Positions 1-64,000 of a stretch of DNA of 64,000 nt are shown piece after piece; the stretch's first letter is position 1, and each line of letters begins with the position of its first letter. A program made the translations under genes and the position numbers. The DNA comes from Pantoea phytobeneficialis (GTDB taxonomy: Bacteria > Pseudomonadota > Gammaproteobacteria > Enterobacterales > Enterobacteriaceae): positions 2,247,720 to 2,311,719 of the forward strand of contig NZ_CP024636.1 of NCBI RefSeq assembly GCF_009728735.1, in the 5' to 3' direction. The notes beneath the pieces were generated by a model that saw only the letters and a program-made list of their open reading frames with translations, was not told the origin of the DNA and did no database searches.

Positions 1-1
1 C

Positions 2-607
2 GATCGTCTGGAAGCGGTAATTTTTACCCCCACCGACTGGCACCTGCTGCGTAAATGCCCTTGCCCGGTATGGATGGTAAAAGATCAGCCGTGGCCGGAA
101 GGCGGTAAAGCGCTGGTGGCGGTGAACCTCGCCAGCGAAGAACCCCATCATGACGCTCTCAATCAAAAATTGATTCGCGAAACCACCCAGTTGGCCGAAA
201 TGGTCAACCATACCGAAGTGCATCTGGTCGGTGCTTACCCGATTACCCCAATCAATATCGCTATCGAACTGCCGGATTTTGACCCCAGCGTGTATAACGA
301 CGCCATTCGCGGTCAGCATCTGGTGGCGATGAAAGCGCTGCGGCAGAAGTTCTCGATTAGCGAAGAGTTTACCCACGTCGCGAAAGGTTTACCGGAAGAA
401 GTCATCCCGGATATCGCCAGCCATCTTAGTGCCGGTATTGTGGTACTTGGCACCATCGGTCGCACCGGGTTGTCGGCGGCGTTCCTGGGAAATACAGCGG
501 AACAGGTGATTGATCATCTGCGCTGCGATCTGTTGGCCATCAAACCTGATGACTTTAAATCGCCGATCGAGCTTGATGATGATGACGAAGAGGATGATGA
601 CGACTAA
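2..607 (+). CDS. uspE: Universal stress protein E (UspE), C-terminal part
   Basis: The reading frame is open from the first full codon at base 2, so the gene begins before the window; about 201 codons are visible. UspE is a tandem-domain universal stress protein of roughly 316 residues in E. coli, so about the first third is missing. The visible part carries the end of domain 1 ([10 protein letters not shown]) and a complete second domain ending in the nucleotide-binding-type stretch [11 protein letters not shown] and the hydrophobic strand CDLLAIKP. The tail is strongly acidic (a run of D and E). Family knowledge: UspE acts in the cytoplasm in stress resistance, adhesion and motility. It lies tail to tail with pntB, as in E. 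coli neighbourhoods. Confidence 0.93.
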
Positions 608-633
608 CCTGCTGTGCTCGCTGGCAGAAAAAG

Positions 634-658
634 CCGCGCGATAAATCGCGCAGCTACA
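634..658. repeat. REP-like palindromic unit, single
   Basis: One copy of the window-wide repeat with core GCGCGATAAATCGCGC followed by AGCTAC. It lies between uspE and its terminator. The same core recurs at 10.9, 12.6, 34.9, 37.3, 44.3, 51.2 and 60.4 kb, always between or at the ends of genes. Confidence 0.75.
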
Positions 659-665
659 GATAATG

Positions 666-694
666 AAGGGCGACGGTATGTCGCCCTTTTTGTT
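666..694 (+). terminator. Intrinsic terminator of uspE
   Basis: A perfect 9-bp stem (AAGGGCGAC / GTCGCCCTT) with loop GGTAT is followed by a T-rich tail (TTTGTTTT). It sits just downstream of the convergent pntB stop, so it may also act on pntAB transcripts. Confidence 0.85.
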
Positions 695-2083
695 TTATAA
701 CGCGCGCAGAATGCCTTCTACGCTGGCCTTCGCATCACCAAACAACATCTGGGTGTTGTCTTTGAAGAACAGCGGGTTCTGCACCCCGGCATAGCCGGTA
801 TTCATGGAACGCTTAAACACGATAACGTTCTGCGCTTTCCATACTTCCAGGACCGGCATACCCGCAATCGGGCTGCGCGGATCTTCCTGCGCGGCCGGGT
901 TGACGGTGTCGTTCGCGCCGATAACCAGTACGGTGTCGGTATCGCTGAAATCATCGTTGATTTCATCCATCTCCAGCACCACGTCGTACGGTACTTTCGC
1001 TTCCGCCAGCAGCACGTTCATATGACCAGGCAGACGCCCTGCCACCGGGTGGATACCGAAACGTACCTTGATGCCGCGCGCGCGCAGTTTCTCGGTGATT
1101 TCCGCCACCGGATACTGCGCCTGCGCCACTGCCATGCCGTAGCCTGGGGTGATGATCACCGAAGATGACGCTTTCAGCAGTTCAGCGGTTTCTTCTGCGT
1201 TGATTTCGCGGTGTTCACCGGCTTCTTCGCTTTCACCACCGACGCTGGTGTCAGTACCAAAACCACCGGCAATCACGCTAATAAAGGAACGGTTCATCGC
1301 CTTACACATGATGTACGACAGGATGGCACCGCTCGACCCCACTAACGCACCGGTGACGATCAGCAGATCGTTGCTCAGCATAAAACCGGCGGCTGCGGCT
1401 GCCCAGCCTGAGTAGGAGTTCAGCATCGACACCACGACCGGCATATCGGCACCACCGATAGAAGCCACCAGATGCCAGCCAAACGCCAGCGCAATCACGG
1501 TCATCAGCAACAGCGCGAACACCTGTGCGCCGGTACTTTCGGTACGAACAAACCACACCAGCAGCAGGAACGATACCACCAACGCCAGCAGGTTAAGCTT
1601 ATGACGATGCGGCAGCATCAGCGGGCGAGATGAAATCTTACCGCGCAGCTTACCAAAGGCGACAATCGAACCGGTGAAGGTCACCGCACCGATAAAGATA
1701 CCGAGGAACACTTCGGTCAGATGGATATTTTCCATCACCGCCGACAGACCCGGTGCGTGGTCGAGGTAGCTGTTGAAGCCCACCAGTACCGCCGCCAGAC
1801 CCACGAAGCTGTGCAGAATCGCCACCAGCTCCGGCATCTCGGTCATCTCGACTTTCTTCGCCAGACGTACGCCAATCGCACCACCGATCACCATCGCCAG
1901 CAGGATCCACGCAACGTTGCCGCTGTTGGGGCCAAAGATCGTAGCGAGCAGCGCAATCGCCATCCCGCTCATACCAAAAATGTTACCCTGCTTTGACGTC
2001 TCGTGTTTCGAGAGACCTGCAAGGCTGAAAATAAACAGAATCGCGGCAACAATGTATGCTGCAGTGACTAATCCGCCAGACAT
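695..2083 (-). CDS. pntB: NAD(P) transhydrogenase subunit beta
   Basis: PntB is the beta subunit of the inner-membrane proton-translocating transhydrogenase, which uses the proton gradient to move hydride from NADH to NADP+. At 462 residues it has the same length as E. coli PntB. The first ~270 residues are a series of membrane helices (domain II), followed by the soluble NADP(H)-binding domain III with the motif [16 protein letters not shown] and, later, [19 protein letters not shown] sequence. The start ATG has the Shine-Dalgarno AAGGGG and lies 11 nt after the pntA stop, so the two are one operon. Confidence 0.97.
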
Positions 2084-2094
2084 GTTGTTACCCC

Positions 2095-3627
2095 TTAATT
2101 CTTACGAAACATTTTCAGCATGCGCTGGGTGACGGTAAAGCCACCAAAGATGTTGATACTGGCGATCAGCACCGCGATAAACGCCAGCAGCGTAACCCAA
2201 CCACCGTGGCCCATCTGCAACACCGCACCAACCACGATAATGCCGGAAATCGCATTGGTGACCGACATCAACGGCGTGTGCAGCGCATGGCTGACATTCC
2301 ACACCACGTAGTAACCCACCACGCAGGAGAGCGCAAACACGGTAAAGTGCGACAGGAACTCCGGTGGCGCTACATTCGCCAGGCAGGCGAACAACACCAC
2401 GGCCAGCGCCAGCAGCACCAACTTACGCCACGGTGACGCCGGTTTCTGCTCGACTTTCTCTTTCGGCGCGACGGCAGCCGGTGCCGCTTTTGGCGCAGCA
2501 GATACCTGAATCGGCGGAGCCGGCCAGGTGACTTCGCCTTCACGGATGACGGTGACACCACGAATCACCACGTCTTCGAAATCAACGGTGATTTGACCGT
2601 CTTTCTCTTTACACAGCAGCTTCAGCAGGTTCACCAGGTTGGTGCCGTACAACTGGGATGACTGGGTCGGCAGACGGCTTGGCAGATCGGTATAACCGAT
2701 GATCTTCACGCCGTTTTCGGTCAGTGTGACTTTATCCGCCACGGTCAACTCGCAGTTACCGCCGGTTTGTGCCGCGAGATCGACGATCACGCTACCCGGT
2801 TTCATGCTGGCGACCATCTCTTTGGTGATCAGTTTCGGTGCCGGACGGCCAGGGATCAGGGCGGTGGTGACAATGATGTCGACCTCTTTCGCCTGATTAG
2901 CAAACAGCTCCATCTCTGCCTTAATAAAGGCTTCTGACATCACTTTAGCGTAACCGTCGCCGCTGCCCGCTTCTTCCTCGAAGTCCAGCTCAAGGAACTC
3001 GGCGCCCATACTCTGCACCTGTTCCTTCACTTCCGGACGGGTATCAAAGGCACGCACGATAGCGCCAAGACTGCCCGCCGCACCGATCGCAGCCAGACCC
3101 GCCACGCCTGCACCAATCACCATCACTTTGGCGGGCGGCACTTTACCTGCGGCGGTGATCTGTCCGGTAAAGAAGCGGCCAAATTCGTGGGCGGCTTCAA
3201 CGATAGCGCGATAGCCCGCAATATTCGCCATGGAGCTGAGTGCGTCCAGTGCCTGAGCACGCGAAATACGCGGTACTGAATCCATTGCCATTACGGTCAC
3301 GTTACGTGCCGCGAGTTTCTCCAGCAGCGCCGGGTTCTGCGCAGGCCAGATAAAGCTCACCAGCGTGCTACCTGCACGCGTCAGGGCAATCTCGTCATCA
3401 TCAGGTGCATTCACTTTCAGCACGATATCAGACTGCCACACCGCGTCGGTGTTGCTGATGGTCGCGCCTGCGGCAACAAAACTGTCATCATCGAAGCTGG
3501 CCCGAATACCTGCGCCCTGCTCGATGGTTACGCTGAATCCCAGCTTGATCAGTTGCTCAACGGTTTTCGGCGTGGCAGCCACGCGCGATTCGTTGGCTAA
3601 CCGCTCTTTGGGTATCCCAATTAACAT
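2095..3627 (-). CDS. pntA: NAD(P) transhydrogenase subunit alpha
   Basis: The alpha subunit carries the NAD(H)-binding domain I and four membrane helices of domain II. The first ~375 residues show the alanine-dehydrogenase-like domain with the nucleotide motif [15 protein letters not shown] and the loop [10 protein letters not shown]; the C-terminal ~110 residues are hydrophobic. I chose the ATG at 3627 (protein begins [10 protein letters not shown], 510 residues, the E. coli length). It follows AAAGGAAACAGT, whereas an upstream in-frame ATG five codons earlier overlaps that ribosome binding site. pntB follows 11 nt later. PntAB is a main source of NADPH. Confidence 0.97.
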
Positions 3628-4167
3628 ACTGTTTCCTTTCATCGGTTAAAGGATGAGGGTCTGTAAGCGGCACAAGCTCATGCAACTGAAACAATGTTTC
3701 AGCTACTTATGAGCGAAATGCGCAATGTAACAAAGTCTTTATAACCTACTGAAAATATGAATAGCGATCCACAGCGATAATGCATACTTATGACATTCAC
3801 ACAAATATTCAGAAGCAAAGATTGATTGCCGCGTTTTGCCACTAGATTTCGGCCATAATAAAAAATTATATGCTGAGCAAAATCGTGTCACGGCGAATTA
3901 AGTGTTATTAAAAACCTTTATTTAACAATGCTTTAACTATTACGGTACTAAGTATTACCAGATTTAGTGGTAACGCGCACAAAAAAACGCCATAGCAGAT
4001 AGTGATGACAACCAAATGAATAATTCGGGATGATTGTCAATTCAGGCCGCATAAATTGGCTGAGACAGGCTGATTATTACATGCAATAATCAGCGGCTAA
4101 TCTGTTATACATCAAGAGTCCAGCACGTTTTCGTACTCATTTTTGCGTAAGGCGAAGGATCATTTTT
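3628..4167. other. Divergent intergenic region pntA / ydgH
   Basis: This 540-bp AT-rich region separates divergent pntA and ydgH. It must hold promoters for both. I see a 17-bp palindrome at 3686-3702 on the pntA side and a TTATAC-like -10 near the ydgH side. No convincing gene, small RNA or repeat was recognised in the central part. Confidence 0.6.
3686..3702. promoter_or_regulatory. Perfect palindrome upstream of pntA, possible operator
   Basis: CTGAAAC-AAT-GTTTCAG has perfect 7-bp arms around a 3-nt centre, about 60 nt upstream of the pntA start. The half-site TGAAAC with a 3-nt spacer resembles, from memory, the IclR-type KdgR box. It also resembles a Cra half-site, but the spacer does not fit Cra. 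The palindrome itself is seen directly; the regulator is a guess. Confidence 0.4.
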
Positions 4168-5121
4168 ATGAAGCTGAAGAACACCATTCTGGCGTCCACC
4201 TTGTTATCTCTGCTGGCAGCCAATGCGTTTGCTGCGCAGGAACTGACGCCGGAAAAAGCGGCCGCGTTGAAGCCATTCGAACGTATTAATATCACCGGCC
4301 GTTTCAACGCCATTGGCGACGCTGCTGACGCTGTCTCAAAACGTGCAGACGAATTGGGCGCAGCCTCTTTTTATATCCAGGGCATCAACGATGCCACCGG
4401 TAACAGTGGTAACTGGCGTGTGACGGCTGACCTGTATCATGCCGATGCCCCAGAAGCGTCCAAAACGACGGAATACCTGACCTACAACGGCGTTAAAGCG
4501 CTGCCGAAAGCGGAAGCCTACCGTCTGGAACCGTTCGATACCGTTTCCGTCAGCGGCTTCTTTTCCAGCCAGCCGGACGTCAACGACGCCATTTCGAAAG
4601 CGGCCAAAGAGAAAGGTGCGGCTTCCTTCTTTATTATTCGTCAAATTGACGCCAACAACGGTGGCAACCAGTACGTGACGGCCTATGTCTACAAGGCCGA
4701 TGCCAAAGAACGTAAGGTACAAAGCCCGAACCTGATTCCGGCCGATTCTGAAGCCGGTAAAGCTGCGCTGGCAGCCGGTGGCGCAGAAGCGAAGAAAGTG
4801 GAGATCCCGGGTGTTGCTTCATCAGAAACGCCAAGCAACAGTGTAGGTCGTTTCTTTGAAACCCAATCCTCCACCGGCCAGCGCTATACCGTCACCCTGC
4901 CAAACGGCACCAAAATTCAGGAAGTGAATGCCATCACGGCGGCACAAATGCAGCCGTTTGATACCGTGACCTTTACCGGCCACTTCGGTTCACCGACTGA
5001 GATCTCTGAAGAAGTGGCAAAACGCGCCGCGGATAAAGGGGCGAAGTTCTACCATGTCACCCGTCAGTGGCAGAACCAGAGCGGCGGTAACCTGACCGTC
5101 ACGGCTGATCTGTTCAAGTAA
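4168..5121 (+). CDS. ydgH: Periplasmic YdgH/BhsA/McbA-like protein with three DUF1471 domains
   Basis: The protein has 317 residues and begins with a clear Sec signal peptide (cleavage after ANAFA, about residue 22). Three copies of a ~55-residue domain follow, each starting with a phrase such as KPFERINITGRF, EPFDTVSVSGFF or QPFDTVTFTGHF and ending with a VTADLY / VTAYVY / VTADLF strand. This is the YdgH (DUF1471) fold, usually present once in small stress proteins and three times in YdgH. The ribosome binding site is AAGGA. In E. coli ydgH also lies between pntA and ydgI. Family knowledge links YdgH to envelope and secretion phenotypes; the exact role is not settled. Confidence 0.93.
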   Translation: MKLKNTILASTLLSLLAANAFAAQELTPEKAAALKPFERINITGRFNAIGDAADAVSKRADELGAASFYIQGINDATGNSGNWRVTADLYHADAPEASKTTEYLTYNGVKALPKAEAYRLEPFDTVSVSGFFSSQPDVNDAISKAAKEKGAASFFIIRQIDANNGGNQYVTAYVYKADAKERKVQSPNLIPADSEAGKAALAAGGAEAKKVEIPGVASSETPSNSVGRFFETQSSTGQRYTVTLPNGTKIQEVNAITAAQMQPFDTVTFTGHFGSPTEISEEVAKRAADKGAKFYHVTRQWQNQSGGNLTVTADLFK

Positions 5122-5129
5122 TCTCCCTA

Positions 5130-5151
5130 CAGGGCGGCACCCGTCGCCCTG
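5130..5151 (+). terminator. Hairpin after ydgH
   Basis: CAGGGCG / CGCCCTG, a perfect 7-bp stem, lies 9 nt after the ydgH stop. The T-run is poor (CTATTTGC), so termination may be weak. Confidence 0.5.
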
Positions 5152-5328
5152 CTATTTGCATAAATGCTGAGCATCTCTGCATCATCATGCATTGCCTTCC
5201 CGTGTTGCACTCCGTAGAATCTGCCGCCTGATTTTCAGGGTATTCCGTGTTAACGACGGCAATTCGTCGCATTAATCTCCAGCGGAATCGTTTTTACCCA
5301 GCAGACTCTGCTGTTCAGGAATGGCGTT

Positions 5329-6720
5329 TTGGATAAAAAATTAGGTCTTAGCGCGCTCACCGCGCTGGTGCTCAGTTCAATGCTCGGCGCAGGGGTATTT
5401 AGCCTGCCACAAAATATGGCCGCAGTTGCCGGTCCTGCGGCATTGCTGATTGGCTGGTTAATCACCGGCGTCGGAATTCTGTTGCTCTCACTGGCGATGC
5501 TGTTTCTGACGCGTCTGCAACCGGAGCTGGATGGCGGCATCTTCGCCTATGCGCGTGCCGGATTTGGTGAGTTGATGGGCTTCTGCTCTGCGTGGGGCTA
5601 CTGGCTGTGCGCAGTGATAGCCAACGTCTCCTATCTGGTGATTGTTTTTTCCGCCCTGAGTTTTTTCACTGACAGTCCGGGTCATGTGGTCTTTGGTGAC
5701 GGCAACACCTGGCAGGCGATGCTCGGTGCATCGGTGCTGTTGTGGCTGGTCCACGCCCTGGTGCTGCGCGGGGTGCAGACGGCAGCCAGCATCAATCTGT
5801 TGGCAACTCTGGGTAAACTGGTGCCGTTGCTGCTGTTTGTGGTGCTGGCCGTGCTGGCGTTTAACCTCGACCGTTTCCGTCTCGATTTCACTGGCGTTGC
5901 CCTGGGCAAACCGCTGTGGGAACAAGTAAAGCAGACCATGCTGATTACCTTGTGGGTATTTATCGGCGTGGAAGGTGCAGTGGTGGTGTCAGCTCGCGCC
6001 CGCCATAAGAAAGATGTCGGACGCGCCACCCTGCTGGCAGTGCTGGCGGCGCTGCTGGTGTATCTGCTGGTGACGTTGCTGTCGCTTGGCGTGGTGCCGC
6101 GTGCCGAACTGGCGCAGATGCGCAATCCCTCGATGGCGGGCTTAATGCAGCATCTGATCGGCCACTGGGGTGACGCGGTGATTGCCATCGGGTTGATTAT
6201 CTCGGTGTGCGGCGCTTATCTGAGCTGGACCATTATGGCAGCCGAAGTGCCGTTCCTCGCGGCGCAGCAAGGGGCCTTCCCGCGCAGCATCGCCCGCCAG
6301 AATCGCCACAACGCGCCTGCGGCATCGCTATGGCTCACCAACGCTAGCGTTCAGGTCTGTCTGATTCTGATTGCCGTCACCGGCGCCGATTACAATACCT
6401 TGCTGACCATCGCGTCCGAGATGATCCTCGTGCCCTATCTGCTGGTTGGCCTTTACCTGATCAAGGTGGTACGCGGCCAGCAGAAACCGTTATTGATGCT
6501 GACCGGCATCGGTGCCAGCCTGTATGGCATCTGGCTGCTGTACGCCTCTGGTCCACTGCATCTGCTGCTTTCGGTGGTGCTGTACGCGCCGGGTGTGTTG
6601 CTGTTTCTCTATGCGCGCCGTGGCGGCCGTGCCAGCAACGCGCTGTCACAGCTGGAACGTATCGCGATTATGATGTTGATGGCCGCGTCCCTGCCCGCCG
6701 TGTGGCAGCTGGCGAATTAA
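5329..6720 (+). CDS. ydgI: Basic amino acid / polyamine antiporter of the APC family (YdgI/ArcD-like)
   Basis: This is a 463-residue inner-membrane protein with about 12 hydrophobic segments. It opens with KLGLSALTALVLSSMLGAGVF, the GxG-type first-helix motif of APC transporters. It matches E. coli YdgI in length, in sequence (DGGIFAYARAGFGELMGF, WVFIGVEGAVVVSARAR) and in position downstream of ydgH. The ArcD subgroup exchanges arginine and ornithine; the substrate here is not shown by sequence. The start is TTG at 5329, with CAGGA 8 nt upstream; a nearby ATG is out of frame. The stop overlaps the stop of the convergent gene that follows (TTAA shared). Confidence 0.9.
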   Translation: MDKKLGLSALTALVLSSMLGAGVFSLPQNMAAVAGPAALLIGWLITGVGILLLSLAMLFLTRLQPELDGGIFAYARAGFGELMGFCSAWGYWLCAVIANVSYLVIVFSALSFFTDSPGHVVFGDGNTWQAMLGASVLLWLVHALVLRGVQTAASINLLATLGKLVPLLLFVVLAVLAFNLDRFRLDFTGVALGKPLWEQVKQTMLITLWVFIGVEGAVVVSARARHKKDVGRATLLAVLAALLVYLLVTLLSLGVVPRAELAQMRNPSMAGLMQHLIGHWGDAVIAIGLIISVCGAYLSWTIMAAEVPFLAAQQGAFPRSIARQNRHNAPAASLWLTNASVQVCLILIAVTGADYNTLLTIASEMILVPYLLVGLYLIKVVRGQQKPLLMLTGIGASLYGIWLLYASGPLHLLLSVVLYAPGVLLFLYARRGGRASNALSQLERIAIMMLMAASLPAVWQLAN

Positions 6721-7130
6721 TGCGGCTTGCCGGGAATGGTGACACACAGCAGGTCGCCCTGCTGTGTCAGGTTGAGCGGCTTACGGTATTCATGATGGAT
6801 AGCGTCAAGCTGCTCCGTCGACAGCGGATAAGGTAACTGGATATCAAAGCGGCTGATGTGCTGCTGTTCAGCAAGGGTAATCAGGCGAGCAATGTTAATC
6901 TCGTCACTGACCTGGGTTGAAATGATTTGTAATGCTAATTCTTTCAGATGGTCATCGCTGGCCTGTAAACTGTGCGCTGATTTACGGGTGACCATGCCGA
7001 AAATTGGCAACACTCCATAGATAGCATCGACGAAGCTCCAGCGTTTTTTACACGAGGCGGAAAGGAAATCACTGTAATTGAAGCAGATGCGGTCACTGTA
7101 TCCGGCTGAAGCCAGCTCTTTATCAGACAC
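6717..7130 (-). CDS. Hypothetical protein, 137 residues
   Basis: I do not recognise this protein. I place the start at GTG 7130 because AGGAGG lies 9 nt upstream; a longer form from an upstream start would overlap that site. The protein is soluble and mixed alpha/beta by eye. It has a cysteine-containing N-terminal third (DRICFNYSDF, SASCKKRW) and a C-terminal half rich in helices (DEINIARLITLAEQQ) ending PGKPH. There is no signal peptide or membrane segment. It occupies the place of folM-ydgC in E. coli, between ydgI (convergent, stops overlapping by 4 bases) and rstA (divergent). A link to RstAB is possible only from position. Confidence 0.65.
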   Translation of the reverse strand: MSDKELASAGYSDRICFNYSDFLSASCKKRWSFVDAIYGVLPIFGMVTRKSAHSLQASDDHLKELALQIISTQVSDEINIARLITLAEQQHISRFDIQLPYPLSTEQLDAIHHEYRKPLNLTQQGDLLCVTIPGKPH

Positions 7131-7244
7131 CCTCGCACTCCTCCTGTTTTTCATTACGGTTCCGAACCTTGCGCTACAACGCGTCGGTAATAATGGCACA
7201 TTTCACCGTGCGGATACCAGAGAGCAAAGGATATTTCGTGCTGT

Positions 7245-7277
7245 AGCATAGAGCTGAAAGGCCGAAAAAGCTATGCT
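7245..7277. promoter_or_regulatory. Inverted repeat in the rstA leader
   Basis: AGCATAG and CTATGCT form perfect 7-bp arms 19 nt apart, ending 30 nt before the rstA start. It could be a leader hairpin or a regulator site. No regulator can be named. Confidence 0.35.
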
Positions 7278-7307
7278 GCTGTCCATACTCACCAGTCGCA
7301 GTGGATT

Positions 7308-8033
7308 ATGAACAAGATTGTATATGTGGAAGATGAACCGGAAGTCGGCGAACTGATTGCCGCCTACCTTGGGCGTCATGATATTGACGTGATCGTGGAA
7401 ACGCGCGGCGATCGCGCTGAAGCCACCATTGCCGCTGCGGATCCTGACCTGGTGATGCTGGATATCATGTTACCAGGGAAAGACGGTATGACCCTGTGTC
7501 GCGACTTACGCGCCAGCTGGCAAGGACCGATTGTGTTGCTGACCTCGCTGGATAGCGATATGAACCACATTCTGGCGCTGGAAATGGGTGCCAACGACTA
7601 TATTCTCAAAACCACCCCACCCGCTGTGCTGCTGGCACGTCTGCGTCTTCATTTACGCCAGGCGCACATCGGCCAGCCGGAAATCGCACCGGCGGTCCAA
7701 AGCTCGCAAAAAGTGTTGCGTTTTGGCTCGCTGACCATCGATGCGCTGAATCGTCAGGTCACGCTGTTTGATGAAAACATCACCCTGTCGACCGCTGATT
7801 TCGATCTGCTGTGGGAGCTGGCGAACCACGCCGGACAGATCCTCAATCGCGATGCGCTGTTACAAACCCTGCGTGGCGTCAGCTATGACGGGATGGATCG
7901 CAGCATTGATGTGGCAATTTCGCGCCTGCGCAAAAAATTGTACGACAGCGCAACCGAGCCGTTTCGCATCAAAACCATCCGTAACAAAGGTTATCTGTTC
8001 GCGCCGCAGGCCTGGGATACCCGAACCGCATGA
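7308..8033 (+). CDS. rstA: Two-component response regulator RstA
   Basis: This is a 241-residue OmpR-family regulator. The receiver domain (about 1-115) has the acidic pair in VEDEPE, the phosphorylated aspartate D52 in VMLDIMLPGKDG, and K in the loop YILKTTPP. The C-terminal winged helix (about 135-235) contains LSTADFDLLWELANHAG and the recognition region DVAISRLRKKL. It matches E. coli RstA throughout. The last four bases overlap the rstB start (ATGA), so the two are translationally coupled. RstA is known to bind TACATNTNGTTACA boxes and to activate asr; a near-perfect box lies before asr at 10927. Confidence 0.97.
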   Translation: MNKIVYVEDEPEVGELIAAYLGRHDIDVIVETRGDRAEATIAAADPDLVMLDIMLPGKDGMTLCRDLRASWQGPIVLLTSLDSDMNHILALEMGANDYILKTTPPAVLLARLRLHLRQAHIGQPEIAPAVQSSQKVLRFGSLTIDALNRQVTLFDENITLSTADFDLLWELANHAGQILNRDALLQTLRGVSYDGMDRSIDVAISRLRKKLYDSATEPFRIKTIRNKGYLFAPQAWDTRTA

Positions 8034-9337
8034 GAAAGCTCTTTATCCAGTTCTATCTGCTGCTGTTTGTCTGTTTTCTGGTGATGACCCTGCTGGTTGG
8101 GCTGGTGTACAAATTCACGGCCGAACGCGCCGGACGCCAGTCGATGAACGATTTAATGGCCAGCTCACTGTTTCTGATGCGCAGCGAGTTGCGCGAGATC
8201 CCGCCACATGACTGGAACAAAACCATTCGTAGCCTCGATCTCAACCTCTCGTTTGACCTGCACATCGAGCCAATGAGTAAATATGAACTTGATGAGCTGA
8301 ATATGAAGCGGTTGCGCGCGGGGGAAATCGTCGCGCTCGACGATCAATACACCTTCCTGCAACACATCCCGCGCAGCCACTATGTATTGTCGGTCGGCCC
8401 GATCCCTTATCTGTTTTATCTGCACCAGATGCGCCTGCTGGATATCGCGTTGCTGGCGTTTATCGGCATGTCGCTGGCATTGCCGGTGTTTATCTGGATG
8501 CGCCCGCACTGGAAAGAGATGCTGCGGCTGGAAAAAGCTGCGCAGCGCTTCGGCCGCGGCGAGCTGGACGTACGTACCCATTTCGACAGCACCTCCAGCC
8601 TGTTCCGCCTCGGCGTGGCTTTCAACCAGATGGCTGATAACATCAACACGCTGGTCGCCAGCAAAAAGCAGCTGATTGACGGCATCGCCCACGAATTACG
8701 CACCCCGCTGGTACGCCTGCGTTACCGCCTGGAGATGAGCGAAAACCTCAGCGAAAGCGAATCTGCCGCGCTTAATCGTGACATCGGGCAGCTGGAGAGT
8801 CTAATTGAAGAGTTGCTCACCTATGCACGTCTCGACCGCCCTCGGGTCGACCTGAGCCTGAAATCGTTCGATCTTGCTGAATGGCTGCGGCTGCATATTG
8901 AAGATGTACAGGCGATCAATCCACAGGCGCAAATCGATCTCGACATTCCGCAACGTGAAAACTACGGCGTTGCCGACACCCGTTTGATGGAACGCGTACT
9001 GGATAACCTGGTCAACAATGCGCTGCGCTACGCCCAGTCACGGTTGCGTGTCAGCCTGTGGTTTGACGGCAGCGTTGGTTGTTTGCAGGTGGAGGATGAT
9101 GGCCCCGGCATCCCGCAGGAAGAACGCGAACGCGTGTTTGAACCCTTTGTACGACTCGATCCCAGCCGCGATCGCGCCACCGGGGGTTGTGGTCTGGGGC
9201 TGGCGATTGTCCACTCCATCGCGCTGGCGTTGCAGGGCAACGTCACCATTGAAAGCAGCCCGCTGGGCGGAGCCAGCGTTCGCTTTTGCTGGCCGGTTGA
9301 CTTACCGTTGCGGGAAATCCCCTCGCGCTTAACTTAA
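8030..9337 (+). CDS. rstB: Sensor histidine kinase RstB
   Basis: The 435-residue membrane kinase partners RstA. Two membrane helices (about 5-27 and 137-157) flank a periplasmic domain. A HAMP linker follows, then the dimerisation/phosphoacceptor helix with H221 in DGIAHELRTPLVRL. The ATPase boxes are NNALRYA (N), DDGPGIP (G1), FEPFVRLDPSRD (F) and GGCGLGLAIV (G2). All catalytic boxes look intact. It overlaps rstA by ATGA. In E. coli the system responds through PhoPQ and acid. Here the next gene is a carboxypeptidase rather than tus. Confidence 0.97.
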   Translation: MRKLFIQFYLLLFVCFLVMTLLVGLVYKFTAERAGRQSMNDLMASSLFLMRSELREIPPHDWNKTIRSLDLNLSFDLHIEPMSKYELDELNMKRLRAGEIVALDDQYTFLQHIPRSHYVLSVGPIPYLFYLHQMRLLDIALLAFIGMSLALPVFIWMRPHWKEMLRLEKAAQRFGRGELDVRTHFDSTSSLFRLGVAFNQMADNINTLVASKKQLIDGIAHELRTPLVRLRYRLEMSENLSESESAALNRDIGQLESLIEELLTYARLDRPRVDLSLKSFDLAEWLRLHIEDVQAINPQAQIDLDIPQRENYGVADTRLMERVLDNLVNNALRYAQSRLRVSLWFDGSVGCLQVEDDGPGIPQEERERVFEPFVRLDPSRDRATGGCGLGLAIVHSIALALQGNVTIESSPLGGASVRFCWPVDLPLREIPSRLT

Positions 9338-9351
9338 CAAGGAGTTTGCCT

Positions 9352-10839
9352 GTGTCCTCAGCTTATCAGGAACTTAGCCGCACTTTTCTGCGCCTGTCTC
9401 GTTTTGGTCATTTAGGTGCCATTGCTGGCGTAGATATGCAAACCGCCATGCCAGCCGGAGGCAGCCGTGCCCGGGGCGAAGCGATGGCGGAACTGAGCGT
9501 GTTTATGCACGAACTGCTGACCGATAAACGCCTTGGTGGCCTGTTCGCGGCGGCGCAGCAGGAGTCGCTCAACGATGTTGAGCAGGCAAACCTGACGGAA
9601 ATGCAGCGTGCCTGGCAGCAGGCTACCCTGCTGCCCGCCTCGTTGGTGGAAGCCAAGTCTCTCGCGGGATCACGCTGCGAACATGCCTGGCGTACCCAGC
9701 GTCCGGCCAACGACTGGCAAGGTTTCTCCGCCAATCTGAAGGAAGTGGTGAAATTAAGCCGCGAAGAAGCCCAACTGCGCGCCGAAGCGTCCGGTAACTC
9801 GCGCTACGATGCCCTGCTGGATGTGTTCGAACCGGGGATGACCAGCGCCCAACTCGACCAGACGTTTGGTGATTTAAAAAGCTGGCTGCCGGATCTGCTG
9901 CAAAAGGTGGTGGCAAAGCAACAGCATCAGACCACCCTCGCCCCGGTTGGTCCCTTTGCCATTGAGGCACAAAAGCAGCTCGGCCTGAGCCTGATGGCGA
10001 CGCTGGGCTTCGATTTTAATCATGGCCGCCTCGACGTCAGCGCTCACCCGTTTTGTGGCGGGGTACCCGAAGATGTCCGTATCACTACGCGCTACAACGA
10101 GAATGACTTCCTCAGCGCCATGATGGGGGTGATCCACGAAACCGGTCATGCCCGTTATGAGCAAAACCTGCCGCAGCAGTGGCGCGGCCAGCCGGTCGCG
10201 CTTGCACGCTCCACGGCGATGCATGAATCGCAGAGCCTGTTTATGGAGATGCAACTTGGACGCAGCCGCGAGTTTCTCCAGCATATCCAGCCGCAGGTTA
10301 TTGCCCTGATGGGTGATCAACCTGCCCTGAGCAGTGAAAACTTTATTCGGCTGACCCAACGCGTGAAACCTGGTTTCATTCGCGTCGATGCCGATGAACT
10401 GAGCTATCCGGCGCATGTCATCCTGCGTTACGAAATCGAACGCGCATTGATTGAAGGCGAAATTGAAGTTGATGACATTCCTGCGCTGTGGGACGAAAAG
10501 ATGCAGCAATCTCTGGGTATCGACACCCGTGGTAATTACCGCGACGGTTGCATGCAGGATATTCACTGGACAGACGGTGCCTTTGGCTACTTCCCGACTT
10601 ACACCCTGGGCGCAATGTATGCCGCTCAACTGTTCCAGGCGGTTAAACGCGCGCTTCCACAGATTAGCGAGCTGATTCAGCACGGCGAGCTGCAACCGGT
10701 GTTTGACTGGCTGCAACAAAACATCTGGCAACACGGCAGTCGTTTCCCCACCCAACAGTTACTGGTGAACGCCACCGGAGAAACCTTAAATCCGGCCTAT
10801 TTCCGTCAGCATCTTGAACAACGTTACCTGACTGATTAA
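9352..10839 (+). CDS. M32-family metallocarboxypeptidase (carboxypeptidase Taq type)
   Basis: A cytoplasmic zinc carboxypeptidase of about 495 residues, the usual length for peptidase family M32. The zinc-binding motif HETGH is at 262-266 with catalytic E263, and the third-ligand helix follows in MHESQSLFMEMQLG. Other family motifs are DVRITTRYNENDF and the C-terminal DIHWTDGAFGYFPTYTLGAMYAAQ. The start GTG at 9352 has AAGGAG 7 nt upstream; the TTG two codons earlier is too close to it. There is no signal peptide. It follows rstB by 14 nt and is probably co-transcribed. E. coli K-12 has no counterpart here, so the gene is accessory relative to that genome. Confidence 0.93.
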   Translation: MSSAYQELSRTFLRLSRFGHLGAIAGVDMQTAMPAGGSRARGEAMAELSVFMHELLTDKRLGGLFAAAQQESLNDVEQANLTEMQRAWQQATLLPASLVEAKSLAGSRCEHAWRTQRPANDWQGFSANLKEVVKLSREEAQLRAEASGNSRYDALLDVFEPGMTSAQLDQTFGDLKSWLPDLLQKVVAKQQHQTTLAPVGPFAIEAQKQLGLSLMATLGFDFNHGRLDVSAHPFCGGVPEDVRITTRYNENDFLSAMMGVIHETGHARYEQNLPQQWRGQPVALARSTAMHESQSLFMEMQLGRSREFLQHIQPQVIALMGDQPALSSENFIRLTQRVKPGFIRVDADELSYPAHVILRYEIERALIEGEIEVDDIPALWDEKMQQSLGIDTRGNYRDGCMQDIHWTDGAFGYFPTYTLGAMYAAQLFQAVKRALPQISELIQHGELQPVFDWLQQNIWQHGSRFPTQQLLVNATGETLNPAYFRQHLEQRYLTD

Positions 10840-10855
10840 ACTGCGCGGCGTTTTC

Positions 10856-10922
10856 GTAGCGGCGCGATTCATCGCGCCTTTTTCGCCGTATAAAAACCCA
10901 CGCGATAAATCGCGCCGCCACC
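10856..10922. repeat. REP-like inverted pair
   Basis: Two copies of the window repeat face each other: GTAGCGGCGCGATTCATCGC at the left and GCGATAAATCGCGCCGCCAC at the right, about 20 nt apart. Together they could form a long stem after the carboxypeptidase gene and may act as its terminator or mRNA stabiliser. Confidence 0.75.
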
Positions 10923-10926
10923 TTTG

Positions 10927-10940
10927 TACATTCCGTTACA
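10927..10940 (+). promoter_or_regulatory. RstA box upstream of asr
   Basis: TACATTCCGTTACA matches the RstA consensus TACATNTNGTTACA at all fixed positions but one (C for T at position 7). It ends about 104 nt before the asr start codon. RstA activation of asr at low pH is established in E. coli; the site here is inferred by match. Confidence 0.75.
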
Positions 10941-11044
10941 CGCCGATACCAATCCCTCACGGAAAGAACTGTTGCGATTACATATAGTCATTTCACCGGC
11001 CCCGCAGTGGGCTACACATGAAAAAATAGTTCGAGGAATTTGCA

Positions 11045-11488
11045 ATGAAAAAATTATTTGCGCTGGTGATCGCCGCTGCTATGGGTCTGTCTTCTGTAGC
11101 TTTCGCAGCTGAAACCACTGCTACTCCGGCTCCGGCTGCTGCTGCAACCACTACTGCTGCACCGGTTAAGCACAAAGCAACTACGCACAAACACAAGAAA
11201 GCCGCTGCTCAGAAAGCTCAGGCTGCCAAGAAGCACAAAAAAGTAGCTAAGAAAGCCCCGGCTGCACAGAAAGCTCAGGCTGCTAAAAAGCACCACAAAA
11301 AAGCAACCAAACCAGCTGCACAGAAAGCCCAGGCTGCTAAAAAGCACCACAAAAAAGCAACCAAACCGGCTGCACAGAAAGCCCAGGCTGCTAAAAAGCA
11401 CCACAAAAAAGTAACTAAACCTGCTGCACAGAAAGCTCAGGCTGCTAAAAAGCACCACAAAAAAGCGACCAAAAAAGCCGCTAAATAA
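11045..11488 (+). CDS. asr: Acid shock protein precursor
   Basis: A 147-residue basic periplasmic protein with a Sec signal peptide ([20 protein letters not shown]). An Ala/Thr/Pro-rich linker leads into a Lys/His/Ala-rich body. The body is built of near-identical units of the type [18 protein letters not shown], about 18 residues each, repeated four times with a shorter variant in front. Asr is induced strongly by external acid through RstAB and PhoBR, is cleaved in the periplasm, and is thought to act as an acid-protective chaperone-like polyamine. The start has GAGGAATTTGCA upstream. An RstA box lies at 10927, a terminator follows, and ydgU is next, as in E. coli. Confidence 0.96.
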
Positions 11489-11527
11489 GGTTGCCTTCGC
11501 GCGCCCGACCTTGCATTAATGATTGAA

Positions 11528-11555
11528 AACACCCGGTTCTGCCGGGTGTTTGTTT
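11528..11555 (+). terminator. Terminator or attenuator between asr and ydgU
   Basis: The 9-bp stem AACACCCGG / CCGGGTGTT with loop TTCTG is followed by TGTTT. It lies 40 nt after asr. Some read-through would be needed to express ydgU from the asr promoter. Confidence 0.8.
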
Positions 11556-11571
11556 ACTGGAGTAGCGGAAT

Positions 11572-11652
11572 ATGGTGCGTCGCTATCGCTTCGAAATCAT
11601 TTTGATTGTGGTGATCCTGTGCGGCATTGTCGCAGCCAGTTTTTTTATTTAG
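11572..11652 (+). CDS. ydgU: Small membrane protein YdgU
   Basis: A 26-codon gene (MVRRYRFEIILIVVILC then GIVAASFFI) with an arginine-rich start and a single membrane helix. E. coli carries a small membrane protein, YdgU, of about the same size and character directly downstream of asr, so position and composition agree. A weak Shine-Dalgarno (TGGAGTAGCGGAAT) precedes the ATG. It lies 19 nt after the asr terminator and is probably an acid-inducible read-through product. Function is unknown. The assignment rests on remembered similarity and gene order. Confidence 0.78.
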   Translation: MVRRYRFEIILIVVILCGIVAASFFI

Positions 11653-11768
11653 TCGTTGTAGCGTGCTGATTATTCCAATATTTCTCCCTTTTTTACCGCT
11701 CTCCGACTATAGTTATCGCTCAAGCGTGATGACAAAAACCTCTACTTATTCTCGCCATTGAGAGAACT

Positions 11769-12575
11769 ATGCGCCTGGCTATCCTGTTATTTGTTGGTAT
11801 TTTCAGCTTTAACCTCGCAGCACATGCCGATGATGAAGACGGGCCAAGCCCTGATGACATCAAAACCCTGTTCTTTGGCAAGGATCACCGCAAAGCGATC
11901 AGCGATGTCAGCGCTGCCCCCTGGGACGCCATTGGTCAACTGGAGACCGAAAGTGGCAACCTGTGCACCGCGACGCTGATCTCTGCCCATCTGGCGCTCA
12001 CCGCCGGTCATTGCCTGCTCACCCCGCCCGGTAAGTTCGACAAACCGGTGGCGTTGCGTTTTATGGCAGGCAGCAAGGGCTGGCGTTATGAAATCCATGA
12101 TATCGACGCCCGCGTCGAACCGTCGCTGGCGCGTAAGTTAAAAGCCGATGGCGAAGGCTGGATCGTCCCGCCTGACGCCGCCCCTTATGATTACGGTCTG
12201 GTGATTCTGCACAATCCACCCTCGGCGATTACCCCGATTCCCTTGTTTGATGGATCACGCGGCGATTTAACCGATGCGTTGAAAGCCACCGGTCGTAAAG
12301 TGACACAGGCGGGTTACCCGGAAGATCATCTGGATACGCTGTATTCACACAGCGATTGCCTGGTGACTGGCTGGGCGCAACGCGCGGTGCTATCGCATCA
12401 ATGCGATACCCTGCCCGGCGACAGCGGTTCACCGTTGTTGCTGAAGAAAGATGATGGCTGGCAGCTGATTGCGGTACAAAGCTCGGCACCTGCCCCGGCC
12501 GACCGTTATCGTGCGGATAACCGTGCGATTGCCGTCACCTCGTTCCGGGACAAGCTGGAAGCATTAGCGCAATAG
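11769..12575 (+). CDS. ydgD: Periplasmic trypsin-like serine protease YdgD
   Basis: 268 residues with a signal peptide cleaved after AAHA (residue 20). The chymotrypsin/trypsin fold shows a full catalytic triad: H81 in LTAGHC, D141 in YDYGLVIL and S219 in LPGDSGSP. Cysteine pairs C66/C82 and C197/C212 are placed as expected for disulfides, so the enzyme should be active in the periplasm. It is the neighbour of asr in E. coli as well; Asr processing has been suggested there but a link is not shown by sequence. The last codons and stop are part of a perfect palindrome (12561-12589). Confidence 0.9.
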
Positions 12576-12589
12576 CATTGCGCTAATGC
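12561..12589. repeat. Perfect 13-bp inverted repeat across the ydgD stop codon
   Basis: GCATTAGCGCAAT / ATTGCGCTAATGC with loop AGC. The left arm encodes the last ydgD codons, and the TAG stop begins at its last base. There is no T-run, so it is a mRNA 3' hairpin rather than a classic terminator. It is followed 3 nt later by a REP-like palindrome. Confidence 0.75.
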
Positions 12590-12592
12590 CCC

Positions 12593-12620
12593 GTATCGGC
12601 GCGATAAATCGCGCCGATAC
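12593..12620. repeat. REP-like perfect palindrome
   Basis: 28 bp, with perfect 13-bp arms GTATCGGCGCGAT / ATCGCGCCGATAC around AA. It is the most symmetric copy of the window repeat and lies between the convergent ydgD and hrpA. Confidence 0.8.
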
Positions 12621-12625
12621 GAAGG

Positions 12626-15600
12626 TCATCCCATCTGCTCCATAGTCTGCACAATACGCTTATCCGAAATCGGATAAGGGGTGCCCAGTTGCTGAGCAAA
12701 GTAGCTGATACGTAATTCTTCCAGCATCCAGCGAATCGCCAGCACCTCTGCATCGTCCTGACGTTGCGGCGGCAGCTTGTTACGCCAGCTCTGCCACGCC
12801 TGCTCCACCGCCTGCACTTTCAACATCCGCGCCCGATCGCTGTGCGGGTCCACCGGCAGCTTCTCCAGACGGCGTTCGATGCCCTGCAAATAGCGTAAGG
12901 TATCCGCCAGCCGCTGCCAGCCATTGCTGGTGACGAAACCACGGTATACCAGGCCATTCATCTGATTTTTGATATCAGCCAACGCCAGCGCCAGCGACAT
13001 ATCCACCCGGCCCTTCAGGCGTTTGTTGATATTGAATACGCAGGTCAGAATCTGCTCCACCTGCTTCGCGATGGTGACCACCGTTTCATTCAGTTCGGCA
13101 CGCACTTTGTCACGTAGCTGCTCGAAATTCTCCTGCTGCCACGCCGGACCACCGGCTTCACCCATCAGCTTATCCACGCCACAGGCGATGCAGTCATCAA
13201 TCAAATCCAGCACTTTGCCGTACGGGTTAAAGTACAGACCGAGCTTGGCTTTGTTCGGCAGCTTCTCATGCAGATATTTGATCGGTGACGGGATATTGAG
13301 CAGCAGCAAACGCCGCTGACCGCGCCACATCATCTTTTGTTGTTCCTGTTCGCTGTCGAACAGGCGGATGGCAACGCTGTCTTTTTCATCCACCAGCGCA
13401 GGCCAGGCTTTGACCTGATAACTGCCCCGCTTCTGTTCATAGCTTTGTGGCAAATCACCAAAGCTCCAGATATGCAGGCCGCTCTGCTCCAGCCCATCAT
13501 CCGCCACTTTCGACAGGGTTTCCTGTACTTTGCCTTTCAGCGCCTGCTTCAACTGATGCAGGTCCTTGCCTTCCTGCAACTTACGGTTGTGTTCGTCAAC
13601 CACGCGGAACGTCATTTTCAGGTGATCGGGCACCTGATCCCACTGCCAGGCTTCGCGGTCAATGGTGACACCGGTCATGCGGCGGAACTCACGCTCCAGC
13701 GCATCCAGCAACGGCAGCTCCAGCGCCGTAACGCGTCCAAGGAAGGCCTCAGCATAGTTCGGGGCGGGCACCAGATTACGTCGAACCGGTTTCGGTAATG
13801 ACTTAATCAACGCAATCACCAGCTCGCGGCGTACGCCCGGGATCTGCCACTCAAAGCCACCTTCCTCCACCTGATTGAGTAGCGGCAGCGGAATATGCAC
13901 CGTCACCCCGTCAGCATCTGCGCCCGGTTCAAACTGGTAACTGAGTTTCAGCTTCAGGTTGCCCTGATGCCAGAAATTCGGGTAATCGAGTTGGCTGACC
14001 TTTTCCGCGCCATCTTTGATCAGCATCTGCTTATCAAAACTGAGCAAATCCGCGTTTTCTTTGCTGGCCTTTTTCCACCAACTGTCAAAATGGCGCGCGG
14101 AAACCACCTCGCTGCCGATACGTCGGTCGTAGAAAGCAAACAAGGTTTCATCATCAACCAGGATGTCACGGCGGCGTGATTTATGTTCCAGGTCTTCCAC
14201 TTCGCTACGCAGTTTTTGGTTGCTGCGGAAGAAGGCGTGACGGTTCTGCCAGTCCCCCTCCACCAGCGCGTGACGGATAAACAATTCACGGCTTAGCTGC
14301 GGATCAATCTGGCCGTAGTTGACCTTGCGCGCCTGTACAATCGGCAAACCGTACAGCGTCACTTTTTCACTGGCCATTACCGCACCCTGGGCTTTTTCCC
14401 AGTGCGGTTCGCTGTAGCTGCGCTTCAGCAAATGCTGCGCCAGTGGTTCGATCCATTCAGGATCGATGCGTGCCGCAATGCGTCCCCACAGACGGCTGGT
14501 TTCCACCAGCTCCGCCACCACGGTCCACTTGGGCGGCTTCTTAAACAGCCCGGAACCGGGGAAGATGGAGAAGCGGGCGTTGCGTGCGCCGGTAAACTCT
14601 TGTTTTTCTGCGTCTTTCTGCCCGATATGTGATAGCAAGCCCGTAAGCAACGCGCAGTGTACTTCTCGATAAGGCGCAGGTTCGCTGTTGACCGGCATAC
14701 CTTGTTCACGCACCACCTGACGCAACTGGGTATAGATATCCTGCCATTCACGCACACGCAGATAGTTGAGATAGTCGCTTTTACACTGGCGACGGAACTG
14801 ATTGCCCGACAGCGCCTTTTGTTGTTCCTGGAGATAGTTCCACAAATTAACGAAAGCGAGAAAATCTGACTCTTTGTCAGCAAATCGCCGATGTTTTTCG
14901 TCTGATGCCTGCTGTTTCTCCACCGGACGCTCTCGCGGATCCTGAATCGACAACGCAGCGGTGATGATCATCGCTTCACGTACGCAGCCAAATTTCTGCG
15001 CTTCCAGCACCATGCGCGCCAGACGCGGATCGACCGGCAGCAACGCCAGTTGCCGTCCTGATGCCGTCAGTTTGTAGTGACCATCCTCATTGACGGTGAT
15101 CGCCCCCAGCTCCTCCAGCAGACGCACCCCGTCCTGGATATTGCGCTTATCCGGTGCTTCGACAAACGGGAAGGCAGCGATATCGCCCAGCCCGAGCGCA
15201 GTCATCTGCAAAATAACCGACGCGAGGTTGGTACGCAGAATCTCCGGGTCGGTAAACTCAGGACGGCTGAGGAAATCGTCTTCTGAGTAGAGACGAATAC
15301 AGATACCTTCCGAGACGCGACCACAGCGGCCTTTACGCTGATTAGCCGATGCCTGGGAAACCGGCTCAATCGGCAGGCGCTGCACTTTGGTGCGGTAGCT
15401 GTAGCGGCTGATACGTGCCGTGCCGGGGTCGATAACGTACTTAATACCCGGCACGGTCAGTGAGGTTTCCGCCACGTTGGTCGCCAGCACGATGCGGCGT
15501 CCACTGTGCGACTGGAACACCCGGTTCTGTTCGGCATTCGACAATCGCGCGTACAGCGGCAGAATCTCGGTATGCGGCAAATCGCGTTTCATCAGCGCAT

Positions 15601-16522
15601 CGGCGGTATCGCGAATTTCGCGTTCACCACTCATAAAGATCAGGATATCACCCCGACTTTCCTGTCCCAGTTCATCCACCGCATCGAAAATCGCCTGAAG
15701 CTGGTCACGATCGGTATCCTCGGCTTCTTCAACCACAGGACGATAACGCACCTCCACCGGGAAAGTGCGCCCGGAGACTTCAATCACCGGCGCATTGTGA
15801 AAATGGCGTGAAAAGCGCTGAGGATCGATGGTCGCCGAGGTGATGATCACCTTCAAATCGGGACGGCGTGGCAGCAATTCGCGCAGATAACCGAGCAGAA
15901 AATCGATGTTCAGGCTACGTTCATGCGCTTCATCGATGATGATGGTGTCATATTGCAACAACAGGCGGTCCTGCTGGATTTCTGCCAGCAAAATACCGTC
16001 AGTCATCAGCTTCACCTGGGTGGTGTCGCTGACCTGATCATTAAAACGCACCTTGTAGCCGATGCAGCCACCGAGTGACGTCTCCAGTTCATCCGCGATG
16101 CGGTTCGCTACGGTGCGCGCCGCCAGACGGCGGGGTTGCGTATGACCAATCAACCCTTTAACCCCACGGCCCAGCGCCAGACAAATCTTCGGTAACTGCG
16201 TGGTTTTCCCCGAACCCGTTTCACCGGCAACGATCACCACCTGATGGTCGCGAATCGCTTCAGCGATCGCCTGCTGCTTCTGGCTGACCGGTAGATTTTC
16301 CGGAAAGGTAATGCGCGGCGTAGCCGCCATACGTTGCGCCACGCGCTGCTCCGCGAGGGTGAACTCGGCGGCCAGATCGGTCGCAATCCCCTGTTGTGCT
16401 TCAGGATTTTTTACTTTTGTCGCGCCCTGGAGTCGCCGTTGTAACCGTTGGCGATCGCGTAACATCAGGTTATCAAGTCGCGTCCAGAGCGGCGCTAAAG
16501 GAGAAGTAACGGATGATGACAT
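12626..16522 (-). CDS. hrpA: ATP-dependent RNA helicase HrpA
   Basis: A 1298-residue DEAH-box helicase, the length of E. coli HrpA (about 1300). Motif I GETGSGKTTQLP is at 100-111, motif II DEAH at 197-200, motif III SAT follows, and motif VI is QRKGRCGRV. The long C-terminal part includes the OB-fold and the HrpA-specific domain with KLPNKAKLGLYFNPYGKV. HrpA is cytoplasmic; it acts in fimbrial mRNA processing and in rescuing stalled or collided ribosomes. Only a weak CAGGT-type ribosome binding site is visible before the ATG. It is convergent with ydgD and divergent from azoR. Confidence 0.97.
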   Translation of the reverse strand: MSSSVTSPLAPLWTRLDNLMLRDRQRLQRRLQGATKVKNPEAQQGIATDLAAEFTLAEQRVAQRMAATPRITFPENLPVSQKQQAIAEAIRDHQVVIVAGETGSGKTTQLPKICLALGRGVKGLIGHTQPRRLAARTVANRIADELETSLGGCIGYKVRFNDQVSDTTQVKLMTDGILLAEIQQDRLLLQYDTIIIDEAHERSLNIDFLLGYLRELLPRRPDLKVIITSATIDPQRFSRHFHNAPVIEVSGRTFPVEVRYRPVVEEAEDTDRDQLQAIFDAVDELGQESRGDILIFMSGEREIRDTADALMKRDLPHTEILPLYARLSNAEQNRVFQSHSGRRIVLATNVAETSLTVPGIKYVIDPGTARISRYSYRTKVQRLPIEPVSQASANQRKGRCGRVSEGICIRLYSEDDFLSRPEFTDPEILRTNLASVILQMTALGLGDIAAFPFVEAPDKRNIQDGVRLLEELGAITVNEDGHYKLTASGRQLALLPVDPRLARMVLEAQKFGCVREAMIITAALSIQDPRERPVEKQQASDEKHRRFADKESDFLAFVNLWNYLQEQQKALSGNQFRRQCKSDYLNYLRVREWQDIYTQLRQVVREQGMPVNSEPAPYREVHCALLTGLLSHIGQKDAEKQEFTGARNARFSIFPGSGLFKKPPKWTVVAELVETSRLWGRIAARIDPEWIEPLAQHLLKRSYSEPHWEKAQGAVMASEKVTLYGLPIVQARKVNYGQIDPQLSRELFIRHALVEGDWQNRHAFFRSNQKLRSEVEDLEHKSRRRDILVDDETLFAFYDRRIGSEVVSARHFDSWWKKASKENADLLSFDKQMLIKDGAEKVSQLDYPNFWHQGNLKLKLSYQFEPGADADGVTVHIPLPLLNQVEEGGFEWQIPGVRRELVIALIKSLPKPVRRNLVPAPNYAEAFLGRVTALELPLLDALEREFRRMTGVTIDREAWQWDQVPDHLKMTFRVVDEHNRKLQEGKDLHQLKQALKGKVQETLSKVADDGLEQSGLHIWSFGDLPQSYEQKRGSYQVKAWPALVDEKDSVAIRLFDSEQEQQKMMWRGQRRLLLLNIPSPIKYLHEKLPNKAKLGLYFNPYGKVLDLIDDCIACGVDKLMGEAGGPAWQQENFEQLRDKVRAELNETVVTIAKQVEQILTCVFNINKRLKGRVDMSLALALADIKNQMNGLVYRGFVTSNGWQRLADTLRYLQGIERRLEKLPVDPHSDRARMLKVQAVEQAWQSWRNKLPPQRQDDAEVLAIRWMLEELRISYFAQQLGTPYPISDKRIVQTMEQMG

Positions 16523-16731
16523 AGTAATGAGTTACCTGTTGTGGCAGGGCAACCGGTGCGCTGCCGGCCGAAAATCACGGCGGATTCAATCAATTAATGG
16601 ACGGCATCATAGCATAATTTGCCCCTGCCGCCCTGACCGCGCGTGCGGCCTTATTCAATAAATTCGAACATAGCTCTCGAAATATTGCGCTTTTCACCGC
16701 AGGGGGATCTCCGTAGAGTGTAACGCATTGA

Positions 16732-17367
<636 letters not shown>

Positions 17368-17393
17368 TCTTTAAAAAGAATGCTATCTTTTTG

Positions 17394-17419
17394 CCGGGCC
17401 TGAGTGCCCGGTTTTTTTT
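17394..17419 (+). terminator. Intrinsic terminator of azoR
   Basis: CCGGGC / GCCCGG stem with loop CTGAGT is followed by eight T residues. It ends one base before the convergent ydbL stop codon. Confidence 0.93.
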
Positions 17420-17420
17420 G

Positions 17421-17741
17421 CTATTTGCGCAACCATTGTCCATTGATGCCCTGCACATATTCGCCAGCACCGGCACGATCCACCAGTTTTTCCCCGGCAA
17501 TGCGTGCCACCTCACTGCTGGTGAGATTGTTCTGCTGCGCCACGCGTTGATATTGCTGGCTGCGTCCCTCATTGATACGTTTCACCAGCGCCAGGGTTTC
17601 ACTGTCCTGCTGACGCGCCGCAATATAACCGCTCAGGGTTTCGCCGACGCGCCCCTGCTGACGTGCCTGATCAAGCGTCAGTGCCCAGGCGGAAGGTACC
17701 AACAGCATCGCCAGCAACCACGCGATTCCTTTTTGTTTCAT
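17421..17741 (-). CDS. ydbL: Periplasmic DUF1318 protein YdbL
   Basis: 106 residues with a signal peptide (cleaved after PSAWA) and the YdbL-family sequence LTLDQARQQGRVGETLSGY ending YVQGINGQWLRK. I take the ATG at 17741 because GAGGAGG lies 6 nt upstream; the TTG five codons earlier overlaps that site. It is the last gene of the ydbH-ynbE-ydbL operon, 11 nt after ynbE. Published E. coli work places YdbL as a periplasmic helper that tunes the YdbH-YnbE envelope bridge. Confidence 0.93.
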   Translation of the reverse strand: MKQKGIAWLLAMLLVPSAWALTLDQARQQGRVGETLSGYIAARQQDSETLALVKRINEGRSQQYQRVAQQNNLTSSEVARIAGEKLVDRAGAGEYVQGINGQWLRK

Positions 17742-17752
17742 CGCTGCCCTCC

Positions 17753-17941
17753 TCAAAATAAACCGCTCTGATTTTTCAGCAGCGCTTCCACATCTTTATC
17801 GACCTTGATGTGGATTTCATGCTCGATTTTCACATTCATATTGATGGTGATTGGCTCTTTCGGCGCAGCAACTTCAATGCGCGGCACACAGCCGATCAGC
17901 GGCAGCCCGGCTGCCAGCACCAGTAATGCCCTCAGGCTCAT
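17753..17941 (-). CDS. ynbE: Outer-membrane lipoprotein YnbE
   Basis: 62 residues with a lipoprotein signal peptide and lipobox LIGC (Cys18). A short mature part follows with an alternating beta-type sequence (PITINMNVKIEHEIHIKVDKDV). In E. coli YnbE forms a beta-strand stack that caps the periplasmic AsmA-like protein YdbH at the outer membrane, completing a lipid-transport bridge. The start overlaps the ydbH stop (ATGA), so production is coupled. Confidence 0.95.
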   Translation of the reverse strand: MSLRALLVLAAGLPLIGCVPRIEVAAPKEPITINMNVKIEHEIHIKVDKDVEALLKNQSGLF

Positions 17942-20559
17942 GGTTGGGGATCCTTCTTGGATGGCAGGGTGGCGTTTTGCTCCACCCAGGATTGCAAATT
18001 ATCGCCAAAGCGCAGGCTGCGCCACAGCTGGAACAGGTTTTCCTGATGACGGTAGTTAAGATTGACCGACTGCCGCCGGTTGCTGAACTGGCTGGTGCCC
18101 TTTACCTCAGATTGCAGGGTCAGATTGCCAAAGTTATCCAGATCCAGCGTGGCCCATGAGCGGGAGATCTCCATATAGCGCAGCCAGTCCATCGCCGCGC
18201 CTGCGGCAATGTTGTTTGTGGTGATGGCATCGGCCATATCTTTATCCATGCGAAACGTCAGTGGTCCCCCATTGGCAATCCAGCCTTTTTCAATCAGCCA
18301 GCGCGGATTGTTGACCCACAGCGGCAGCTCGCCATTCACCTTGCCGGACATGGCAAATTGCTTTGGTTTGATGGCGGTGATCAGGCGGCTGAGATCAATG
18401 TCACGCAGAGAAATCAGCGCCGCTTCGTGCTGTGGCAGGCGCAGATCTGGCAGGCTGACATGCCCGCCCAGCAGGTCAAGATTGACGTTAGATAGCCGCA
18501 ACGGCTGACGTTCCTGCCACGGATAATGCCCCTGTAAATCGGCAGTGATGTTCTGCAAGGCAAACTGGTTTTTTATTTCAGCAATGCGCAAAGAAACCGG
18601 CCCACGTCGTCCCAACTGCCACTGGTCGGCCTTCAGTCGAAACGGCAGCGAGAAATCGATGCCGTTGATTTCGCTATCCGGCATCCAGACGCTGCCATTT
18701 TTCACTGTCCAGTGACCACCCGCCTCGAAACCTTGATCGGTAGCGGCGGAGAAAGCCACCTGTGCCTGGAGTTGACCAGACTGAATGCGCATCTTCAAAT
18801 CGCTACTGAGCAACGGCTGAAATACCGCCAGTGATTGTGCTGGCCACCAGGCCTGGCCGCGCAGACGCGCACCATCCCAACGACCATTCACCCGCAACGG
18901 ACCGATCTCACCCGCCTTAAGCTGGCCGTGCCAGATAAACTGACTGGGGTCGCTGCCTTTGGCCGCAAACTCAAGCTCTGACGGCGGCAGCCAGCCGCCA
19001 TAGCTGAAATGCGTCTGGCCGGATTTCAACACAAAGCCACCAGCAAAGCTGGGTTGCTGCGCATCGCGCTGCCAGCGTACCGGTGCGGTCAGGGTCAAAC
19101 GCGGTTTGCTCACCTGCGCCATACCATATGCCAGTTGGTCAAATCCGGTGTCCAGCGTATCCAGGCTAATCAGGGTATCCTGCCAACTGCCGGTCCCTTT
19201 GACATCCCATTTAGCGTTGAGCGGCTGCATCATGCCATCGCCCCAGTAGCGCCAGTTCCAGCGTCCACTGTCCGGCCAGAATTGCGTGGCGCGCCCGTCG
19301 AGGTGCAGCCGCAAACGGCCAAAACTGGGGTCGTGCGCTTGCAGAATCGCCTGCAAACGTCCGTTGATCCCCTCGCTGCTCAGGGTCACGCCCGCCAGCG
19401 GCCAGCGCGCCTCATCCACCTCCAGCGTTGACAACAACCGACCACGCAGGCGCAACAAGGCACCCGGTTTCAACACCAGCTGCGGATCGGTCAGCATCCC
19501 CTGCAACTCGCCGGGGATGGCGCCATATAATTGCAACCGGGCGAATTTGCTTTCGCCAGTAAGCTGGAATGGCAAGGCGCTGTTATTCAGGCTGAGCGTC
19601 CCTGGCCCGACACTCAACACCAGGTTGCCCTTGCCCCCTTTGCCTTGTGTCAGCAGGTTAAATCGTCCCTGAACCTGGGTGTGATCCAGTCCCTGCTGCC
19701 AGTCGGTTAAGGTCAATGCCAGACCGCCCGACAGCGGCTGATCGGGCTGTGGCCAGCGCCAGTGTCCCTGGGTAATACGAATGTGTTGTTGATCGACCTG
19801 CCACGGTAGTTGCAGCAACGGCTGATCGTCGCCCTGCTGACTCACGGTTAGCGTCCCTTGCTGCTGCTGCCAGTTCAGCGCCAGCCGCAGTGGCTGCGGC
19901 CATTGGCTCAGACTTGCATCCCCCGTTAACTCACCCGCGACCGGAAGGCCGTCGGCAAAGGTGGGCAGCGTCAGCGTACCCTGGAGATCCAGTGGTTTGG
20001 GGAGCAACGGTTGCGTTAGCGTCAACCGCGAGAGTTGCAGTTGTTGTCCTTGCAGACGGGCGTCAACGGTAAGATTCTCGCCCTGATAACGCAGTTGCTG
20101 CGCGGTTTTATCCAGGGTGAGATCAAACTGCCCGGCATATTGCTGCCACGGCAGCAACACCAGTTGGTCAAGGTGGATATCCGCGCCGGGCAGCAATGCC
20201 TGCCACTGCGCCAGCGTACGTGGCGCATCGTTCGGGGTGGTGTTTTGCGGCAGCGATTGCAGGCAGTTGCTGTCGAGTTGTACCTGGCGGGCGTGCAGTT
20301 GCCAGCGATGCTGGTGCCAACCGAGGATGGCATCGCTGACTTTCGCCAGCTCACAATCACCCGCCAGGTAACGCACTGCCGGGAAATAGAGGCCACCCTG
20401 CTGCCAGCCTGGCGCGCCGTTCAGCTCCACGCGGGTATCTTCCGGCAGCCAGATGCCTGCCAGCCGGGGTAACCATTGCGTCACCGTCAGCAGCAGTCCC
20501 AGTAGCAGCAGTATCAGCGCCAGTAGCGCAGCAAGTGTTCGGCGAAGGCCCCGCGTCAT
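17938..20559 (-). CDS. ydbH: AsmA-like intermembrane phospholipid transport protein YdbH
   Basis: 873 residues, close to E. coli YdbH (about 879). An N-terminal membrane anchor (residues ~8-30, leucine-rich) is followed by a very long periplasmic body of beta strands, as expected for the bridge-like AsmA/TamB/YhdP/YdbH family that forms a hydrophobic groove between the membranes. The C-terminal part has the family end region (LTLQSEVKGTSQFSNRRQSV). It partners YnbE (overlapping gene) and YdbL. Paralogues YhdP and TamB are partly redundant with it. The role is supported by family knowledge; the residues of the groove cannot be judged by eye. Confidence 0.93.
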   Translation of the reverse strand: MTRGLRRTLAALLALILLLLGLLLTVTQWLPRLAGIWLPEDTRVELNGAPGWQQGGLYFPAVRYLAGDCELAKVSDAILGWHQHRWQLHARQVQLDSNCLQSLPQNTTPNDAPRTLAQWQALLPGADIHLDQLVLLPWQQYAGQFDLTLDKTAQQLRYQGENLTVDARLQGQQLQLSRLTLTQPLLPKPLDLQGTLTLPTFADGLPVAGELTGDASLSQWPQPLRLALNWQQQQGTLTVSQQGDDQPLLQLPWQVDQQHIRITQGHWRWPQPDQPLSGGLALTLTDWQQGLDHTQVQGRFNLLTQGKGGKGNLVLSVGPGTLSLNNSALPFQLTGESKFARLQLYGAIPGELQGMLTDPQLVLKPGALLRLRGRLLSTLEVDEARWPLAGVTLSSEGINGRLQAILQAHDPSFGRLRLHLDGRATQFWPDSGRWNWRYWGDGMMQPLNAKWDVKGTGSWQDTLISLDTLDTGFDQLAYGMAQVSKPRLTLTAPVRWQRDAQQPSFAGGFVLKSGQTHFSYGGWLPPSELEFAAKGSDPSQFIWHGQLKAGEIGPLRVNGRWDGARLRGQAWWPAQSLAVFQPLLSSDLKMRIQSGQLQAQVAFSAATDQGFEAGGHWTVKNGSVWMPDSEINGIDFSLPFRLKADQWQLGRRGPVSLRIAEIKNQFALQNITADLQGHYPWQERQPLRLSNVNLDLLGGHVSLPDLRLPQHEAALISLRDIDLSRLITAIKPKQFAMSGKVNGELPLWVNNPRWLIEKGWIANGGPLTFRMDKDMADAITTNNIAAGAAMDWLRYMEISRSWATLDLDNFGNLTLQSEVKGTSQFSNRRQSVNLNYRHQENLFQLWRSLRFGDNLQSWVEQNATLPSKKDPQP

Positions 20560-20723
20560 GGCAGCTAACGTTCCTGTTCCTTACAAAATCCTGACGAAGA
20601 TGATGGCATGTTATACCGGGTAAATGAAGGTTTTACCCGGTGGCATGCGATCATTGCGCGCTGTTTCGACCAGAAAACGTTATCCTGTCCTCTGCCAACA
20701 TGCCATTTTTCAGGAGCGAAACA

Positions 20724-21716
20724 ATGAAAGTTGCGGTTTACAGTACCAAACAGTATGACCAGAAGTATCTTGAACATGTTAACGCCAGCTATGGATTCGA
20801 GTTGGTGTTCTTCGACTTTCTGCTGACGGAAACCACAGCCAAGAACGCCGTAGGCTGTGATGCGGTGTGCATCTTCGTGAATGATGATGGCGGCAAAGTG
20901 GTGCTGGAGGAGTTGGCTGCGCTGGGCGTGAAATATATCGCGCTACGCTGTGCCGGTTTTAATAACGTCGATCTGGACGCTGCTGCCGCTCTCGGTTTGC
21001 AGGTGGTGCGTGTTCCCGCCTATTCGCCAGAAGCCGTTGCGGAACATGCAGTTGGCCTGATGATGACGCTCAACCGGCGTATCCATCGCGCTTATCAACG
21101 TACGCGTGATGCGAACTTCTCGCTGGATGGCTTAACCGGCTTCAATATGCACGGTAAAACTGCCGGGATCGTCGGCACCGGCAAGATTGGCGTGGCGGCG
21201 ATGCGTATTCTGAAAGGGTTTGGTATGCGCCTGCTGGCGTTTGATCCCTATCCCAGCGCCCAGGCACTGGAATTGGGAGCCGAATATGTTGATCTAAAAA
21301 CCCTGCTGTCACAATCGGATGTCATCACCCTGCACTGCCCGCTGACGCCAGAAAACCACCATCTGCTGAATGCCGCGGCCTTCAGCCAGATGAAAGATGG
21401 CGTGATGATTATCAACACCAGCCGTGGCGGCTTGATTGATTCACAGGCAGCAATCGATGCGCTGAAGCAGCAGAAAATCGGTTCTCTGGGGATGGACGTG
21501 TATGAAAACGAACGCGATCTGTTCTTTGAAGATAAATCGAATGATGTCATTCAGGATGACGTGTTCCGTCGTCTCTCTGCCTGCCATAACGTGCTGTTTA
21601 CCGGCCATCAGGCGTTTCTGACGGCGGAAGCATTGACCGCCATCTCCGAAACCACGTTAAACAATCTGGGTCAGCTGGAACGCGGTGAAACTTGCCCTAA
21701 CCAGGTGAAAGCCTGA
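20724..21716 (+). CDS. ldhA: Fermentative D-lactate dehydrogenase
   Basis: 330 residues of the D-2-hydroxyacid dehydrogenase family. It reduces pyruvate to D-lactate with NADH. The start ATG at 20724 has AGGAGCGAAACA upstream and gives MKVAVYSTKQYD as in E. coli. The NAD-binding motif is GIVGTGKIGVAAMRI. The catalytic arginine lies in NTSRGGLID, the glutamate in YENERDLFFED and the histidine in FTGHQAFLT. It is divergent from ydbH. Together with ydbK downstream it places pyruvate branch-point enzymes side by side. Confidence 0.97.
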   Translation: MKVAVYSTKQYDQKYLEHVNASYGFELVFFDFLLTETTAKNAVGCDAVCIFVNDDGGKVVLEELAALGVKYIALRCAGFNNVDLDAAAALGLQVVRVPAYSPEAVAEHAVGLMMTLNRRIHRAYQRTRDANFSLDGLTGFNMHGKTAGIVGTGKIGVAAMRILKGFGMRLLAFDPYPSAQALELGAEYVDLKTLLSQSDVITLHCPLTPENHHLLNAAAFSQMKDGVMIINTSRGGLIDSQAAIDALKQQKIGSLGMDVYENERDLFFEDKSNDVIQDDVFRRLSACHNVLFTGHQAFLTAEALTAISETTLNNLGQLERGETCPNQVKA

Positions 21717-21731
21717 CACCCGGCGCCTGCG

Positions 21732-22004
21732 TTAGCGGGCGCAGCTTCCACCGATCAGCGCCTGCTCATCGCAGCGACGGCCATTCGCCATCTGGCACAT
21801 GCCGATGCGCGAACCATCTAACTGGCGTGAAAACGCCAGTGTTCCCCCGGCATTGGCACAGTTAGTTTCAGCCAATGACGACATCACCACCTGCGGTTGA
21901 ATATGCGCAGCGGTCGCCTGTTGTGGCGGTTCATTATCACTATTGCTGCTGCAAGCGGAAAGTAACAGCGCAACACCGGCCAGCAGGAAGGAAGCGGCTT
22001 TCAT
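21732..22004 (-). CDS. ydbJ: DUF333-type lipoprotein (YdbJ-like)
   Basis: 90 residues with a lipoprotein signal peptide and lipobox LLSAC (Cys18). The mature C-terminal half holds a DUF333-type core, CANAGGTLAFSRQLDGSRIGMC followed by NGRRCDEQALIGGSC, with four cysteines. E. coli ydbJ, a DUF333 lipoprotein, lies between ldhA and ydbK, so position supports the name, although sequence identity looks modest. It is convergent with ldhA (15-bp gap). hslJ, which accompanies ydbJ in E. coli, is not present here. Function unknown. Confidence 0.75.
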   Translation of the reverse strand: MKAASFLLAGVALLLSACSSNSDNEPPQQATAAHIQPQVVMSSLAETNCANAGGTLAFSRQLDGSRIGMCQMANGRRCDEQALIGGSCAR

Positions 22005-22353
22005 CGATCAGGCTCCGGGCGGTTCGGGGGAAAAATTCGAACCAGCATATGTCAGGTGCAGCAAGGGGTCGAGAGGCGACACAGCTTTTTACAAAATTTT
22101 CTTTCACACTTTGCAACCAGAATTATCCTGATTACCCTTTTTTCACCTCTTATCCGCACCCGTCATGATGTAAAAAGCAGCAACCTTAGTCAGTGGTGCG
22201 ACAAGCCACTGACATCACACGGATGAGAAAGTGATGCCTGCCCGCTTTGCTAGACTGAGATAATTAACCCCGGAAACTTTATGGCAATCCGTATCGCGCG
22301 ATAAAGCATGACGTAATGTTTACGGGCATTCTCAGCGAAGCAAAGGACGATTT
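22005..22353. other. Intergenic region ydbJ / ydbK with an 8-bp inverted repeat
   Basis: 349 bp between divergent genes. The inverted repeat GTCAGTGG (22189-22196) / CCACTGAC (22206-22213), 9 nt apart, is about 140 nt upstream of ydbK. A TAGACT -10-like hexamer near 22250 may belong to the ydbK promoter. No gene or small RNA was recognised. Confidence 0.5.
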
Positions 22354-25300
22354 ATGATTACCGTCGACGGCAATGGCGCAGTGGCTTCTGTCGCCTTCCG
22401 CACCAGCGAAGTTATCGCCATTTATCCCATAACCCCCAGTTCAACCATGGCTGAACTGGCCGATGGCTGGTCCGGGGAAGGCCGCCGCAATATCTGGGGC
22501 GATGTGCCACGCGTGGTTGAGATGCAATCCGAAGGGGGGGCGATAGCCACCGTGCATGGCGCGTTGCAAACCGGGTCGTTATCCACCTCCTTCACCTCAT
22601 CGCAGGGGTTGCTGCTGATGATCCCTAACCTGTACAAACTGGCTGGGCAATTGATGCCGTTTGTACTGCATGTCGCCGCACGCACCGTCGCCACCCATGC
22701 GTTATCCATCTTTGGCGACCACTCCGACGTGATGGCGGTGCGCCAGACCGGCTGTGCGCTGCTCTGCGCCTCCAGCGTGCAGGAAGCGCAGGATTTTGCC
22801 CTGATCGCCCAGATGGCGTCACTCAACAGTCGCATCCCGTTTATCCATTTCTTCGATGGCTTCCGTACCTCACACGAAATCAACAAAATCGTGCCGCTCA
22901 GTGACGAAACATTGTTGGCGCTGATGCCGCAGCAGGCGATTGCGCAGCATCGCGCCCGCGCCCTGACGCCGGATCACCCCACCGTTCGCGGCACCTCGGC
23001 CAACCCGGACACGTACTTCCAGTCGCGTGAAGCAACCAACCGTTGGTATGACGCCTGCACCGGACATGTCGAAAACGCCATGATGGCGTTTGCGGAACAA
23101 ACTGGCCGCCGCTACCAACCCTTTGAGTTTTATGGCCATCCGCAGGCGGAACAGGTGATTGTCATGATGGGGTCCGGCTGCGGTACCGCTGAAGAGGCCA
23201 TTGATGAGTTGCTACAACGCGGTGAGAAAGTCGGGCTGGTCAAGGTACGTCTGTATCGACCGTTCTCGGCTCAACATCTGTTAAGCGTGTTGCCGACAAC
23301 GACGCAACGTGTGGCGGTGCTGGATCGCACCAAAGAACCTGGCGCGCTGGGTGAACCGCTGTTTCTTGATGTGATGACCGCGCTGGCAGAAGCCTTTAGT
23401 CGTGGAGAACGCAGCACTCTGCCGCAGGTGTGTGGCGGGCGTTATGGCTTGTCGTCGAAAGAATTTGCTCCCGATGCGGTGCTGGCGGTGTTCCGTGCAT
23501 TGCAACGCCCACAGCCGCCTGCACGCTTCACCGTGGGGATTTATGACGATGTCACCCATCTCTCGTTGCCGCCTGAAGCCAACATTGTGCCGAATCGCGC
23601 CCATCTTGAAGCGTTGTTCTACGGGCTGGGCAGCGATGGCAGCGTCAGTGCCACCAAAAACAACCTGAAAATTATCGGCAACGCCACACCGTGGCAGGTG
23701 CAGGGCTATTTCGTTTACGACTCGAAAAAGGCGGGCGGCCTGACGGTTTCACATTTACGCGTCAGCCAGCAACCGATTCAGTCGGCCTATCTGATTCAGC
23801 AGGCCGATTTTATTGGCTGCCACCAATTACAATTTATCGACAAATATTCGATGCTCGATCAACTGAAACCAGGCGGCATTTTTCTGCTGAATACCCCTTA
23901 TGCCGTCGATGAAGTGTGGCATCGCCTGCCGCAGGAGGTACAGACGCAGCTCAACGATAAACAGGCGCGTTTTTATGTGATTAATGCAGCGCGAATTGCG
24001 CGGGAATGCCAGCTCGGCGCGCGTATCAATACCGTAATGCAGATGGCGTTCTTCCAACTGACACAAATTCTGCCAGGCGACAGCGCCCTGACCGAACTGC
24101 AAAACGCCATCGCCCGCAGTTATCGCAGCAAAGGCGAGGAGCTGGTGCAGCGTAACTGGCAGGCGCTGGCAATGGCACAACAGGCGCTGGAAGCAGTGCC
24201 GTTGCAGGCGGTGGATGCGAGCAGCCCACATCGCCCACCGGTGGTTGCCGACAATGCCCCCGACTTTGTTAAAACCGTCACCGCCGCCATGCTGGCCGGG
24301 CTGGGCGATAAGTTACCGGTTTCCGCCCTGCCGCCGGATGGCAGTTGGCCTACCGGCACCACGCAGTGGGAAAAGCGAAATATTGCGGAAGCGATCCCCA
24401 TCTGGCAGCCCGACCTGTGTACCCAGTGCAACCATTGCGTCGCCGCCTGCCCACATGCTGCCATTCGCGCCAAAGTCGTGACACCGGAAGCGCTGGAGGG
24501 TGCCCCCGCCAGTCTGGCGTCGCTGGATGTCAAATCGCGTGATATGCGCGGACAAAAATACGTGTTGCAGGTCGCTCCCGAGGACTGCACCGGATGTAAT
24601 CTGTGCGTCGAAGTCTGTCCCGCCAGCGACCGCCAGCACCCGGAAATCAAAGCCATCAATATGCAATCGCGGCTGGAACACGTTGAAACGGAGAAAATCA
24701 ATTATGACGCGTTCCTCGCCCTGCCGGAGATCACCGCAGAACAACTGGAGCGTATTGATATCCGTACCTCACAGCTGATCACCCCGCTGTTTGAATATTC
24801 GGGAGCCTGTTCCGGCTGCGGTGAAACGCCGTATATCAAGATCCTCACGCAGCTGTATGGCGATCGACTGTTGATTGCCAACGCAACAGGTTGCTCCTCC
24901 ATCTACGGCGGCAATTTGCCTTCCACGCCTTACACCACCAACGCCGAAGGGCGCGGCCCGGCGTGGGCCAATTCGCTGTTCGAAGATAACGCCGAATTCG
25001 GCCTTGGCTTCCGCCTGAGTGTTGATCAGCAGCGCCAGCGTGCCCTGCGCTTGCTGGATCAGTGCGCCTCTGCGTTGCCAGCAGCGCTAGTGGCGGCACT
25101 AAAAAGTGACAACGTCACCACTTCACAACGTCGCGAACAGATTAGTCAGCTACGTGCTGAGCTGAAGAATGCGCCGCACGCCGCTACTCAGGCGTTAATC
25201 TCTGCGGCTGATGCGCTGGTTGATAAATCGGTGTGGTTAATCGGCGGAGACGGCTGGGCCTACGACATTGGTTACGGCGGGCTGGATCATGTGATGAGCC

Positions 25301-25881
25301 TGAGCGAGAACGTCAATGTGCTGGTGCTGGATACGCAATGTTATTCCAACACCGGCGGTCAGGCGTCAAAAGCCACCCCGCTCGGCGCAGTCACCAAATT
25401 TGGTGAGCAGGGAAAACGCAAGGCACGTAAAGATCTCGGCATGGCGACATTGTTGTACGGGCATGTTTATGTGGCGCAGATTTCCCTCGGCGCGCAGTTG
25501 AATCAAACCATGAAAGCGATACAGGAAGCCGAAGCCTGGCCCGGTCCCTCGCTGATCATCGCCTACAGCCCGTGCGAAGAACACGGCTATGACCTGGCGT
25601 ATAGCCATGAACAGATGCGCCTGCTGACCACCAGTGGATTCTGGCCGTTGTATCGTTTTGATCCGCAACGCGCGGAACAGGGAAAAGCTGCGTTGTCACT
25701 GGATTCGCGCCCACCGACTTCCGAGCTGGAGCAGGCATTGATGAATGAGCAGCGCTTCCGCCAGTTGCAAACCGAACAACCGGAAGCCGCTGCGCAGTTG
25801 TGGCGGGATGCCAGCGAGGCCGCTAACCAACGTTATCAGCGGTTAGCGGAGCTGGCTGGCAAAGCGGAGAAAAGCGAGTGA
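22354..25881 (+). CDS. ydbK: Pyruvate:ferredoxin/flavodoxin oxidoreductase
   Basis: 1175 residues, the full size of the single-chain NifJ/YdbK enzyme. It decarboxylates pyruvate with thiamine diphosphate to acetyl-CoA and passes electrons to flavodoxin or ferredoxin. In order: domain I with YPITPSS near the N-terminus; two ferredoxin-type clusters, CTQCNHCVAACP (about residue 689) and CTGCNLCVEVCP (about 745); then CSGCGETPY (about 818) for the proximal cluster; and a ThDP-binding domain with GGDGWAYDIGYGG and DTQCYSNTGGQASKAT. It follows an oxygen-sensitive, stress-linked pathway in E. coli (SoxS-regulated). It stands alone and ends in a hairpin. Confidence 0.97.
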   Translation: MITVDGNGAVASVAFRTSEVIAIYPITPSSTMAELADGWSGEGRRNIWGDVPRVVEMQSEGGAIATVHGALQTGSLSTSFTSSQGLLLMIPNLYKLAGQLMPFVLHVAARTVATHALSIFGDHSDVMAVRQTGCALLCASSVQEAQDFALIAQMASLNSRIPFIHFFDGFRTSHEINKIVPLSDETLLALMPQQAIAQHRARALTPDHPTVRGTSANPDTYFQSREATNRWYDACTGHVENAMMAFAEQTGRRYQPFEFYGHPQAEQVIVMMGSGCGTAEEAIDELLQRGEKVGLVKVRLYRPFSAQHLLSVLPTTTQRVAVLDRTKEPGALGEPLFLDVMTALAEAFSRGERSTLPQVCGGRYGLSSKEFAPDAVLAVFRALQRPQPPARFTVGIYDDVTHLSLPPEANIVPNRAHLEALFYGLGSDGSVSATKNNLKIIGNATPWQVQGYFVYDSKKAGGLTVSHLRVSQQPIQSAYLIQQADFIGCHQLQFIDKYSMLDQLKPGGIFLLNTPYAVDEVWHRLPQEVQTQLNDKQARFYVINAARIARECQLGARINTVMQMAFFQLTQILPGDSALTELQNAIARSYRSKGEELVQRNWQALAMAQQALEAVPLQAVDASSPHRPPVVADNAPDFVKTVTAAMLAGLGDKLPVSALPPDGSWPTGTTQWEKRNIAEAIPIWQPDLCTQCNHCVAACPHAAIRAKVVTPEALEGAPASLASLDVKSRDMRGQKYVLQVAPEDCTGCNLCVEVCPASDRQHPEIKAINMQSRLEHVETEKINYDAFLALPEITAEQLERIDIRTSQLITPLFEYSGACSGCGETPYIKILTQLYGDRLLIANATGCSSIYGGNLPSTPYTTNAEGRGPAWANSLFEDNAEFGLGFRLSVDQQRQRALRLLDQCASALPAALVAALKSDNVTTSQRREQISQLRAELKNAPHAATQALISAADALVDKSVWLIGGDGWAYDIGYGGLDHVMSLSENVNVLVLDTQCYSNTGGQASKATPLGAVTKFGEQGKRKARKDLGMATLLYGHVYVAQISLGAQLNQTMKAIQEAEAWPGPSLIIAYSPCEEHGYDLAYSHEQMRLLTTSGFWPLYRFDPQRAEQGKAALSLDSRPPTSELEQALMNEQRFRQLQTEQPEAAAQLWRDASEAANQRYQRLAELAGKAEKSE

Positions 25882-25887
25882 TAAACA

Positions 25888-25912
25888 AAGCCCGGCACAG
25901 ATGGCCGGGCTT
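25888..25912 (+). terminator. Hairpin between ydbK and the convergent small gene
   Basis: AAGCCCGGC / GCCGGGCTT, a perfect 9-bp stem with a 7-nt loop, lies 6 nt after the ydbK stop. No T-run follows, so it may be a 3' stabiliser or weak terminator for both converging genes. Confidence 0.6.
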
Positions 25913-25920
25913 GATGATGA

Positions 25921-26121
25921 TTAACAGGGCTTGAGTTGCGTGATTGCCATCTCCACCGCCCGGTTGGGGGAACCGGTTAATTCGCGGTAACGGAGTTGCA
26001 GATTTTGTAACTCCGTTGCCAACACATCTTTTTCTGTTGCCACGCCACGCTGTGCCAGTTCCAGGTAACATTGACCGACTAACCGGCACGCTTCTTCAAA
26101 AACCATATCGTAAGTTTGCAT
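25921..26121 (-). CDS. Hypothetical small protein, 66 residues
   Basis: I do not recognise the family. The ATG has a good Shine-Dalgarno (GAGGAGAGGCGG). The product is short, probably all-helical and soluble: TYDMVFEEACRLVGQCYLEL, then KDVLATELQNLQLRYREL, ending AITQLKPC. It has three cysteines and no signal or membrane helix. The size and two-helix character resemble small regulator-connector proteins of enterobacteria, but that is only a resemblance. It lies between convergent ydbK and the FAD monooxygenase on the same strand. Confidence 0.6.
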   Translation of the reverse strand: MQTYDMVFEEACRLVGQCYLELAQRGVATEKDVLATELQNLQLRYRELTGSPNRAVEMAITQLKPC

Positions 26122-26260
26122 CCGCCTCTCCTCACCCTTTAGAAACTAAAGTAACTCATGCCTTCATCCTGTCAGCGTGGCGCATGCAAAATCTTCGCGC
26201 AGATCAATAAATGCACAAATAATTCGGGCAAAGAATGCTGATCTTTATTCTGAGCGGCAA

Positions 26261-27466
26261 TTAACCGGAAAAACGCGGCTTCTCCATCCGGAATCCCAGC
26301 CCGATCAGGCGACCAAACACAAAACGCAGGAACGGGAAACGACGGATAAGGGTCGGCATCGGGCTTTTCTTACCGGGCTTGCGTTTATTGCTGCTCATTT
26401 TAATTTGCAGGAACTGGGTGGCCACCGTCGGGAACTGACGCCGCTTCTGGACTTTCGCCAGGTCACGCAGGGTGACATCTCCCCTGCGCAACGGCTGCGT
26501 CAGATAATTGGCGGCGGCGACCGCATCCTGTATCGCCAGATTCACGCCAACACCGCCAATCGGCGACATGGCGTGCGCCGCATCACCGATGCAGAGTACA
26601 CCGGGTTTCATCCAACTATCGAGGCGGTCAATACGGATCGACAGCAACTTAAATTGCTGCCAGTCGTCAATCTGAGACAGTCGTGCCACATCAAAGGGCG
26701 CGACTTGCGCAATCGCCGCCTTGAATGGCTCCAGACCCGCCGTTTGCAGCGCAGCAAACTCTCCTTTGGGGATGGTGTAGCCACATTGCCAATACTCACC
26801 CCGGTCGATAACGATAAAGTTTTGCCGTGGCCCTTTATGCCCCATACCCCAGGTGGGATCGCCCTGCTGCTTATCCAGCCGGAACCAAACCACATCGCGC
26901 GACGCACCAAACGCCTGGCTGGTTAACCCGGCAGCGGCACGGACGGCGGAGTTTCGTCCATCAGCGCCGACCACCAGCTGCGACCGGATTTCCACCGGCC
27001 CCTGTTCGGTGATGGCGTGAATGCCACCCACGCGCCCCTGATTGTCGATGAAGCGATCAAATGTGGTGGATTGCAGCAAGGTAAATCCGGCAAAGCGCGC
27101 GCTTTGCTGTGCGAGAAAGTTGAGGAAATCCCATTGCGGCATAAAGGCGATAAAACGGTACTGGACGGGAAGGCGGGAGAAATCGGCCATCGTCACTTCC
27201 TGACCGGCGATTTCCGCCTGTAACTTTTCGGCACGCTGATGCGGCAGTTGCAGCAGTTCCTCCACCAGACCAAGCTGATGCATGATCTCCAGGGTCGAAG
27301 GATGAATGGTATCTCCACGAAAATCACGCAGAAAATCGGCATGTTTTTCAATCACCACCACCCGCAGACCAGCACGCACCAGCAGATACCCCAGCATCAA
27401 CCCGGCCGGACCGCTGCCAACAATGCAGCAATCGGTGTTCAGGATCGCATTCGCTTCAGGCTTCAT
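26261..27466 (-). CDS. FAD-dependent monooxygenase, Fur-controlled
   Basis: 401 residues from the ATG at 27466, which has AAGGAG 7 nt upstream; longer starts run through the Fur box. It is a group A flavin monooxygenase (FAD_binding_3 family). The Rossmann motif CCIVGSGPAGLMLGYLL lies near the N-terminus, VVGADGRNSAVR in the middle, and GDAAHAMSPIGGVGVNLAIQ about residue 300. Relatives hydroxylate aromatic rings with NAD(P)H and O2. A perfect 7-1-7 Fur operator lies just upstream and a siderophore receptor gene precedes it. A role in modifying or breaking down a siderophore or iron chelate is my inference. E. coli has no counterpart at this site. Confidence 0.85.
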   Translation of the reverse strand: MKPEANAILNTDCCIVGSGPAGLMLGYLLVRAGLRVVVIEKHADFLRDFRGDTIHPSTLEIMHQLGLVEELLQLPHQRAEKLQAEIAGQEVTMADFSRLPVQYRFIAFMPQWDFLNFLAQQSARFAGFTLLQSTTFDRFIDNQGRVGGIHAITEQGPVEIRSQLVVGADGRNSAVRAAAGLTSQAFGASRDVVWFRLDKQQGDPTWGMGHKGPRQNFIVIDRGEYWQCGYTIPKGEFAALQTAGLEPFKAAIAQVAPFDVARLSQIDDWQQFKLLSIRIDRLDSWMKPGVLCIGDAAHAMSPIGGVGVNLAIQDAVAAANYLTQPLRRGDVTLRDLAKVQKRRQFPTVATQFLQIKMSSNKRKPGKKSPMPTLIRRFPFLRFVFGRLIGLGFRMEKPRFSG

Positions 27467-27498
27467 TATCGCTCCTTGGTCAGCACCACCAGAGTTTA

Positions 27499-27513
27499 TG
27501 ATAATAATTATCA
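27499..27513 (-). promoter_or_regulatory. Fur box of the FAD monooxygenase
   Basis: TGATAATAATTATCA is an exact match to the 7-1-7 Fur core TGATAATNATTATCA. It is centred 40 nt upstream of the monooxygenase start and 137 nt after the receptor stop, so it marks a separate iron-repressed promoter. Confidence 0.9.
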
Positions 27514-27649
27514 TTTGTGTATAGCGATTGGTGCTGCGGGCTTAATGTCCACCCATGACGTCATGGTCGTAATAATAAACGGCTCCCTATCCAACAGAGC
27601 CGTTTGGTATTCCTGAACTATTTTGGAATAACTGTGAAGAACCTCAGCC

Positions 27650-29782
27650 TCAGAACTCGACGCTTGCGCTGAGCACCAGATTGCGCGTTTCACCTTCAGC
27701 AACGCGCAAATTGCCGCCACTTGAGGTGTAATAGTGCTTGTTAAACAAGTTGTTGAGGTTCAATTGTAAATGCGTTTTTTTACCCAGCAGTTGATTGTCC
27801 CAGCCAATAAAACTGTCCGCGACGGTGTAAGCAGGCAGGGTGAAACTGTTGCTCGGATCACCCGCACGCGTGCCCATATAACGAACCCCGCCGCCAATAC
27901 GGAAACTGCCCGGCAACAGATTGAAGCGCAGATCGTGGCTTAAATAGACCGCGCCAGAATTTCGTGGTGCGTTTTGCAGACGGTTGCCATTATTAGTCGG
28001 GTCGGTTTTATCGTTAACGATTTTCGCCTCGTTGTAACTGTAATTGGCGCTAATATCCCAGTCAGGATAAATCTCACCGTTAACCTCTAATTCAATGCCA
28101 CTGGAACGAGCTTTATCTACGGCATAGGTTCCATCGTTTAATGCTAAGGCAACATTGCGCTCATCTATACGGTAGAGCGCAACCGTGGCAAGCAGTGCCG
28201 GTGTCATCTGCCATTTGCTGCCGACTTCATAGGTCGTACCCTGTTCCGGTGCTTCAACGTCGCCGTTGTCATCCGGATTAGTCGATGGCGTAAACGATTT
28301 ACTCAAACTGCCATAGAAAGATACTGTCGGTGTCAGCTTATAAATCAGCCCTGTTTGAGGCAAAAACTTATTACCTTCATCGCTATAAGTCAGAGTGGAA
28401 TCACTGCCTCTTGATTCACGTTGTTCGAAGTGCTGATAACGAGCGCCAGCTACCACGGTCCATTGCGACGTCAGGTCAATATTGTCTTTAAAATAGACCG
28501 AGCGATTGTGAATGCGATTGAGCAAATTACTGTCGGCAGTTTTTTCCGTACTGCTGTCGGTGATGGTTGCTAATCCATAAACCGGGTTGCTCAGAGTGAA
28601 GTCAGTATTTTTTGTACCGTTATAAGCGTGTGCCCGGTAGGTTTGGTTCATTTCATAATCAGTACCGACCACCAGGTTATGCGTCATGCCAAATATTTCG
28701 GGCGTCCCGATGGCATCCCACGAAACATATTTTGTTTTGTGGTTAAAGCCGCGGAAGGCATCCGGACGTCGCGTAACGACACCGGTGGTTGTATTAATGG
28801 CGGTGGTTGTCACGGTATTGCTGTTGTACTTGCGCTGGTTCATCCCTACGGTAACGCGGGTCGACCAAATGTCATTGAACTGATAATCCCAGTAGCTGTT
28901 GAAGGTCTGATTACGCCCCCACGCATGGTTGGAATAATCATCCAGACGGGTTTTATAACCGATATTGATCGGTTTCCCATTAATGAATGCCGTGCCGCGA
29001 TCGTACGGAATATCATACTGATAACTTTCATAGCTGATATTAAAACTGGCTTTTTCGCCATACCACTGTAATGAAGGTGCCAGCAGATTATGTTTTTCGT
29101 TACCGTATCCGCGCCAGTAGTTCTGCGCTTGTTTTTCGGCAATCAGACGGAAAGCAAAACCATTGCCCAGTGGGCCGGTAATATCAATATTTCCTGCACC
29201 GCCTCCAGTACTGTTGTAGTGTCCACCAACAATTGTGTGCCACTCATATTGCGGTTTTTTACTCACGACATTAATCATCCCACCGGGATTTAAAATACCG
29301 TATAACAGCGAAGACGACCCTTTCAACACTTCAACGTGATCCGTGGTGGCATCGAGATTGAGTCCCTGGCTACTACGGATACCGTCACGGAACACAGAAC
29401 CATCGGAGTTTGAACCAAAGCCGCGGCGAACAATACCATCTTCCGTCTGGCCCAGCGTATTCGCCTGCGCAGCGCCACTAACAAAACGCATAGCATCGGA
29501 CAGGGTGGTGGATTGATAATCACTCAGTTGTTTATTTGTCACCACGCTCACCGACTGCGCTTCATTCAGTTTAGAGGTGGGCGTTTTACTGGCGACCGAC
29601 GTAGTTGGGCTGGAATATCCGGTGTCGGGTTGTTCTGTCTGTTGGGCGGCAGTCACCGTCAAGGTATTATTGTCGGTAGCGGCATAGCTGCCACCTGAAG
29701 AAATTAACGCACCACTGTAAACCGCAAGCCATATTTTCCCCAAAGGGCGCTTGTGGTGTTGAATATTTTTATATTCATTCAT
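27650..29782 (-). CDS. TonB-dependent siderophore receptor (ferrichrome/ferrioxamine type)
   Basis: A 710-residue outer-membrane receptor. It has an extended signal peptide (about 34 residues, ending GSYA), then a TonB-box-like NTLTVTAAQ. The plug domain contains SKLNEAQSVSVVTNKQLSDYQ, VRRGFGSNSDGSVFRDG and VEVLKGSSSLLYGILNPGGMINVVSKKP, all typical of the TIGR01783-type siderophore receptors (FhuE/FoxA/FcuA group). A 22-strand barrel follows, ending in the aromatic terminus SASVEF. Ferric hydroxamates are the likely ligands by family, but the exact siderophore is not shown. A Fur box lies at 29925. It is absent from this locus in E. coli. Confidence 0.92.
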   Translation of the reverse strand: MNEYKNIQHHKRPLGKIWLAVYSGALISSGGSYAATDNNTLTVTAAQQTEQPDTGYSSPTTSVASKTPTSKLNEAQSVSVVTNKQLSDYQSTTLSDAMRFVSGAAQANTLGQTEDGIVRRGFGSNSDGSVFRDGIRSSQGLNLDATTDHVEVLKGSSSLLYGILNPGGMINVVSKKPQYEWHTIVGGHYNSTGGGAGNIDITGPLGNGFAFRLIAEKQAQNYWRGYGNEKHNLLAPSLQWYGEKASFNISYESYQYDIPYDRGTAFINGKPINIGYKTRLDDYSNHAWGRNQTFNSYWDYQFNDIWSTRVTVGMNQRKYNSNTVTTTAINTTTGVVTRRPDAFRGFNHKTKYVSWDAIGTPEIFGMTHNLVVGTDYEMNQTYRAHAYNGTKNTDFTLSNPVYGLATITDSSTEKTADSNLLNRIHNRSVYFKDNIDLTSQWTVVAGARYQHFEQRESRGSDSTLTYSDEGNKFLPQTGLIYKLTPTVSFYGSLSKSFTPSTNPDDNGDVEAPEQGTTYEVGSKWQMTPALLATVALYRIDERNVALALNDGTYAVDKARSSGIELEVNGEIYPDWDISANYSYNEAKIVNDKTDPTNNGNRLQNAPRNSGAVYLSHDLRFNLLPGSFRIGGGVRYMGTRAGDPSNSFTLPAYTVADSFIGWDNQLLGKKTHLQLNLNNLFNKHYYTSSGGNLRVAEGETRNLVLSASVEF

Positions 29783-30554
29783 TTCTGATTTTTTTCCCTG
29801 GCAATTATCACAAACTGTTTTTTCATACTCTGACGCAATCCTGTCATGCTGCCGGCTGTTGTTGCGCGGAAGTGCGTGATCGGCAGGTCCGGTATTGTTA
29901 TCAAGACAAGGCGCAGTTGATAATGTAATTGATAATCATTCAAACATGAGGAATTGTAGTAGTAAATATAAATTTTAGCTTTTCCGCTACAGATGCCCCC
30001 GCCACTTCCCTGGCAAAAAAATGGATGTCAACAATACAAATAAATACTTATATTTCATTGATTTAAATTAAGATCACCTTGCCGGGCAATCATCGACAAA
30101 TTGAAATTGACCTTGCTTTTTTTGCCTGTATTTTTCGCTTTACTACTACATTCTATGCGCGCAGATCGCGAAAGATAATGATACTTATTACTTTTTGCAA
30201 GGGTGTATTCCACGTTACCAAACGGCTTATCGTCAACGTCACCCTTCAGCACCGAGCATGATCGGAGGCAGCCTGGAATGCTGCTATAAAACGTGCTGGC
30301 ATTCGCCGCCGTAATCCGTACCATACGCGACATACTTTTTGCCTGCTGGCTGATGCCAGCAGGTGCGGTCCCGTCGTTTATTGCGAATCAGATGGGGATC
30401 GAGAATGCGCAGAGGGTGTACCAGATTAATGCTACGGGGATTGAAGAGATGAATAGCAAGCAGGTTAAAATACTGAACGCTACAGTCGCCTGGTAGTGGA
30501 TAGTGCCCCCGTCATGCCCCTTTTGCTGAAAATCGCTGGCTGAGACAGTAAATA
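29783..30554. other. Long AT-rich intergenic region upstream of the receptor and ttcA
   Basis: 772 bp with no convincing gene. It holds the receptor's Fur box (29925) and a hairpin CCTGCTGGC / GCCAGCAGG at 30342-30363 without a T-run. Short open frames at 30055-30333 (minus) and 30293-30496 (plus, GTG start) lack ribosome binding sites and recognisable products. The AT content is above that of neighbouring genes, fitting a remodelled insertion boundary. Confidence 0.6.
29925..29943 (-). promoter_or_regulatory. Fur box of the siderophore receptor
   Basis: GTAATTGATAATCATTCAA matches the 19-bp Fur consensus GATAATGATAATCATTATC at 13 positions, including the unbroken core TGATAATCATT; a further GATAAT hexamer lies just to the left (29919). 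It is about 140 nt upstream of the receptor start. Confidence 0.8.
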
Positions 30555-31490
30555 ATGCAACATAATCAAGATAATACAAAAAAAGAGCAGTACAACCTGA
30601 ACAAATTGCAAAAGCGTCTGCGTCGTAACGTGGGCGAAGCGATTGCCGATTTCAATATGATTGAAGAAGGCGATCGCATCATGGTGTGCCTGTCTGGAGG
30701 TAAAGACAGCTATACCCTGCTGGAAATTCTGCGCAATCTGCAACAAAGCGCGCCGGTTAACTTCTCGCTGGTGGCGGTCAATCTCGACCAGAAGCAACCC
30801 GGTTTCCCGGAACATGTGCTGCCAGCGTATCTGGATGCACTGGGCGTTGAGTATAAAATCGTTAACGAAGACACTTACTCCATCGTTAAAGAGAAAATCC
30901 CGGAAGGAAAAACCACCTGTTCGCTGTGTTCACGCCTGCGTCGTGGCATTCTTTACCGCACCGCGACGGAACTGGGTTGTACTAAAATCGCGCTCGGACA
31001 TCATCGCGATGACATCCTGCAAACCCTGTTCCTGAACATGTTCTACGGCGGCAAAATGAAAGGTATGCCACCGAAGTTGATGAGTGACGATGGTAAGCAT
31101 ATCGTGATCCGCCCGCTGGCCTACTGCCGCGAGAAAGACATCATCCGCTTTGCCGAAGCCCGTCAGTTCCCGATTATTCCGTGTAACCTGTGCGGCTCTC
31201 AGCCTAACCTGCAACGCCAGGTGGTGGCGGATATGCTGCGTGACTGGGATAAACGCTATCCGGGACGGATCGAAACCATGTTCAGCGCGATGCAAAACAT
31301 CGTCCCTTCGCATATGGCTGATATCAATCTGTTTGATTTCAAAGGTATTCAGCACGGTGATGCGGTGGTTGACGGTGGCGATCTGGCGTTTGACCGCGAA
31401 TCGCTGCCGGTACAACCTGCGGGCTGGCAGCCGGAAGAGGAAGACGCACCCGATTTAAGCGCCCGTCTCGACGTATTGCAGATTAAGTAA
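30555..31490 (+). CDS. ttcA: tRNA 2-thiocytidine synthetase TtcA
   Basis: 311 residues, matching E. coli TtcA. It thiolates cytidine-32 in certain tRNAs using ATP and a [4Fe-4S] cluster. The PP-loop SGGKDS is at 47-52. C122 and C125 (TCSLC) and a later CNLCGSQPN supply cluster-binding cysteines. It is cytoplasmic. The E. coli neighbour dbpA is missing here, so ttcA directly faces a small gene and fnrS. A strong terminator follows the stop codon. Confidence 0.97.
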
Positions 31491-31504
31491 TTTCTCCCGG
31501 CACA

Positions 31505-31537
31505 AAAAAGGCGCGTCGCTTCGGCTACGCGCCTTTT
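31505..31537 (+). terminator. Intrinsic terminator of ttcA
   Basis: AAAAAGGCGCGT / ACGCGCCTTTTT, a long stem with a T-rich end, lies 15 nt after the ttcA stop. The symmetry lets it also work on the minus strand for the convergent small gene. Confidence 0.92.
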
Positions 31538-31540
31538 TTA

Positions 31541-31687
31541 TTAACGATGTGGCGGTGGATCGATGATCGGTGGATATTCGGGATCGTATGGCGGATCAGG
31601 TTCCGGCAACGGTTGTGGACGCGGAATCGGCTCCGGGATGGGAGGTGGATCGGTTGGAATGGGATCGGTGGCGTGGAATGTTTGCAT
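31541..31687 (-). CDS. Small proline-rich protein, 48 residues
   Basis: Start ATG at 31687 with AGGAGAAGGGC immediately upstream. Roughly 40% of the residues are proline, in a PxP pattern with acidic and isoleucine residues between (DPIPTDPPPIPEPIPRPQ). There is no signal peptide or membrane helix, and the protein should be extended and disordered. I do not know a function. It lies 65 nt beyond the fnrS terminator on the same strand, and is convergent with ttcA. A longer open frame upstream runs antisense-free through fnrS and is not a realistic N-terminus. Confidence 0.55.
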   Translation of the reverse strand: MQTFHATDPIPTDPPPIPEPIPRPQPLPEPDPPYDPEYPPIIDPPPHR

Positions 31688-31752
31688 GCCCTTCTCCTGG
31701 TTGCGAATGTCCTTTAAGCATAGGAAAAGGTCAGCGGCACTGGCAAACGGGC

Positions 31753-31872
31753 AAAAAAAAGCCGGCGGATAAGCCGGCGTTGTACGAATCAAATGTGCTA
31801 TGCAGTAATTCAAAAAAGGAAGTAAGACAATATGGAGCGCAACGCCCATCGCTTGACGTTGCATTCACCTGC
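31753..31872 (-). ncRNA. fnrS: FnrS small regulatory RNA
   Basis: The minus strand reads GCAGGTGAATGCAACGTC at the 5' end. It then contains GCGATGGGCGTTGCGCTCC, the U-rich stretch TTGTCTTACTTCCTTTTTTG, and an end hairpin GCCGGC-TTATCC-GCCGGC followed by eight T residues. This follows E. coli FnrS nearly base for base, about 120 nt. FnrS is made without oxygen under FNR control and, with Hfq, represses mRNAs of aerobic enzymes such as sodB, maeA and gpmA. The position next to zntB is also the E. coli one. An FNR-type site lies at about -42. Confidence 0.96.
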
Positions 31873-31907
31873 GAGAGAGAGTTTGCCCCTGTTGTCGGTT
31901 GCGGATA

Positions 31908-31921
31908 TTGACGTCGATCAG
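31908..31921 (-). promoter_or_regulatory. FNR site of the fnrS promoter
   Basis: On the minus strand CTGATCGACGTCAA matches TTGATNNNNATCAA at 8 of 10 fixed bases. Its centre is about 42 nt upstream of the expected FnrS 5' end at 31872, which is the spacing of a class II FNR-activated promoter. Confidence 0.82.
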
Positions 31922-32004
31922 TTTTTTTCCGCTTTTTTGACCTTCTGGCCTTAATTTACAGCGAGTTACCTTTCGATAACCCATTGTTAACATTCGCAAT
32001 GCGC

Positions 32005-32988
32005 TTATAACCATTTACGCCGTCTTAACCACCAGGCGAGTCCCACCACCAACACCAGCAGTAAAAAACAGAAAACGCTGAAGCCCATATGCCACGCGCC
32101 ACCCGGTATCCCACCAAGGTTGACACCAAACAGGCCGGTTAAAAAAGTAGTCGGCAGGAAAATCATCGCCAGCAGAGACATGGTGTAAGTACGACGGTTC
32201 ATCGCTTCCGCCATCACCGACGCAATTTCATCGGTCAGCACGGCGGTGCGCGCCACACCGGCATCCAGATCGTCCAGTCCACGACCCAGGCGATCGGCGA
32301 TATCCTGCATACGCCGCCGTTCATCATCATCCATCCAGCCGAGTTTCTCGCTCGCCAGTCGCGCATAGACATCGCGCTGCGGGGCCATATAACGTCGCAT
32401 CACAATCAATTGCTTGCGCAGCAGCGCCAGCTCACCGCGTGGTGGGATCTGCTGATCCATCAGCGCATCTTCCAGCTCGATAATCTTATCGTGCATCTCT
32501 TCAATAAATTCGCTGGCGTGATCGGTAAGTGCATCACAAACGTCAACCAGCCAGCTACCACCGTCCACCGGACCGTTACCGTTTTGCAGATCGGTAAGCA
32601 CTTCATCAATCGCGTACACCTTGCGACGTCGCGTCGAGACAATCAGTTTGTCATTAATAAACACCCGCATCGCCACCAGTTGGTCCGGGCGCGAGTCGCT
32701 GTTGTGATTGACACTGCGCAGCACAATCATAAAGCCATCACCCAGACGAGTAACACGCGGGCGCATGCTGTCGCCCGCCAGCGCATCACGCACCGAGTCG
32801 GGAATTAACGGGGTGTTTTGCAACCATTCAGCGCTTTGCTGCTGGGTGTAATTGAGGTGCAACCAGCAGGGGCGCTCACAATTGACGACGTCAGTGTCCT
32901 CAATGGCGATCAATCCCCCCTGACCGTCAAGCTGACAAGCCACAATGGCATCCGAAACCTGCAATGCTTTACCTTCAATGACGTTCAC
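32005..32988 (-). CDS. zntB: Zinc transporter ZntB (CorA superfamily)
   Basis: 327 residues, the E. coli ZntB length. A soluble N-terminal funnel domain and a long helix precede two C-terminal membrane helices ([25 protein letters not shown], then [17 protein letters not shown]). The GVN-type loop is the CorA-family signature in its ZntB form. It moves Zn2+ across the inner membrane. The start is GTG at 32988 with AGAGGCGAG upstream. fnrS lies downstream on the same strand with its own promoter. Confidence 0.95.
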
Positions 32989-33075
32989 GTACTCGCCTCT
33001 CTATCAAAATCAATACGATACAGTCTAGCGTGGCGGCGACGAGTTGCAATCTTCAGGCTGTGAGCAAACATGACA

Positions 33076-33094
33076 GGCGGCCAGAAAGGCCGCC
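33076..33094 (-). terminator. Hairpin after mppA
   Basis: GGCGGCC / GGCCGCC, a perfect 7-bp stem with loop AGAAA or TTTCT, is placed 11 nt after the mppA stop on the minus strand. No T-run follows, so the role as terminator is uncertain. Confidence 0.45.
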
Positions 33095-33105
33095 AGAAAG
33101 GTAAC

Positions 33106-34725
33106 TTAGTGTTTAGCAATCCACAGTTCGCGACTGTAGGCCACATCTTCCGGGTTGGTGATCGGGTAGCCCTTCACCCACGGCTTAATCAGACGCCCAT
33201 TGGTGTACTGATAAATCGGCGCAATCGGGGCCTGCATCGCCAGAATTTGCTCGGCGCGGTTGTAGTCCTGATTACGCGCCTGCGCGCTCGTCTCGTTACT
33301 GGCTTTTGCCATCACCGCATCATAATCCGCGTTACGGAAACGCGCGATATTACCGGTATGACTGGAGGTCAGCAGGCTGAGGAAGGTGGACGGTTCGTTA
33401 TAATCTCCCACCCAGGAGGCACGGATCACATCGAAGTTACCGCTGTTACGGCTGTCGATGTAGGTTTTCCACTCCTGGTTTTGCAGCGTGACATCAACCC
33501 CCAGATTCTTTTTCCACATCGACGCCACCGCGATAGCGATCTTCTGGTGACTTTCTGAGGTGTTATACAACAACGTCAGGTGCAGCGGTTTAGCCGGACC
33601 ATACCCGGCGGCACTCAGCAGCGCTTTGGCCTGAGCGTTTAACTCCTGCTGACTGTGCTGTTGCAGATAGCTCTGCTGCGGGGTAAAACCTGCGGTGACA
33701 TCCGGCGTGAAATGCCAGGCCGGTTTTTCACCGGTACCTAACACTTTTTCCGCGATGATGCGGCGATCGATAGTCCATGTCAGCGCTTTGCGCACCCGTA
33801 CATCCGCCGTTGGGCCTTTTTCGGTGTTAAAGGCGTAATAGTAAGTGCCTAGCTGGTCCGGGGTATAGACCTGACCCGGCAGCTCCTTCTTCAACAACGC
33901 GTACATGTTTTTCGGGAAGGATTCGGTGATATCGATATCACCGGCACGGTAGCGTTTGGTGGCGCTTGATTCTTCATTGATGGGGATAAAGGTGACTTTA
34001 GTCAGCACCGAATGGGCGTCATCCCAATAATGCGGGTTGCGCACCAGCACAATTTTCTCGTTCACCACCCGCGACTGAAGCTGATAGGCACCATTGCCGA
34101 CCAGCTTGCCCGGCGCCGTCCAGCCATCACCGGATTCGGCGATAACTTTTTCAGGCACCGGAAACAAAGCGGCATTGGCAACCATACTTGGGAACCAGGG
34201 GACCGGGCGTGACAATGTCACCTTCAGTCGATTGCCATCCAGTGCCGTCACCCCAAGTTTATCGGCACTCATCTGGCCTTTGGTGATGGCCTCGGCATTT
34301 TCGATACCACTCAGGGCCGCGAACCAGGCGGAGGGTGAGCTGTTTTTCGGATCAACCAGGCGCTGCCAGCTGTAAACAAAATCCTGGGCGGTGACCGGAT
34401 CACCATTGGACCAGCGCGCATCTTTACGCAGGTTGAAAATCCAGGTTTTGTTGTCGTTACTGCTCCAGCTTTGCGCCACACCCGGCACGATATGACCTTG
34501 CGCATCCTGATTGGTCAGTCCTTCGAACAGGTCACGCATCACCTGGATTTCCGGCAGACCGACGGCTTTCATCGGGTCGAGCGAGGCGGGTTCATCTTTG
34601 ATGTGGCGCACGATTTCCTGCACCGGGGCCAACTGCGCCCCGGATGGCACGGAAGCGGCCAACGCCGGTGTGATAGCACCGATAACCATTAAGGCAGCCA
34701 GGGTCTTGCGAAACGCTATTTTCAT
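33106..34725 (-). CDS. mppA: Periplasmic murein peptide-binding protein MppA
   Basis: 539 residues of the OppA-type solute-binding family (SBP_bac_5), with a signal peptide ending TPALA. It binds the murein tripeptide L-Ala-gamma-D-Glu-meso-Dap and hands it to the Opp permease. Sequence agrees with E. coli MppA almost throughout (RHIKDEPASLDPMKAVGLPE, YYYAFNTEKGPTADVRVRKAL). I use the ATG at 34725, 9 nt after AAGGAG; two GTG codons before it overlap the ribosome binding site. mpaA lies upstream in the opposite direction and shares the murein-peptide pathway. Confidence 0.94.
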   Translation of the reverse strand: MKIAFRKTLAALMVIGAITPALAASVPSGAQLAPVQEIVRHIKDEPASLDPMKAVGLPEIQVMRDLFEGLTNQDAQGHIVPGVAQSWSSNDNKTWIFNLRKDARWSNGDPVTAQDFVYSWQRLVDPKNSSPSAWFAALSGIENAEAITKGQMSADKLGVTALDGNRLKVTLSRPVPWFPSMVANAALFPVPEKVIAESGDGWTAPGKLVGNGAYQLQSRVVNEKIVLVRNPHYWDDAHSVLTKVTFIPINEESSATKRYRAGDIDITESFPKNMYALLKKELPGQVYTPDQLGTYYYAFNTEKGPTADVRVRKALTWTIDRRIIAEKVLGTGEKPAWHFTPDVTAGFTPQQSYLQQHSQQELNAQAKALLSAAGYGPAKPLHLTLLYNTSESHQKIAIAVASMWKKNLGVDVTLQNQEWKTYIDSRNSGNFDVIRASWVGDYNEPSTFLSLLTSSHTGNIARFRNADYDAVMAKASNETSAQARNQDYNRAEQILAMQAPIAPIYQYTNGRLIKPWVKGYPITNPEDVAYSRELWIAKH

Positions 34726-34912
34726 CACCACTCCTTTTACCCGAAAAAAGGCGGCTGCGAAAAAGGGAGGCGCCGCCAGCGACTTTTGGCACTTTATCGC
34801 AGATTGATGATTGATAAATAGCTATTTTCTGATGTGCTGTTTACCGTTATGTTGAGGCTGGAGCCACGGTCACACTTCGCGTCATGTCGGGAATTGTTGG
34901 CACATTAAAACA

Positions 34913-34935
34913 CGCGCGATAAACCGCGCTGCTAC
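34913..34935. repeat. REP-like unit, single
   Basis: CGCGCGATAAACCGCGCTGC then TAC: a degenerate copy of the window repeat, 15 nt before the mpaA start and inside the mppA/mpaA divergent region. Confidence 0.65.
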
Positions 34936-34949
34936 GAGGAAGTTTGCTT

Positions 34950-35663
34950 ATGTCGTCACTACACCCGCGCCCGTTGCGCGGCACGCTGGATGCTGTCTGG
35001 CAACAATATGGGCAATCGGTATTGGGTGCCCCGCTACTGTGGTTTCCTGCGCCAGCGGCAGACGCCGATAGCGGTTTGATCATTGCCGGTACCCACGGCG
35101 ATGAGAACGCGGCGGTCGCCACCTTGTCCGGCGCCATGCGTACCCTGCCGGAATCCCTGCGCCGTCATCACGTTATTCTGGCAGTGAATCCTGACGGATG
35201 TCAGCTTGGGCTGCGCGCCAATGCACGCGGTGTCGATCTCAACCGTAATTTCCCGGCCGCCAACTGGCAAAGCGGTGACACCGTGTATCGCTGGAATAGC
35301 GTGGCGGATGAGCGCGATGTGGTGTTGTCGACTGGAGAGCATCCCTCTTCCGAACCGGAAACCCAGGCGTTGTGCCAGCTAATCCATCAACTTAAACCAC
35401 GCTGGGTGGTGACCTGGCATGAACCGCTCGCCTGCATTGATGATCCCCATCACAGCGAGCTGGCGCAGTGGCTGTCGCAGCAAACCCAATTGCCGGTGGT
35501 GAGCAGCGTCGGTTATGCCACGCCAGGCTCCTTCGGTAGCTGGTGCGACGATATCGGCCTGTTGTGCATCACCGCCGAAATGCCACCGATTTCGGTGGAC
35601 GAAGCCACCGAAGTCTATCTGGAAACCATGATCAATCTGCTACGCTGGCAGCCGCAGGCATAA
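34950..35663 (+). CDS. mpaA: Murein tripeptide amidase MpaA
   Basis: 237 residues of the M14 zinc carboxypeptidase family, cytoplasmic. It cleaves the gamma-D-Glu-Dap bond of murein tripeptide during cell-wall recycling. Zinc ligands lie in IAGTHGDEN (HxxE) and, later, VVTWHEPLAC; substrate-binding DLNRNFP is present, and the catalytic glutamate is probably in ITAEMPP. The start ATG at 34950 has GAGGAAG 7 nt upstream. The 3' end overlaps convergent ycjG by 32 bases. Products would be L-Ala-D-Glu, the substrate of YcjG, so the two genes form consecutive steps. Confidence 0.94.
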   Translation: MSSLHPRPLRGTLDAVWQQYGQSVLGAPLLWFPAPAADADSGLIIAGTHGDENAAVATLSGAMRTLPESLRRHHVILAVNPDGCQLGLRANARGVDLNRNFPAANWQSGDTVYRWNSVADERDVVLSTGEHPSSEPETQALCQLIHQLKPRWVVTWHEPLACIDDPHHSELAQWLSQQTQLPVVSSVGYATPGSFGSWCDDIGLLCITAEMPPISVDEATEVYLETMINLLRWQPQA

Positions 35664-36618
35664 GCACACCGTTGGCAAAGTGTAACGACGGTTCCACATC
35701 TGCGGCCAGCCAGGTGGGGCCGTCGAGATCGGCGAATTGCGCCAGCGGCGTCAGCGGTAAGGCCGCCCGAATTGCACGCGAGGTGCACAGCATACAGCCG
35801 AGCATAATAGCGAAGCCCTGCTGCCGCGCACTGACCGCCAACGCCAGCGCTTCCGTCAGGCCACCGGTTTTATCCAGTTTGATATTCACCATGTCATAAC
35901 GCCCGCGCAGGGCTGCCAGGCTGTCACGCGTGTGGCAGCTTTCATCGGCGCAAATCGGCAGCGGGTGGATAAAATTCGCTAACGTGGCGTCATGCGCCGC
36001 GGGCAATGGTTGCTCCAGCATTGCTACCCCGAGGTCGGCCAGCAACTGGCAGCGCGCCGCCAGACCTTCTGCCTGCCACGATTCGTTAGCATCGACAATC
36101 AGCGTGGCCTCCGGCACCGCGCTGCGAATGGCGACCAGACGTTCGCTGATAAAGTTATTATCCAGCTTTATTTTCAAAAGCTGCGCACCATGTTGCCACA
36201 GCGCCAGCGCGCTACTGGCCATAGCGTCAGGGGTATCGATGCTGACGGTATGGGCGGTGACGATGCGCGATGCCAGAGTGACGCCACATAACTCAGCCAG
36301 GCTTTGCTGCTGTTGCTGGCGCTCCAGATCCCACAGGGCGCAATCAATCGCGTTACGTGCTGCGCCAGCCGGCAGCGCCTGCTGTAACGCCGCGCGCGTC
36401 ATACCGTTCTGCAACGGCGTCAGCACTGAGGCAATCTGCGCCAGCACCGAGGCTTCACTTTCGCCATAGCGCGCGTAAGGCGTGGCCTCACCGATGCCAC
36501 GAACGCCATTTTCTTCCATTTCCACCACCACCACCTGCGCCTCGGTGCGGCTACCACGCGAAATCACAAAAGGGGAATGCAGCGGCCAGGCTTCCGGATA
36601 ACTTTTCACCTTTCTCAT
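35632..36618 (-). CDS. ycjG: L-Ala-D/L-Glu epimerase
   Basis: 328 residues of the enolase superfamily (mandelate-racemase-like). It epimerises L-Ala-D-Glu to L-Ala-L-Glu, letting the cell degrade murein dipeptide. Catalytic lysine is in KIKLDNN (KxK motif); metal ligands are in IVDANESW, LEQPL and ICADESCH; the second lysine is in VNIKLDKTGG. A strong ribosome binding site (AAGGAG) precedes the ATG. The last 32 bases overlap mpaA on the other strand. tpx is divergent. Confidence 0.95.
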   Translation of the reverse strand: MRKVKSYPEAWPLHSPFVISRGSRTEAQVVVVEMEENGVRGIGEATPYARYGESEASVLAQIASVLTPLQNGMTRAALQQALPAGAARNAIDCALWDLERQQQQQSLAELCGVTLASRIVTAHTVSIDTPDAMASSALALWQHGAQLLKIKLDNNFISERLVAIRSAVPEATLIVDANESWQAEGLAARCQLLADLGVAMLEQPLPAAHDATLANFIHPLPICADESCHTRDSLAALRGRYDMVNIKLDKTGGLTEALALAVSARQQGFAIMLGCMLCTSRAIRAALPLTPLAQFADLDGPTWLAADVEPSLHFANGVLMPAAASVAD

Positions 36619-36771
36619 TATTTCTCCTTAAATCCATCACTTAAATGCGAGCTGGCGCAGTTTCCGCTACGATTTGCCCTCGAAAACCCTTAAAAAATAT
36701 GTCATAAACAACGGCTATACCTGTTCTGACCAAGTAAAAGTCAGATTTTTTCATCGTTAAAAGGAAATCGT

Positions 36772-37275
36772 ATGTCTCAGAATGTTCACTTCCAGGGCAA
36801 CCCGGTGCCAGTAGCAGGCCAGTTCCCACAGGCAGGCGCACAGGCTAAACCGTTCTCTCTGGTAGCTAAAGATCTCGCTGATGTGACCCTTTCTCAGTAT
36901 GCAGGCAAACGTAAAGTCCTGAACATTTTCCCGAGCATTGATACCGGCGTTTGTGCCGCTTCTGTGCGCAAGTTCAACGAACTGGCTGGCAAAGCTGACA
37001 ACACCGTGGTGCTGTGCATCTCCGCTGACCTGCCGTTTGCGCAGTCACGTTTCTGTGGTGCTGAAAGCCTGAATAACGTGGTGACATTGTCAACGCTGCG
37101 CGGTGCAGAATTTAAAGAAGATTACGGTGTGGCGATTGCCGATGGCGCGCTGAAAGGCCTGACCGCCCGTGCGGTGGTGGTACTGGATGAGAACGATAAA
37201 GTGATTTACAGCGAACTGGTGAACGAAATCACCAGCGAGCCGAACTACGATGCGGCGCTGGCTGCACTGAACTAA
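36772..37275 (+). CDS. tpx: Thiol peroxidase Tpx
   Basis: 167 residues, an atypical 2-Cys peroxiredoxin. Peroxidatic C61 is in [12 protein letters not shown] and resolving C95 in SRFCGAESL; a third, C82, is also conserved. It reduces lipid and organic hydroperoxides using thioredoxin. The ribosome binding site AAAAGGAAATCGT is good. It is the same neighbour of ycjG and tyrR as in E. coli. A REP-like hairpin lies between it and the convergent tyrR. Confidence 0.97.
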
Positions 37276-37288
37276 GTCACGGCACTGA

Positions 37289-37353
37289 CCCGTAGCGGCG
37301 CGATTTATCGCGCGTCTGATAAAGAATCGCGCGATAAATCGCACCGTTACGGG
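37289..37353. repeat. REP-like inverted pair between tpx and tyrR
   Basis: CCCGTAGCGGCGCGATTTAT at the left and its near-complement GATAAATCGCACCGTTACGG at the right face each other across about 12 nt, giving a stem of over 20 bp with two mismatches. It probably serves both converging genes as terminator or 3' protector. Confidence 0.8.
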
Positions 37354-37364
37354 ATCATTCCCGG

Positions 37365-38930
37365 TTATTCGCTGTCGTTACGCTTCTGGCTCAAGCCGTA
37401 TTCACGTAACTTGTTGGCAATCGCGGTATGCGATACACCGAGTCGTTTCGCCAACTTGCGCGTACTGGGATAAGAAAGATACAGCCGCGTCAGGATTGAA
37501 CGCTCAAAACGGCTGGTGATCTCATCCAGCGTACCTTCCATCGCCTCTTCCCCCATGGACACATCCAACGCCTGTTCCGGCAGGACGATATCCTGTGGGC
37601 GCAACTCGTATCCTTCCAACTGCGTCATCGCGCGATACAGCGCGTTTTTCAACTGTCGCACGTTGCCGGGCCAACTGTAGCGTGTCAGGAAAGCAGTCAG
37701 TTGCGGTGACAACCGAGGTCTTGGCAACCCCTGTTCATCGGCAAAGCGCGCGACAAACATCTCGGTCAACGGCAGGATATCCTGCGGGCGCTCACGCAGC
37801 GGCGGCAGATTGAGCGTCAGCACGTTGAGACGATAAAACAGGTCTTCACGGAATTCGCCGCGCTGCACCAGTTCCACCAGATTCTTTTGCGTCGCGCAGA
37901 TCACGCGCACGTCCACATGCACTTCGTGTTCTTCACCCACCCGGCGGAAAGTACCATCGTTAAGGAAGCGCAGCAGTTTGGTTTGCATACGCGGTGACAT
38001 CTCACCGATTTCATCCAGCAACACCGAACCGCCGTTAGCCTGCTCGAAGAATCCTTTTTTGCCTTCCAGCGCATTGGGATAAGCGCCTGCGGCGTGACCA
38101 AACAGTTCACTTTCCGCCACGTCATCGGGCAACGAGGCGCAGTTCAGCGCGAGGAACGGCTTCTTGCCGCGCGCGCTGCGCAGATGGCAGGCCCGCGCCA
38201 GCATATCTTTGCCGGTACCGGTGTCACCAACAATCAGCAACGGGGCATCGTGCATCGCCAGCTTGCGCGCCTGGTCCAGCACCTGACGCATTTTCGGCGT
38301 CACCGCGACGATATGATCAAACTCCGATTCATCCGTCACAGTCAGATTCTGCAACTGACGTCCCATGCGGGCGGTGGATTTCAGGGTGATCATTGCGCCA
38401 ACCGGCTGATCGCTCTGCCCCTCTTCTTCCGCCAGATAGATTGGCCGTGCTTCCAGCAGGAAATCACGCCCCTGAATCACCACATGTTGCACTTCCGCTT
38501 CCACGCGATCGTTTTCAATCCAGCGTTGGAAGTTAAAACCGCTGATTAAGGAACCGGCATTCTGGTTGCGGATCTTTTGTTCGTCGAGGTTAAACAGGTT
38601 TTGTGCTGCCGGGTTAGCCAGTTCGACTTTGCATTTCAGGTCGATAGACAGCACTGGCTCCGGCATCGCCACCAGCAAGGCGCTGAGCGCACGGTGCTCG
38701 CGTTCTGACGGCATGTACGCCACGGTACGAACGTCTGTCACGCCAGGTGTACGGCGGATCTCCGCCATCAGCGAACTGAAAGATTCGAATTCCAGGGCAG
38801 AAAAGTTGAGGTAGATACGGCCAAGCGGGGCAATTTCAATGCCGCGCAGGTCGATATTGCGTGCAACCAGCAGGTCGAGCAGCTCGCGCGCCAGACCGAT
38901 ACGGTCCTGGCAGAAAACTTCCAAACGCAT
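37365..38930 (-). CDS. tyrR: Aromatic amino acid regulator TyrR
   Basis: 521 residues (E. coli 513). An ACT domain at the N-terminus (MRLEVFCQDRIGLAREL) is followed by a PAS domain, then a central AAA+ domain with Walker A VGDTGTGKD and LDEIGEMS, and a C-terminal HTH with RKLAKRLGVSHTAIANKLREYGL. The sigma-54-contacting GAFTGA loop is replaced by GHAAGAYPNA, as is normal for TyrR, which works with sigma-70. It represses or activates aromatic biosynthesis and transport genes with Tyr, Phe or Trp. A TyrR-box-like site lies in its own promoter. Confidence 0.97.
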   Translation of the reverse strand: MRLEVFCQDRIGLARELLDLLVARNIDLRGIEIAPLGRIYLNFSALEFESFSSLMAEIRRTPGVTDVRTVAYMPSEREHRALSALLVAMPEPVLSIDLKCKVELANPAAQNLFNLDEQKIRNQNAGSLISGFNFQRWIENDRVEAEVQHVVIQGRDFLLEARPIYLAEEEGQSDQPVGAMITLKSTARMGRQLQNLTVTDESEFDHIVAVTPKMRQVLDQARKLAMHDAPLLIVGDTGTGKDMLARACHLRSARGKKPFLALNCASLPDDVAESELFGHAAGAYPNALEGKKGFFEQANGGSVLLDEIGEMSPRMQTKLLRFLNDGTFRRVGEEHEVHVDVRVICATQKNLVELVQRGEFREDLFYRLNVLTLNLPPLRERPQDILPLTEMFVARFADEQGLPRPRLSPQLTAFLTRYSWPGNVRQLKNALYRAMTQLEGYELRPQDIVLPEQALDVSMGEEAMEGTLDEITSRFERSILTRLYLSYPSTRKLAKRLGVSHTAIANKLREYGLSQKRNDSE

Positions 38931-38963
38931 TGCGATGGCCTTAATCAGGTTTCGATTTTAGTG

Positions 38964-39016
38964 ATAATACGCTAACTTGCGACGCCTCAGAAGGGGCCTG
39001 TCAGGAAAAGTTGACA
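38964..39016 (-). promoter_or_regulatory. tyrR promoter with TyrR-box-like site
   Basis: On the minus strand TTCTGA (38987-38992), a 17-nt spacer and TATTAT (38964-38969) form a plausible sigma-70 promoter. Just upstream, TGTCAACTTTTCCTGACA (38999-39016) matches TGTAAA-N6-TTTACA at 9 of 12 fixed bases, with the invariant G and C 14 nt apart. This fits TyrR autoregulation. Confidence 0.55.
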
Positions 39017-39097
39017 GTCAGAGGCAGGCGATGGGCAAAATTGTAACGGAACAACCACGATTAATCCCGTCAAAAATCACAATTAACAAAGAAAATC

Positions 39098-39131
39098 TCA
39101 CCTTTCACAGACTTTTTAGTGTGAAAGGTGA
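39098..39131 (-). terminator. Long perfect hairpin after ycjF
   Basis: TCACCTTTCACA / TGTGAAAGGTGA, perfect 12-bp arms with a 10-nt loop. On the minus strand it begins 12 nt after the ycjF stop and is followed by GATTTTC. It probably ends the psp-ycjXF transcript. Confidence 0.65.
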
Positions 39132-39142
39132 GCAGGCAGCGA

Positions 39143-40216
39143 TTATTTAGCACTCTGCCCTGCTTTGCCCTCACTTTTGCTCAGGGTTTCTTTCAACTGG
39201 CCGATCAGCTCGCGGCGGAAGTCACCCAGTCGCGGTTTATCATCTTCCAGCCACGGCAGCGGGCGGCACAGCTCCATCGCTTTGATGCCAAGGCGTGCCG
39301 TCAACAGCCCGGCACCAATCCCCTGTGCGGCTCGGGCTGACAGGCGAGCGGCAATATCCTGTGACACCCAATCCATACCCACTTCGCGCACCAGTTCAGA
39401 GGCACCGGCAAACGCCATATTCAGCAACACCAGACGGAACAAACGCAGACGACTAAAATAGCCCAGCTCAATGCCGTAAACAGTGGCGATGCGGTTCACC
39501 AGCCGCAGGTTGCGCCAGGCGATAAACGCCATATCCACCAGCGCCAGCGGGCTGACGGCGATCATCAGCGTCGCTTCTGCGGCATGGCGACTGATTTCGC
39601 GCCGTGCCTGGCGGTCCAGCACTGGCTGCACCAATTGGGCATACAACGTGACGATCTCGCGATCGTTATGGGTTTCATGCAACGCCGCGTGCCAGCGTTG
39701 CAACGCCGGATGCGCTTGATCGAGTTGGGCCTGCTGCGCCAGTTTTTCACAGAACGCACGCGCCTGACCGATGCCGTGGCTGTGCAGCAACTCGCGCCCC
39801 ACATCGCGCTCCTCCGCGCGCTGGCGCAAGCGATACAACCGACGCCACTCACCAGCCAACGCTCCGGCACCCGCAGCGACAATCAAGCCACCCGCCACGC
39901 CGCTGCCCAGCGCAAACCAGTCGCGCGTCAGCCAGGCATCATGCATCCACTGCACCCCCTGGGCCACCACGCTGACAGCAAAAATCGCCAGGCCTGCCCC
40001 CACCATTTTGCGCCACAGGCTGCGTTTCGGACGCAGGGCGGCTTCCACCGCTTTTTCACCCGCGCCCTCCTCCAGCGGCTCCTCTTCACGCAGAGCAAGA
40101 AAGGCTCCTTCGGCATCAGCGTCGAAGGTCTGCGCGGCACGCAGTGGTTTCTCCACGTTGCTTTCCAGTGGGCGGGCAAAATCAATCCGCGGTTTTAACG
40201 GTGTTTCATCGTTCAT
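39143..40216 (-). CDS. ycjF: UPF0283 inner-membrane protein YcjF
   Basis: 357 residues with two adjacent membrane helices near residues 70-120 ([17 protein letters not shown] and [22 protein letters not shown]). The C-terminal domain is conserved, and the short segment [23 protein letters not shown] is typical of the family. It is encoded with ycjX (4-base ATGA overlap) at the end of the psp operon, as in other enterobacteria, and is part of the phage-shock regulon. Its biochemical role is unknown. Confidence 0.93.
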
Positions 40217-41598
40217 CGCAATTTATCTCCCAGTAAAAATTCCAGCGCGGCATCCATGCGAATATGCGGCAGCGGACGATCAACATCGAGCTGCTGCGGC
40301 CGGAACTGTTCAAACTGAAATCCCTGTTGCTGCCAGAAACTGTGGCCGGGCAAACGTGGCGGCACTTCGCCGGGATAAAATGTCAGGGCTTCGCCATCTT
40401 CAAGACGATGCCCGCGCAGCGCTGGCAGTTTTTCGCCCCGATGATCCACCAGCCCACTCTCGGTCGCCTGCACTGAGGCAAGGCCAAGACAATCCATGCT
40501 GATACCTTCGAACGCCGCGTTTTGCCACGCATCCTGCACCAGTTGTTGTAACAGCGACACCATATTGGCGTGCTGATCGGCGGTGATGTGATCGGCCTTG
40601 GTGGCTGCGAATAACAACTTATCGATCACCGGGGAGAACAGGCGGCGAAACAGCGTGCGTTGACCGTAATGAAAACTCTGCATCAGTTGCGTCAGTGCCA
40701 GTCGCATGTCATTAAACGCCTGCGGCCCGCTGTTCAGCGGTTGCAAACAATCGACCAGGACAATCTGACGATCAAAACGCAGAAAATGATGCTTGTAGAA
40801 GCCCTTCACCACATGCTGGCAATAGTAGTTAAATCGCTGCTGCAACATCGCGTAGTTGCTGCCTGCCGGGGCCTGGCGCTGGATGTCCTCCACCTGCGGC
40901 CACGGGAAAAACTGCAACGCCGGTGCGCCTGCCATGTCTCCCGGTAAAACAAAGCGGCCAGGCTGGATAAAATGCAGACCCTGGTTTTTGCATTGATGCA
41001 GATAATCGGTCCAGGCAGCGGCAATCGCCGCCAGCCGGTTTTCATCAGCAGGAGCATAGGGATCGAGATCGGCACACAGGCTGCGCCACTGCTGCGCCCA
41101 TATCGCGCGATCGCCCTGCAACAAACCGAGCATCTGCCGCGACCAGCCCGCATAATCCTGTGCCAACATCGGTAAATCGAGCAGCCATTCTCCCGGATAA
41201 TCGACAATTTCCAGGTACAGCGTGGCGGTATCTTTGAAATGCCGCAGTAGCGATTCATCCGGACGATAGCGCAGCGCGAGACGGATTTCACTGACACCCC
41301 GGGTAGGTGTGGGCCAAATGGGCGGCGTGCCATAGAGCTGGGCCAGGCCTTCGTCGTAGGTGAAACGCGGCGTACCCAATTCGCGCTGCGGCACCCGTTT
41401 CACGCCCAACAGACGCTCTTCGCGCACCACGCTGAACAGCGGCAATCGGGAGCCGCTGTGGACATGGAGAAGCTGATTAACCAGCGAAGTAATAAAGGCG
41501 GTTTTGCCGCTACGGCTCAGACCGGTCACGGCAAGGCGCAGATGACGATCGACACCGCGATTCACCAACGCCATCAATTCATTTTGCAGTCTTTTCAT
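40213..41598 (-). CDS. ycjX: Phage-shock regulon GTPase-like protein YcjX (DUF463)
   Basis: 461 residues, cytoplasmic. The P-loop [14 protein letters not shown] is near residue 25-38. Further DUF463 features are [17 protein letters not shown] (a G3-like DxPG) and [12 protein letters not shown] (TKAD, the G4 guanine-recognition motif). The family is described as a GTPase tied to the Psp response. The start overlaps pspD by 20 bases and the end overlaps ycjF by 4, so it is translated within the psp message. Confidence 0.93.
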
Positions 41599-41842
41599 CG
41601 CTCTCCCTGATGAAGCGTGCTGACAGGCGGTTAAACACCTTGCTCAGCAACGGTTCCAGCGCGACCGCCAGTAACAGACGTAACGGACGACGCGCCACCG
41701 ATTTTACCGCCCAGCCCGCAATGCCGCCAGGCGCGTAAGTGACTGCACTGATAATGATAAATTTCCCCGCCGACTTCAACGCCGGTGCTGCGCGGCGGCG
41801 CAGAGTAGAAAAACGTTGGTCAGACAAGGCAACCTCCAGCAT
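41579..41842 (-). CDS. pspD: Phage shock protein D
   Basis: 87 residues. The C-terminal two thirds (APGGIAGWAVKSVARRPLRLL and AVALEPLLSKVFNRL) match E. coli PspD, which is 73 residues. It is a small peripheral or single-pass inner-membrane protein of unknown role in the Psp response. Its start overlaps the pspC stop by one base, and its 3' end overlaps ycjX by 20 bases. The N-terminus is longer than in E. coli, and no alternative start with a better ribosome binding site is evident. Confidence 0.9.
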   Translation of the reverse strand: MLEVALSDQRFSTLRRRAAPALKSAGKFIIISAVTYAPGGIAGWAVKSVARRPLRLLLAVALEPLLSKVFNRLSARFIRESDEKTAK

Positions 41843-42201
41843 CAGATTTGACGAAAACGACTACGCACACTGAATGTTTCCGAGGTGACGTAGCGTTCAA
41901 TATCCCGCACATGGCGTTCATCGAATTTGAGCGCGTCATCCAGCTCATCCAACAACTGGCTGGCGCTCGGCGCGCGGTCAGCCGGTTCATCATCGGGTTT
42001 TACATCCAGCACAAAGCCAAGAATAAAGTAGATGATCAGGGTGAAGCCGAACAAACCAAAAAACATCGACAACACCACAATCACTCGCAGCAGCGTCACC
42101 GGAATGTCGAGATACTCGGCCACGCCCGCGCAGACGCCACGCACTTTGCCCTGCTGAGGAATACGCCACAGCTTGCGCCCCTTCAGGCTGTTTCCGCTCA
42201 T
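41842..42201 (-). CDS. pspC: Phage shock protein C
   Basis: 119 residues. The N-terminal PspC domain has KLWRIPQQGKVRGVCAGVAEYLDIP, then a membrane helix (VIVVLSMFFGLFGFTLIIYFILGFVL) and a cytoplasmic C-terminal part. With PspB it senses inner-membrane stress and draws PspA away from PspF. The first four bases overlap the pspB stop (ATGA). Confidence 0.96.
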   Translation of the reverse strand: MSGNSLKGRKLWRIPQQGKVRGVCAGVAEYLDIPVTLLRVIVVLSMFFGLFGFTLIIYFILGFVLDVKPDDEPADRAPSASQLLDELDDALKFDERHVRDIERYVTSETFSVRSRFRQI

Positions 42202-42425
42202 GGCTGCCTCCAGTTCGGGTGTTCTGCATCCAGAATCGCTTCCAGTGCTTCAACACGCTCGCGCATCCGGCGTGCATCCTGGGTCAGCTGCTGCAAACGC
42301 TGCATATCGTTTGATGATAGCTCCGCACCGCCGTTGCGTTTGTTGCTGTAGTGGAGCCATAACCAAATCGGTGCGACAAACAGCACGAAGATGGTCAGCG
42401 GTATGGCCAGAAAAAGTGCGCTCAT
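42198..42425 (-). CDS. pspB: Phage shock protein B
   Basis: 75 residues: an N-terminal membrane helix (FLAIPLTIFVLFVAPIWLWL), then a leucine-zipper-like coiled coil (LQQLTQDARRMRERVEALEAIL). It acts with PspC as the membrane sensor of the Psp system. The ATG has AAGGAGAGTC upstream. It lies 42 nt after pspA. Confidence 0.96.
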   Translation of the reverse strand: MSALFLAIPLTIFVLFVAPIWLWLHYSNKRNGGAELSSNDMQRLQQLTQDARRMRERVEALEAILDAEHPNWRQP

Positions 42426-42467
42426 TGACTCTCCTTAATCATTTAACCGGTCGCGGGGGCAGCCCAA

Positions 42468-43133
42468 TTATTCGCCGCGATTCATTTTTTCTTTCAGTGC
42501 AGCCAACTGCTGGCTGATTTCGTCATCAGCTTTCAATTCTGCGAATTGCTGGTCCAGGCTTTTCGGCTTACCAAAACGCTGGCTTTCAGCTTCGGCTTCC
42601 ATGTGGTCGATACGACGTTCGAATGATTCGAAACGTGCCATCGCGTCATCCAGTTTGCCGCTGTCGAGCTGGCGACGTACATCACGCGATGAAGAGGCGG
42701 CCTGATGACGCAGGGTCAGCGCCTGCTGACGGGCACGGGTTTCGCTGAGTTTTTTCTCCAGCTCACCAATCTCGCCTTTCATCCGTTCCAGCGTCTCTTC
42801 TACCTGCGTCACTTCCTGCTGCAACGCCGCGATTAAATCGGTCAATTTCTGTTTTTCGATCAACGCCGAACGCGCCAGGTCATCTTTATCTTTGCGCAGC
42901 GCCAGTTCGGCTTTCTCCTGCCATTCGGCCTGCTGAATATCTGCCTGCTCAATGCGGCGCAGCAGTTGTTTCTTCTCTGCCAGCGCCCGGGCTGAGGTGG
43001 AACGCACTTCCACCAGCGTGTCTTCCATTTCCTGAATCATCAGGCGTACCAGTTTCTGCGGATCTTCGGCGCGCTCCAGCAGCGAATTGATGTTAGCGTT
43101 CACGATGTCGGCAAAACGAGAAAAAATACCCAT
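42468..43133 (-). CDS. pspA: Phage shock protein A
   Basis: 221 residues, an almost wholly coiled-coil protein of the PspA/Vipp1 (ESCRT-III-like) family. The N-terminal amphipathic helix is [19 protein letters not shown]. At rest it binds and inhibits the activator PspF; under membrane stress it forms large oligomers that support the inner membrane. It is expressed from a sigma-54 promoter at 43184, with the ribosome binding site AGAGGAACATC. Confidence 0.97.
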
Positions 43134-43183
43134 AATGATGTTCCTCTAAGTGTCATAGGTTGGCGCCAGGCGCTCATCACTAA

Positions 43184-43199
43184 TACAAAAGCCGTGCCA
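43184..43199 (-). promoter_or_regulatory. Sigma-54 promoter of the psp operon
   Basis: On the minus strand TGGCACGGCTTTTGTA carries the -24 element TGGCAC and a -12 element TTGT with the right spacing. The TTGT variant is also the E. coli pspA form. Transcription would start near 43173, about 40 nt before pspA. Confidence 0.88.
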
Positions 43200-43262
43200 G
43201 TTTTTATCTTATTGAATTAACTGCAATTGATTATTTTACACTCCCCACTTTTTCCCTTAAGG

Positions 43263-43300
43263 TAGTGAAATTGATTAACTGATAGTGAAATTCATCATGG
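43263..43300. promoter_or_regulatory. PspF upstream activating sites
   Basis: Two direct copies of TAGTGAAATT (43263 and 43283), 20 nt apart, lie 65-115 nt upstream of the psp sigma-54 promoter. They resemble the E. coli PspF sites (TAGTGTAATT type). The second runs into the pspF start codon, so PspF bound here would also limit its own expression. Confidence 0.75.
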
Positions 43301-44292
43301 CGAATGGCAACGATAACCTGCTGGGCGAATCTAACAACTTTCTTGAAGTGCTGGAACAGGTTTCCCGCCTTGCCCCACTGGAAAAACCGGTGCTGGTGAT
43401 TGGTGAACGCGGCACCGGCAAGGAACTTATTGCCAGCCGCCTGCATTTTCTCTCCGACCGTTGGCAAGGCCCGTTTGTCTCCCTGAACTGTGCCGCATTA
43501 AATGAAAACCTGCTCGACTCTGAATTGTTCGGCCATGAGGCAGGGGCATTCACCGGCGCACAAAAGCGCCATCTTGGCCGCTTTGAACGTGCCGATGGTG
43601 GCACATTATTTCTGGATGAGCTGGCGACAGCACCGATGCTGGTACAGGAAAAACTGCTGCGGGTGATTGAATATGGCCAACTGGAACGCGTGGGTGGCAA
43701 CCAGTCGTTGCAGGTAAACGTACGTCTGGTGTGTGCCACCAATGAGGATCTTCCTGCGCTGGCGGCGGCGGGAAAATTTCGCGCCGACCTGCTGGATCGA
43801 CTGGCGTTTGATGTGGTGCAGCTACCGCCGCTACGCGAAAGGCGCAGCGATATTCTGGTGATGGCGGAGCACTTTGCGATTCAGATGTGCCGTGAACTGG
43901 GCTTGCCGCTGTTTCCCGGTTTCACCGAACAGGCGCAGCAGACGCTATTAAATTACGGCTGGCCGGGAAACGTGCGAGAGCTGAAAAACGTGGTGGAACG
44001 TTCGGTTTATCGCCATCACAGCGTCGACACTCAACTGGATAACATCATTATCAATCCGTTTGCGCCACGAAATACGCCTGCGCCCGATGTGGTCAGTGGA
44101 GAAAGTGGCGTGCCTGCCCTGCCACTCGATTTGCGTCAATGGCAAAATCAGCAGGAGCGCCAACTGGTTGATCGCAGCCTCGCAGAGGCGAAATATAATC
44201 AACGCCGTGCGGCCGACTTGCTGGGGGTGACCTATCACCAGCTACGGGCAATGATGAAAAAACACGGGATTCAGGTGCGGGACGAAGGTTAA
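43297..44292 (+). CDS. pspF: Sigma-54-dependent activator PspF
   Basis: 331 residues from the ATG at 43297 (the E. coli-equivalent start). The AAA+ domain lacks a receiver domain: Walker A GERGTGKE, the sigma-54-contacting loop GAFTGA, Walker B TLFLDELA and arginine fingers in FRADLLDRL. A C-terminal HTH is in YNQRRAADLLGVTYHQLRAMM. It activates pspA and is restrained by PspA. The Shine-Dalgarno is poor, in keeping with low constitutive levels. It is divergent from pspA and the promoter region is shared. Confidence 0.97.
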   Translation: MANGNDNLLGESNNFLEVLEQVSRLAPLEKPVLVIGERGTGKELIASRLHFLSDRWQGPFVSLNCAALNENLLDSELFGHEAGAFTGAQKRHLGRFERADGGTLFLDELATAPMLVQEKLLRVIEYGQLERVGGNQSLQVNVRLVCATNEDLPALAAAGKFRADLLDRLAFDVVQLPPLRERRSDILVMAEHFAIQMCRELGLPLFPGFTEQAQQTLLNYGWPGNVRELKNVVERSVYRHHSVDTQLDNIIINPFAPRNTPAPDVVSGESGVPALPLDLRQWQNQQERQLVDRSLAEAKYNQRRAADLLGVTYHQLRAMMKKHGIQVRDEG

Positions 44293-44312
44293 CTCCCGCG
44301 CATGTCCGACTC

Positions 44313-44370
44313 GTAGCAGCGCGATTTAGCGCGCTGTTTTGGAAAGGCGCGCGATAAATCGCGCCGCTAC
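44313..44370. repeat. REP-like inverted pair after pspF
   Basis: GTAGCAGCGCGATTTAGCGC faces GCGCGATAAATCGCGCCGCT across about 14 nt, starting 20 nt after the pspF stop. The right copy runs directly into the 119-bp tandem repeat. Confidence 0.78.
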
Positions 44371-44662
44371 GGGAGCATACCTGAGTATATGACCGGGGTG
44401 AGCAATCGCAGCCAACGCCGCTACGTTGTTGTAAACAGGCTTTTCGAAATATTTTGTGCTGTAGCAAGGCGGCAAGGGCGCGAATCCCCGGGAGCATACC
44501 TGAGTATGTGACCGGGGTGAGCAATCGCAGCCAACGCCGCTACGTTGTTGTAAACAGGCTTTTCGAAATATTTTGTGCTGTAGCAAGGCGGCAAGGGCGC
44601 GAATCCCCGGGAGCATACCTGAGTATGTGACCGGGGTGAGCAATCGCAGCCAACGCCGCTAC
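44371..44662. repeat. Tandem 119-bp repeat, two and a half copies
   Basis: Copies begin at 44371, 44490 and 44609. The first two are full (119 bp) and differ at one base (A at 44389, G in the second); the third stops after 54 bp. Within the unit, GGGAGCATACCTGAGTATGT and the flanking CCCCGG...CCGGGG form a nested palindrome. The 83-bp blocks 44461-44543 and 44580-44662 run from GTAGCAAGGCGGC to GCCGCTAC as long imperfect palindromes. These look like a dispersed enterobacterial intergenic repeat amplified by slippage or unequal exchange. There is no coding signal. Confidence 0.93.
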
Positions 44663-44678
44663 AGTGCAAAATATGAAG

Positions 44679-44769
44679 AAAAAAAAAGCCCGCAGAAGCG
44701 GGCAACTTAATACTGGAAGCAATGTGAGCAATGTCGTGCTCTTCTTCGGTAGAGCCACCGTCGAAGCGC
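44679..44769 (-). ncRNA. ryhB: RyhB iron-responsive small RNA
   Basis: The minus strand at 44740-44708 is identical over 33 nt to the conserved core of E. coli RyhB (GCACGACATTGCTCACATTG, then CTTCCAGTATTA). A 5' hairpin precedes it (CTTC-CGGT / ACCG-GAAG) and a terminator follows (GCCCGC-TTCT-GCGGGC plus nine T). Predicted ends give 91 nt, as in E. coli (90 nt). TTTACA-18-TATTAT and Fur-type operators lie upstream. RyhB, with Hfq, represses iron-using enzymes when iron is scarce. In E. coli it lies elsewhere (yhhX-yhhY); here it sits between pspF and sapA, so it may be the main copy or a paralogue. Confidence 0.94.
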
Positions 44770-44774
44770 AGAAG

Positions 44775-44828
44775 AATAATAATCATTCTTATTATCATCT
44801 GTAAAGCCCTAATTGAGAATTTTTCTCA
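44775..44828 (-). promoter_or_regulatory. ryhB promoter with Fur-type operators
   Basis: On the minus strand -35 TTTACA (44800-44805) and -10 TATTAT (44776-44781) are 18 nt apart and place the start at about 44769. The promoter is embedded in AATAATAATCATTCTTATTA and TCAT (plus strand, 44775-44798), overlapping Fur hexamers. A second Fur-like palindrome TGAGAATTTTTCTCA is at 44814-44828. The latter is also upstream of sapA. Confidence 0.8.
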
Positions 44829-44956
44829 TTTCCACACTAACGGTGTGATTACCCCGCCGTCGGGATGGCGAAAAAGACAGCACAATTCGCCTTAATTTGG
44901 GGAGTACCCGGCGTTTGCGATACACTCTCGCTATTGCCTCAGAATCGTTGAGTTCT

Positions 44957-46579
44957 ATGCCAAAATTAATCCCCACGCTGCTGCTCGGTCTCAGCGTATT
45001 GAGTGCGTCTGTCTGGGCTGCACCTGCGAACGACATCCGTCAAAGCGGCTTTGTTTATTGCGTTAACGGCACGGTAAATACCTTCAATCCGCAAATGGCG
45101 AGTAGCGGTCTGGTGGTCGATACCCTCGCCGCGCAGCTTTACGACCGTCTGCTGGATGTCGATCCTTACACCTATCGCCTGGTGCCTGACCTCGCGCAGA
45201 GCTGGGAGGTGCGGGATAACGGCGCGACTTACCGTTTCCATCTGCGCAAAGATGTGCCCTTCCAGCACACCAATTGGTTCACCCCTACCCGCAATATGAA
45301 TGCCGACGATGTGGTGTTCAGCTTTGCCCGCATGTTCGATCGCCAGCACCCCTGGCATAACGTCAACGGTGGCAGCTATCCCTATTTCGATAGCCTGCAA
45401 TTTGCTGACTCGGTGCAGAGCGTGAAAAAACTCGACAACGATACCGTCGAAATTCGCCTGAACAGCCCGGATGCATCATTCCTGTGGCATATCGCCACCC
45501 ATTACGCACCGGTGCTCTCCAAAGAGTACGCTGACAAGCTGACTGCTAAAGGCCAGCAGGAGCGACTGGATCGGGAACCGGTCGGCACCGGCCCGTTCCA
45601 GCTTAGCGAATACCGTACCGGGCAATACCTGCGCCTGGCGCGCAATCCCCATTACTGGAAAGGCGTGCCGCGTTTACAACAGGTGGTCATCGACCTCGGT
45701 GTCGGCGGGACCGGTCGCTTATCAAAATTGCTGACCGGCGAGTGTGATGTGCTGGCCTATCCTGCTGCCAGTCAGCTCAGCATTCTGCGTGACGATCCCC
45801 GCCTGCGCATGACGTTACGTCCGGGGATGAATATCGCCTATCTGGCATTTAATACCCGTAAACCGCCGCTGGATCGCCCCGAAGTCCGCCACGCGCTGGC
45901 GCTGGCAATCAATAATGAACGTCTGATGGAGTCGATTTATTACGGCACCGCGGAAACGGCGGCCTCGATTCTGCCGCGCGCGTCCTGGGCGTATGATAAT
46001 GATGCGCGGGTGACCGAATACAATCCGGCCAAAGCGCGGGAACAATTGAAAGCGTTGGGGGTGGAGAATCTCCATCTGCGGCTGGTGGCGCCGACAGCAT
46101 CGCAGGCGTGGAATCCCAGCCCGCTAAAAACTGCTGAATTGTTACAGGCCGATTTGTCACAGGTGGGGGTACGCGTCACCATCGTGCCGGTAGAGGGGCG
46201 TTTTCAGGAAGCGCAACTGATGGCGATGAACCATGATATTACCCTGACCGGCTGGGCCACCGACAGCAACGATCCCGATAGCTTCTTCCGCCCGCTGTTG
46301 AGCTGTGCGGCGATTCGTTCGCAAACCAACTACGCACACTGGTGCTCGCCAGCATTTGATGAAGTGTTGCAACGCGCCCTGCTGTCACAACAGTTGTCAG
46401 CTCGCATTGAGAGTTATGACGAAGCACAGCAGATCCTGGCGCGAGAGTTGCCGGTGTTGCCACTGGCGTCATCGCTGCGATTGCAGGCGTATCGCCACGA
46501 TATTAAAGGTCTGGTACTGAGTCCATTTGGCAACGCCTCGTTCGCAGGCGTTTATCGTGACGAACGCAGCGAGGAATAA
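44957..46579 (+). CDS. sapA: Peptide-binding protein SapA
   Basis: 540 residues of the SBP_bac_5 family with a signal peptide ending SVWA. It is the periplasmic component of the SapABCDF ABC importer, linked to antimicrobial peptide resistance and, in E. coli, putrescine export. It matches E. coli SapA across its length ([43 protein letters not shown]). I start at the ATG at 44957, which begins the signal peptide; an upstream start would add 20 uncharacteristic residues. sapB follows after 2 nt. A Fur-like palindrome and ryhB lie upstream. Confidence 0.96.
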
Positions 46580-46581
46580 TC

Positions 46582-47547
46582 ATGATCATCTATATCTTGC
46601 GTCGTCTGCTGCTACTGATCATTACGCTGTTTTTGCTGTCGCTGGTCAGCTTCAGTCTCAGTTACTTCACCCCGAATGCCCCGTTGGAAGGTGCGTCGCT
46701 GTTTGATGCCTGGTGGTTCTGGTTTAAGGGGTTGTTGCAGCTCGATTTTGGTGTTTCCAGCACCAACGGCCAATTGATTGATCTCCAGTTGCGCGAGGTT
46801 TTTCCTGCCACCCTTGAACTGTGCATTCTGGCGTTTATGTTGGCCCTGCTGGTCGGTATTCCGCTAGGGATCTGCGCCGGGGTGATGCGTAATAAGTGGC
46901 AGGACAAGGCCATCAGCGCGCTGGCACTGCTTGGCTTCTCTATGCCGGTGTTCTGGCTGGCGCTGCTGTTTACCCTGTTCTTCTCATTAACCCTCGGCTG
47001 GCTGCCGGTATCAGGGCGTTTTGATTTGCTCTACCCGGTGCAGAACGTCACCGGTTTTGCGCTGATTGACGCCTGGATAAGCCATTCACCGTGGCGTCAT
47101 GAAATGTTGATGAGCGCGCTGACCCATATGATTTTGCCGGTGATCGTACTGGCGGTGGCACCCACTACCGAAGTGATTCGCCTGCTGCGCGGCAGTACCA
47201 GCGAAGTGATGGATAAGAACTATGTCAAAGCAGCGGCCACGCGGGGTTTGTCACGCTTTACCATTATCCGTCGTCATGTGCTGCATAATGCGTTGCCGCC
47301 AGTGATCCCACGTCTGGGTTTGCAGTTCTCCACCATGTTGACGCTGGCGATGATTACTGAAGTGGTATTCAACTGGCCGGGGCTGGGCCGTTGGTTGATC
47401 AACGCCATTCGCCAGCAGGATTATGCAGCGATTTCAGCTGGCGTGATGGTGGTGGGTAGCCTGGTGATTGTGGTTAATGTGTTATCTGACATTGTCGGTG
47501 CCGCACTTAATCCATTGAAACATAAGGAATGGTATGCCCTACGATAA
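46582..47547 (+). CDS. sapB: ABC permease SapB
   Basis: 321 residues with six membrane helices of the DppB/OppB type. An N-terminal helix ([19 protein letters not shown]) comes first. The permease EAA loop lies in [25 protein letters not shown]. It forms the transmembrane channel with SapC. The 3' end overlaps sapC by 14 bases. Confidence 0.96.
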
Positions 47548-48424
47548 TATCTACGCCGAAAAACGGCAGCCCGGCACCTTCCGCCTTAGCTGGCAGCGTT
47601 TTTACCACGACACCAGCGCGATGATTGGTCTATACGGCTTCGGCGCGTTGCTGTTTTTGTGCCTGTTTGGCGGTTTGCTGGCCCCTTATGGCATTGACCA
47701 GCAGTTCCTGGGCTACCAGTTGCTACCGCCGTCGTGGTCCCGCTATGGCGATGTGTCGTTCTTTCTCGGCACTGACGATCTGGGCCGCGATGTATTGAGC
47801 CGTCTGCTGAGCGGTGTCGCGCCCACAGTGGGATCCGCCATTCTGGTGACATTGCTGGCCAGCTTCTGCGCCCTGTTACTCGGCGTGCTGGCGGGCATTA
47901 CCCACGGTTTGCGTTCAGCGGTGATGAATCACGTACTGGATACCCTGCTGTCAATTCCGTCGCTGCTGCTGGCGATCATCGTGGTGGCGTTTCTTGGCCC
48001 GCGCCTCGAACATGCAATGCTGGCGGTATGGCTGGCGCTGATCCCGCGACTGGTGCGCGAAATCTACACCGCCGTGCATGACGAGATGGAAAAAGAGTAT
48101 GTGGTGGCGTTGCGCCTTGATGGTGCGCGCAATCTGAATATTTTGTGGAACGCGGTGCTGCCGAATGTGCTGCCGCTGCTGGTTGGGGAATTTACCCGCG
48201 CCCTGTCGATGGCGATCCTTGATATCGCGGCCCTCGGCTTTCTCGATCTTGGCGCACAGCTGCCTTCGCCCGAATGGGGCGCGATGCTGGGTGACTCGCT
48301 GGAACTGATTTACGTTGCGCCCTGGACCGTGATGCTGCCCGGCGCAGCGCTGATGGTGAGTGTGTTGATTGTTAACCTGCTGGGCGATGGCATCCGTCGC
48401 GCCGTAGAAGCGGGAGCTGAATAA
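47534..48424 (+). CDS. sapC: ABC permease SapC
   Basis: 296 residues, DppC/OppC type, with six membrane helices. The typical N-terminal periplasmic patch is [18 protein letters not shown], and the EAA loop is [25 protein letters not shown]. It is the second channel subunit of the Sap importer. It overlaps sapB by 14 bases, and its stop shares one base with the sapD start. Confidence 0.96.
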
Positions 48425-49419
48425 TGCCGTTACTTGATATCCGCAATCTGACCATCGAATTTATGACTGCCGAAGGGCCGGTAAAAGCCGTCGACCGCAT
48501 CAACCTCACCCTGACCGAAGGCGAAGTGCGCGGTCTGGTGGGCGAATCCGGCTCCGGCAAAAGCCTGGTAGCGAAAGCCATCTGTGGCGTCACCAAAGAC
48601 AACTGGCGCGTCACCGCCGACCGTATGCGTTTCGATGATATCGATTTACTGCGCCTTTCGCCGCGCGAGCGCCGTCGCATCGTCGGCCATAACGTGTCGA
48701 TGATTTTCCAGGAGCCGCAATCCTGTCTTGATCCCTCAGAAAGTATTGGTCGCCAGTTGATGCAGGCCATCCCACGTTGGACCTTTAAAGGTCACTGGTA
48801 TCAACGGCTGTGGTTCTGGCGCAAAGCGCGCGCCATTGAGCTGTTGCACCGCGTCGGCATCAAGGATCATAAAGACATTATGCGCAGTTTCCCCTATGAG
48901 CTGACCGAGGGGGAGTGTCAGAAGGTGATGATCGCCATCGCGCTGGCGAATCAGCCACGTCTGTTGATCGCCGACGAGCCGACTAACGCGATGGAGCCCA
49001 CCACCCAGGCCCAGATCTTCCGCCTGTTAAGCCGCCTTAACCAGAACAACAACACCACCATTTTGCTGATCAGCCATGACTTACGCACCATGAGCCAGTG
49101 GGCCGATCGCATTAACGTGATGTATTGTGGCCAGACGGTAGAAACCGCGCAAAGTGAAGACCTGATGGGAACGCCCCACCATCCCTACACCCAGGCGCTG
49201 ATCCGCGCGATGCCCGATTTCGGTAGTGCACTGCCGCATAAAAGCCGTCTCAATACCCTGACCGGGGCGATTCCCTCGCTGGAGCATCTGCCAATTGGCT
49301 GCCGTCTCGGGCCGCGCTGTCCCTATGCACAACGCAAATGCATTGAGACACCGCGTCTCAACGGAAACAAAGCGCATCTCTACGCCTGCCACTTCCCGCT
49401 GAATATGGAGGGCCAGTAA
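48424..49419 (+). CDS. sapD: ABC ATPase SapD
   Basis: 331 residues. Walker A GESGSGKS and Walker [10 protein letters not shown] are intact. The signature segment reads LTEGECQKV instead of LSGGQ, which is how E. coli SapD also reads. The C-terminal oligopeptide-transporter cysteine region includes [15 protein letters not shown]. It powers Sap uptake with SapF and in E. coli is also needed for Trk potassium uptake. It is translationally coupled to sapC. Confidence 0.96.
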
Positions 49420-49421
49420 GC

Positions 49422-50225
49422 ATGGAAACGCTGCTTGAAGTGCGCAACCTGAGCAAAACCTTCCGTTATCGCACCGGGTTATTCCGCCGTCAGCATGTGG
49501 AAGCGGTGAAAGATGTTAGTTTTACCCTGCGCGATAAACAGACGCTGGCGATTATTGGTGAGAACGGCTCCGGCAAATCCACGCTGGCGAAGATGTTAAG
49601 TGGCATGGTCGCGCCGACTGAAGGACAGATCCTGATTGACGATCATCCGCTGGAGTATGGTGACTACGGTTATCGTAGCCAGCGCATCCGCATGATTTTT
49701 CAGGACCCGTCGACCTCACTCAATCCACGCCAGCGCGTCAGTCAGATCCTGGACTTCCCCTTACGGTTGAACACCGAGCTGGACGATGAAGAGCGCGAGA
49801 AGCGCATTATCGCCACGCTGCGCCAGGTCGGTTTGCTGCGCGATCATGCCGGGTATTACCCGCATATGCTGGCCCCCGGGCAAAAGCAACGCCTGGCACT
49901 GGCGCGTGCGCTGATCCTGCAACCAAAGGTGATTATCGCCGATGAAGCACTGGCGTCGCTGGATATGACCATGCGCTCGCAGTTGGTCAATTTAATGCTG
50001 GAACTTCAGGAGAAGCACGGCATCTCCTATATATATGTCACGCAGCATATCGGCATGATGAAGCACATCAGCGACCAGGTGCTGGTGATGCATCAGGGCG
50101 AGGTGGTGGAACGTGGCGGCACCGCCGATGTGCTGGCCTCCCCGCTGCACGAGCTGACCAAACGGTTAATTGCCAGCCATTTTGGTGAAGCACTCACCGC
50201 CGAAGCCTGGCGGCGTGAACGTTGA
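49422..50225 (+). CDS. sapF: ABC ATPase SapF
   Basis: 267 residues, DppF/OppF type. Walker A is GENGSGKST, the signature LAPGQKQRL and Walker B VIIADEAL. The glutamate after Walker B is in ADEALASLD. The signature has APGQ in place of SGGQ, as in E. coli SapF. It is the second ATPase of the importer and the last gene of sapABCDF, 2 nt after sapD. Confidence 0.96.
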   Translation: METLLEVRNLSKTFRYRTGLFRRQHVEAVKDVSFTLRDKQTLAIIGENGSGKSTLAKMLSGMVAPTEGQILIDDHPLEYGDYGYRSQRIRMIFQDPSTSLNPRQRVSQILDFPLRLNTELDDEEREKRIIATLRQVGLLRDHAGYYPHMLAPGQKQRLALARALILQPKVIIADEALASLDMTMRSQLVNLMLELQEKHGISYIYVTQHIGMMKHISDQVLVMHQGEVVERGGTADVLASPLHELTKRLIASHFGEALTAEAWRRER

Positions 50226-50275
50226 TTGTTCGCTGCATCGCGGAAAACGCGGTGCGATTTACCGCATTTGACAGA

Positions 50276-50297
50276 GACGTGCTAGAATCCGCACGTC
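50276..50297. promoter_or_regulatory. Inverted repeat over the fabI promoter region
   Basis: GACGTGC / GCACGTC, perfect 7-bp arms with TAGAATCC between them. The centre contains TAGAAT, a good -10 hexamer, so the arms flank the likely fabI -10. It could be an operator or a 5' leader hairpin. Confidence 0.45.
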
Positions 50298-50366
50298 GAT
50301 TAACGTCGGTCGCACACTTTTTAATCATTGCGACCGCCAACAACAATGACCATAAGGATTACAGCT

Positions 50367-51155
50367 ATGGGTTTTCTTTCCGGTAAGCGCATTCTGATTA
50401 CTGGCGTTGCCAGTAAACTTTCCATCGCCTACGGTATTGCGCAGGCGATGCACAAACAGGGCGCAGAACTGGCTTTCACCTACCAGAACGACAAACTGAA
50501 AGGTCGTGTGGAAGAGTTTGCTAAAGAATTGGGTTCAGACATTGTTCTGCCGTGCGATGTGGCAGAAGACGAGAGCATCACTGCGCTGTTCACCGAACTG
50601 GCAAAAACCTGGCCGAAATTTGACGGTTTCGTTCACTCCATCGGTTTCGCCCCAGGCGACCAGCTGGATGGTGACTATGTCAACGCCGTTACTCGTGAAG
50701 GCTTCAAAATCGCTCACGACATCAGCGCCTACAGCTTCGTCGCGATGGCCAAAGAGTGCCGTGCGATGCTGAACCCGAATTCAGCACTGCTGACCCTGTC
50801 TTACCTGGGTGCAGAGCGCGCTATCCCGAACTACAACGTGATGGGTCTGGCGAAAGCGTCTCTGGAAGCCAACGTTCGTTACATGGCGAACGCGATGGGT
50901 CCGGAAGGCGTGCGTGTTAACGCCGTGTCTGCTGGCCCGATCCGTACTCTGGCTGCTTCAGGCATCAAAGACTTCCGTAAGATGCTGGCACACTGCGAAG
51001 CGGTTACCCCGATTCGTCGTACCGTGACTATCGAAGACGTGGGTAACTCTGCGGCTTTCCTGTGCTCCGACCTGGCCGGTGGTATCACGGGTGAAGTGGT
51101 ACACGTTGATGGCGGCTTCAGCATTGCCGCGATGAACGAGCTGGAACTGAAATAA
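50367..51155 (+). CDS. fabI: Enoyl-ACP reductase (NADH) FabI
   Basis: 262 residues of the short-chain dehydrogenase family. It reduces trans-2-enoyl-ACP in the last step of each fatty-acid elongation cycle. The catalytic Y156 and K163 are in NYNVMGLAK, with Y146 in SYLGAE. G93 in HSIGFAP is the wild-type residue of the triclosan site. The start ATG at 50367 has AAGGAT upstream and gives [10 protein letters not shown] as in E. coli. A strong terminator follows. Essential in most enterobacteria. Confidence 0.97.
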
Positions 51156-51163
51156 GTTCCTGA

Positions 51164-51191
51164 GGGCGAGCCTGGCTCGCCCTTTTCTTTT
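51164..51191 (+). terminator. Intrinsic terminator of fabI
   Basis: GGGCGAG / CTCGCCC with loop CCTGG, followed by TTTTCTTTT, 8 nt after the fabI stop. Confidence 0.93.
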
Positions 51192-51198
51192 TCAATCC

Positions 51199-51220
51199 GC
51201 GCGATAAATCGCGCCGCTAC
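51199..51220. repeat. REP-like unit after fabI
   Basis: A single copy, GCGCGATAAATCGCGCCGCT then AC, immediately after the fabI terminator. Confidence 0.75.
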
Positions 51221-51374
51221 ACACCCCCCTTATACATTCTTGCTATTAATTATCACCGATCATTCTTTTGCCCCGGACCGCCCTTCGGCGACGATAAGCT
51301 AGCCCTTTGGTGCGCCCAGAATTTTCAGATTGTGGCGACCGACACCGAGTCCGTTTTTTGCAAAAGGAATGACC

Positions 51375-52487
51375 ATGGAACAACGGCGTTCTCCAGGCCA
51401 TGACCAGTGGTTTTACGAAAGCCAGACCCGCCCGCAGCATAGCGCCGCCGCGCCGCTGGTGCCCGAGGCGGCTTATCTCGACGATCGTTTTCTGCTGGGT
51501 TTGCAGCAAGAAGCCAGTGCGTTACAGCCGCTGTTGCTGCGTTTTCAGCCAGCGCTGCTGGCAGCGCGCGATCTGAGCCAAATCCTGTTTCCCGATTCAT
51601 TAACCCCCAGCCTGACCCATACGCTGACGTTGTACGATCGCCTCAGCACCGCGCTGACCGTGGCGCAGGTCGCCGGGGTGCAACGGTTGTGCAATCATTA
51701 TGCGGCACGTTTGAATCCGCTGCCCGGCCCTGATTCATCGCGTGAAAGCAATAACCGGCTGACGCAAATCACCCAATATGCACGCCAACTGGCGATGCAA
51801 CCGGCATTGATTACCGCCAACAGCATCAGCGCACTGGACGCCGTTGGACTGACCGAACCAGATATTGTCACCCTGAATCAGTTAGTGGGGTTTGTCAGCT
51901 ATCAGGCGCGCGTGGTGGCCGCCTTGCAGGCGATCATGGGCCTGCCGGTGCGTTGGATCCCTGGCGTATCACCGCCACCCGATGCCGATGCGGCGCTGTT
52001 TCAACCGTCCCCGGTCTGGCAGCATGCGTTAAAACCGGTAGAACTGCGTTACGCCAGCGCAGAACAACTGGCAGCCATCACCTTTTGTCAGGGGATGGAT
52101 GGTCTGGAAGATGCGGTTTGGCTGCTGGTGCATGACGCCCAGGCGCTGTATGGCTGGGCAACTTTACAGCAGCGACTCAACGATCATTTTGCGCAAGATG
52201 AAGCGTTGGTGCAGGCGGTGAGCGCACGCATCCTCGGCTGCCAGCGCCAGTTCGACCGCTTCGCGGGTAGCGCACGACAGACGCTGCTCAGGGAGGTTGC
52301 CGGTGACAATCCACTGGTGACGGTGAGCGCCCAGCTGACCCGTTTACCTGAAAGGTTCAGTGCTGCCCATCTGCAACCGCTGTTGAACGCGGGCTGGAGC
52401 GCAGAGCGAATATTTACCCTGCTTCAGGCGGTGGCACTGGCAAACTGGCAGGACCGCCTGTCGATGGCGTTGGGCGAGACGCGTTAA
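51375..52487 (+). CDS. yciW: YciW-type peroxidase-related (CMD/AhpD-like) protein
   Basis: 370 residues from the ATG at 51375, which has AAAGGAATGACC upstream and gives MEQRRSPGHDQW, like E. coli YciW. The middle holds a carboxymuconolactone-decarboxylase/AhpD-like helical region (LTEPDIVTLNQLVGFVSYQARVVAAL); the typical CxxC of active AhpD is not seen. E. coli yciW is tied to cysteine and sulfur metabolism under CysB; the biochemical role is unsettled. The position between fabI and rnb is the E. coli one. The last four bases overlap the end of a convergent LysR gene. Confidence 0.85.
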   Translation: MEQRRSPGHDQWFYESQTRPQHSAAAPLVPEAAYLDDRFLLGLQQEASALQPLLLRFQPALLAARDLSQILFPDSLTPSLTHTLTLYDRLSTALTVAQVAGVQRLCNHYAARLNPLPGPDSSRESNNRLTQITQYARQLAMQPALITANSISALDAVGLTEPDIVTLNQLVGFVSYQARVVAALQAIMGLPVRWIPGVSPPPDADAALFQPSPVWQHALKPVELRYASAEQLAAITFCQGMDGLEDAVWLLVHDAQALYGWATLQQRLNDHFAQDEALVQAVSARILGCQRQFDRFAGSARQTLLREVAGDNPLVTVSAQLTRLPERFSAAHLQPLLNAGWSAERIFTLLQAVALANWQDRLSMALGETR

Positions 52488-53380
52488 TCGGGCAAATGCC
52501 CGCGTGCCTCATCGAAGAAGTGCTGAGCCAGCGGCGTCGCCCTGCCCGGCTCAGCAATCACCAATGCCGCCTGCCGTCCCATTGGGGCGATCGCAATCGG
52601 GCGGCGTTGCAGGTTTTGCAGCATTTCCGGCAACAGATGCCCGCACGGTGACACCATCACCCCCAATCCAACCTGTGCGCTTTGCAATAGCTGCATAATT
52701 GACGCGCTTTCGACGATCACCCGTGGCAGCAACTCCCGCGCTCGCAACTGGCTGTCGAGATAACGTCGGAAATAGCGAGTTGGCTCCGCGAGACATAAAG
52801 GCTGACTGGCAAGCAGTGGCAGATCCAGCGTCTGATGTTCCAGCAACGCCGGAAAAAATTCCGGGTTGAACACCGCCTCCACACCACTGTCCTTCAGCAG
52901 CGCCGTCTGGAAATGCAGCTCGCGCAGGGCATTGAGTTCAAAAAAACCAATCCCGCCATCAACGGTATGGCTGTTGAGCGCATCCAGCAGTTGATCGGCG
53001 CTCATGGCTGACACCCGGTAGTCAAGCTGCGGATAGCGGGCTTCCACCGCCTTCAACAACGCAGGTAACGCCACGCTGCACTGCGGCATCACGCCGAGAC
53101 GCAGGGTGCCATTCACGCCGTGTTTTAGCGATTCCACTTCCAGCTTCAGTCCCTGATAGACGGAAACTATCTCGCGCGCCCACGCCAGCACCCGTTCCCC
53201 TTCCGGGGTGAAGCCATCAAAATTGTTGCTGCGATTGATCAGCGATAACCCCAGCTCGCGCTCGAGGTTTTTCAGGCGCATCGACAGCGTGGGCTGGCTG
53301 ACAAAGCTCGCCTCCGCCGCGCGGCCAAAATGGCGCTCGCGCTCAAGATTGCAAAGATAGATTAACTGTTTGATGTCCAT
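52484..53380 (-). CDS. LysR-type transcriptional regulator
   Basis: 298 residues. The N-terminal HTH is LIYLCNLERERHFGRAAEASFVSQPTLSMRLKNLERELG, and the C-terminal domain is a two-lobe effector-binding LysR substrate domain (about 90-295). I cannot name the target. It is the third minus-strand gene after the PTS permease and the DUF1275 gene (16-nt gap), so it might share their transcript. The ydeP gene on the other side of the permease is a candidate target by position only. It is not present at this locus in E. coli. Confidence 0.9.
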   Translation of the reverse strand: MDIKQLIYLCNLERERHFGRAAEASFVSQPTLSMRLKNLERELGLSLINRSNNFDGFTPEGERVLAWAREIVSVYQGLKLEVESLKHGVNGTLRLGVMPQCSVALPALLKAVEARYPQLDYRVSAMSADQLLDALNSHTVDGGIGFFELNALRELHFQTALLKDSGVEAVFNPEFFPALLEHQTLDLPLLASQPLCLAEPTRYFRRYLDSQLRARELLPRVIVESASIMQLLQSAQVGLGVMVSPCGHLLPEMLQNLQRRPIAIAPMGRQAALVIAEPGRATPLAQHFFDEARGHLPD

Positions 53381-53396
53381 AGTTTTTTCACAAGGA

Positions 53397-54116
53397 TTAT
53401 CGTGCCACCTGGCGGGCGCGATGCAAGGCGGTCAGTGACATCATCGTCAACATCAGGCCAATCATTAATAACAATTTAAAGCTAATGGCTTTTAACAGCA
53501 CGATACCCACTACCCCGCCACCGAGGAACGCCAACACCGTGAACAGATGCAGCTTCAGCCGTTCAATGTACAACGGGGCATCCTTGGGGGATTCTTTGCG
53601 CCGCAGCACATCCAGCAGCATCGCCAACTCGATACCGATGTCGGTAGAGGTGCCGGAAACGTGGGTGGTTCTGACGCGCGCGTTGGAAATCCGCGTCACC
53701 ACCGCATTCTGCAATCCCAACAAAAAACTCAGGCTGAAGATCAGTTGCACGCCAGAATCGTTATTGGGAAACCAACTCTCCAGCACGCCGAGCACCAGCA
53801 AGGCAATGCCCTCAATAAAGATATTAATGGCATAGATGCCACGAATTTCACGCCGCCGCCCGGCATTGATAATCAGGGTCGAGACGGAGGAACCGGCGAT
53901 AAACAGCAGGATAATCACCAGGAAAAACAGGCCGATGTGGAGATCAACTTTTGCCAGGTGATCCGACAACAGCGAGACGTTGCCGGTCATATTGGCGGAG
54001 AAAAAACCCACGGTTTCAAACGCCGCGGTGTTCAGTGCCCCGGCCACCGCCGCCAGGGTACAAGCGAGGCGGCGGTCGGTATTGTAAGTTCTGGAACTTT
54101 CAGTGCTTAACAGCAT
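53397..54116 (-). CDS. DUF1275 (YoaK-type) membrane protein
   Basis: 239 residues from the ATG at 54116, which has AGGGATATACC upstream; the longer form runs 30 residues of atypical sequence back towards the permease gene. It has about six membrane helices and the DUF1275 features FFSANMTGNVSLL near the N-terminus and NAVVTRISNARVRTTHVSGTSTDIG in the middle. The family is widespread and uncharacterised; transport has been suggested. It lies 70 nt after the PTS gene and 16 nt before the LysR gene, all in one direction. Confidence 0.88.
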   Translation of the reverse strand: MLLSTESSRTYNTDRRLACTLAAVAGALNTAAFETVGFFSANMTGNVSLLSDHLAKVDLHIGLFFLVIILLFIAGSSVSTLIINAGRRREIRGIYAINIFIEGIALLVLGVLESWFPNNDSGVQLIFSLSFLLGLQNAVVTRISNARVRTTHVSGTSTDIGIELAMLLDVLRRKESPKDAPLYIERLKLHLFTVLAFLGGGVVGIVLLKAISFKLLLMIGLMLTMMSLTALHRARQVAR

Positions 54117-54186
54117 GGTATATCCCTGACTACCATCAATTTGGCTATCATCCTGCCAGCGCTGAATATTCTCAAGCGCTTTCCGG

Positions 54187-55776
54187 TCAGGCGACACCCA
54201 ACGCACTTTTCACCTCGTTGGCAATCTTTTCCACCTGGGGACCGTAAATCACCTGCACGTCATGCTCGCTGACTCGATTGACGCCATTGGCACCGGTGGT
54301 CATCAGTGTCTGGTCCACCACTTCATTCATCTGTTTGACACGTACGCGCAACCGGGTAAAGCAGCAATCGACGTCCTCGATATTGGCTTCACCACCCAAC
54401 CCGCTGATGATGACCCGGGTACGTTCATCGGCTGCCACCTGTACAGGTTTGTGTTCATCGTCAGATTCACGTCCCGGTGTTTCCACCCCCATACGGGTGA
54501 TGACAAAGCGGAATCCGTAGTAGTAAATCGGTACGTAAATCACCCCCAACACCAGCGTCCACCACCACTGGGTTTTGCTGCCGCCGAGAATGCCGAACAC
54601 CACCAAATCGATGGCACCACCCTGCACGTTTCCGATCATCAGGTGCAGCATCGACATCAGCATAAACGACAACCCCATCAGCAGCGCGTGCAGGATATAC
54701 AGCACCGGCGAGACGAAGATAAAGCAGAATTCCAGCGGTTCGGTAATGCCGGTGGTAAAGGAGGTCAGCGCACCGGCCAGCATCAGCGCTTTGACGCGCT
54801 GCTTATGCTCCGGGCGGGCGGTGTGGTAGATCGCCAACGCCGCCGCAGGCAAACCGAACATCATCACCGGAATTTTGCCCTGGGCCAGAAACTGCGTCGC
54901 GGTACGCACGGTAGCATCCGGGATCGCGCCGGGATTAGTCAGCGAGGTGTTGAAAATGTTTAGCGCACCGACAATGGTTTGCCCGTCTACCGTCGCCATG
55001 CCGCCAATCGGGGTGAAACGGACGGTTTCATTGAGGATATGGTGCAATCCGGTCGGGATCAGTAACCGTTCGCAGGCACCCAGTAAAAACGCACCGTACT
55101 GGCCGCTTTTCCCAATCATCTGCCCCACCCATGCAATGGCGGCACCGATGGTCGGCCAAATCAACGCCAGCAACACCCCGATCAACGGCAACACCACGAT
55201 GGTGACAATCGGTACAAAGCGTCGCCCGCCAAAAAAGCTAATGGCGGTGGGGAGTTGCTGAGTATAGAAGCGATTGTGCAGCGCCACGGTGGTAAGCCCC
55301 GCAATCACCCCTCCCAGCACGCTCATGTTGTAGGTGAAAATGCCCAGCATCTCGATATATTCCGCTGAGGTCATCATCGCGGTGGTCTGATCCATCCCCG
55401 CCTGTTGTAGCGCCTGCGGCGTGGTGGTGGCGGCTGTCAGCCCTTTGGCCGCCAGCGTGGTGCTGATACCGACATTCATGGCGATATAGCCAATCACGGC
55501 GGCAAAGGCGGCGGTGGGCTTCTCTGCTGTTGCCAGTCCAATCGCACTGGCAACAGCAAAGAACACCGGGAGGTTGGCGAATAACGCGCCCGCCACTTTA
55601 CGGATAAAACCAATGATCAACTGCGGCACCTGCATCTGTACGAAGGCGTCACCGGTGATCGCCGGATTCTGCATGGCGGCGGCAAGTCCGAGGAAGATCC
55701 CGGCAGCGGCAATCACCGAGATGGGCATCATCAAGGCTTTACCGAAAGCGTGAATTTGGCTGGCCAAAGGCTTCAT
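54187..55776 (-). CDS. PTS EIICB permease, glucose/maltose/alpha-glucoside family
   Basis: 529 residues. The EIIC domain (about 1-400) has many membrane helices and the family motifs GACERLLIPTGLHHILNE and GITEPLEF. The EIIB domain (about 455-529) has the phosphorylated cysteine in DVDCCFTRLRVRV. No EIIA domain is fused, so an EIIA such as Crr must supply phosphate. E. coli MalX has the same length and layout, but identity looks moderate and the sugar cannot be read from the sequence. AAGGAA precedes the ATG. It is divergent from ydeP and belongs to a block absent between yciW and rnb in E. coli. Confidence 0.88.
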   Translation of the reverse strand: MKPLASQIHAFGKALMMPISVIAAAGIFLGLAAAMQNPAITGDAFVQMQVPQLIIGFIRKVAGALFANLPVFFAVASAIGLATAEKPTAAFAAVIGYIAMNVGISTTLAAKGLTAATTTPQALQQAGMDQTTAMMTSAEYIEMLGIFTYNMSVLGGVIAGLTTVALHNRFYTQQLPTAISFFGGRRFVPIVTIVVLPLIGVLLALIWPTIGAAIAWVGQMIGKSGQYGAFLLGACERLLIPTGLHHILNETVRFTPIGGMATVDGQTIVGALNIFNTSLTNPGAIPDATVRTATQFLAQGKIPVMMFGLPAAALAIYHTARPEHKQRVKALMLAGALTSFTTGITEPLEFCFIFVSPVLYILHALLMGLSFMLMSMLHLMIGNVQGGAIDLVVFGILGGSKTQWWWTLVLGVIYVPIYYYGFRFVITRMGVETPGRESDDEHKPVQVAADERTRVIISGLGGEANIEDVDCCFTRLRVRVKQMNEVVDQTLMTTGANGVNRVSEHDVQVIYGPQVEKIANEVKSALGVA

Positions 55777-56024
55777 GGTTCAGTTCCTTGCAATAATTGA
55801 AAGTACAATTATTAGCCAGTTATCGACATCGCACGTAACCGCACCGCGTTGGCGATCCGCCAAAGTTTGAACTGGCTCACGCTTCTGTCCGTTTCACGCG
55901 ATAAACGCCACCTATCGCACCATTAAGTCAATCAATTAGACAACTTTTGCTGTCAGTCGCAAACTTCTTGCCAACAGTCGTCATATCCTGATAACAACTC
56001 CTAAACAATAAGCCTGCATCTACT

Positions 56025-58331
56025 ATGAAATTTAAACGTAAAATTCAGCCCTACCGCGCTGCTGCTGGTGGATGGGGCTCTTTGGAAGCGACCACCCGTT
56101 TTGTCCTTGACAGTAAAGCTGCCCTGAAAAACATGCGTAACCTGTTGCGCATGAATAAGGCGCGCGGCTTTGATTGCCCCGGCTGCGCGTGGGGCGATGA
56201 CAACAAAAGTACTTTTAGTTTCTGTGAGAACGGTGCCAAAGCGGTCACCTGGGAAGCAACCCGCCGTGTGGTTGAGCCGGCGTTCTTTGCCCAGCACAGC
56301 GTCAGCACGCTGTATCAACAAAGTGATTATTTCCTCGAATATCAGGGCCGTCTGACCCACCCGTTACGTTACAACCGCGAAACCGACCATTATGAGCCAA
56401 TCAGCTGGGACGACGCTTTCGCGCTGGTTGCCAGCCATTTACAGGCGATGGACAATCCCGACCAGATGGAGCTGTATACCTCCGGTCGCGCCAGTAACGA
56501 GGCGTCCTGGCTGTATCAATTGTTTGGTCGCCTGATGGGTACCAACAACTTCCCCGACTGCTCCAACATGTGCCACGAAGCCAGTGGCTCCGGCCTGAAA
56601 CGTAGTATCGGCGTGGGTAAAGGCACCATTCGTCTCGACGATTTTGATCATGCAGATGCGATTTTCGTCTTTGGTCAGAATCCGGGGACTAACCACCCGC
56701 GTATGCTGCACAGCCTGCGTCATGCCGCCGACCACGGCGCACGCATCGTCACCTTTAATACCCTGCGTGAGCGTGGTCTGGAGCGTTTTGCCGATCCACA
56801 AAAACCGCTGGAAGTGGTGACCTCGATGGCGGGCACCATCAGCTCCGCCTATTACCAGCCGAATCTCGGCGGTGATATGGCTGCGATACGCGGCATGGTG
56901 AAAACGCTGCTGGAAACCCATCGCGCGCTGATTGCCGCCGGGGAAAAAGGTCTGTTTGACGAAACCTTTATCAACGCCGCCACGCAGGGCGTGGAAGCTT
57001 ACCTGGCAGCGGTGGATAACACTCGCTGGGAAGATATTGTGCGTCAGTCCGGTCTGAGCGAAGCGCAGATCCGCGAAGCCGCCGCCATTTACCAAAGTGC
57101 TGACCGGGTGATCTGTACCTGGGCGATGGGCATCACCCAGCACAAGCATTCGGTGGATACGGTGCGTGAAATTGTTAACCTGCAACTGCTGTTTGGTCAG
57201 CTCGGCAAAAAAGGGGCGGGCCTGTGTCCGGTTCGTGGCCACAGTAACGTGCAGGGCAACCGTACCATGGGCATTGACGAGAAGCCGAGTAAACCCTTCC
57301 TCGATGCGTTAGGTCAGCATTTTGATTTTGAACCACCGCGTGAGCACGGCCACAACACCGTTGAGGCGCTGAACGCCATGCTGCGTGATGAAGTGAAGGT
57401 GTTGATCGCGCTGGGTGGTAACCTGGCAGCAGCCGCACCGGACTCGCCGCTGACGGAAGAAGCGCTGCAACGTTGTGGTCTGACGGTACATATCAGCACC
57501 AAGCTCAACCGCAGCCATCTGGTGCCGGGCCATGAGGGCTTGATTCTGCCGACGCTGGGCCGCACCGAGCGCGATCGTCAGGCAACCGGTAACCAGTTTA
57601 TCACCGTGGAAGACTCCTTCAGCATGGTGCACGCTTCTGAGGGCGTAGGCATTCCGCTGGCGGATACCCAACGTTCTGAAACCGCGATTGTCGCCGGTAT
57701 CGCTCATGCCACTCTCGGCAGCGATAAAGTGGACTGGCTGGCGCTGGCCGGGGATTACAATCTGATCCGCGATCATATTGCCGCCACCATCCCTGGCTTT
57801 GCCGACTTCAACACCAAATGTGACATCCCGGGGGGGTTCTACCTCGGTAACGCCGCCGCAGAATTGCGTTTCAACACCCCGTCGCAGAAGGCGGAGTTCA
57901 GCAATGCCGCCCTGCCCAGCTCGTTGTTCCCGCAGTTGGGCGACGTGGAAGTGCCGTTTACGCTGCAAACCCTGCGTTCACATGACCAGTACAACACCAC
58001 CATTTACGGCCTCGATGACCGTTATCGTGGCGTCTACGGTCAGCGTGAAGTGGTGTTTATTCACCCGGATGATATGCAGGCACTGGGCTTCACTGAAGGC
58101 CAACTGGTGGATATCGAAACCCTGTGGAACGACGGTTTGACCCGTCGCGTCAGCGGTTTTAAATTGGTGCCCTACAATATTCCGCGTGGCAACCTGGCGG
58201 CGTATTACCCGGAAACCAACCCACTTGTCCCGCTTTCCAGCTACGGTGACGGCAGCGGCACACCGACCTCAAAATCGGTGCCAGTCAAACTGGCATTAAC
58301 TGCCGCCGTACCCACCCAACGTATTGCCTGA
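56025..58331 (+). CDS. ydeP: YdeP/FdhF-type molybdopterin oxidoreductase
   Basis: 768 residues (E. coli YdeP 759). The N-terminal CPGCAW and a downstream Cys mark a partial cluster-binding region. NNFPDCSNMCHEAS carries a cysteine where formate dehydrogenase H has selenocysteine. Molybdopterin-binding segments FGQNPGTNHPRMLHSLRHA and GHSNVQGNRTMGI follow, with a C-terminal cofactor-binding domain (DRYRGVYGQREVVFIHPDD). The substrate is unknown; in E. coli ydeP is acid-resistance-linked under EvgA. Here it stands alone between a PTS gene and rnb, away from its usual E. coli place. The ribosome binding site is weak. Confidence 0.88.
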   Translation: MKFKRKIQPYRAAAGGWGSLEATTRFVLDSKAALKNMRNLLRMNKARGFDCPGCAWGDDNKSTFSFCENGAKAVTWEATRRVVEPAFFAQHSVSTLYQQSDYFLEYQGRLTHPLRYNRETDHYEPISWDDAFALVASHLQAMDNPDQMELYTSGRASNEASWLYQLFGRLMGTNNFPDCSNMCHEASGSGLKRSIGVGKGTIRLDDFDHADAIFVFGQNPGTNHPRMLHSLRHAADHGARIVTFNTLRERGLERFADPQKPLEVVTSMAGTISSAYYQPNLGGDMAAIRGMVKTLLETHRALIAAGEKGLFDETFINAATQGVEAYLAAVDNTRWEDIVRQSGLSEAQIREAAAIYQSADRVICTWAMGITQHKHSVDTVREIVNLQLLFGQLGKKGAGLCPVRGHSNVQGNRTMGIDEKPSKPFLDALGQHFDFEPPREHGHNTVEALNAMLRDEVKVLIALGGNLAAAAPDSPLTEEALQRCGLTVHISTKLNRSHLVPGHEGLILPTLGRTERDRQATGNQFITVEDSFSMVHASEGVGIPLADTQRSETAIVAGIAHATLGSDKVDWLALAGDYNLIRDHIAATIPGFADFNTKCDIPGGFYLGNAAAELRFNTPSQKAEFSNAALPSSLFPQLGDVEVPFTLQTLRSHDQYNTTIYGLDDRYRGVYGQREVVFIHPDDMQALGFTEGQLVDIETLWNDGLTRRVSGFKLVPYNIPRGNLAAYYPETNPLVPLSSYGDGSGTPTSKSVPVKLALTAAVPTQRIA

Positions 58332-58348
58332 TCTGAAGGTTATCAGAA

Positions 58349-58380
58349 GGTAAAAAAGCCGCGTTAAGCGGCTTTTTACC
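58349..58380. terminator. Bidirectional terminator after ydeP
   Basis: GGTAAAAAAGCCGC / GCGGCTTTTTACC with loop GTTAA, 17 nt after the ydeP stop. The T-run is within the stem's right arm. Confidence 0.9.
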
Positions 58381-58456
58381 CTGTTTTGGCCTTGCCGCGC
58401 GGGCATGATTCGCGTAAAACTGTCAGCCGCTCTTAGGCCACGAAACTAAATAAATT

Positions 58457-60391
58457 ATGTTCCAGGATAACCCGCTGCTCGCGCAGCTGAAAGAGAAGCT
58501 CCACGCGCAGACGCCGCGCGCCGAAGGCGTGGTGAAAGGCACGGAAAAAGGTTTTGGCTTTCTGGAGGTTGATGCTCAGAAAAGCTACTTCATTCCACCG
58601 CCGCAAATGAAGAAAGTGATGCACGGCGACCGCATCGTTGCTGTGATCCACACCGATAAAGATCGCGAAAGTGCCGAGCCGGAAAGCCTGGTTGAGCCAT
58701 TCCTGACGCGTTTTGTCGGCCGCGTACAGAAGAAAGATGATCGCCTGTCTATCGTGCCAGATCATCCGCTGCTGAAAGATGCTATTCAGTGCCGTGCTGC
58801 CCGTGGCGTGACCCACGATTTCCAGGCCGGTGACTGGGCCGTGGCTGAAATGCGTCGCCATCCTCTGAAAGGCGATCGTGGCTTTTATGCCGAACTGACC
58901 GAATTTATTACCACTGCGGATGACCATCTGGCACCGTGGTGGGTCACGCTGTCGCGCCACAACCTGGAGCGTGAAGCGCCGGAAGTCGGTTTTGGTGAGA
59001 TGATTGATGAGTATCTGACGCGTGAAGACCTGACCGCGCTCGATTTCGTCACCATCGACAGCGCCAGCACCGAAGATATGGACGATGCGCTGTACGCAGA
59101 AGAGACTGCCGAAGGCAACCTGCTGCTGACTATCGCCATTGCCGATCCTACCGCTTATGTGCCGGAAGGCAGCGCGCTGGACAAACTGGCCGCGAAACGC
59201 GCCTTCACTAACTATCTGCCGGGCTTCAACATCCCGATGCTGCCGCGTGAACTGTCTGATGACGTTTGCTCGCTGCGCCCGAATGTACGCCGTCCGGCGC
59301 TGGCGTGCCGCGTTACCGTGTTGAAAGACGGTAGCCTGGCCGACGATATCCATTTCTTTGCCGCCTGGATCGAATCCAAAGCTAAACTGGTCTATGACGA
59401 AGTATCAGACTGGCTGGAAAACAACGGTAGCTGGCAGCCCGCCAGTGATGCCATTGCCCAACAGATTCGTCTGCTGCATCGTCTGTGTCTGGCGCGCGGC
59501 GACTGGCGTCAAACTCACGCCCTGGTGTTCAAAGACCGTCCGGATTACCGCTTTGTCCTGGGTGAAAAAGGTGAAGTGCTGGATATCATTGCCGAGCCTC
59601 GCCGCATCGCGAACCGTATCGTAGAAGAAGCGATGATCCTCGCGAACGTCTGTGCCGCCCGCGTGCTGCAACAGAAGCTGGGCTTCGGTATCTATAACGT
59701 GCATACCGGTTTCGACCTCGCCAACGCCGAACAGGCAGCAGGCGTGTTGGCCGGACACGGTATCACCGTTGATGCGCAGGCCATCACTACGCTGGAAGGT
59801 TTCCGTCAGCTGCGCCGTGAGCTGGATGCCCAGCCGACCCAGTATCTCGACAGCCGTATCCGTCGTTTCCAGGCCTTTGCTGAAATCAGCACCGAGCCAG
59901 GCCCGCACTTTGGCCTTGGTCTTGAGGCTTACGCTACCTGGACCTCACCCATCCGTAAGTTCGGCGATATGATTAACCATCGCCTGCTGAAAGCCATTAT
60001 TCGCGGTGAAGCGATCAATCGCCCGCAGGATGATGTGACCGTGACCATGAGCGAACGTCGCCGCCTGAACCGTATGGCCGAGCGCGATGTCGGTGACTGG
60101 TTGTACGCGCGTTTCCTCGCGCCGTTTGCCGGTGGCGATCGCAAGTTCAGCGCAGAAATCATCGACGTTTCCCGTGGTGGTATGCGTGTGCGTCTGCTGG
60201 AGAATGGCGCGGTAGCCTTTATCCCTGCCCCGTTCATCCACGCGGTGCGTGATGAGCTGGTGTGTTCCCAGGAAAACGGCACCGTACAGATCAAAGGTGA
60301 AGTCGTTTATCGCGTCACCGATGTGATCGACGTGACCATCGCCGAAGTGCGTATGGAAACGCGTAGTGTAGTGGCGCGTCCTGCCAGTTAA
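58457..60391 (+). CDS. rnb: Exoribonuclease II
   Basis: 644 residues, the E. coli RNase II length. Cold-shock domains lie at the N-terminus ([21 protein letters not shown]). The RNB catalytic domain has [14 protein letters not shown] (the Asp cluster) and [15 protein letters not shown] sequence later, and the C-terminal S1 domain is ISRGG-type ([21 protein letters not shown]). It degrades single-stranded RNA 3' to 5' processively. The order rnb-...-pdeR is as in E. coli, where pdeR affects rnb stability, but here a transporter and a DUF466 gene separate them. Confidence 0.97.
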
Positions 60392-60402
60392 GTTCTGACA
60401 TC

Positions 60403-60467
60403 ACCCGTAGCGGTGCGATTTATCGCGCAGGTTTTAAAAAGCGCGCGATAAATCGCGCCGCTACGGG
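60403..60467. repeat. REP-like inverted pair after rnb
   Basis: CCCGTAGCGGTGCGATTTAT at the left and GCGCGATAAATCGCGCCGCT at the right face each other across about 12 nt. The stem exceeds 20 bp with one mismatch. It follows the rnb stop by 11 nt. Confidence 0.82.
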
Positions 60468-60610
60468 ACTCCTCCTTTTAAGTAATTGTTAAATTTGCAC
60501 CTCGCTTCACACTTCTTCATCGATTCGCTGTCGCTTACATTCCATTACATTATTTTTAACTTGTTGTATTCGATCGTTTATTTTTCCCGGTCCCTACAAG
60601 GAGTTAACTC

Positions 60611-62677
60611 ATGAACAACGTCAAAACCGGATTGATCTGGTTAGCGGTGGCGTTAATTGGTGCGGCGTCGTTCGCCATGCTGGCACTAAGCCGTGGTGAA
60701 CACGTCAATGCCGTCTGGTTGGTGATTGCCGCCGTGGCGTGCTACAGCATCGCTTATCGCTTTTACAGCCTGTTTATTGCCCGCCGTATTTTCGAACTGG
60801 ACGATCGCCGCCGTACGCCAGCGGAGCGCTTTAACGATGGTCTGGATTACGTGCCTACCAACAAGTGGGTGCTGTTCGGCCACCACTTTGCCGCCATTGC
60901 CGGTGCTGGCCCACTGGTCGGCCCGATCCTCGCGGCACAAATGGGTTTCCTGCCAGGCACCATCTGGATTCTGGTCGGTGTGATGCTGGCTGGCGCAGTA
61001 CAGGATTTCCTCGTGCTGTTTATCTCCACCCGCCGCGATGGGCGTTCGCTGGGTGAAATGGCGCGCCAGGAACTCGGCAGTTTTGCCGGGGTGATCACCA
61101 TGCTTGGCGCACTCGGGGTGATGATCATTATTCTTTCGGCCCTGGCGTTGGTGGTGGTCAAAGCGCTGGCGAACAGCCCCTGGGGGTTGTTCACCATCGC
61201 CGCGACTATCCCGATTGCGCTGTTTATGGGCGTGTATATGCGCTTTCTGCGCCCGGGAAAAATCGCTGAGGTGTCGATTATTGGTTTTGTACTGATGATG
61301 GCGGCGATTATTTTTGGCGGTGATATCGCACAACATCCCTTCTGGGGACCGTTCTTCACCCTGAAAGGCACGGAACTCACCTGGGTGCTGGTGATTTATG
61401 GTTTTGTTGCCTCATCGCTGCCGGTATGGCTACTGCTGGCACCGCGTGACTATCTCTCTACCTTCCTGAAAATTGGCGTGATTATTGGTCTGGCGATCGG
61501 CATTTTGTTTGCCATGCCAGAATTGAAGATGCCTGCGGTAACTAAGTTTATCGATGGTACCGGCCCGGTGTTTTCCGGGGCGCTGTTCCCGTTCCTGTTT
61601 ATCACCATCGCCTGTGGCGCGATTTCTGGTTTCCATGCGTTAGTCTCCAGCGGCACCACGCCGAAACTGGTGGAACGTGAAAGCCATATTCGTTTTATTG
61701 GCTATGGCGCGATGCTGATGGAATCCTTTGTCGCCATCATGGCGCTGATTTGCGCGTCGGTGCTGGATCCGGGCGTCTACTTTGCCATGAACGCCCCGAC
61801 GGCGCTGATTGGCTCCACCGTGGAAAACGCGTCGCAGGTGATTAATAGCTGGGGTTTTGTCGTCACACCGGAAATGCTGACCACCATCGCTTCTGAAGTG
61901 GGTGAGAAGACCATCCTGTCCCGTGCGGGTGGTGCGCCAACCTTCGCCGTAGGAATGGCACATATCATTACTGAGGTGTTCAACAGCCGCGCCATGATGG
62001 CGTTCTGGTATCACTTCGCCATTCTGTTCGAAGCCTTGTTTATCCTTACCGCCGTGGACGCCGGTACGCGTGCCTGCCGTTTTATGGTGCAGGATTTGGT
62101 CGGCACCGTGGTGCCTTCACTTGCCAATAACCGTTCATGGCTCGGCAATATGGCGGGAACCACCGTGGCTGTTGCGGGTTGGGGTTTCTTTGTCTATCAG
62201 GGCGTGGTCGATCCCCTGGGCGGCATCAACACCTTGTGGCCATTGTTCGGTATTGGTAACCAGATGCTGGCGTCGATGGCGCTGATTCTCGGCACCGTGG
62301 TGCTGTTTAAGATGAAGAAACAACGTTACGCGTGGGTGACGATTCTGCCAACTGCCTGGTTGTTTATCACCTCAATGACCGCCGGATGGCAAAAGATTTT
62401 CCATGAAAAACCGTCGATTGGTTTCCTTGCCCAGGCGAATAAGTTCCGCAAAGGTCTGGATGAGGGCGTGATTATCGCACCCGCGAAAACCGTCGCTGAT
62501 ATGCAAACCATCGTGTTCAGCAACCAGATTAACGCCCTGCTGTGCGGTTTCTTCATGCTGGTGGCCGTCACCATGTTGATCGCGGCCTTCTTTGTCATTC
62601 GCCGTGCCCTGCGCAGTGACGTGCCGACCGTGCATGAGGCACCGGTGTCGCTGCGTAAGGAGGTGCGTAATGTCTGA
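60611..62677 (+). CDS. CstA/BtsT-family peptide or pyruvate transporter
   Basis: 688 residues with about 16-18 membrane helices. The sequence follows CstA and BtsT (YjiY) closely: GLDYVPTNKWVLFGHHFAAIAGAGPLVGP, then LLLAPRDYLSTFLKIG and SRAGGAPTFAVGMAHI. E. coli CstA (701) imports pyruvate or peptides under carbon starvation; BtsT (716) imports pyruvate. This copy lies closer to neither by eye. The start has AAGGAG 7 nt upstream. A DUF466 gene overlaps its end, as cstA-ybdD and btsT-yjiX do. E. coli has no such gene between rnb and pdeR. Confidence 0.92.
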   Translation: MNNVKTGLIWLAVALIGAASFAMLALSRGEHVNAVWLVIAAVACYSIAYRFYSLFIARRIFELDDRRRTPAERFNDGLDYVPTNKWVLFGHHFAAIAGAGPLVGPILAAQMGFLPGTIWILVGVMLAGAVQDFLVLFISTRRDGRSLGEMARQELGSFAGVITMLGALGVMIIILSALALVVVKALANSPWGLFTIAATIPIALFMGVYMRFLRPGKIAEVSIIGFVLMMAAIIFGGDIAQHPFWGPFFTLKGTELTWVLVIYGFVASSLPVWLLLAPRDYLSTFLKIGVIIGLAIGILFAMPELKMPAVTKFIDGTGPVFSGALFPFLFITIACGAISGFHALVSSGTTPKLVERESHIRFIGYGAMLMESFVAIMALICASVLDPGVYFAMNAPTALIGSTVENASQVINSWGFVVTPEMLTTIASEVGEKTILSRAGGAPTFAVGMAHIITEVFNSRAMMAFWYHFAILFEALFILTAVDAGTRACRFMVQDLVGTVVPSLANNRSWLGNMAGTTVAVAGWGFFVYQGVVDPLGGINTLWPLFGIGNQMLASMALILGTVVLFKMKKQRYAWVTILPTAWLFITSMTAGWQKIFHEKPSIGFLAQANKFRKGLDEGVIIAPAKTVADMQTIVFSNQINALLCGFFMLVAVTMLIAAFFVIRRALRSDVPTVHEAPVSLRKEVRNV

Positions 62678-62954
62678 GGCGATTTTAGCCTGGCGTAAAC
62701 CGGCCGGGCGCTGGCAGATAAATCAGTGTCTGCCGCTGGGCGAGCCGCCGCGCACCCGCTGGCAAAAAATCTGGCGTGGCTTGCAGCAGAGCTTTCGCTT
62801 AATGGTCGGCGTACACGATTATCAAAATTATCTACAGCATATGCGTCTGCATCATCCCGAACAGCCCCCGATGAGTGAACGCGAATTTTATCGTTACTGC
62901 CTCGACGCCCGCTTTCCCAGCCAGCCAGGAAAATTGGGTAAGTGCCCGTGTTAA
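62670..62954 (+). CDS. DUF466 (YbdD/YjiX) small protein
   Basis: 94 residues. The C-terminal part (QQSFRLMVGVHDYQNYLQHM, then EQPPMSEREFYRYCLDARF) is the DUF466 domain found beside CstA-type transporters. E. coli YbdD has 65 residues; this one has about 30 more at the N-terminus. AAGGAGG lies 7 nt before the ATG, which falls inside the last codons of the transporter (8-base overlap), so translation is coupled. The typical C-terminal CC of YbdD appears as KCPC. It is needed for full transport activity in some homologues. Confidence 0.9.
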   Translation: MSEAILAWRKPAGRWQINQCLPLGEPPRTRWQKIWRGLQQSFRLMVGVHDYQNYLQHMRLHHPEQPPMSEREFYRYCLDARFPSQPGKLGKCPC

Positions 62955-62962
62955 TCCTGTTT

Positions 62963-62986
62963 AGCCCCAAATTTTTGGGGCTTTTT
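62963..62986 (+). terminator. Intrinsic terminator after the DUF466 gene
   Basis: AGCCCCAAA / TTTGGGGCT with a 2-nt loop, then TTTTC, 8 nt after the DUF466 stop codon. It separates the transporter operon from pdeR. Confidence 0.92.
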
Positions 62987-63110
62987 CGTGCCATTCATTT
63001 ATCTAAACAAAAATATATTTGGATTGCATCTTGTGCTTACGCAAGAGGATGAATACTGTTGCTAAAATAATGAGATACCGCCTGCTGAGAACTCCCTGGA
63101 GGAAGTTTCC

Positions 63111-64000
63111 ATGACCGATGAACAAGGGCAAACGTTGCTATACACCTTGTTTGGCACCACCAGCCCTCATTGGCGTCTGACTGCGGACAGCGATGCTTTA
63201 CATTTTGCCGAAGAGGAAAATGCCCATACCAATCTGGCCGTTCCGCTAACCCCGGCACAGGCGAGTTTGTTGCGCGCCATGACCGTGATTACCTCCAGCA
63301 TCAACCTGACGCTGTCGCTGCATGGCGTACCGGTGCCGATGCATTTTGTCGGTCGTAAAGTGAACCAGGCGACGTGGGCAGGCACCGCATCAGCCTGGGG
63401 AGACACCTCTTCTGTCGCACGCGATTTGACGCTGGGCCTGTCGTTTGCTGAGCAAGTGGTTTCCGAGGCCAACTCGGTGATCGTTATCCTCGACCAACGA
63501 GGTAACATTCAACGTTTTAATCGGTTAAGTGAAGAATACACTGGCCTGAAAGAACACGAAGTGATTGGCCGTAATGTGTTCCAGCTATTCATGACCAAAC
63601 AGGAAGCCCAGGCCTCCCGCCGCAACATCGCCGGATTTTTTCGCGACGGCAACTCTTACGAAGTGGAACGCTGGATCAAAACCAAGAAAGGTCAGCGACT
63701 GTTTCTGTTTCGTAATAAGTTCGTTCACAGCGGCAGCGGAAAAAATGAAATTTTCCTCATCTGTTCAGGAACGGATATTACCGAGGAGCGCCGGGCCCAG
63801 GAGCGTCTGCGCGTGCTGGCCAACACCGATACGGTGACCGGGTTACCCAATCGCAATGCCATCCATCAGCAAATTAGTCTGGCACTTGAGACGGCGAAAG
63901 GCACGCAAACCGGCGTGGTGTATCTCGACTTAGACAATTTCAAGAAGGTGAATGACGCCTACGGGCACATGTTCGGTGACCAGTTACTTCAGGCGGTTTC
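63111..64000 (+). CDS. pdeR: Cyclic-di-GMP phosphodiesterase PdeR (YciR/Gmr), N-terminal part
   Basis: The gene begins at ATG 63111 (GGAGGAAG 8 nt upstream) and runs off the window after 296 codons; E. coli PdeR has 661. Seen are an N-terminal region with FVGRKVNQATWAGTASAWGD and a PAS domain (EANSVIVILDQRGNIQRFNR and KFVHSGSGKNEIFLICSGTD). The start of the GGDEF domain follows (ANTDTVTGLPNRNAI, then VVYLDLDNFKKVNDAYGHMF). The EAL domain is beyond the edge. In E. coli PdeR acts as a trigger enzyme that inhibits DgcM and MlrA and so controls curli. Order rnb-pdeR agrees with E. coli. Confidence 0.95.
   Translation, partial: MTDEQGQTLLYTLFGTTSPHWRLTADSDALHFAEEENAHTNLAVPLTPAQASLLRAMTVITSSINLTLSLHGVPVPMHFVGRKVNQATWAGTASAWGDTSSVARDLTLGLSFAEQVVSEANSVIVILDQRGNIQRFNRLSEEYTGLKEHEVIGRNVFQLFMTKQEAQASRRNIAGFFRDGNSYEVERWIKTKKGQRLFLFRNKFVHSGSGKNEIFLICSGTDITEERRAQERLRVLANTDTVTGLPNRNAIHQQISLALETAKGTQTGVVYLDLDNFKKVNDAYGHMFGDQLLQAV

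Follow-up and report, generated by a model that had tools for sequence, protein, structure and literature searches.

Using a combination of approaches (covariance and protein-family models, comparison of genomes, computed folds and duplex energies), we found that positions 44680-44769 of the minus strand are very probably the second of two RyhB genes of Pantoea phytobeneficialis. The positions are those of the window, i.e. the whole 64-kb stretch of DNA (64,000 nucleotides) that was analysed. This gene is likely silenced by Fur and transcribed when iron is scarce, and its core is predicted to pair with messenger leaders such as that of sdhC. In bacteria possessing RyhB, iron-loaded Fur blocks the transcription of this small RNA, which is made in low iron, works with Hfq and pairs with the leaders of mRNAs encoding iron-using proteins. 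By analogy, we propose that iron-loaded Fur silences the window ryhB; that iron scarcity allows the RNA to be made; that this RNA would act with, and presumably bind, Hfq; and that its core would pair with the leaders of mRNAs for iron enzymes, for instance sdhC, thereby blocking their translation. The general RyhB mechanism outlined here is in line with the excerpts of PMC4211561.

A RyhB gene between pspF and sapA

The Rfam model of RyhB (RF00057) matched positions 44743-44680 of the minus strand in full (model positions 1-67), with 73.5 bits and an E-value of 6.9e-12 in cmscan, the gathering score being 55 bits. An earlier note, written from the letters of the DNA, had placed a RyhB gene at 44679..44828 and had named this very test, which thus bears out its identification. 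It had also claimed an identity of 33 nt with the E. coli RyhB core, and an exact run of that length is indeed the longest one in common with the ryhB locus of E. coli strain A3. The features by which the family is recognised, namely a score above the RF00057 cut-off, the conserved core and a Rho-independent terminator with its T run, were all found in the window copy (Table 1). The transcription start is predicted at position 44769, as deduced from the promoter, and the nine T of the terminator, counted by eye, occupy positions 44687-44679. Both the TTTACA-18-TATTAT promoter and the nine-T terminator of the earlier note were correct in coordinates and anatomy, and its placement of the gene between pspF and sapA was confirmed on both flanks by NCBIfam models.

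Table 1. Position and basis of the features of the ryhB locus in the window.
Feature	Positions	Strand	Basis
RyhB small RNA, predicted transcript of ~90 nt	44680..44769	-	RF00057 match; start inferred from the promoter
Sigma-70-type promoter	44776..44805	-	-35 TTTACA at 44805-44800, spacer of 18 bp, -10 TATTAT at 44781-44776
Fur-like 19-mer (15/19) overlapping the promoter	44778..44796	-	Match to the Fur 19-mer consensus
Palindrome AATGAGAAAAATTCTCAATT just upstream of the -35 box	44811..44830		Kept in most of 29 aligned sapA-side copies
Pairing core, 29 nt identical to the canonical copy (from A at 44740)	44711..44739	-	Comparison of the two copies of the genome
5' arm, predicted stem-loop	44741..44769	-	Computed fold
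Rho-independent terminator, GCCCGC/GCGGGC stem and nine T	44679..44703	-	Sequence and computed fold
pspF, flanking gene	43285..44292	+	NCBIfam NF008622, 639.4 bits (cut-off 529)
sapA, flanking gene, divergent from ryhB	44960..46579	+	NCBIfam NF011689, 1088.4 bits (cut-off 560)

The window also comprises a tandem array (44370-44662) located between the pspF stop codon and the RyhB terminator, in which a 119-bp unit is repeated 2.5 times, the copies being 99% alike; we take this unit to resemble the enterobacterial ERIC repeat. Another small RNA gene, fnrS, occurs at 31757-31872 on the minus strand (123.3 bits for a cut-off of 60).

A putative Fur-controlled promoter

The earlier note had described the promoter as embedded in Fur hexamers. 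A Fur-like site does overlap the promoter, but it is not perfect, the best 19-mer (44778-44796) matching the Fur consensus at 15 of its 19 positions. Among 2000 stretches of 150 bp drawn at random from the window, 0.5% reached such a score. Five 19-mers of the 64-kb window score at least 15/19, the other four being grouped in two places, near positions 27494 and 30174. The genome encodes both Fur (163.9 bits) and Hfq (103.3 bits). From the promoter and the imperfect Fur-like site overlapping it, we propose that the window ryhB would likely be repressed by Fur. The palindrome just upstream of the -35 box is possibly a second Fur-type element, or a sapA-side element.

Two RyhB copies in the genome

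The earlier note had left open whether the window copy was the sole RyhB of the lineage or a second one, and the genome-wide search decided in favour of the latter. This search gave two copies, C1:332235-332300 (86.3 bits) and the window copy (73.5 bits). The former is flanked by a gene for GntR (581.6 bits for a cut-off of 433) and by one for a YhhY-type acetyltransferase (190 bits, under its cut-off of 236). In E. coli strain A3 the gene order around the ryhB match is yhhY, ryhB, yhhX, yhhW and gntR. Since the first copy thus lies between a YhhY-type gene and gntR, as in E. coli, we assign C1:332235-332300, on the basis of gene order, as the E. coli-type (hereafter canonical) RyhB and the window copy as the second one. 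The window copy does not share the E. coli-type location beside yhhY and gntR, its neighbours being pspF and sapA; hence, the earlier statement that the location differs from that of E. coli is true of the window copy, but the genome also keeps a RyhB in the E. coli neighbourhood.

The two copies of this genome have a longest common run of 29 nt, and 68 of 97 aligned columns are identical; the RNA of the canonical copy is predicted at ~97 nt. Their 5' arms differ from each other, and the 5' arm of the window copy also differs from that of E. coli RyhB, as the earlier note had observed for the 5' hairpin when it suggested that the range of targets may differ. The two types of copy were compared in 29 of the 56 genomes of the genus with at least two RyhB matches, which were picked because their first copy was already among the best-scoring loci. 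In these 29 genomes, the mean pairwise identities of the sapA-side and canonical copies were, respectively, 0.773 and 0.547 upstream of the -35 box; 0.948 and 0.963 in the promoter; 0.846 and 0.656 in the 5' part; 0.995 and 1.000 in the core; and 0.753 and 0.900 in the 3' part. According to the 5' and 3' values, each copy guards a different end. Judged by sapA, the nearest named genome is that of Pantoea sp. AS-PWVM4.

The 5' arm and other readings of the window copy

In the predicted 5' stem of the sapA-side copies 89.1% of the cells pair, versus 31.0-57.9% for slid versions of the stem; the value of 89.1% was reached by 22 of 500 shuffles. Covariation in this stem is weak: two pairs vary on both sides, which is equalled by 181 of 500 shuffles. 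Of the 17 distinct rows, 12, including that of the window copy, cannot form a further stem pair that was put in by hand (columns 4-31). The production of a small protein from the RyhB RNA was considered and rejected by eye, because the overlapping 125-aa open reading frame reads through the terminator and because the 5' arm carries insertions or deletions in two genomes (G052 and G053).

Other explanations of the window copy were weighed against the proposal of a working second RyhB gene. That the match arose by chance, or stands for a RyhB-like RNA from a different family, was rejected as having a likelihood close to nil, in view of the full-length match above the curated RF00057 cut-off, with its E-value of 6.9e-12, and of the 33 nt identical to E. 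coli ryhB. It is also very improbable that the window copy is a silent or decaying relic. What speaks for such a fate is the sapA-type copy of the reduced genome G041 (2.4 Mb), which scores 31.8 bits, i.e. under the cut-off, and has apparently lost its terminator (as judged by eye); but the promoter, the core and the terminator are kept over 29 genomes, and the orthologue of Erwinia amylovora was detected by both RNA-seq and Northern blot, according to the excerpts of PMC4070566.

It is possible, though somewhat unlikely, that the sapA-side copy is a specialised RyhB, the conserved 5' arm of which provides a second element, for pairing or for stability, and has targets of its own; the general iron-sparing response would then be left to the canonical copy. 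This idea draws on the higher identity of the 5' part in the sapA-side copies than in the canonical ones of the same 29 genomes, together with the lower identity of their 3' part, and on the insertions or deletions in G052 and G053, which speak against a coding cause of the conservation. In addition, the excerpts of PMC4211561 propose differing 5' ends to explain the differing targets of the Salmonella RyhB pair. However, no target specific to the arm was found, short of a genome-wide search, the covariation of the stem is weak, and the conservation of the arm may reflect RNA stability or Hfq binding alone. Returning to the proposal of two working RyhB genes, their differing 5' arms may give each RNA its own stability or extra targets.

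Predicted targets

The duplex predicted between the sdhC leader and the 29-nt core reached -28.3 kcal/mol, none of 300 shuffles being as good, where duplex energies ignore accessibility. The pairing site extends from about 37 to 7 nt upstream of the GTG taken as the start codon. When the whole pre-terminator part of the RNA was used instead of the core, the proportion of shuffles as good as the sdhC leader was 0.307 for the sapA-side copy, which is not better than chance, and 0.067 for the canonical copy. The core-sdhC pairing was also predicted in all 31 leaders of the genus (at no more than 2 of 200 shuffles in 25 of them, and at 3 or 4 in the rest), these leaders being that of the present genome and those of the 30 loci returned for 61 genomes, i.e. 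near-identical relatives rather than independent tests. None of ten control genes of the window reached the sdhC level, the best two being at 7/200 and 9/200 shuffles; other than sapA and pspF, these genes bear the names that we presume from gene order. The sdhC leader (L117:1465-1500) possesses a strong GGAGG motif about 25-30 nt before the GTG, which is assumed to be the start codon, and from the GGAGG on it is nearly invariant in the genus.

Turning to other leaders, RyhB acts on fur in Yersinia enterocolitica, according to the excerpts of PMC10342277. In the present genome, the fur leader gave no significant pairing, whichever of three segments of the RNA was used (0.267, 0.473 and 0.527 of shuffles). 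The sodA leader of this genome has an 8-nt complement to the core, and its duplex with the core beats all but 0.7% of shuffles. Nevertheless, sodA was rejected as a RyhB target, because the core complement occurs in 6 of 21 leaders only and lies in one arm of an apparently variable leader hairpin. Since the cores of the two copies are identical, it is most likely that the two RNAs share their targets and add up.

The textbook target of RyhB is sodB. The Fe/Mn superoxide dismutase domain was matched exactly once per genome in all 61 genomes of the genus. The dismutase of the present genome (L116, C1:99489) is SodA, as it scores 422.6 bits with the NCBIfam Mn model (cut-off 363) and 183.6 bits with the Fe model (cut-off 348). 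The N-terminus of the enzyme is SodA-like in all of the 21 genomes (out of 61) that were examined. With one dismutase gene per genome, which is sodA in this one, sodB seems to be absent from the genus Pantoea. The search is able to find a second gene, since at least two dismutase matches were obtained in 68 of 198 genomes drawn from the family; a single match occurred in 118 of these 198 genomes, so that a single gene is not special to Pantoea. The literature search on Pantoea and sodB returned nothing on the absence of sodB among the matches listed.

Distribution in Pantoea and beyond

At least one RyhB match (E <= 0.001) was found in 60 of 61 genomes of the genus and at least two in 56 of them, where strict filters can lose weak matches. 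A single match was obtained in G017, G030, G041 and G051 and none in G043, several of these five genomes being reduced or incomplete. In G041 (L178), the promoter and the 5' arm of the sapA-type RyhB are still recognisable, which we read as a copy in decay in a genome that is itself reduced. In all 29 genomes compared, the second copy is a neighbour of sapA; pspF was seen on the opposite flank, no further than about 1.2 kb away, in 21 of them. The first copy has a YhhY-like gene, gntR or both as its neighbours in each of the 29.

Among sapA loci from named genomes, 27 of 55 have a RyhB beside sapA. They include all 20 Pantoea/Erwinia/Winslowiella-like loci (two of them labelled Enterobacter and one an unclassified MAG), one of 20 further loci (Edwardsiella) and six of 15 other loci (two Edwardsiella, three Symbiopectobacterium and one labelled Serratia). 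A family-wide draw of 198 genomes yielded RyhB in 123 genomes and a sapA-like match in 129. Matching the two by hand gave at least 35 genomes in which RyhB lies upstream of sapA and is read from the other strand. The distance ranges from 0.2 to 5.6 kb and, among the matches listed, is within 1 kb in 21 genomes. Given this distribution, the sapA-side copy appears to be old and widespread. We regard it as a vertically kept paralogue, RyhB genes next to sapA occurring far beyond Pantoea. From this distribution, rather than from a tree, we infer a loss in the lineage leading to E. coli instead of a gain elsewhere.

A plasmid-borne origin of the window gene was rejected, as none of the ten matching records of the plasmid collection covers 80% of the window RNA, the core and the 3' part alone being aligned. 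Separately, a third RyhB-like core followed by a terminator (56.3 bits; L176:3001-3061, contig C3 of G040) was noticed beside aqpZ on plasmid pPAT9B02 of Pantoea sp. At-9b, and the same 171 bases are present in NC_014839.1. No Fur-like box was found upstream of this core, the best 19-mer scoring 10/19. It is possibly a RyhB mimic or an RNA derived from a 3' end.

Relation to published RyhB genes

In the literature searched, PMC4070566 was alone in bringing together RyhB, pspF and sapA. According to Table 1 of this paper, the ryhB of E. amylovora is a minus-strand gene flanked by pspF and sapA, is positive in Northern blot and has been deleted. In an hfq mutant its level falls to 2.7% and 2.1% of that of the wild type, and the second RyhB of E. 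amylovora, Hrs15, is 73% identical to it. Similarly to the window copy, this gene combines the RyhB family with the same strand, the same flanking genes and the same orientation, in a genome with a second RyhB elsewhere. The two differ in that the E. amylovora RNA is expressed and measures 140 nt by RNA-seq, whereas the window RNA is predicted from the sequence at ~90 nt. Because the E. amylovora gene was published between pspF and sapA, the window gene is an ordinary, further orthologue of a published gene, known in kind and in place.

Within the genus, P. ananatis similarly has two RyhB RNAs. In the excerpts of PMC6749038, RyhB and RyhB2 are listed among its Hfq-dependent RNAs, and qRT-PCR gave no lowering of ryhB2 in the hfq mutant. 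The P. ananatis 'ryhB' pPAR246 (82 nt, minus strand) lies ~12.6 kb from fnrS and the window copy ~12.9 kb from it; owing to these matching distances, pPAR246 is most likely the orthologue of the window copy. The RyhB2 primers given in the same excerpts match the canonical-locus copy of G005 (locus L092), so that the RyhB/RyhB2 naming is the reverse of the Yersinia convention in the excerpts of PMC4211561.

Outside the genus, E. coli RyhB (yhhY-yhhX) resembles the window copy in the 33-nt run, the terminator and the Fur-like promoter, but it occupies another place and has another 5' arm, blastn aligning positions 26-90 or 30-90 of the query alone among the genomes listed; its true positional match is the canonical Pantoea copy. 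According to PMC4211561 (excerpts), Salmonella RfrB/RyhB-2 and Yersinia RyhB2 are, like the window copy, second RyhB RNAs with a kept core and a different 5' end; unlike the window copy, Salmonella RfrB/RyhB-2 is carried by a genus-specific island.

Biological significance

A bolder scenario, which we regard as unlikely, is that Pantoea lost sodB and kept two RyhB genes, the 5' arm of the sapA-side copy being a second functional element. The genus would then operate a rewired, two-RNA iron-sparing circuit built from an old paralogue of the Enterobacterales, which is missing from this place in many E. coli-like lineages. Apart from this scenario, the present data settle which RyhB is which in Pantoea, namely one in the E. 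coli position and one beside sapA; match counts give at least two copies in 56 of 61 genomes. They also remove a naming trap, in that the published primers for P. ananatis 'RyhB2' fit the canonical copy. Finally, the apparent absence of sodB makes Pantoea a natural setting in which to ask what RyhB does without its textbook target.
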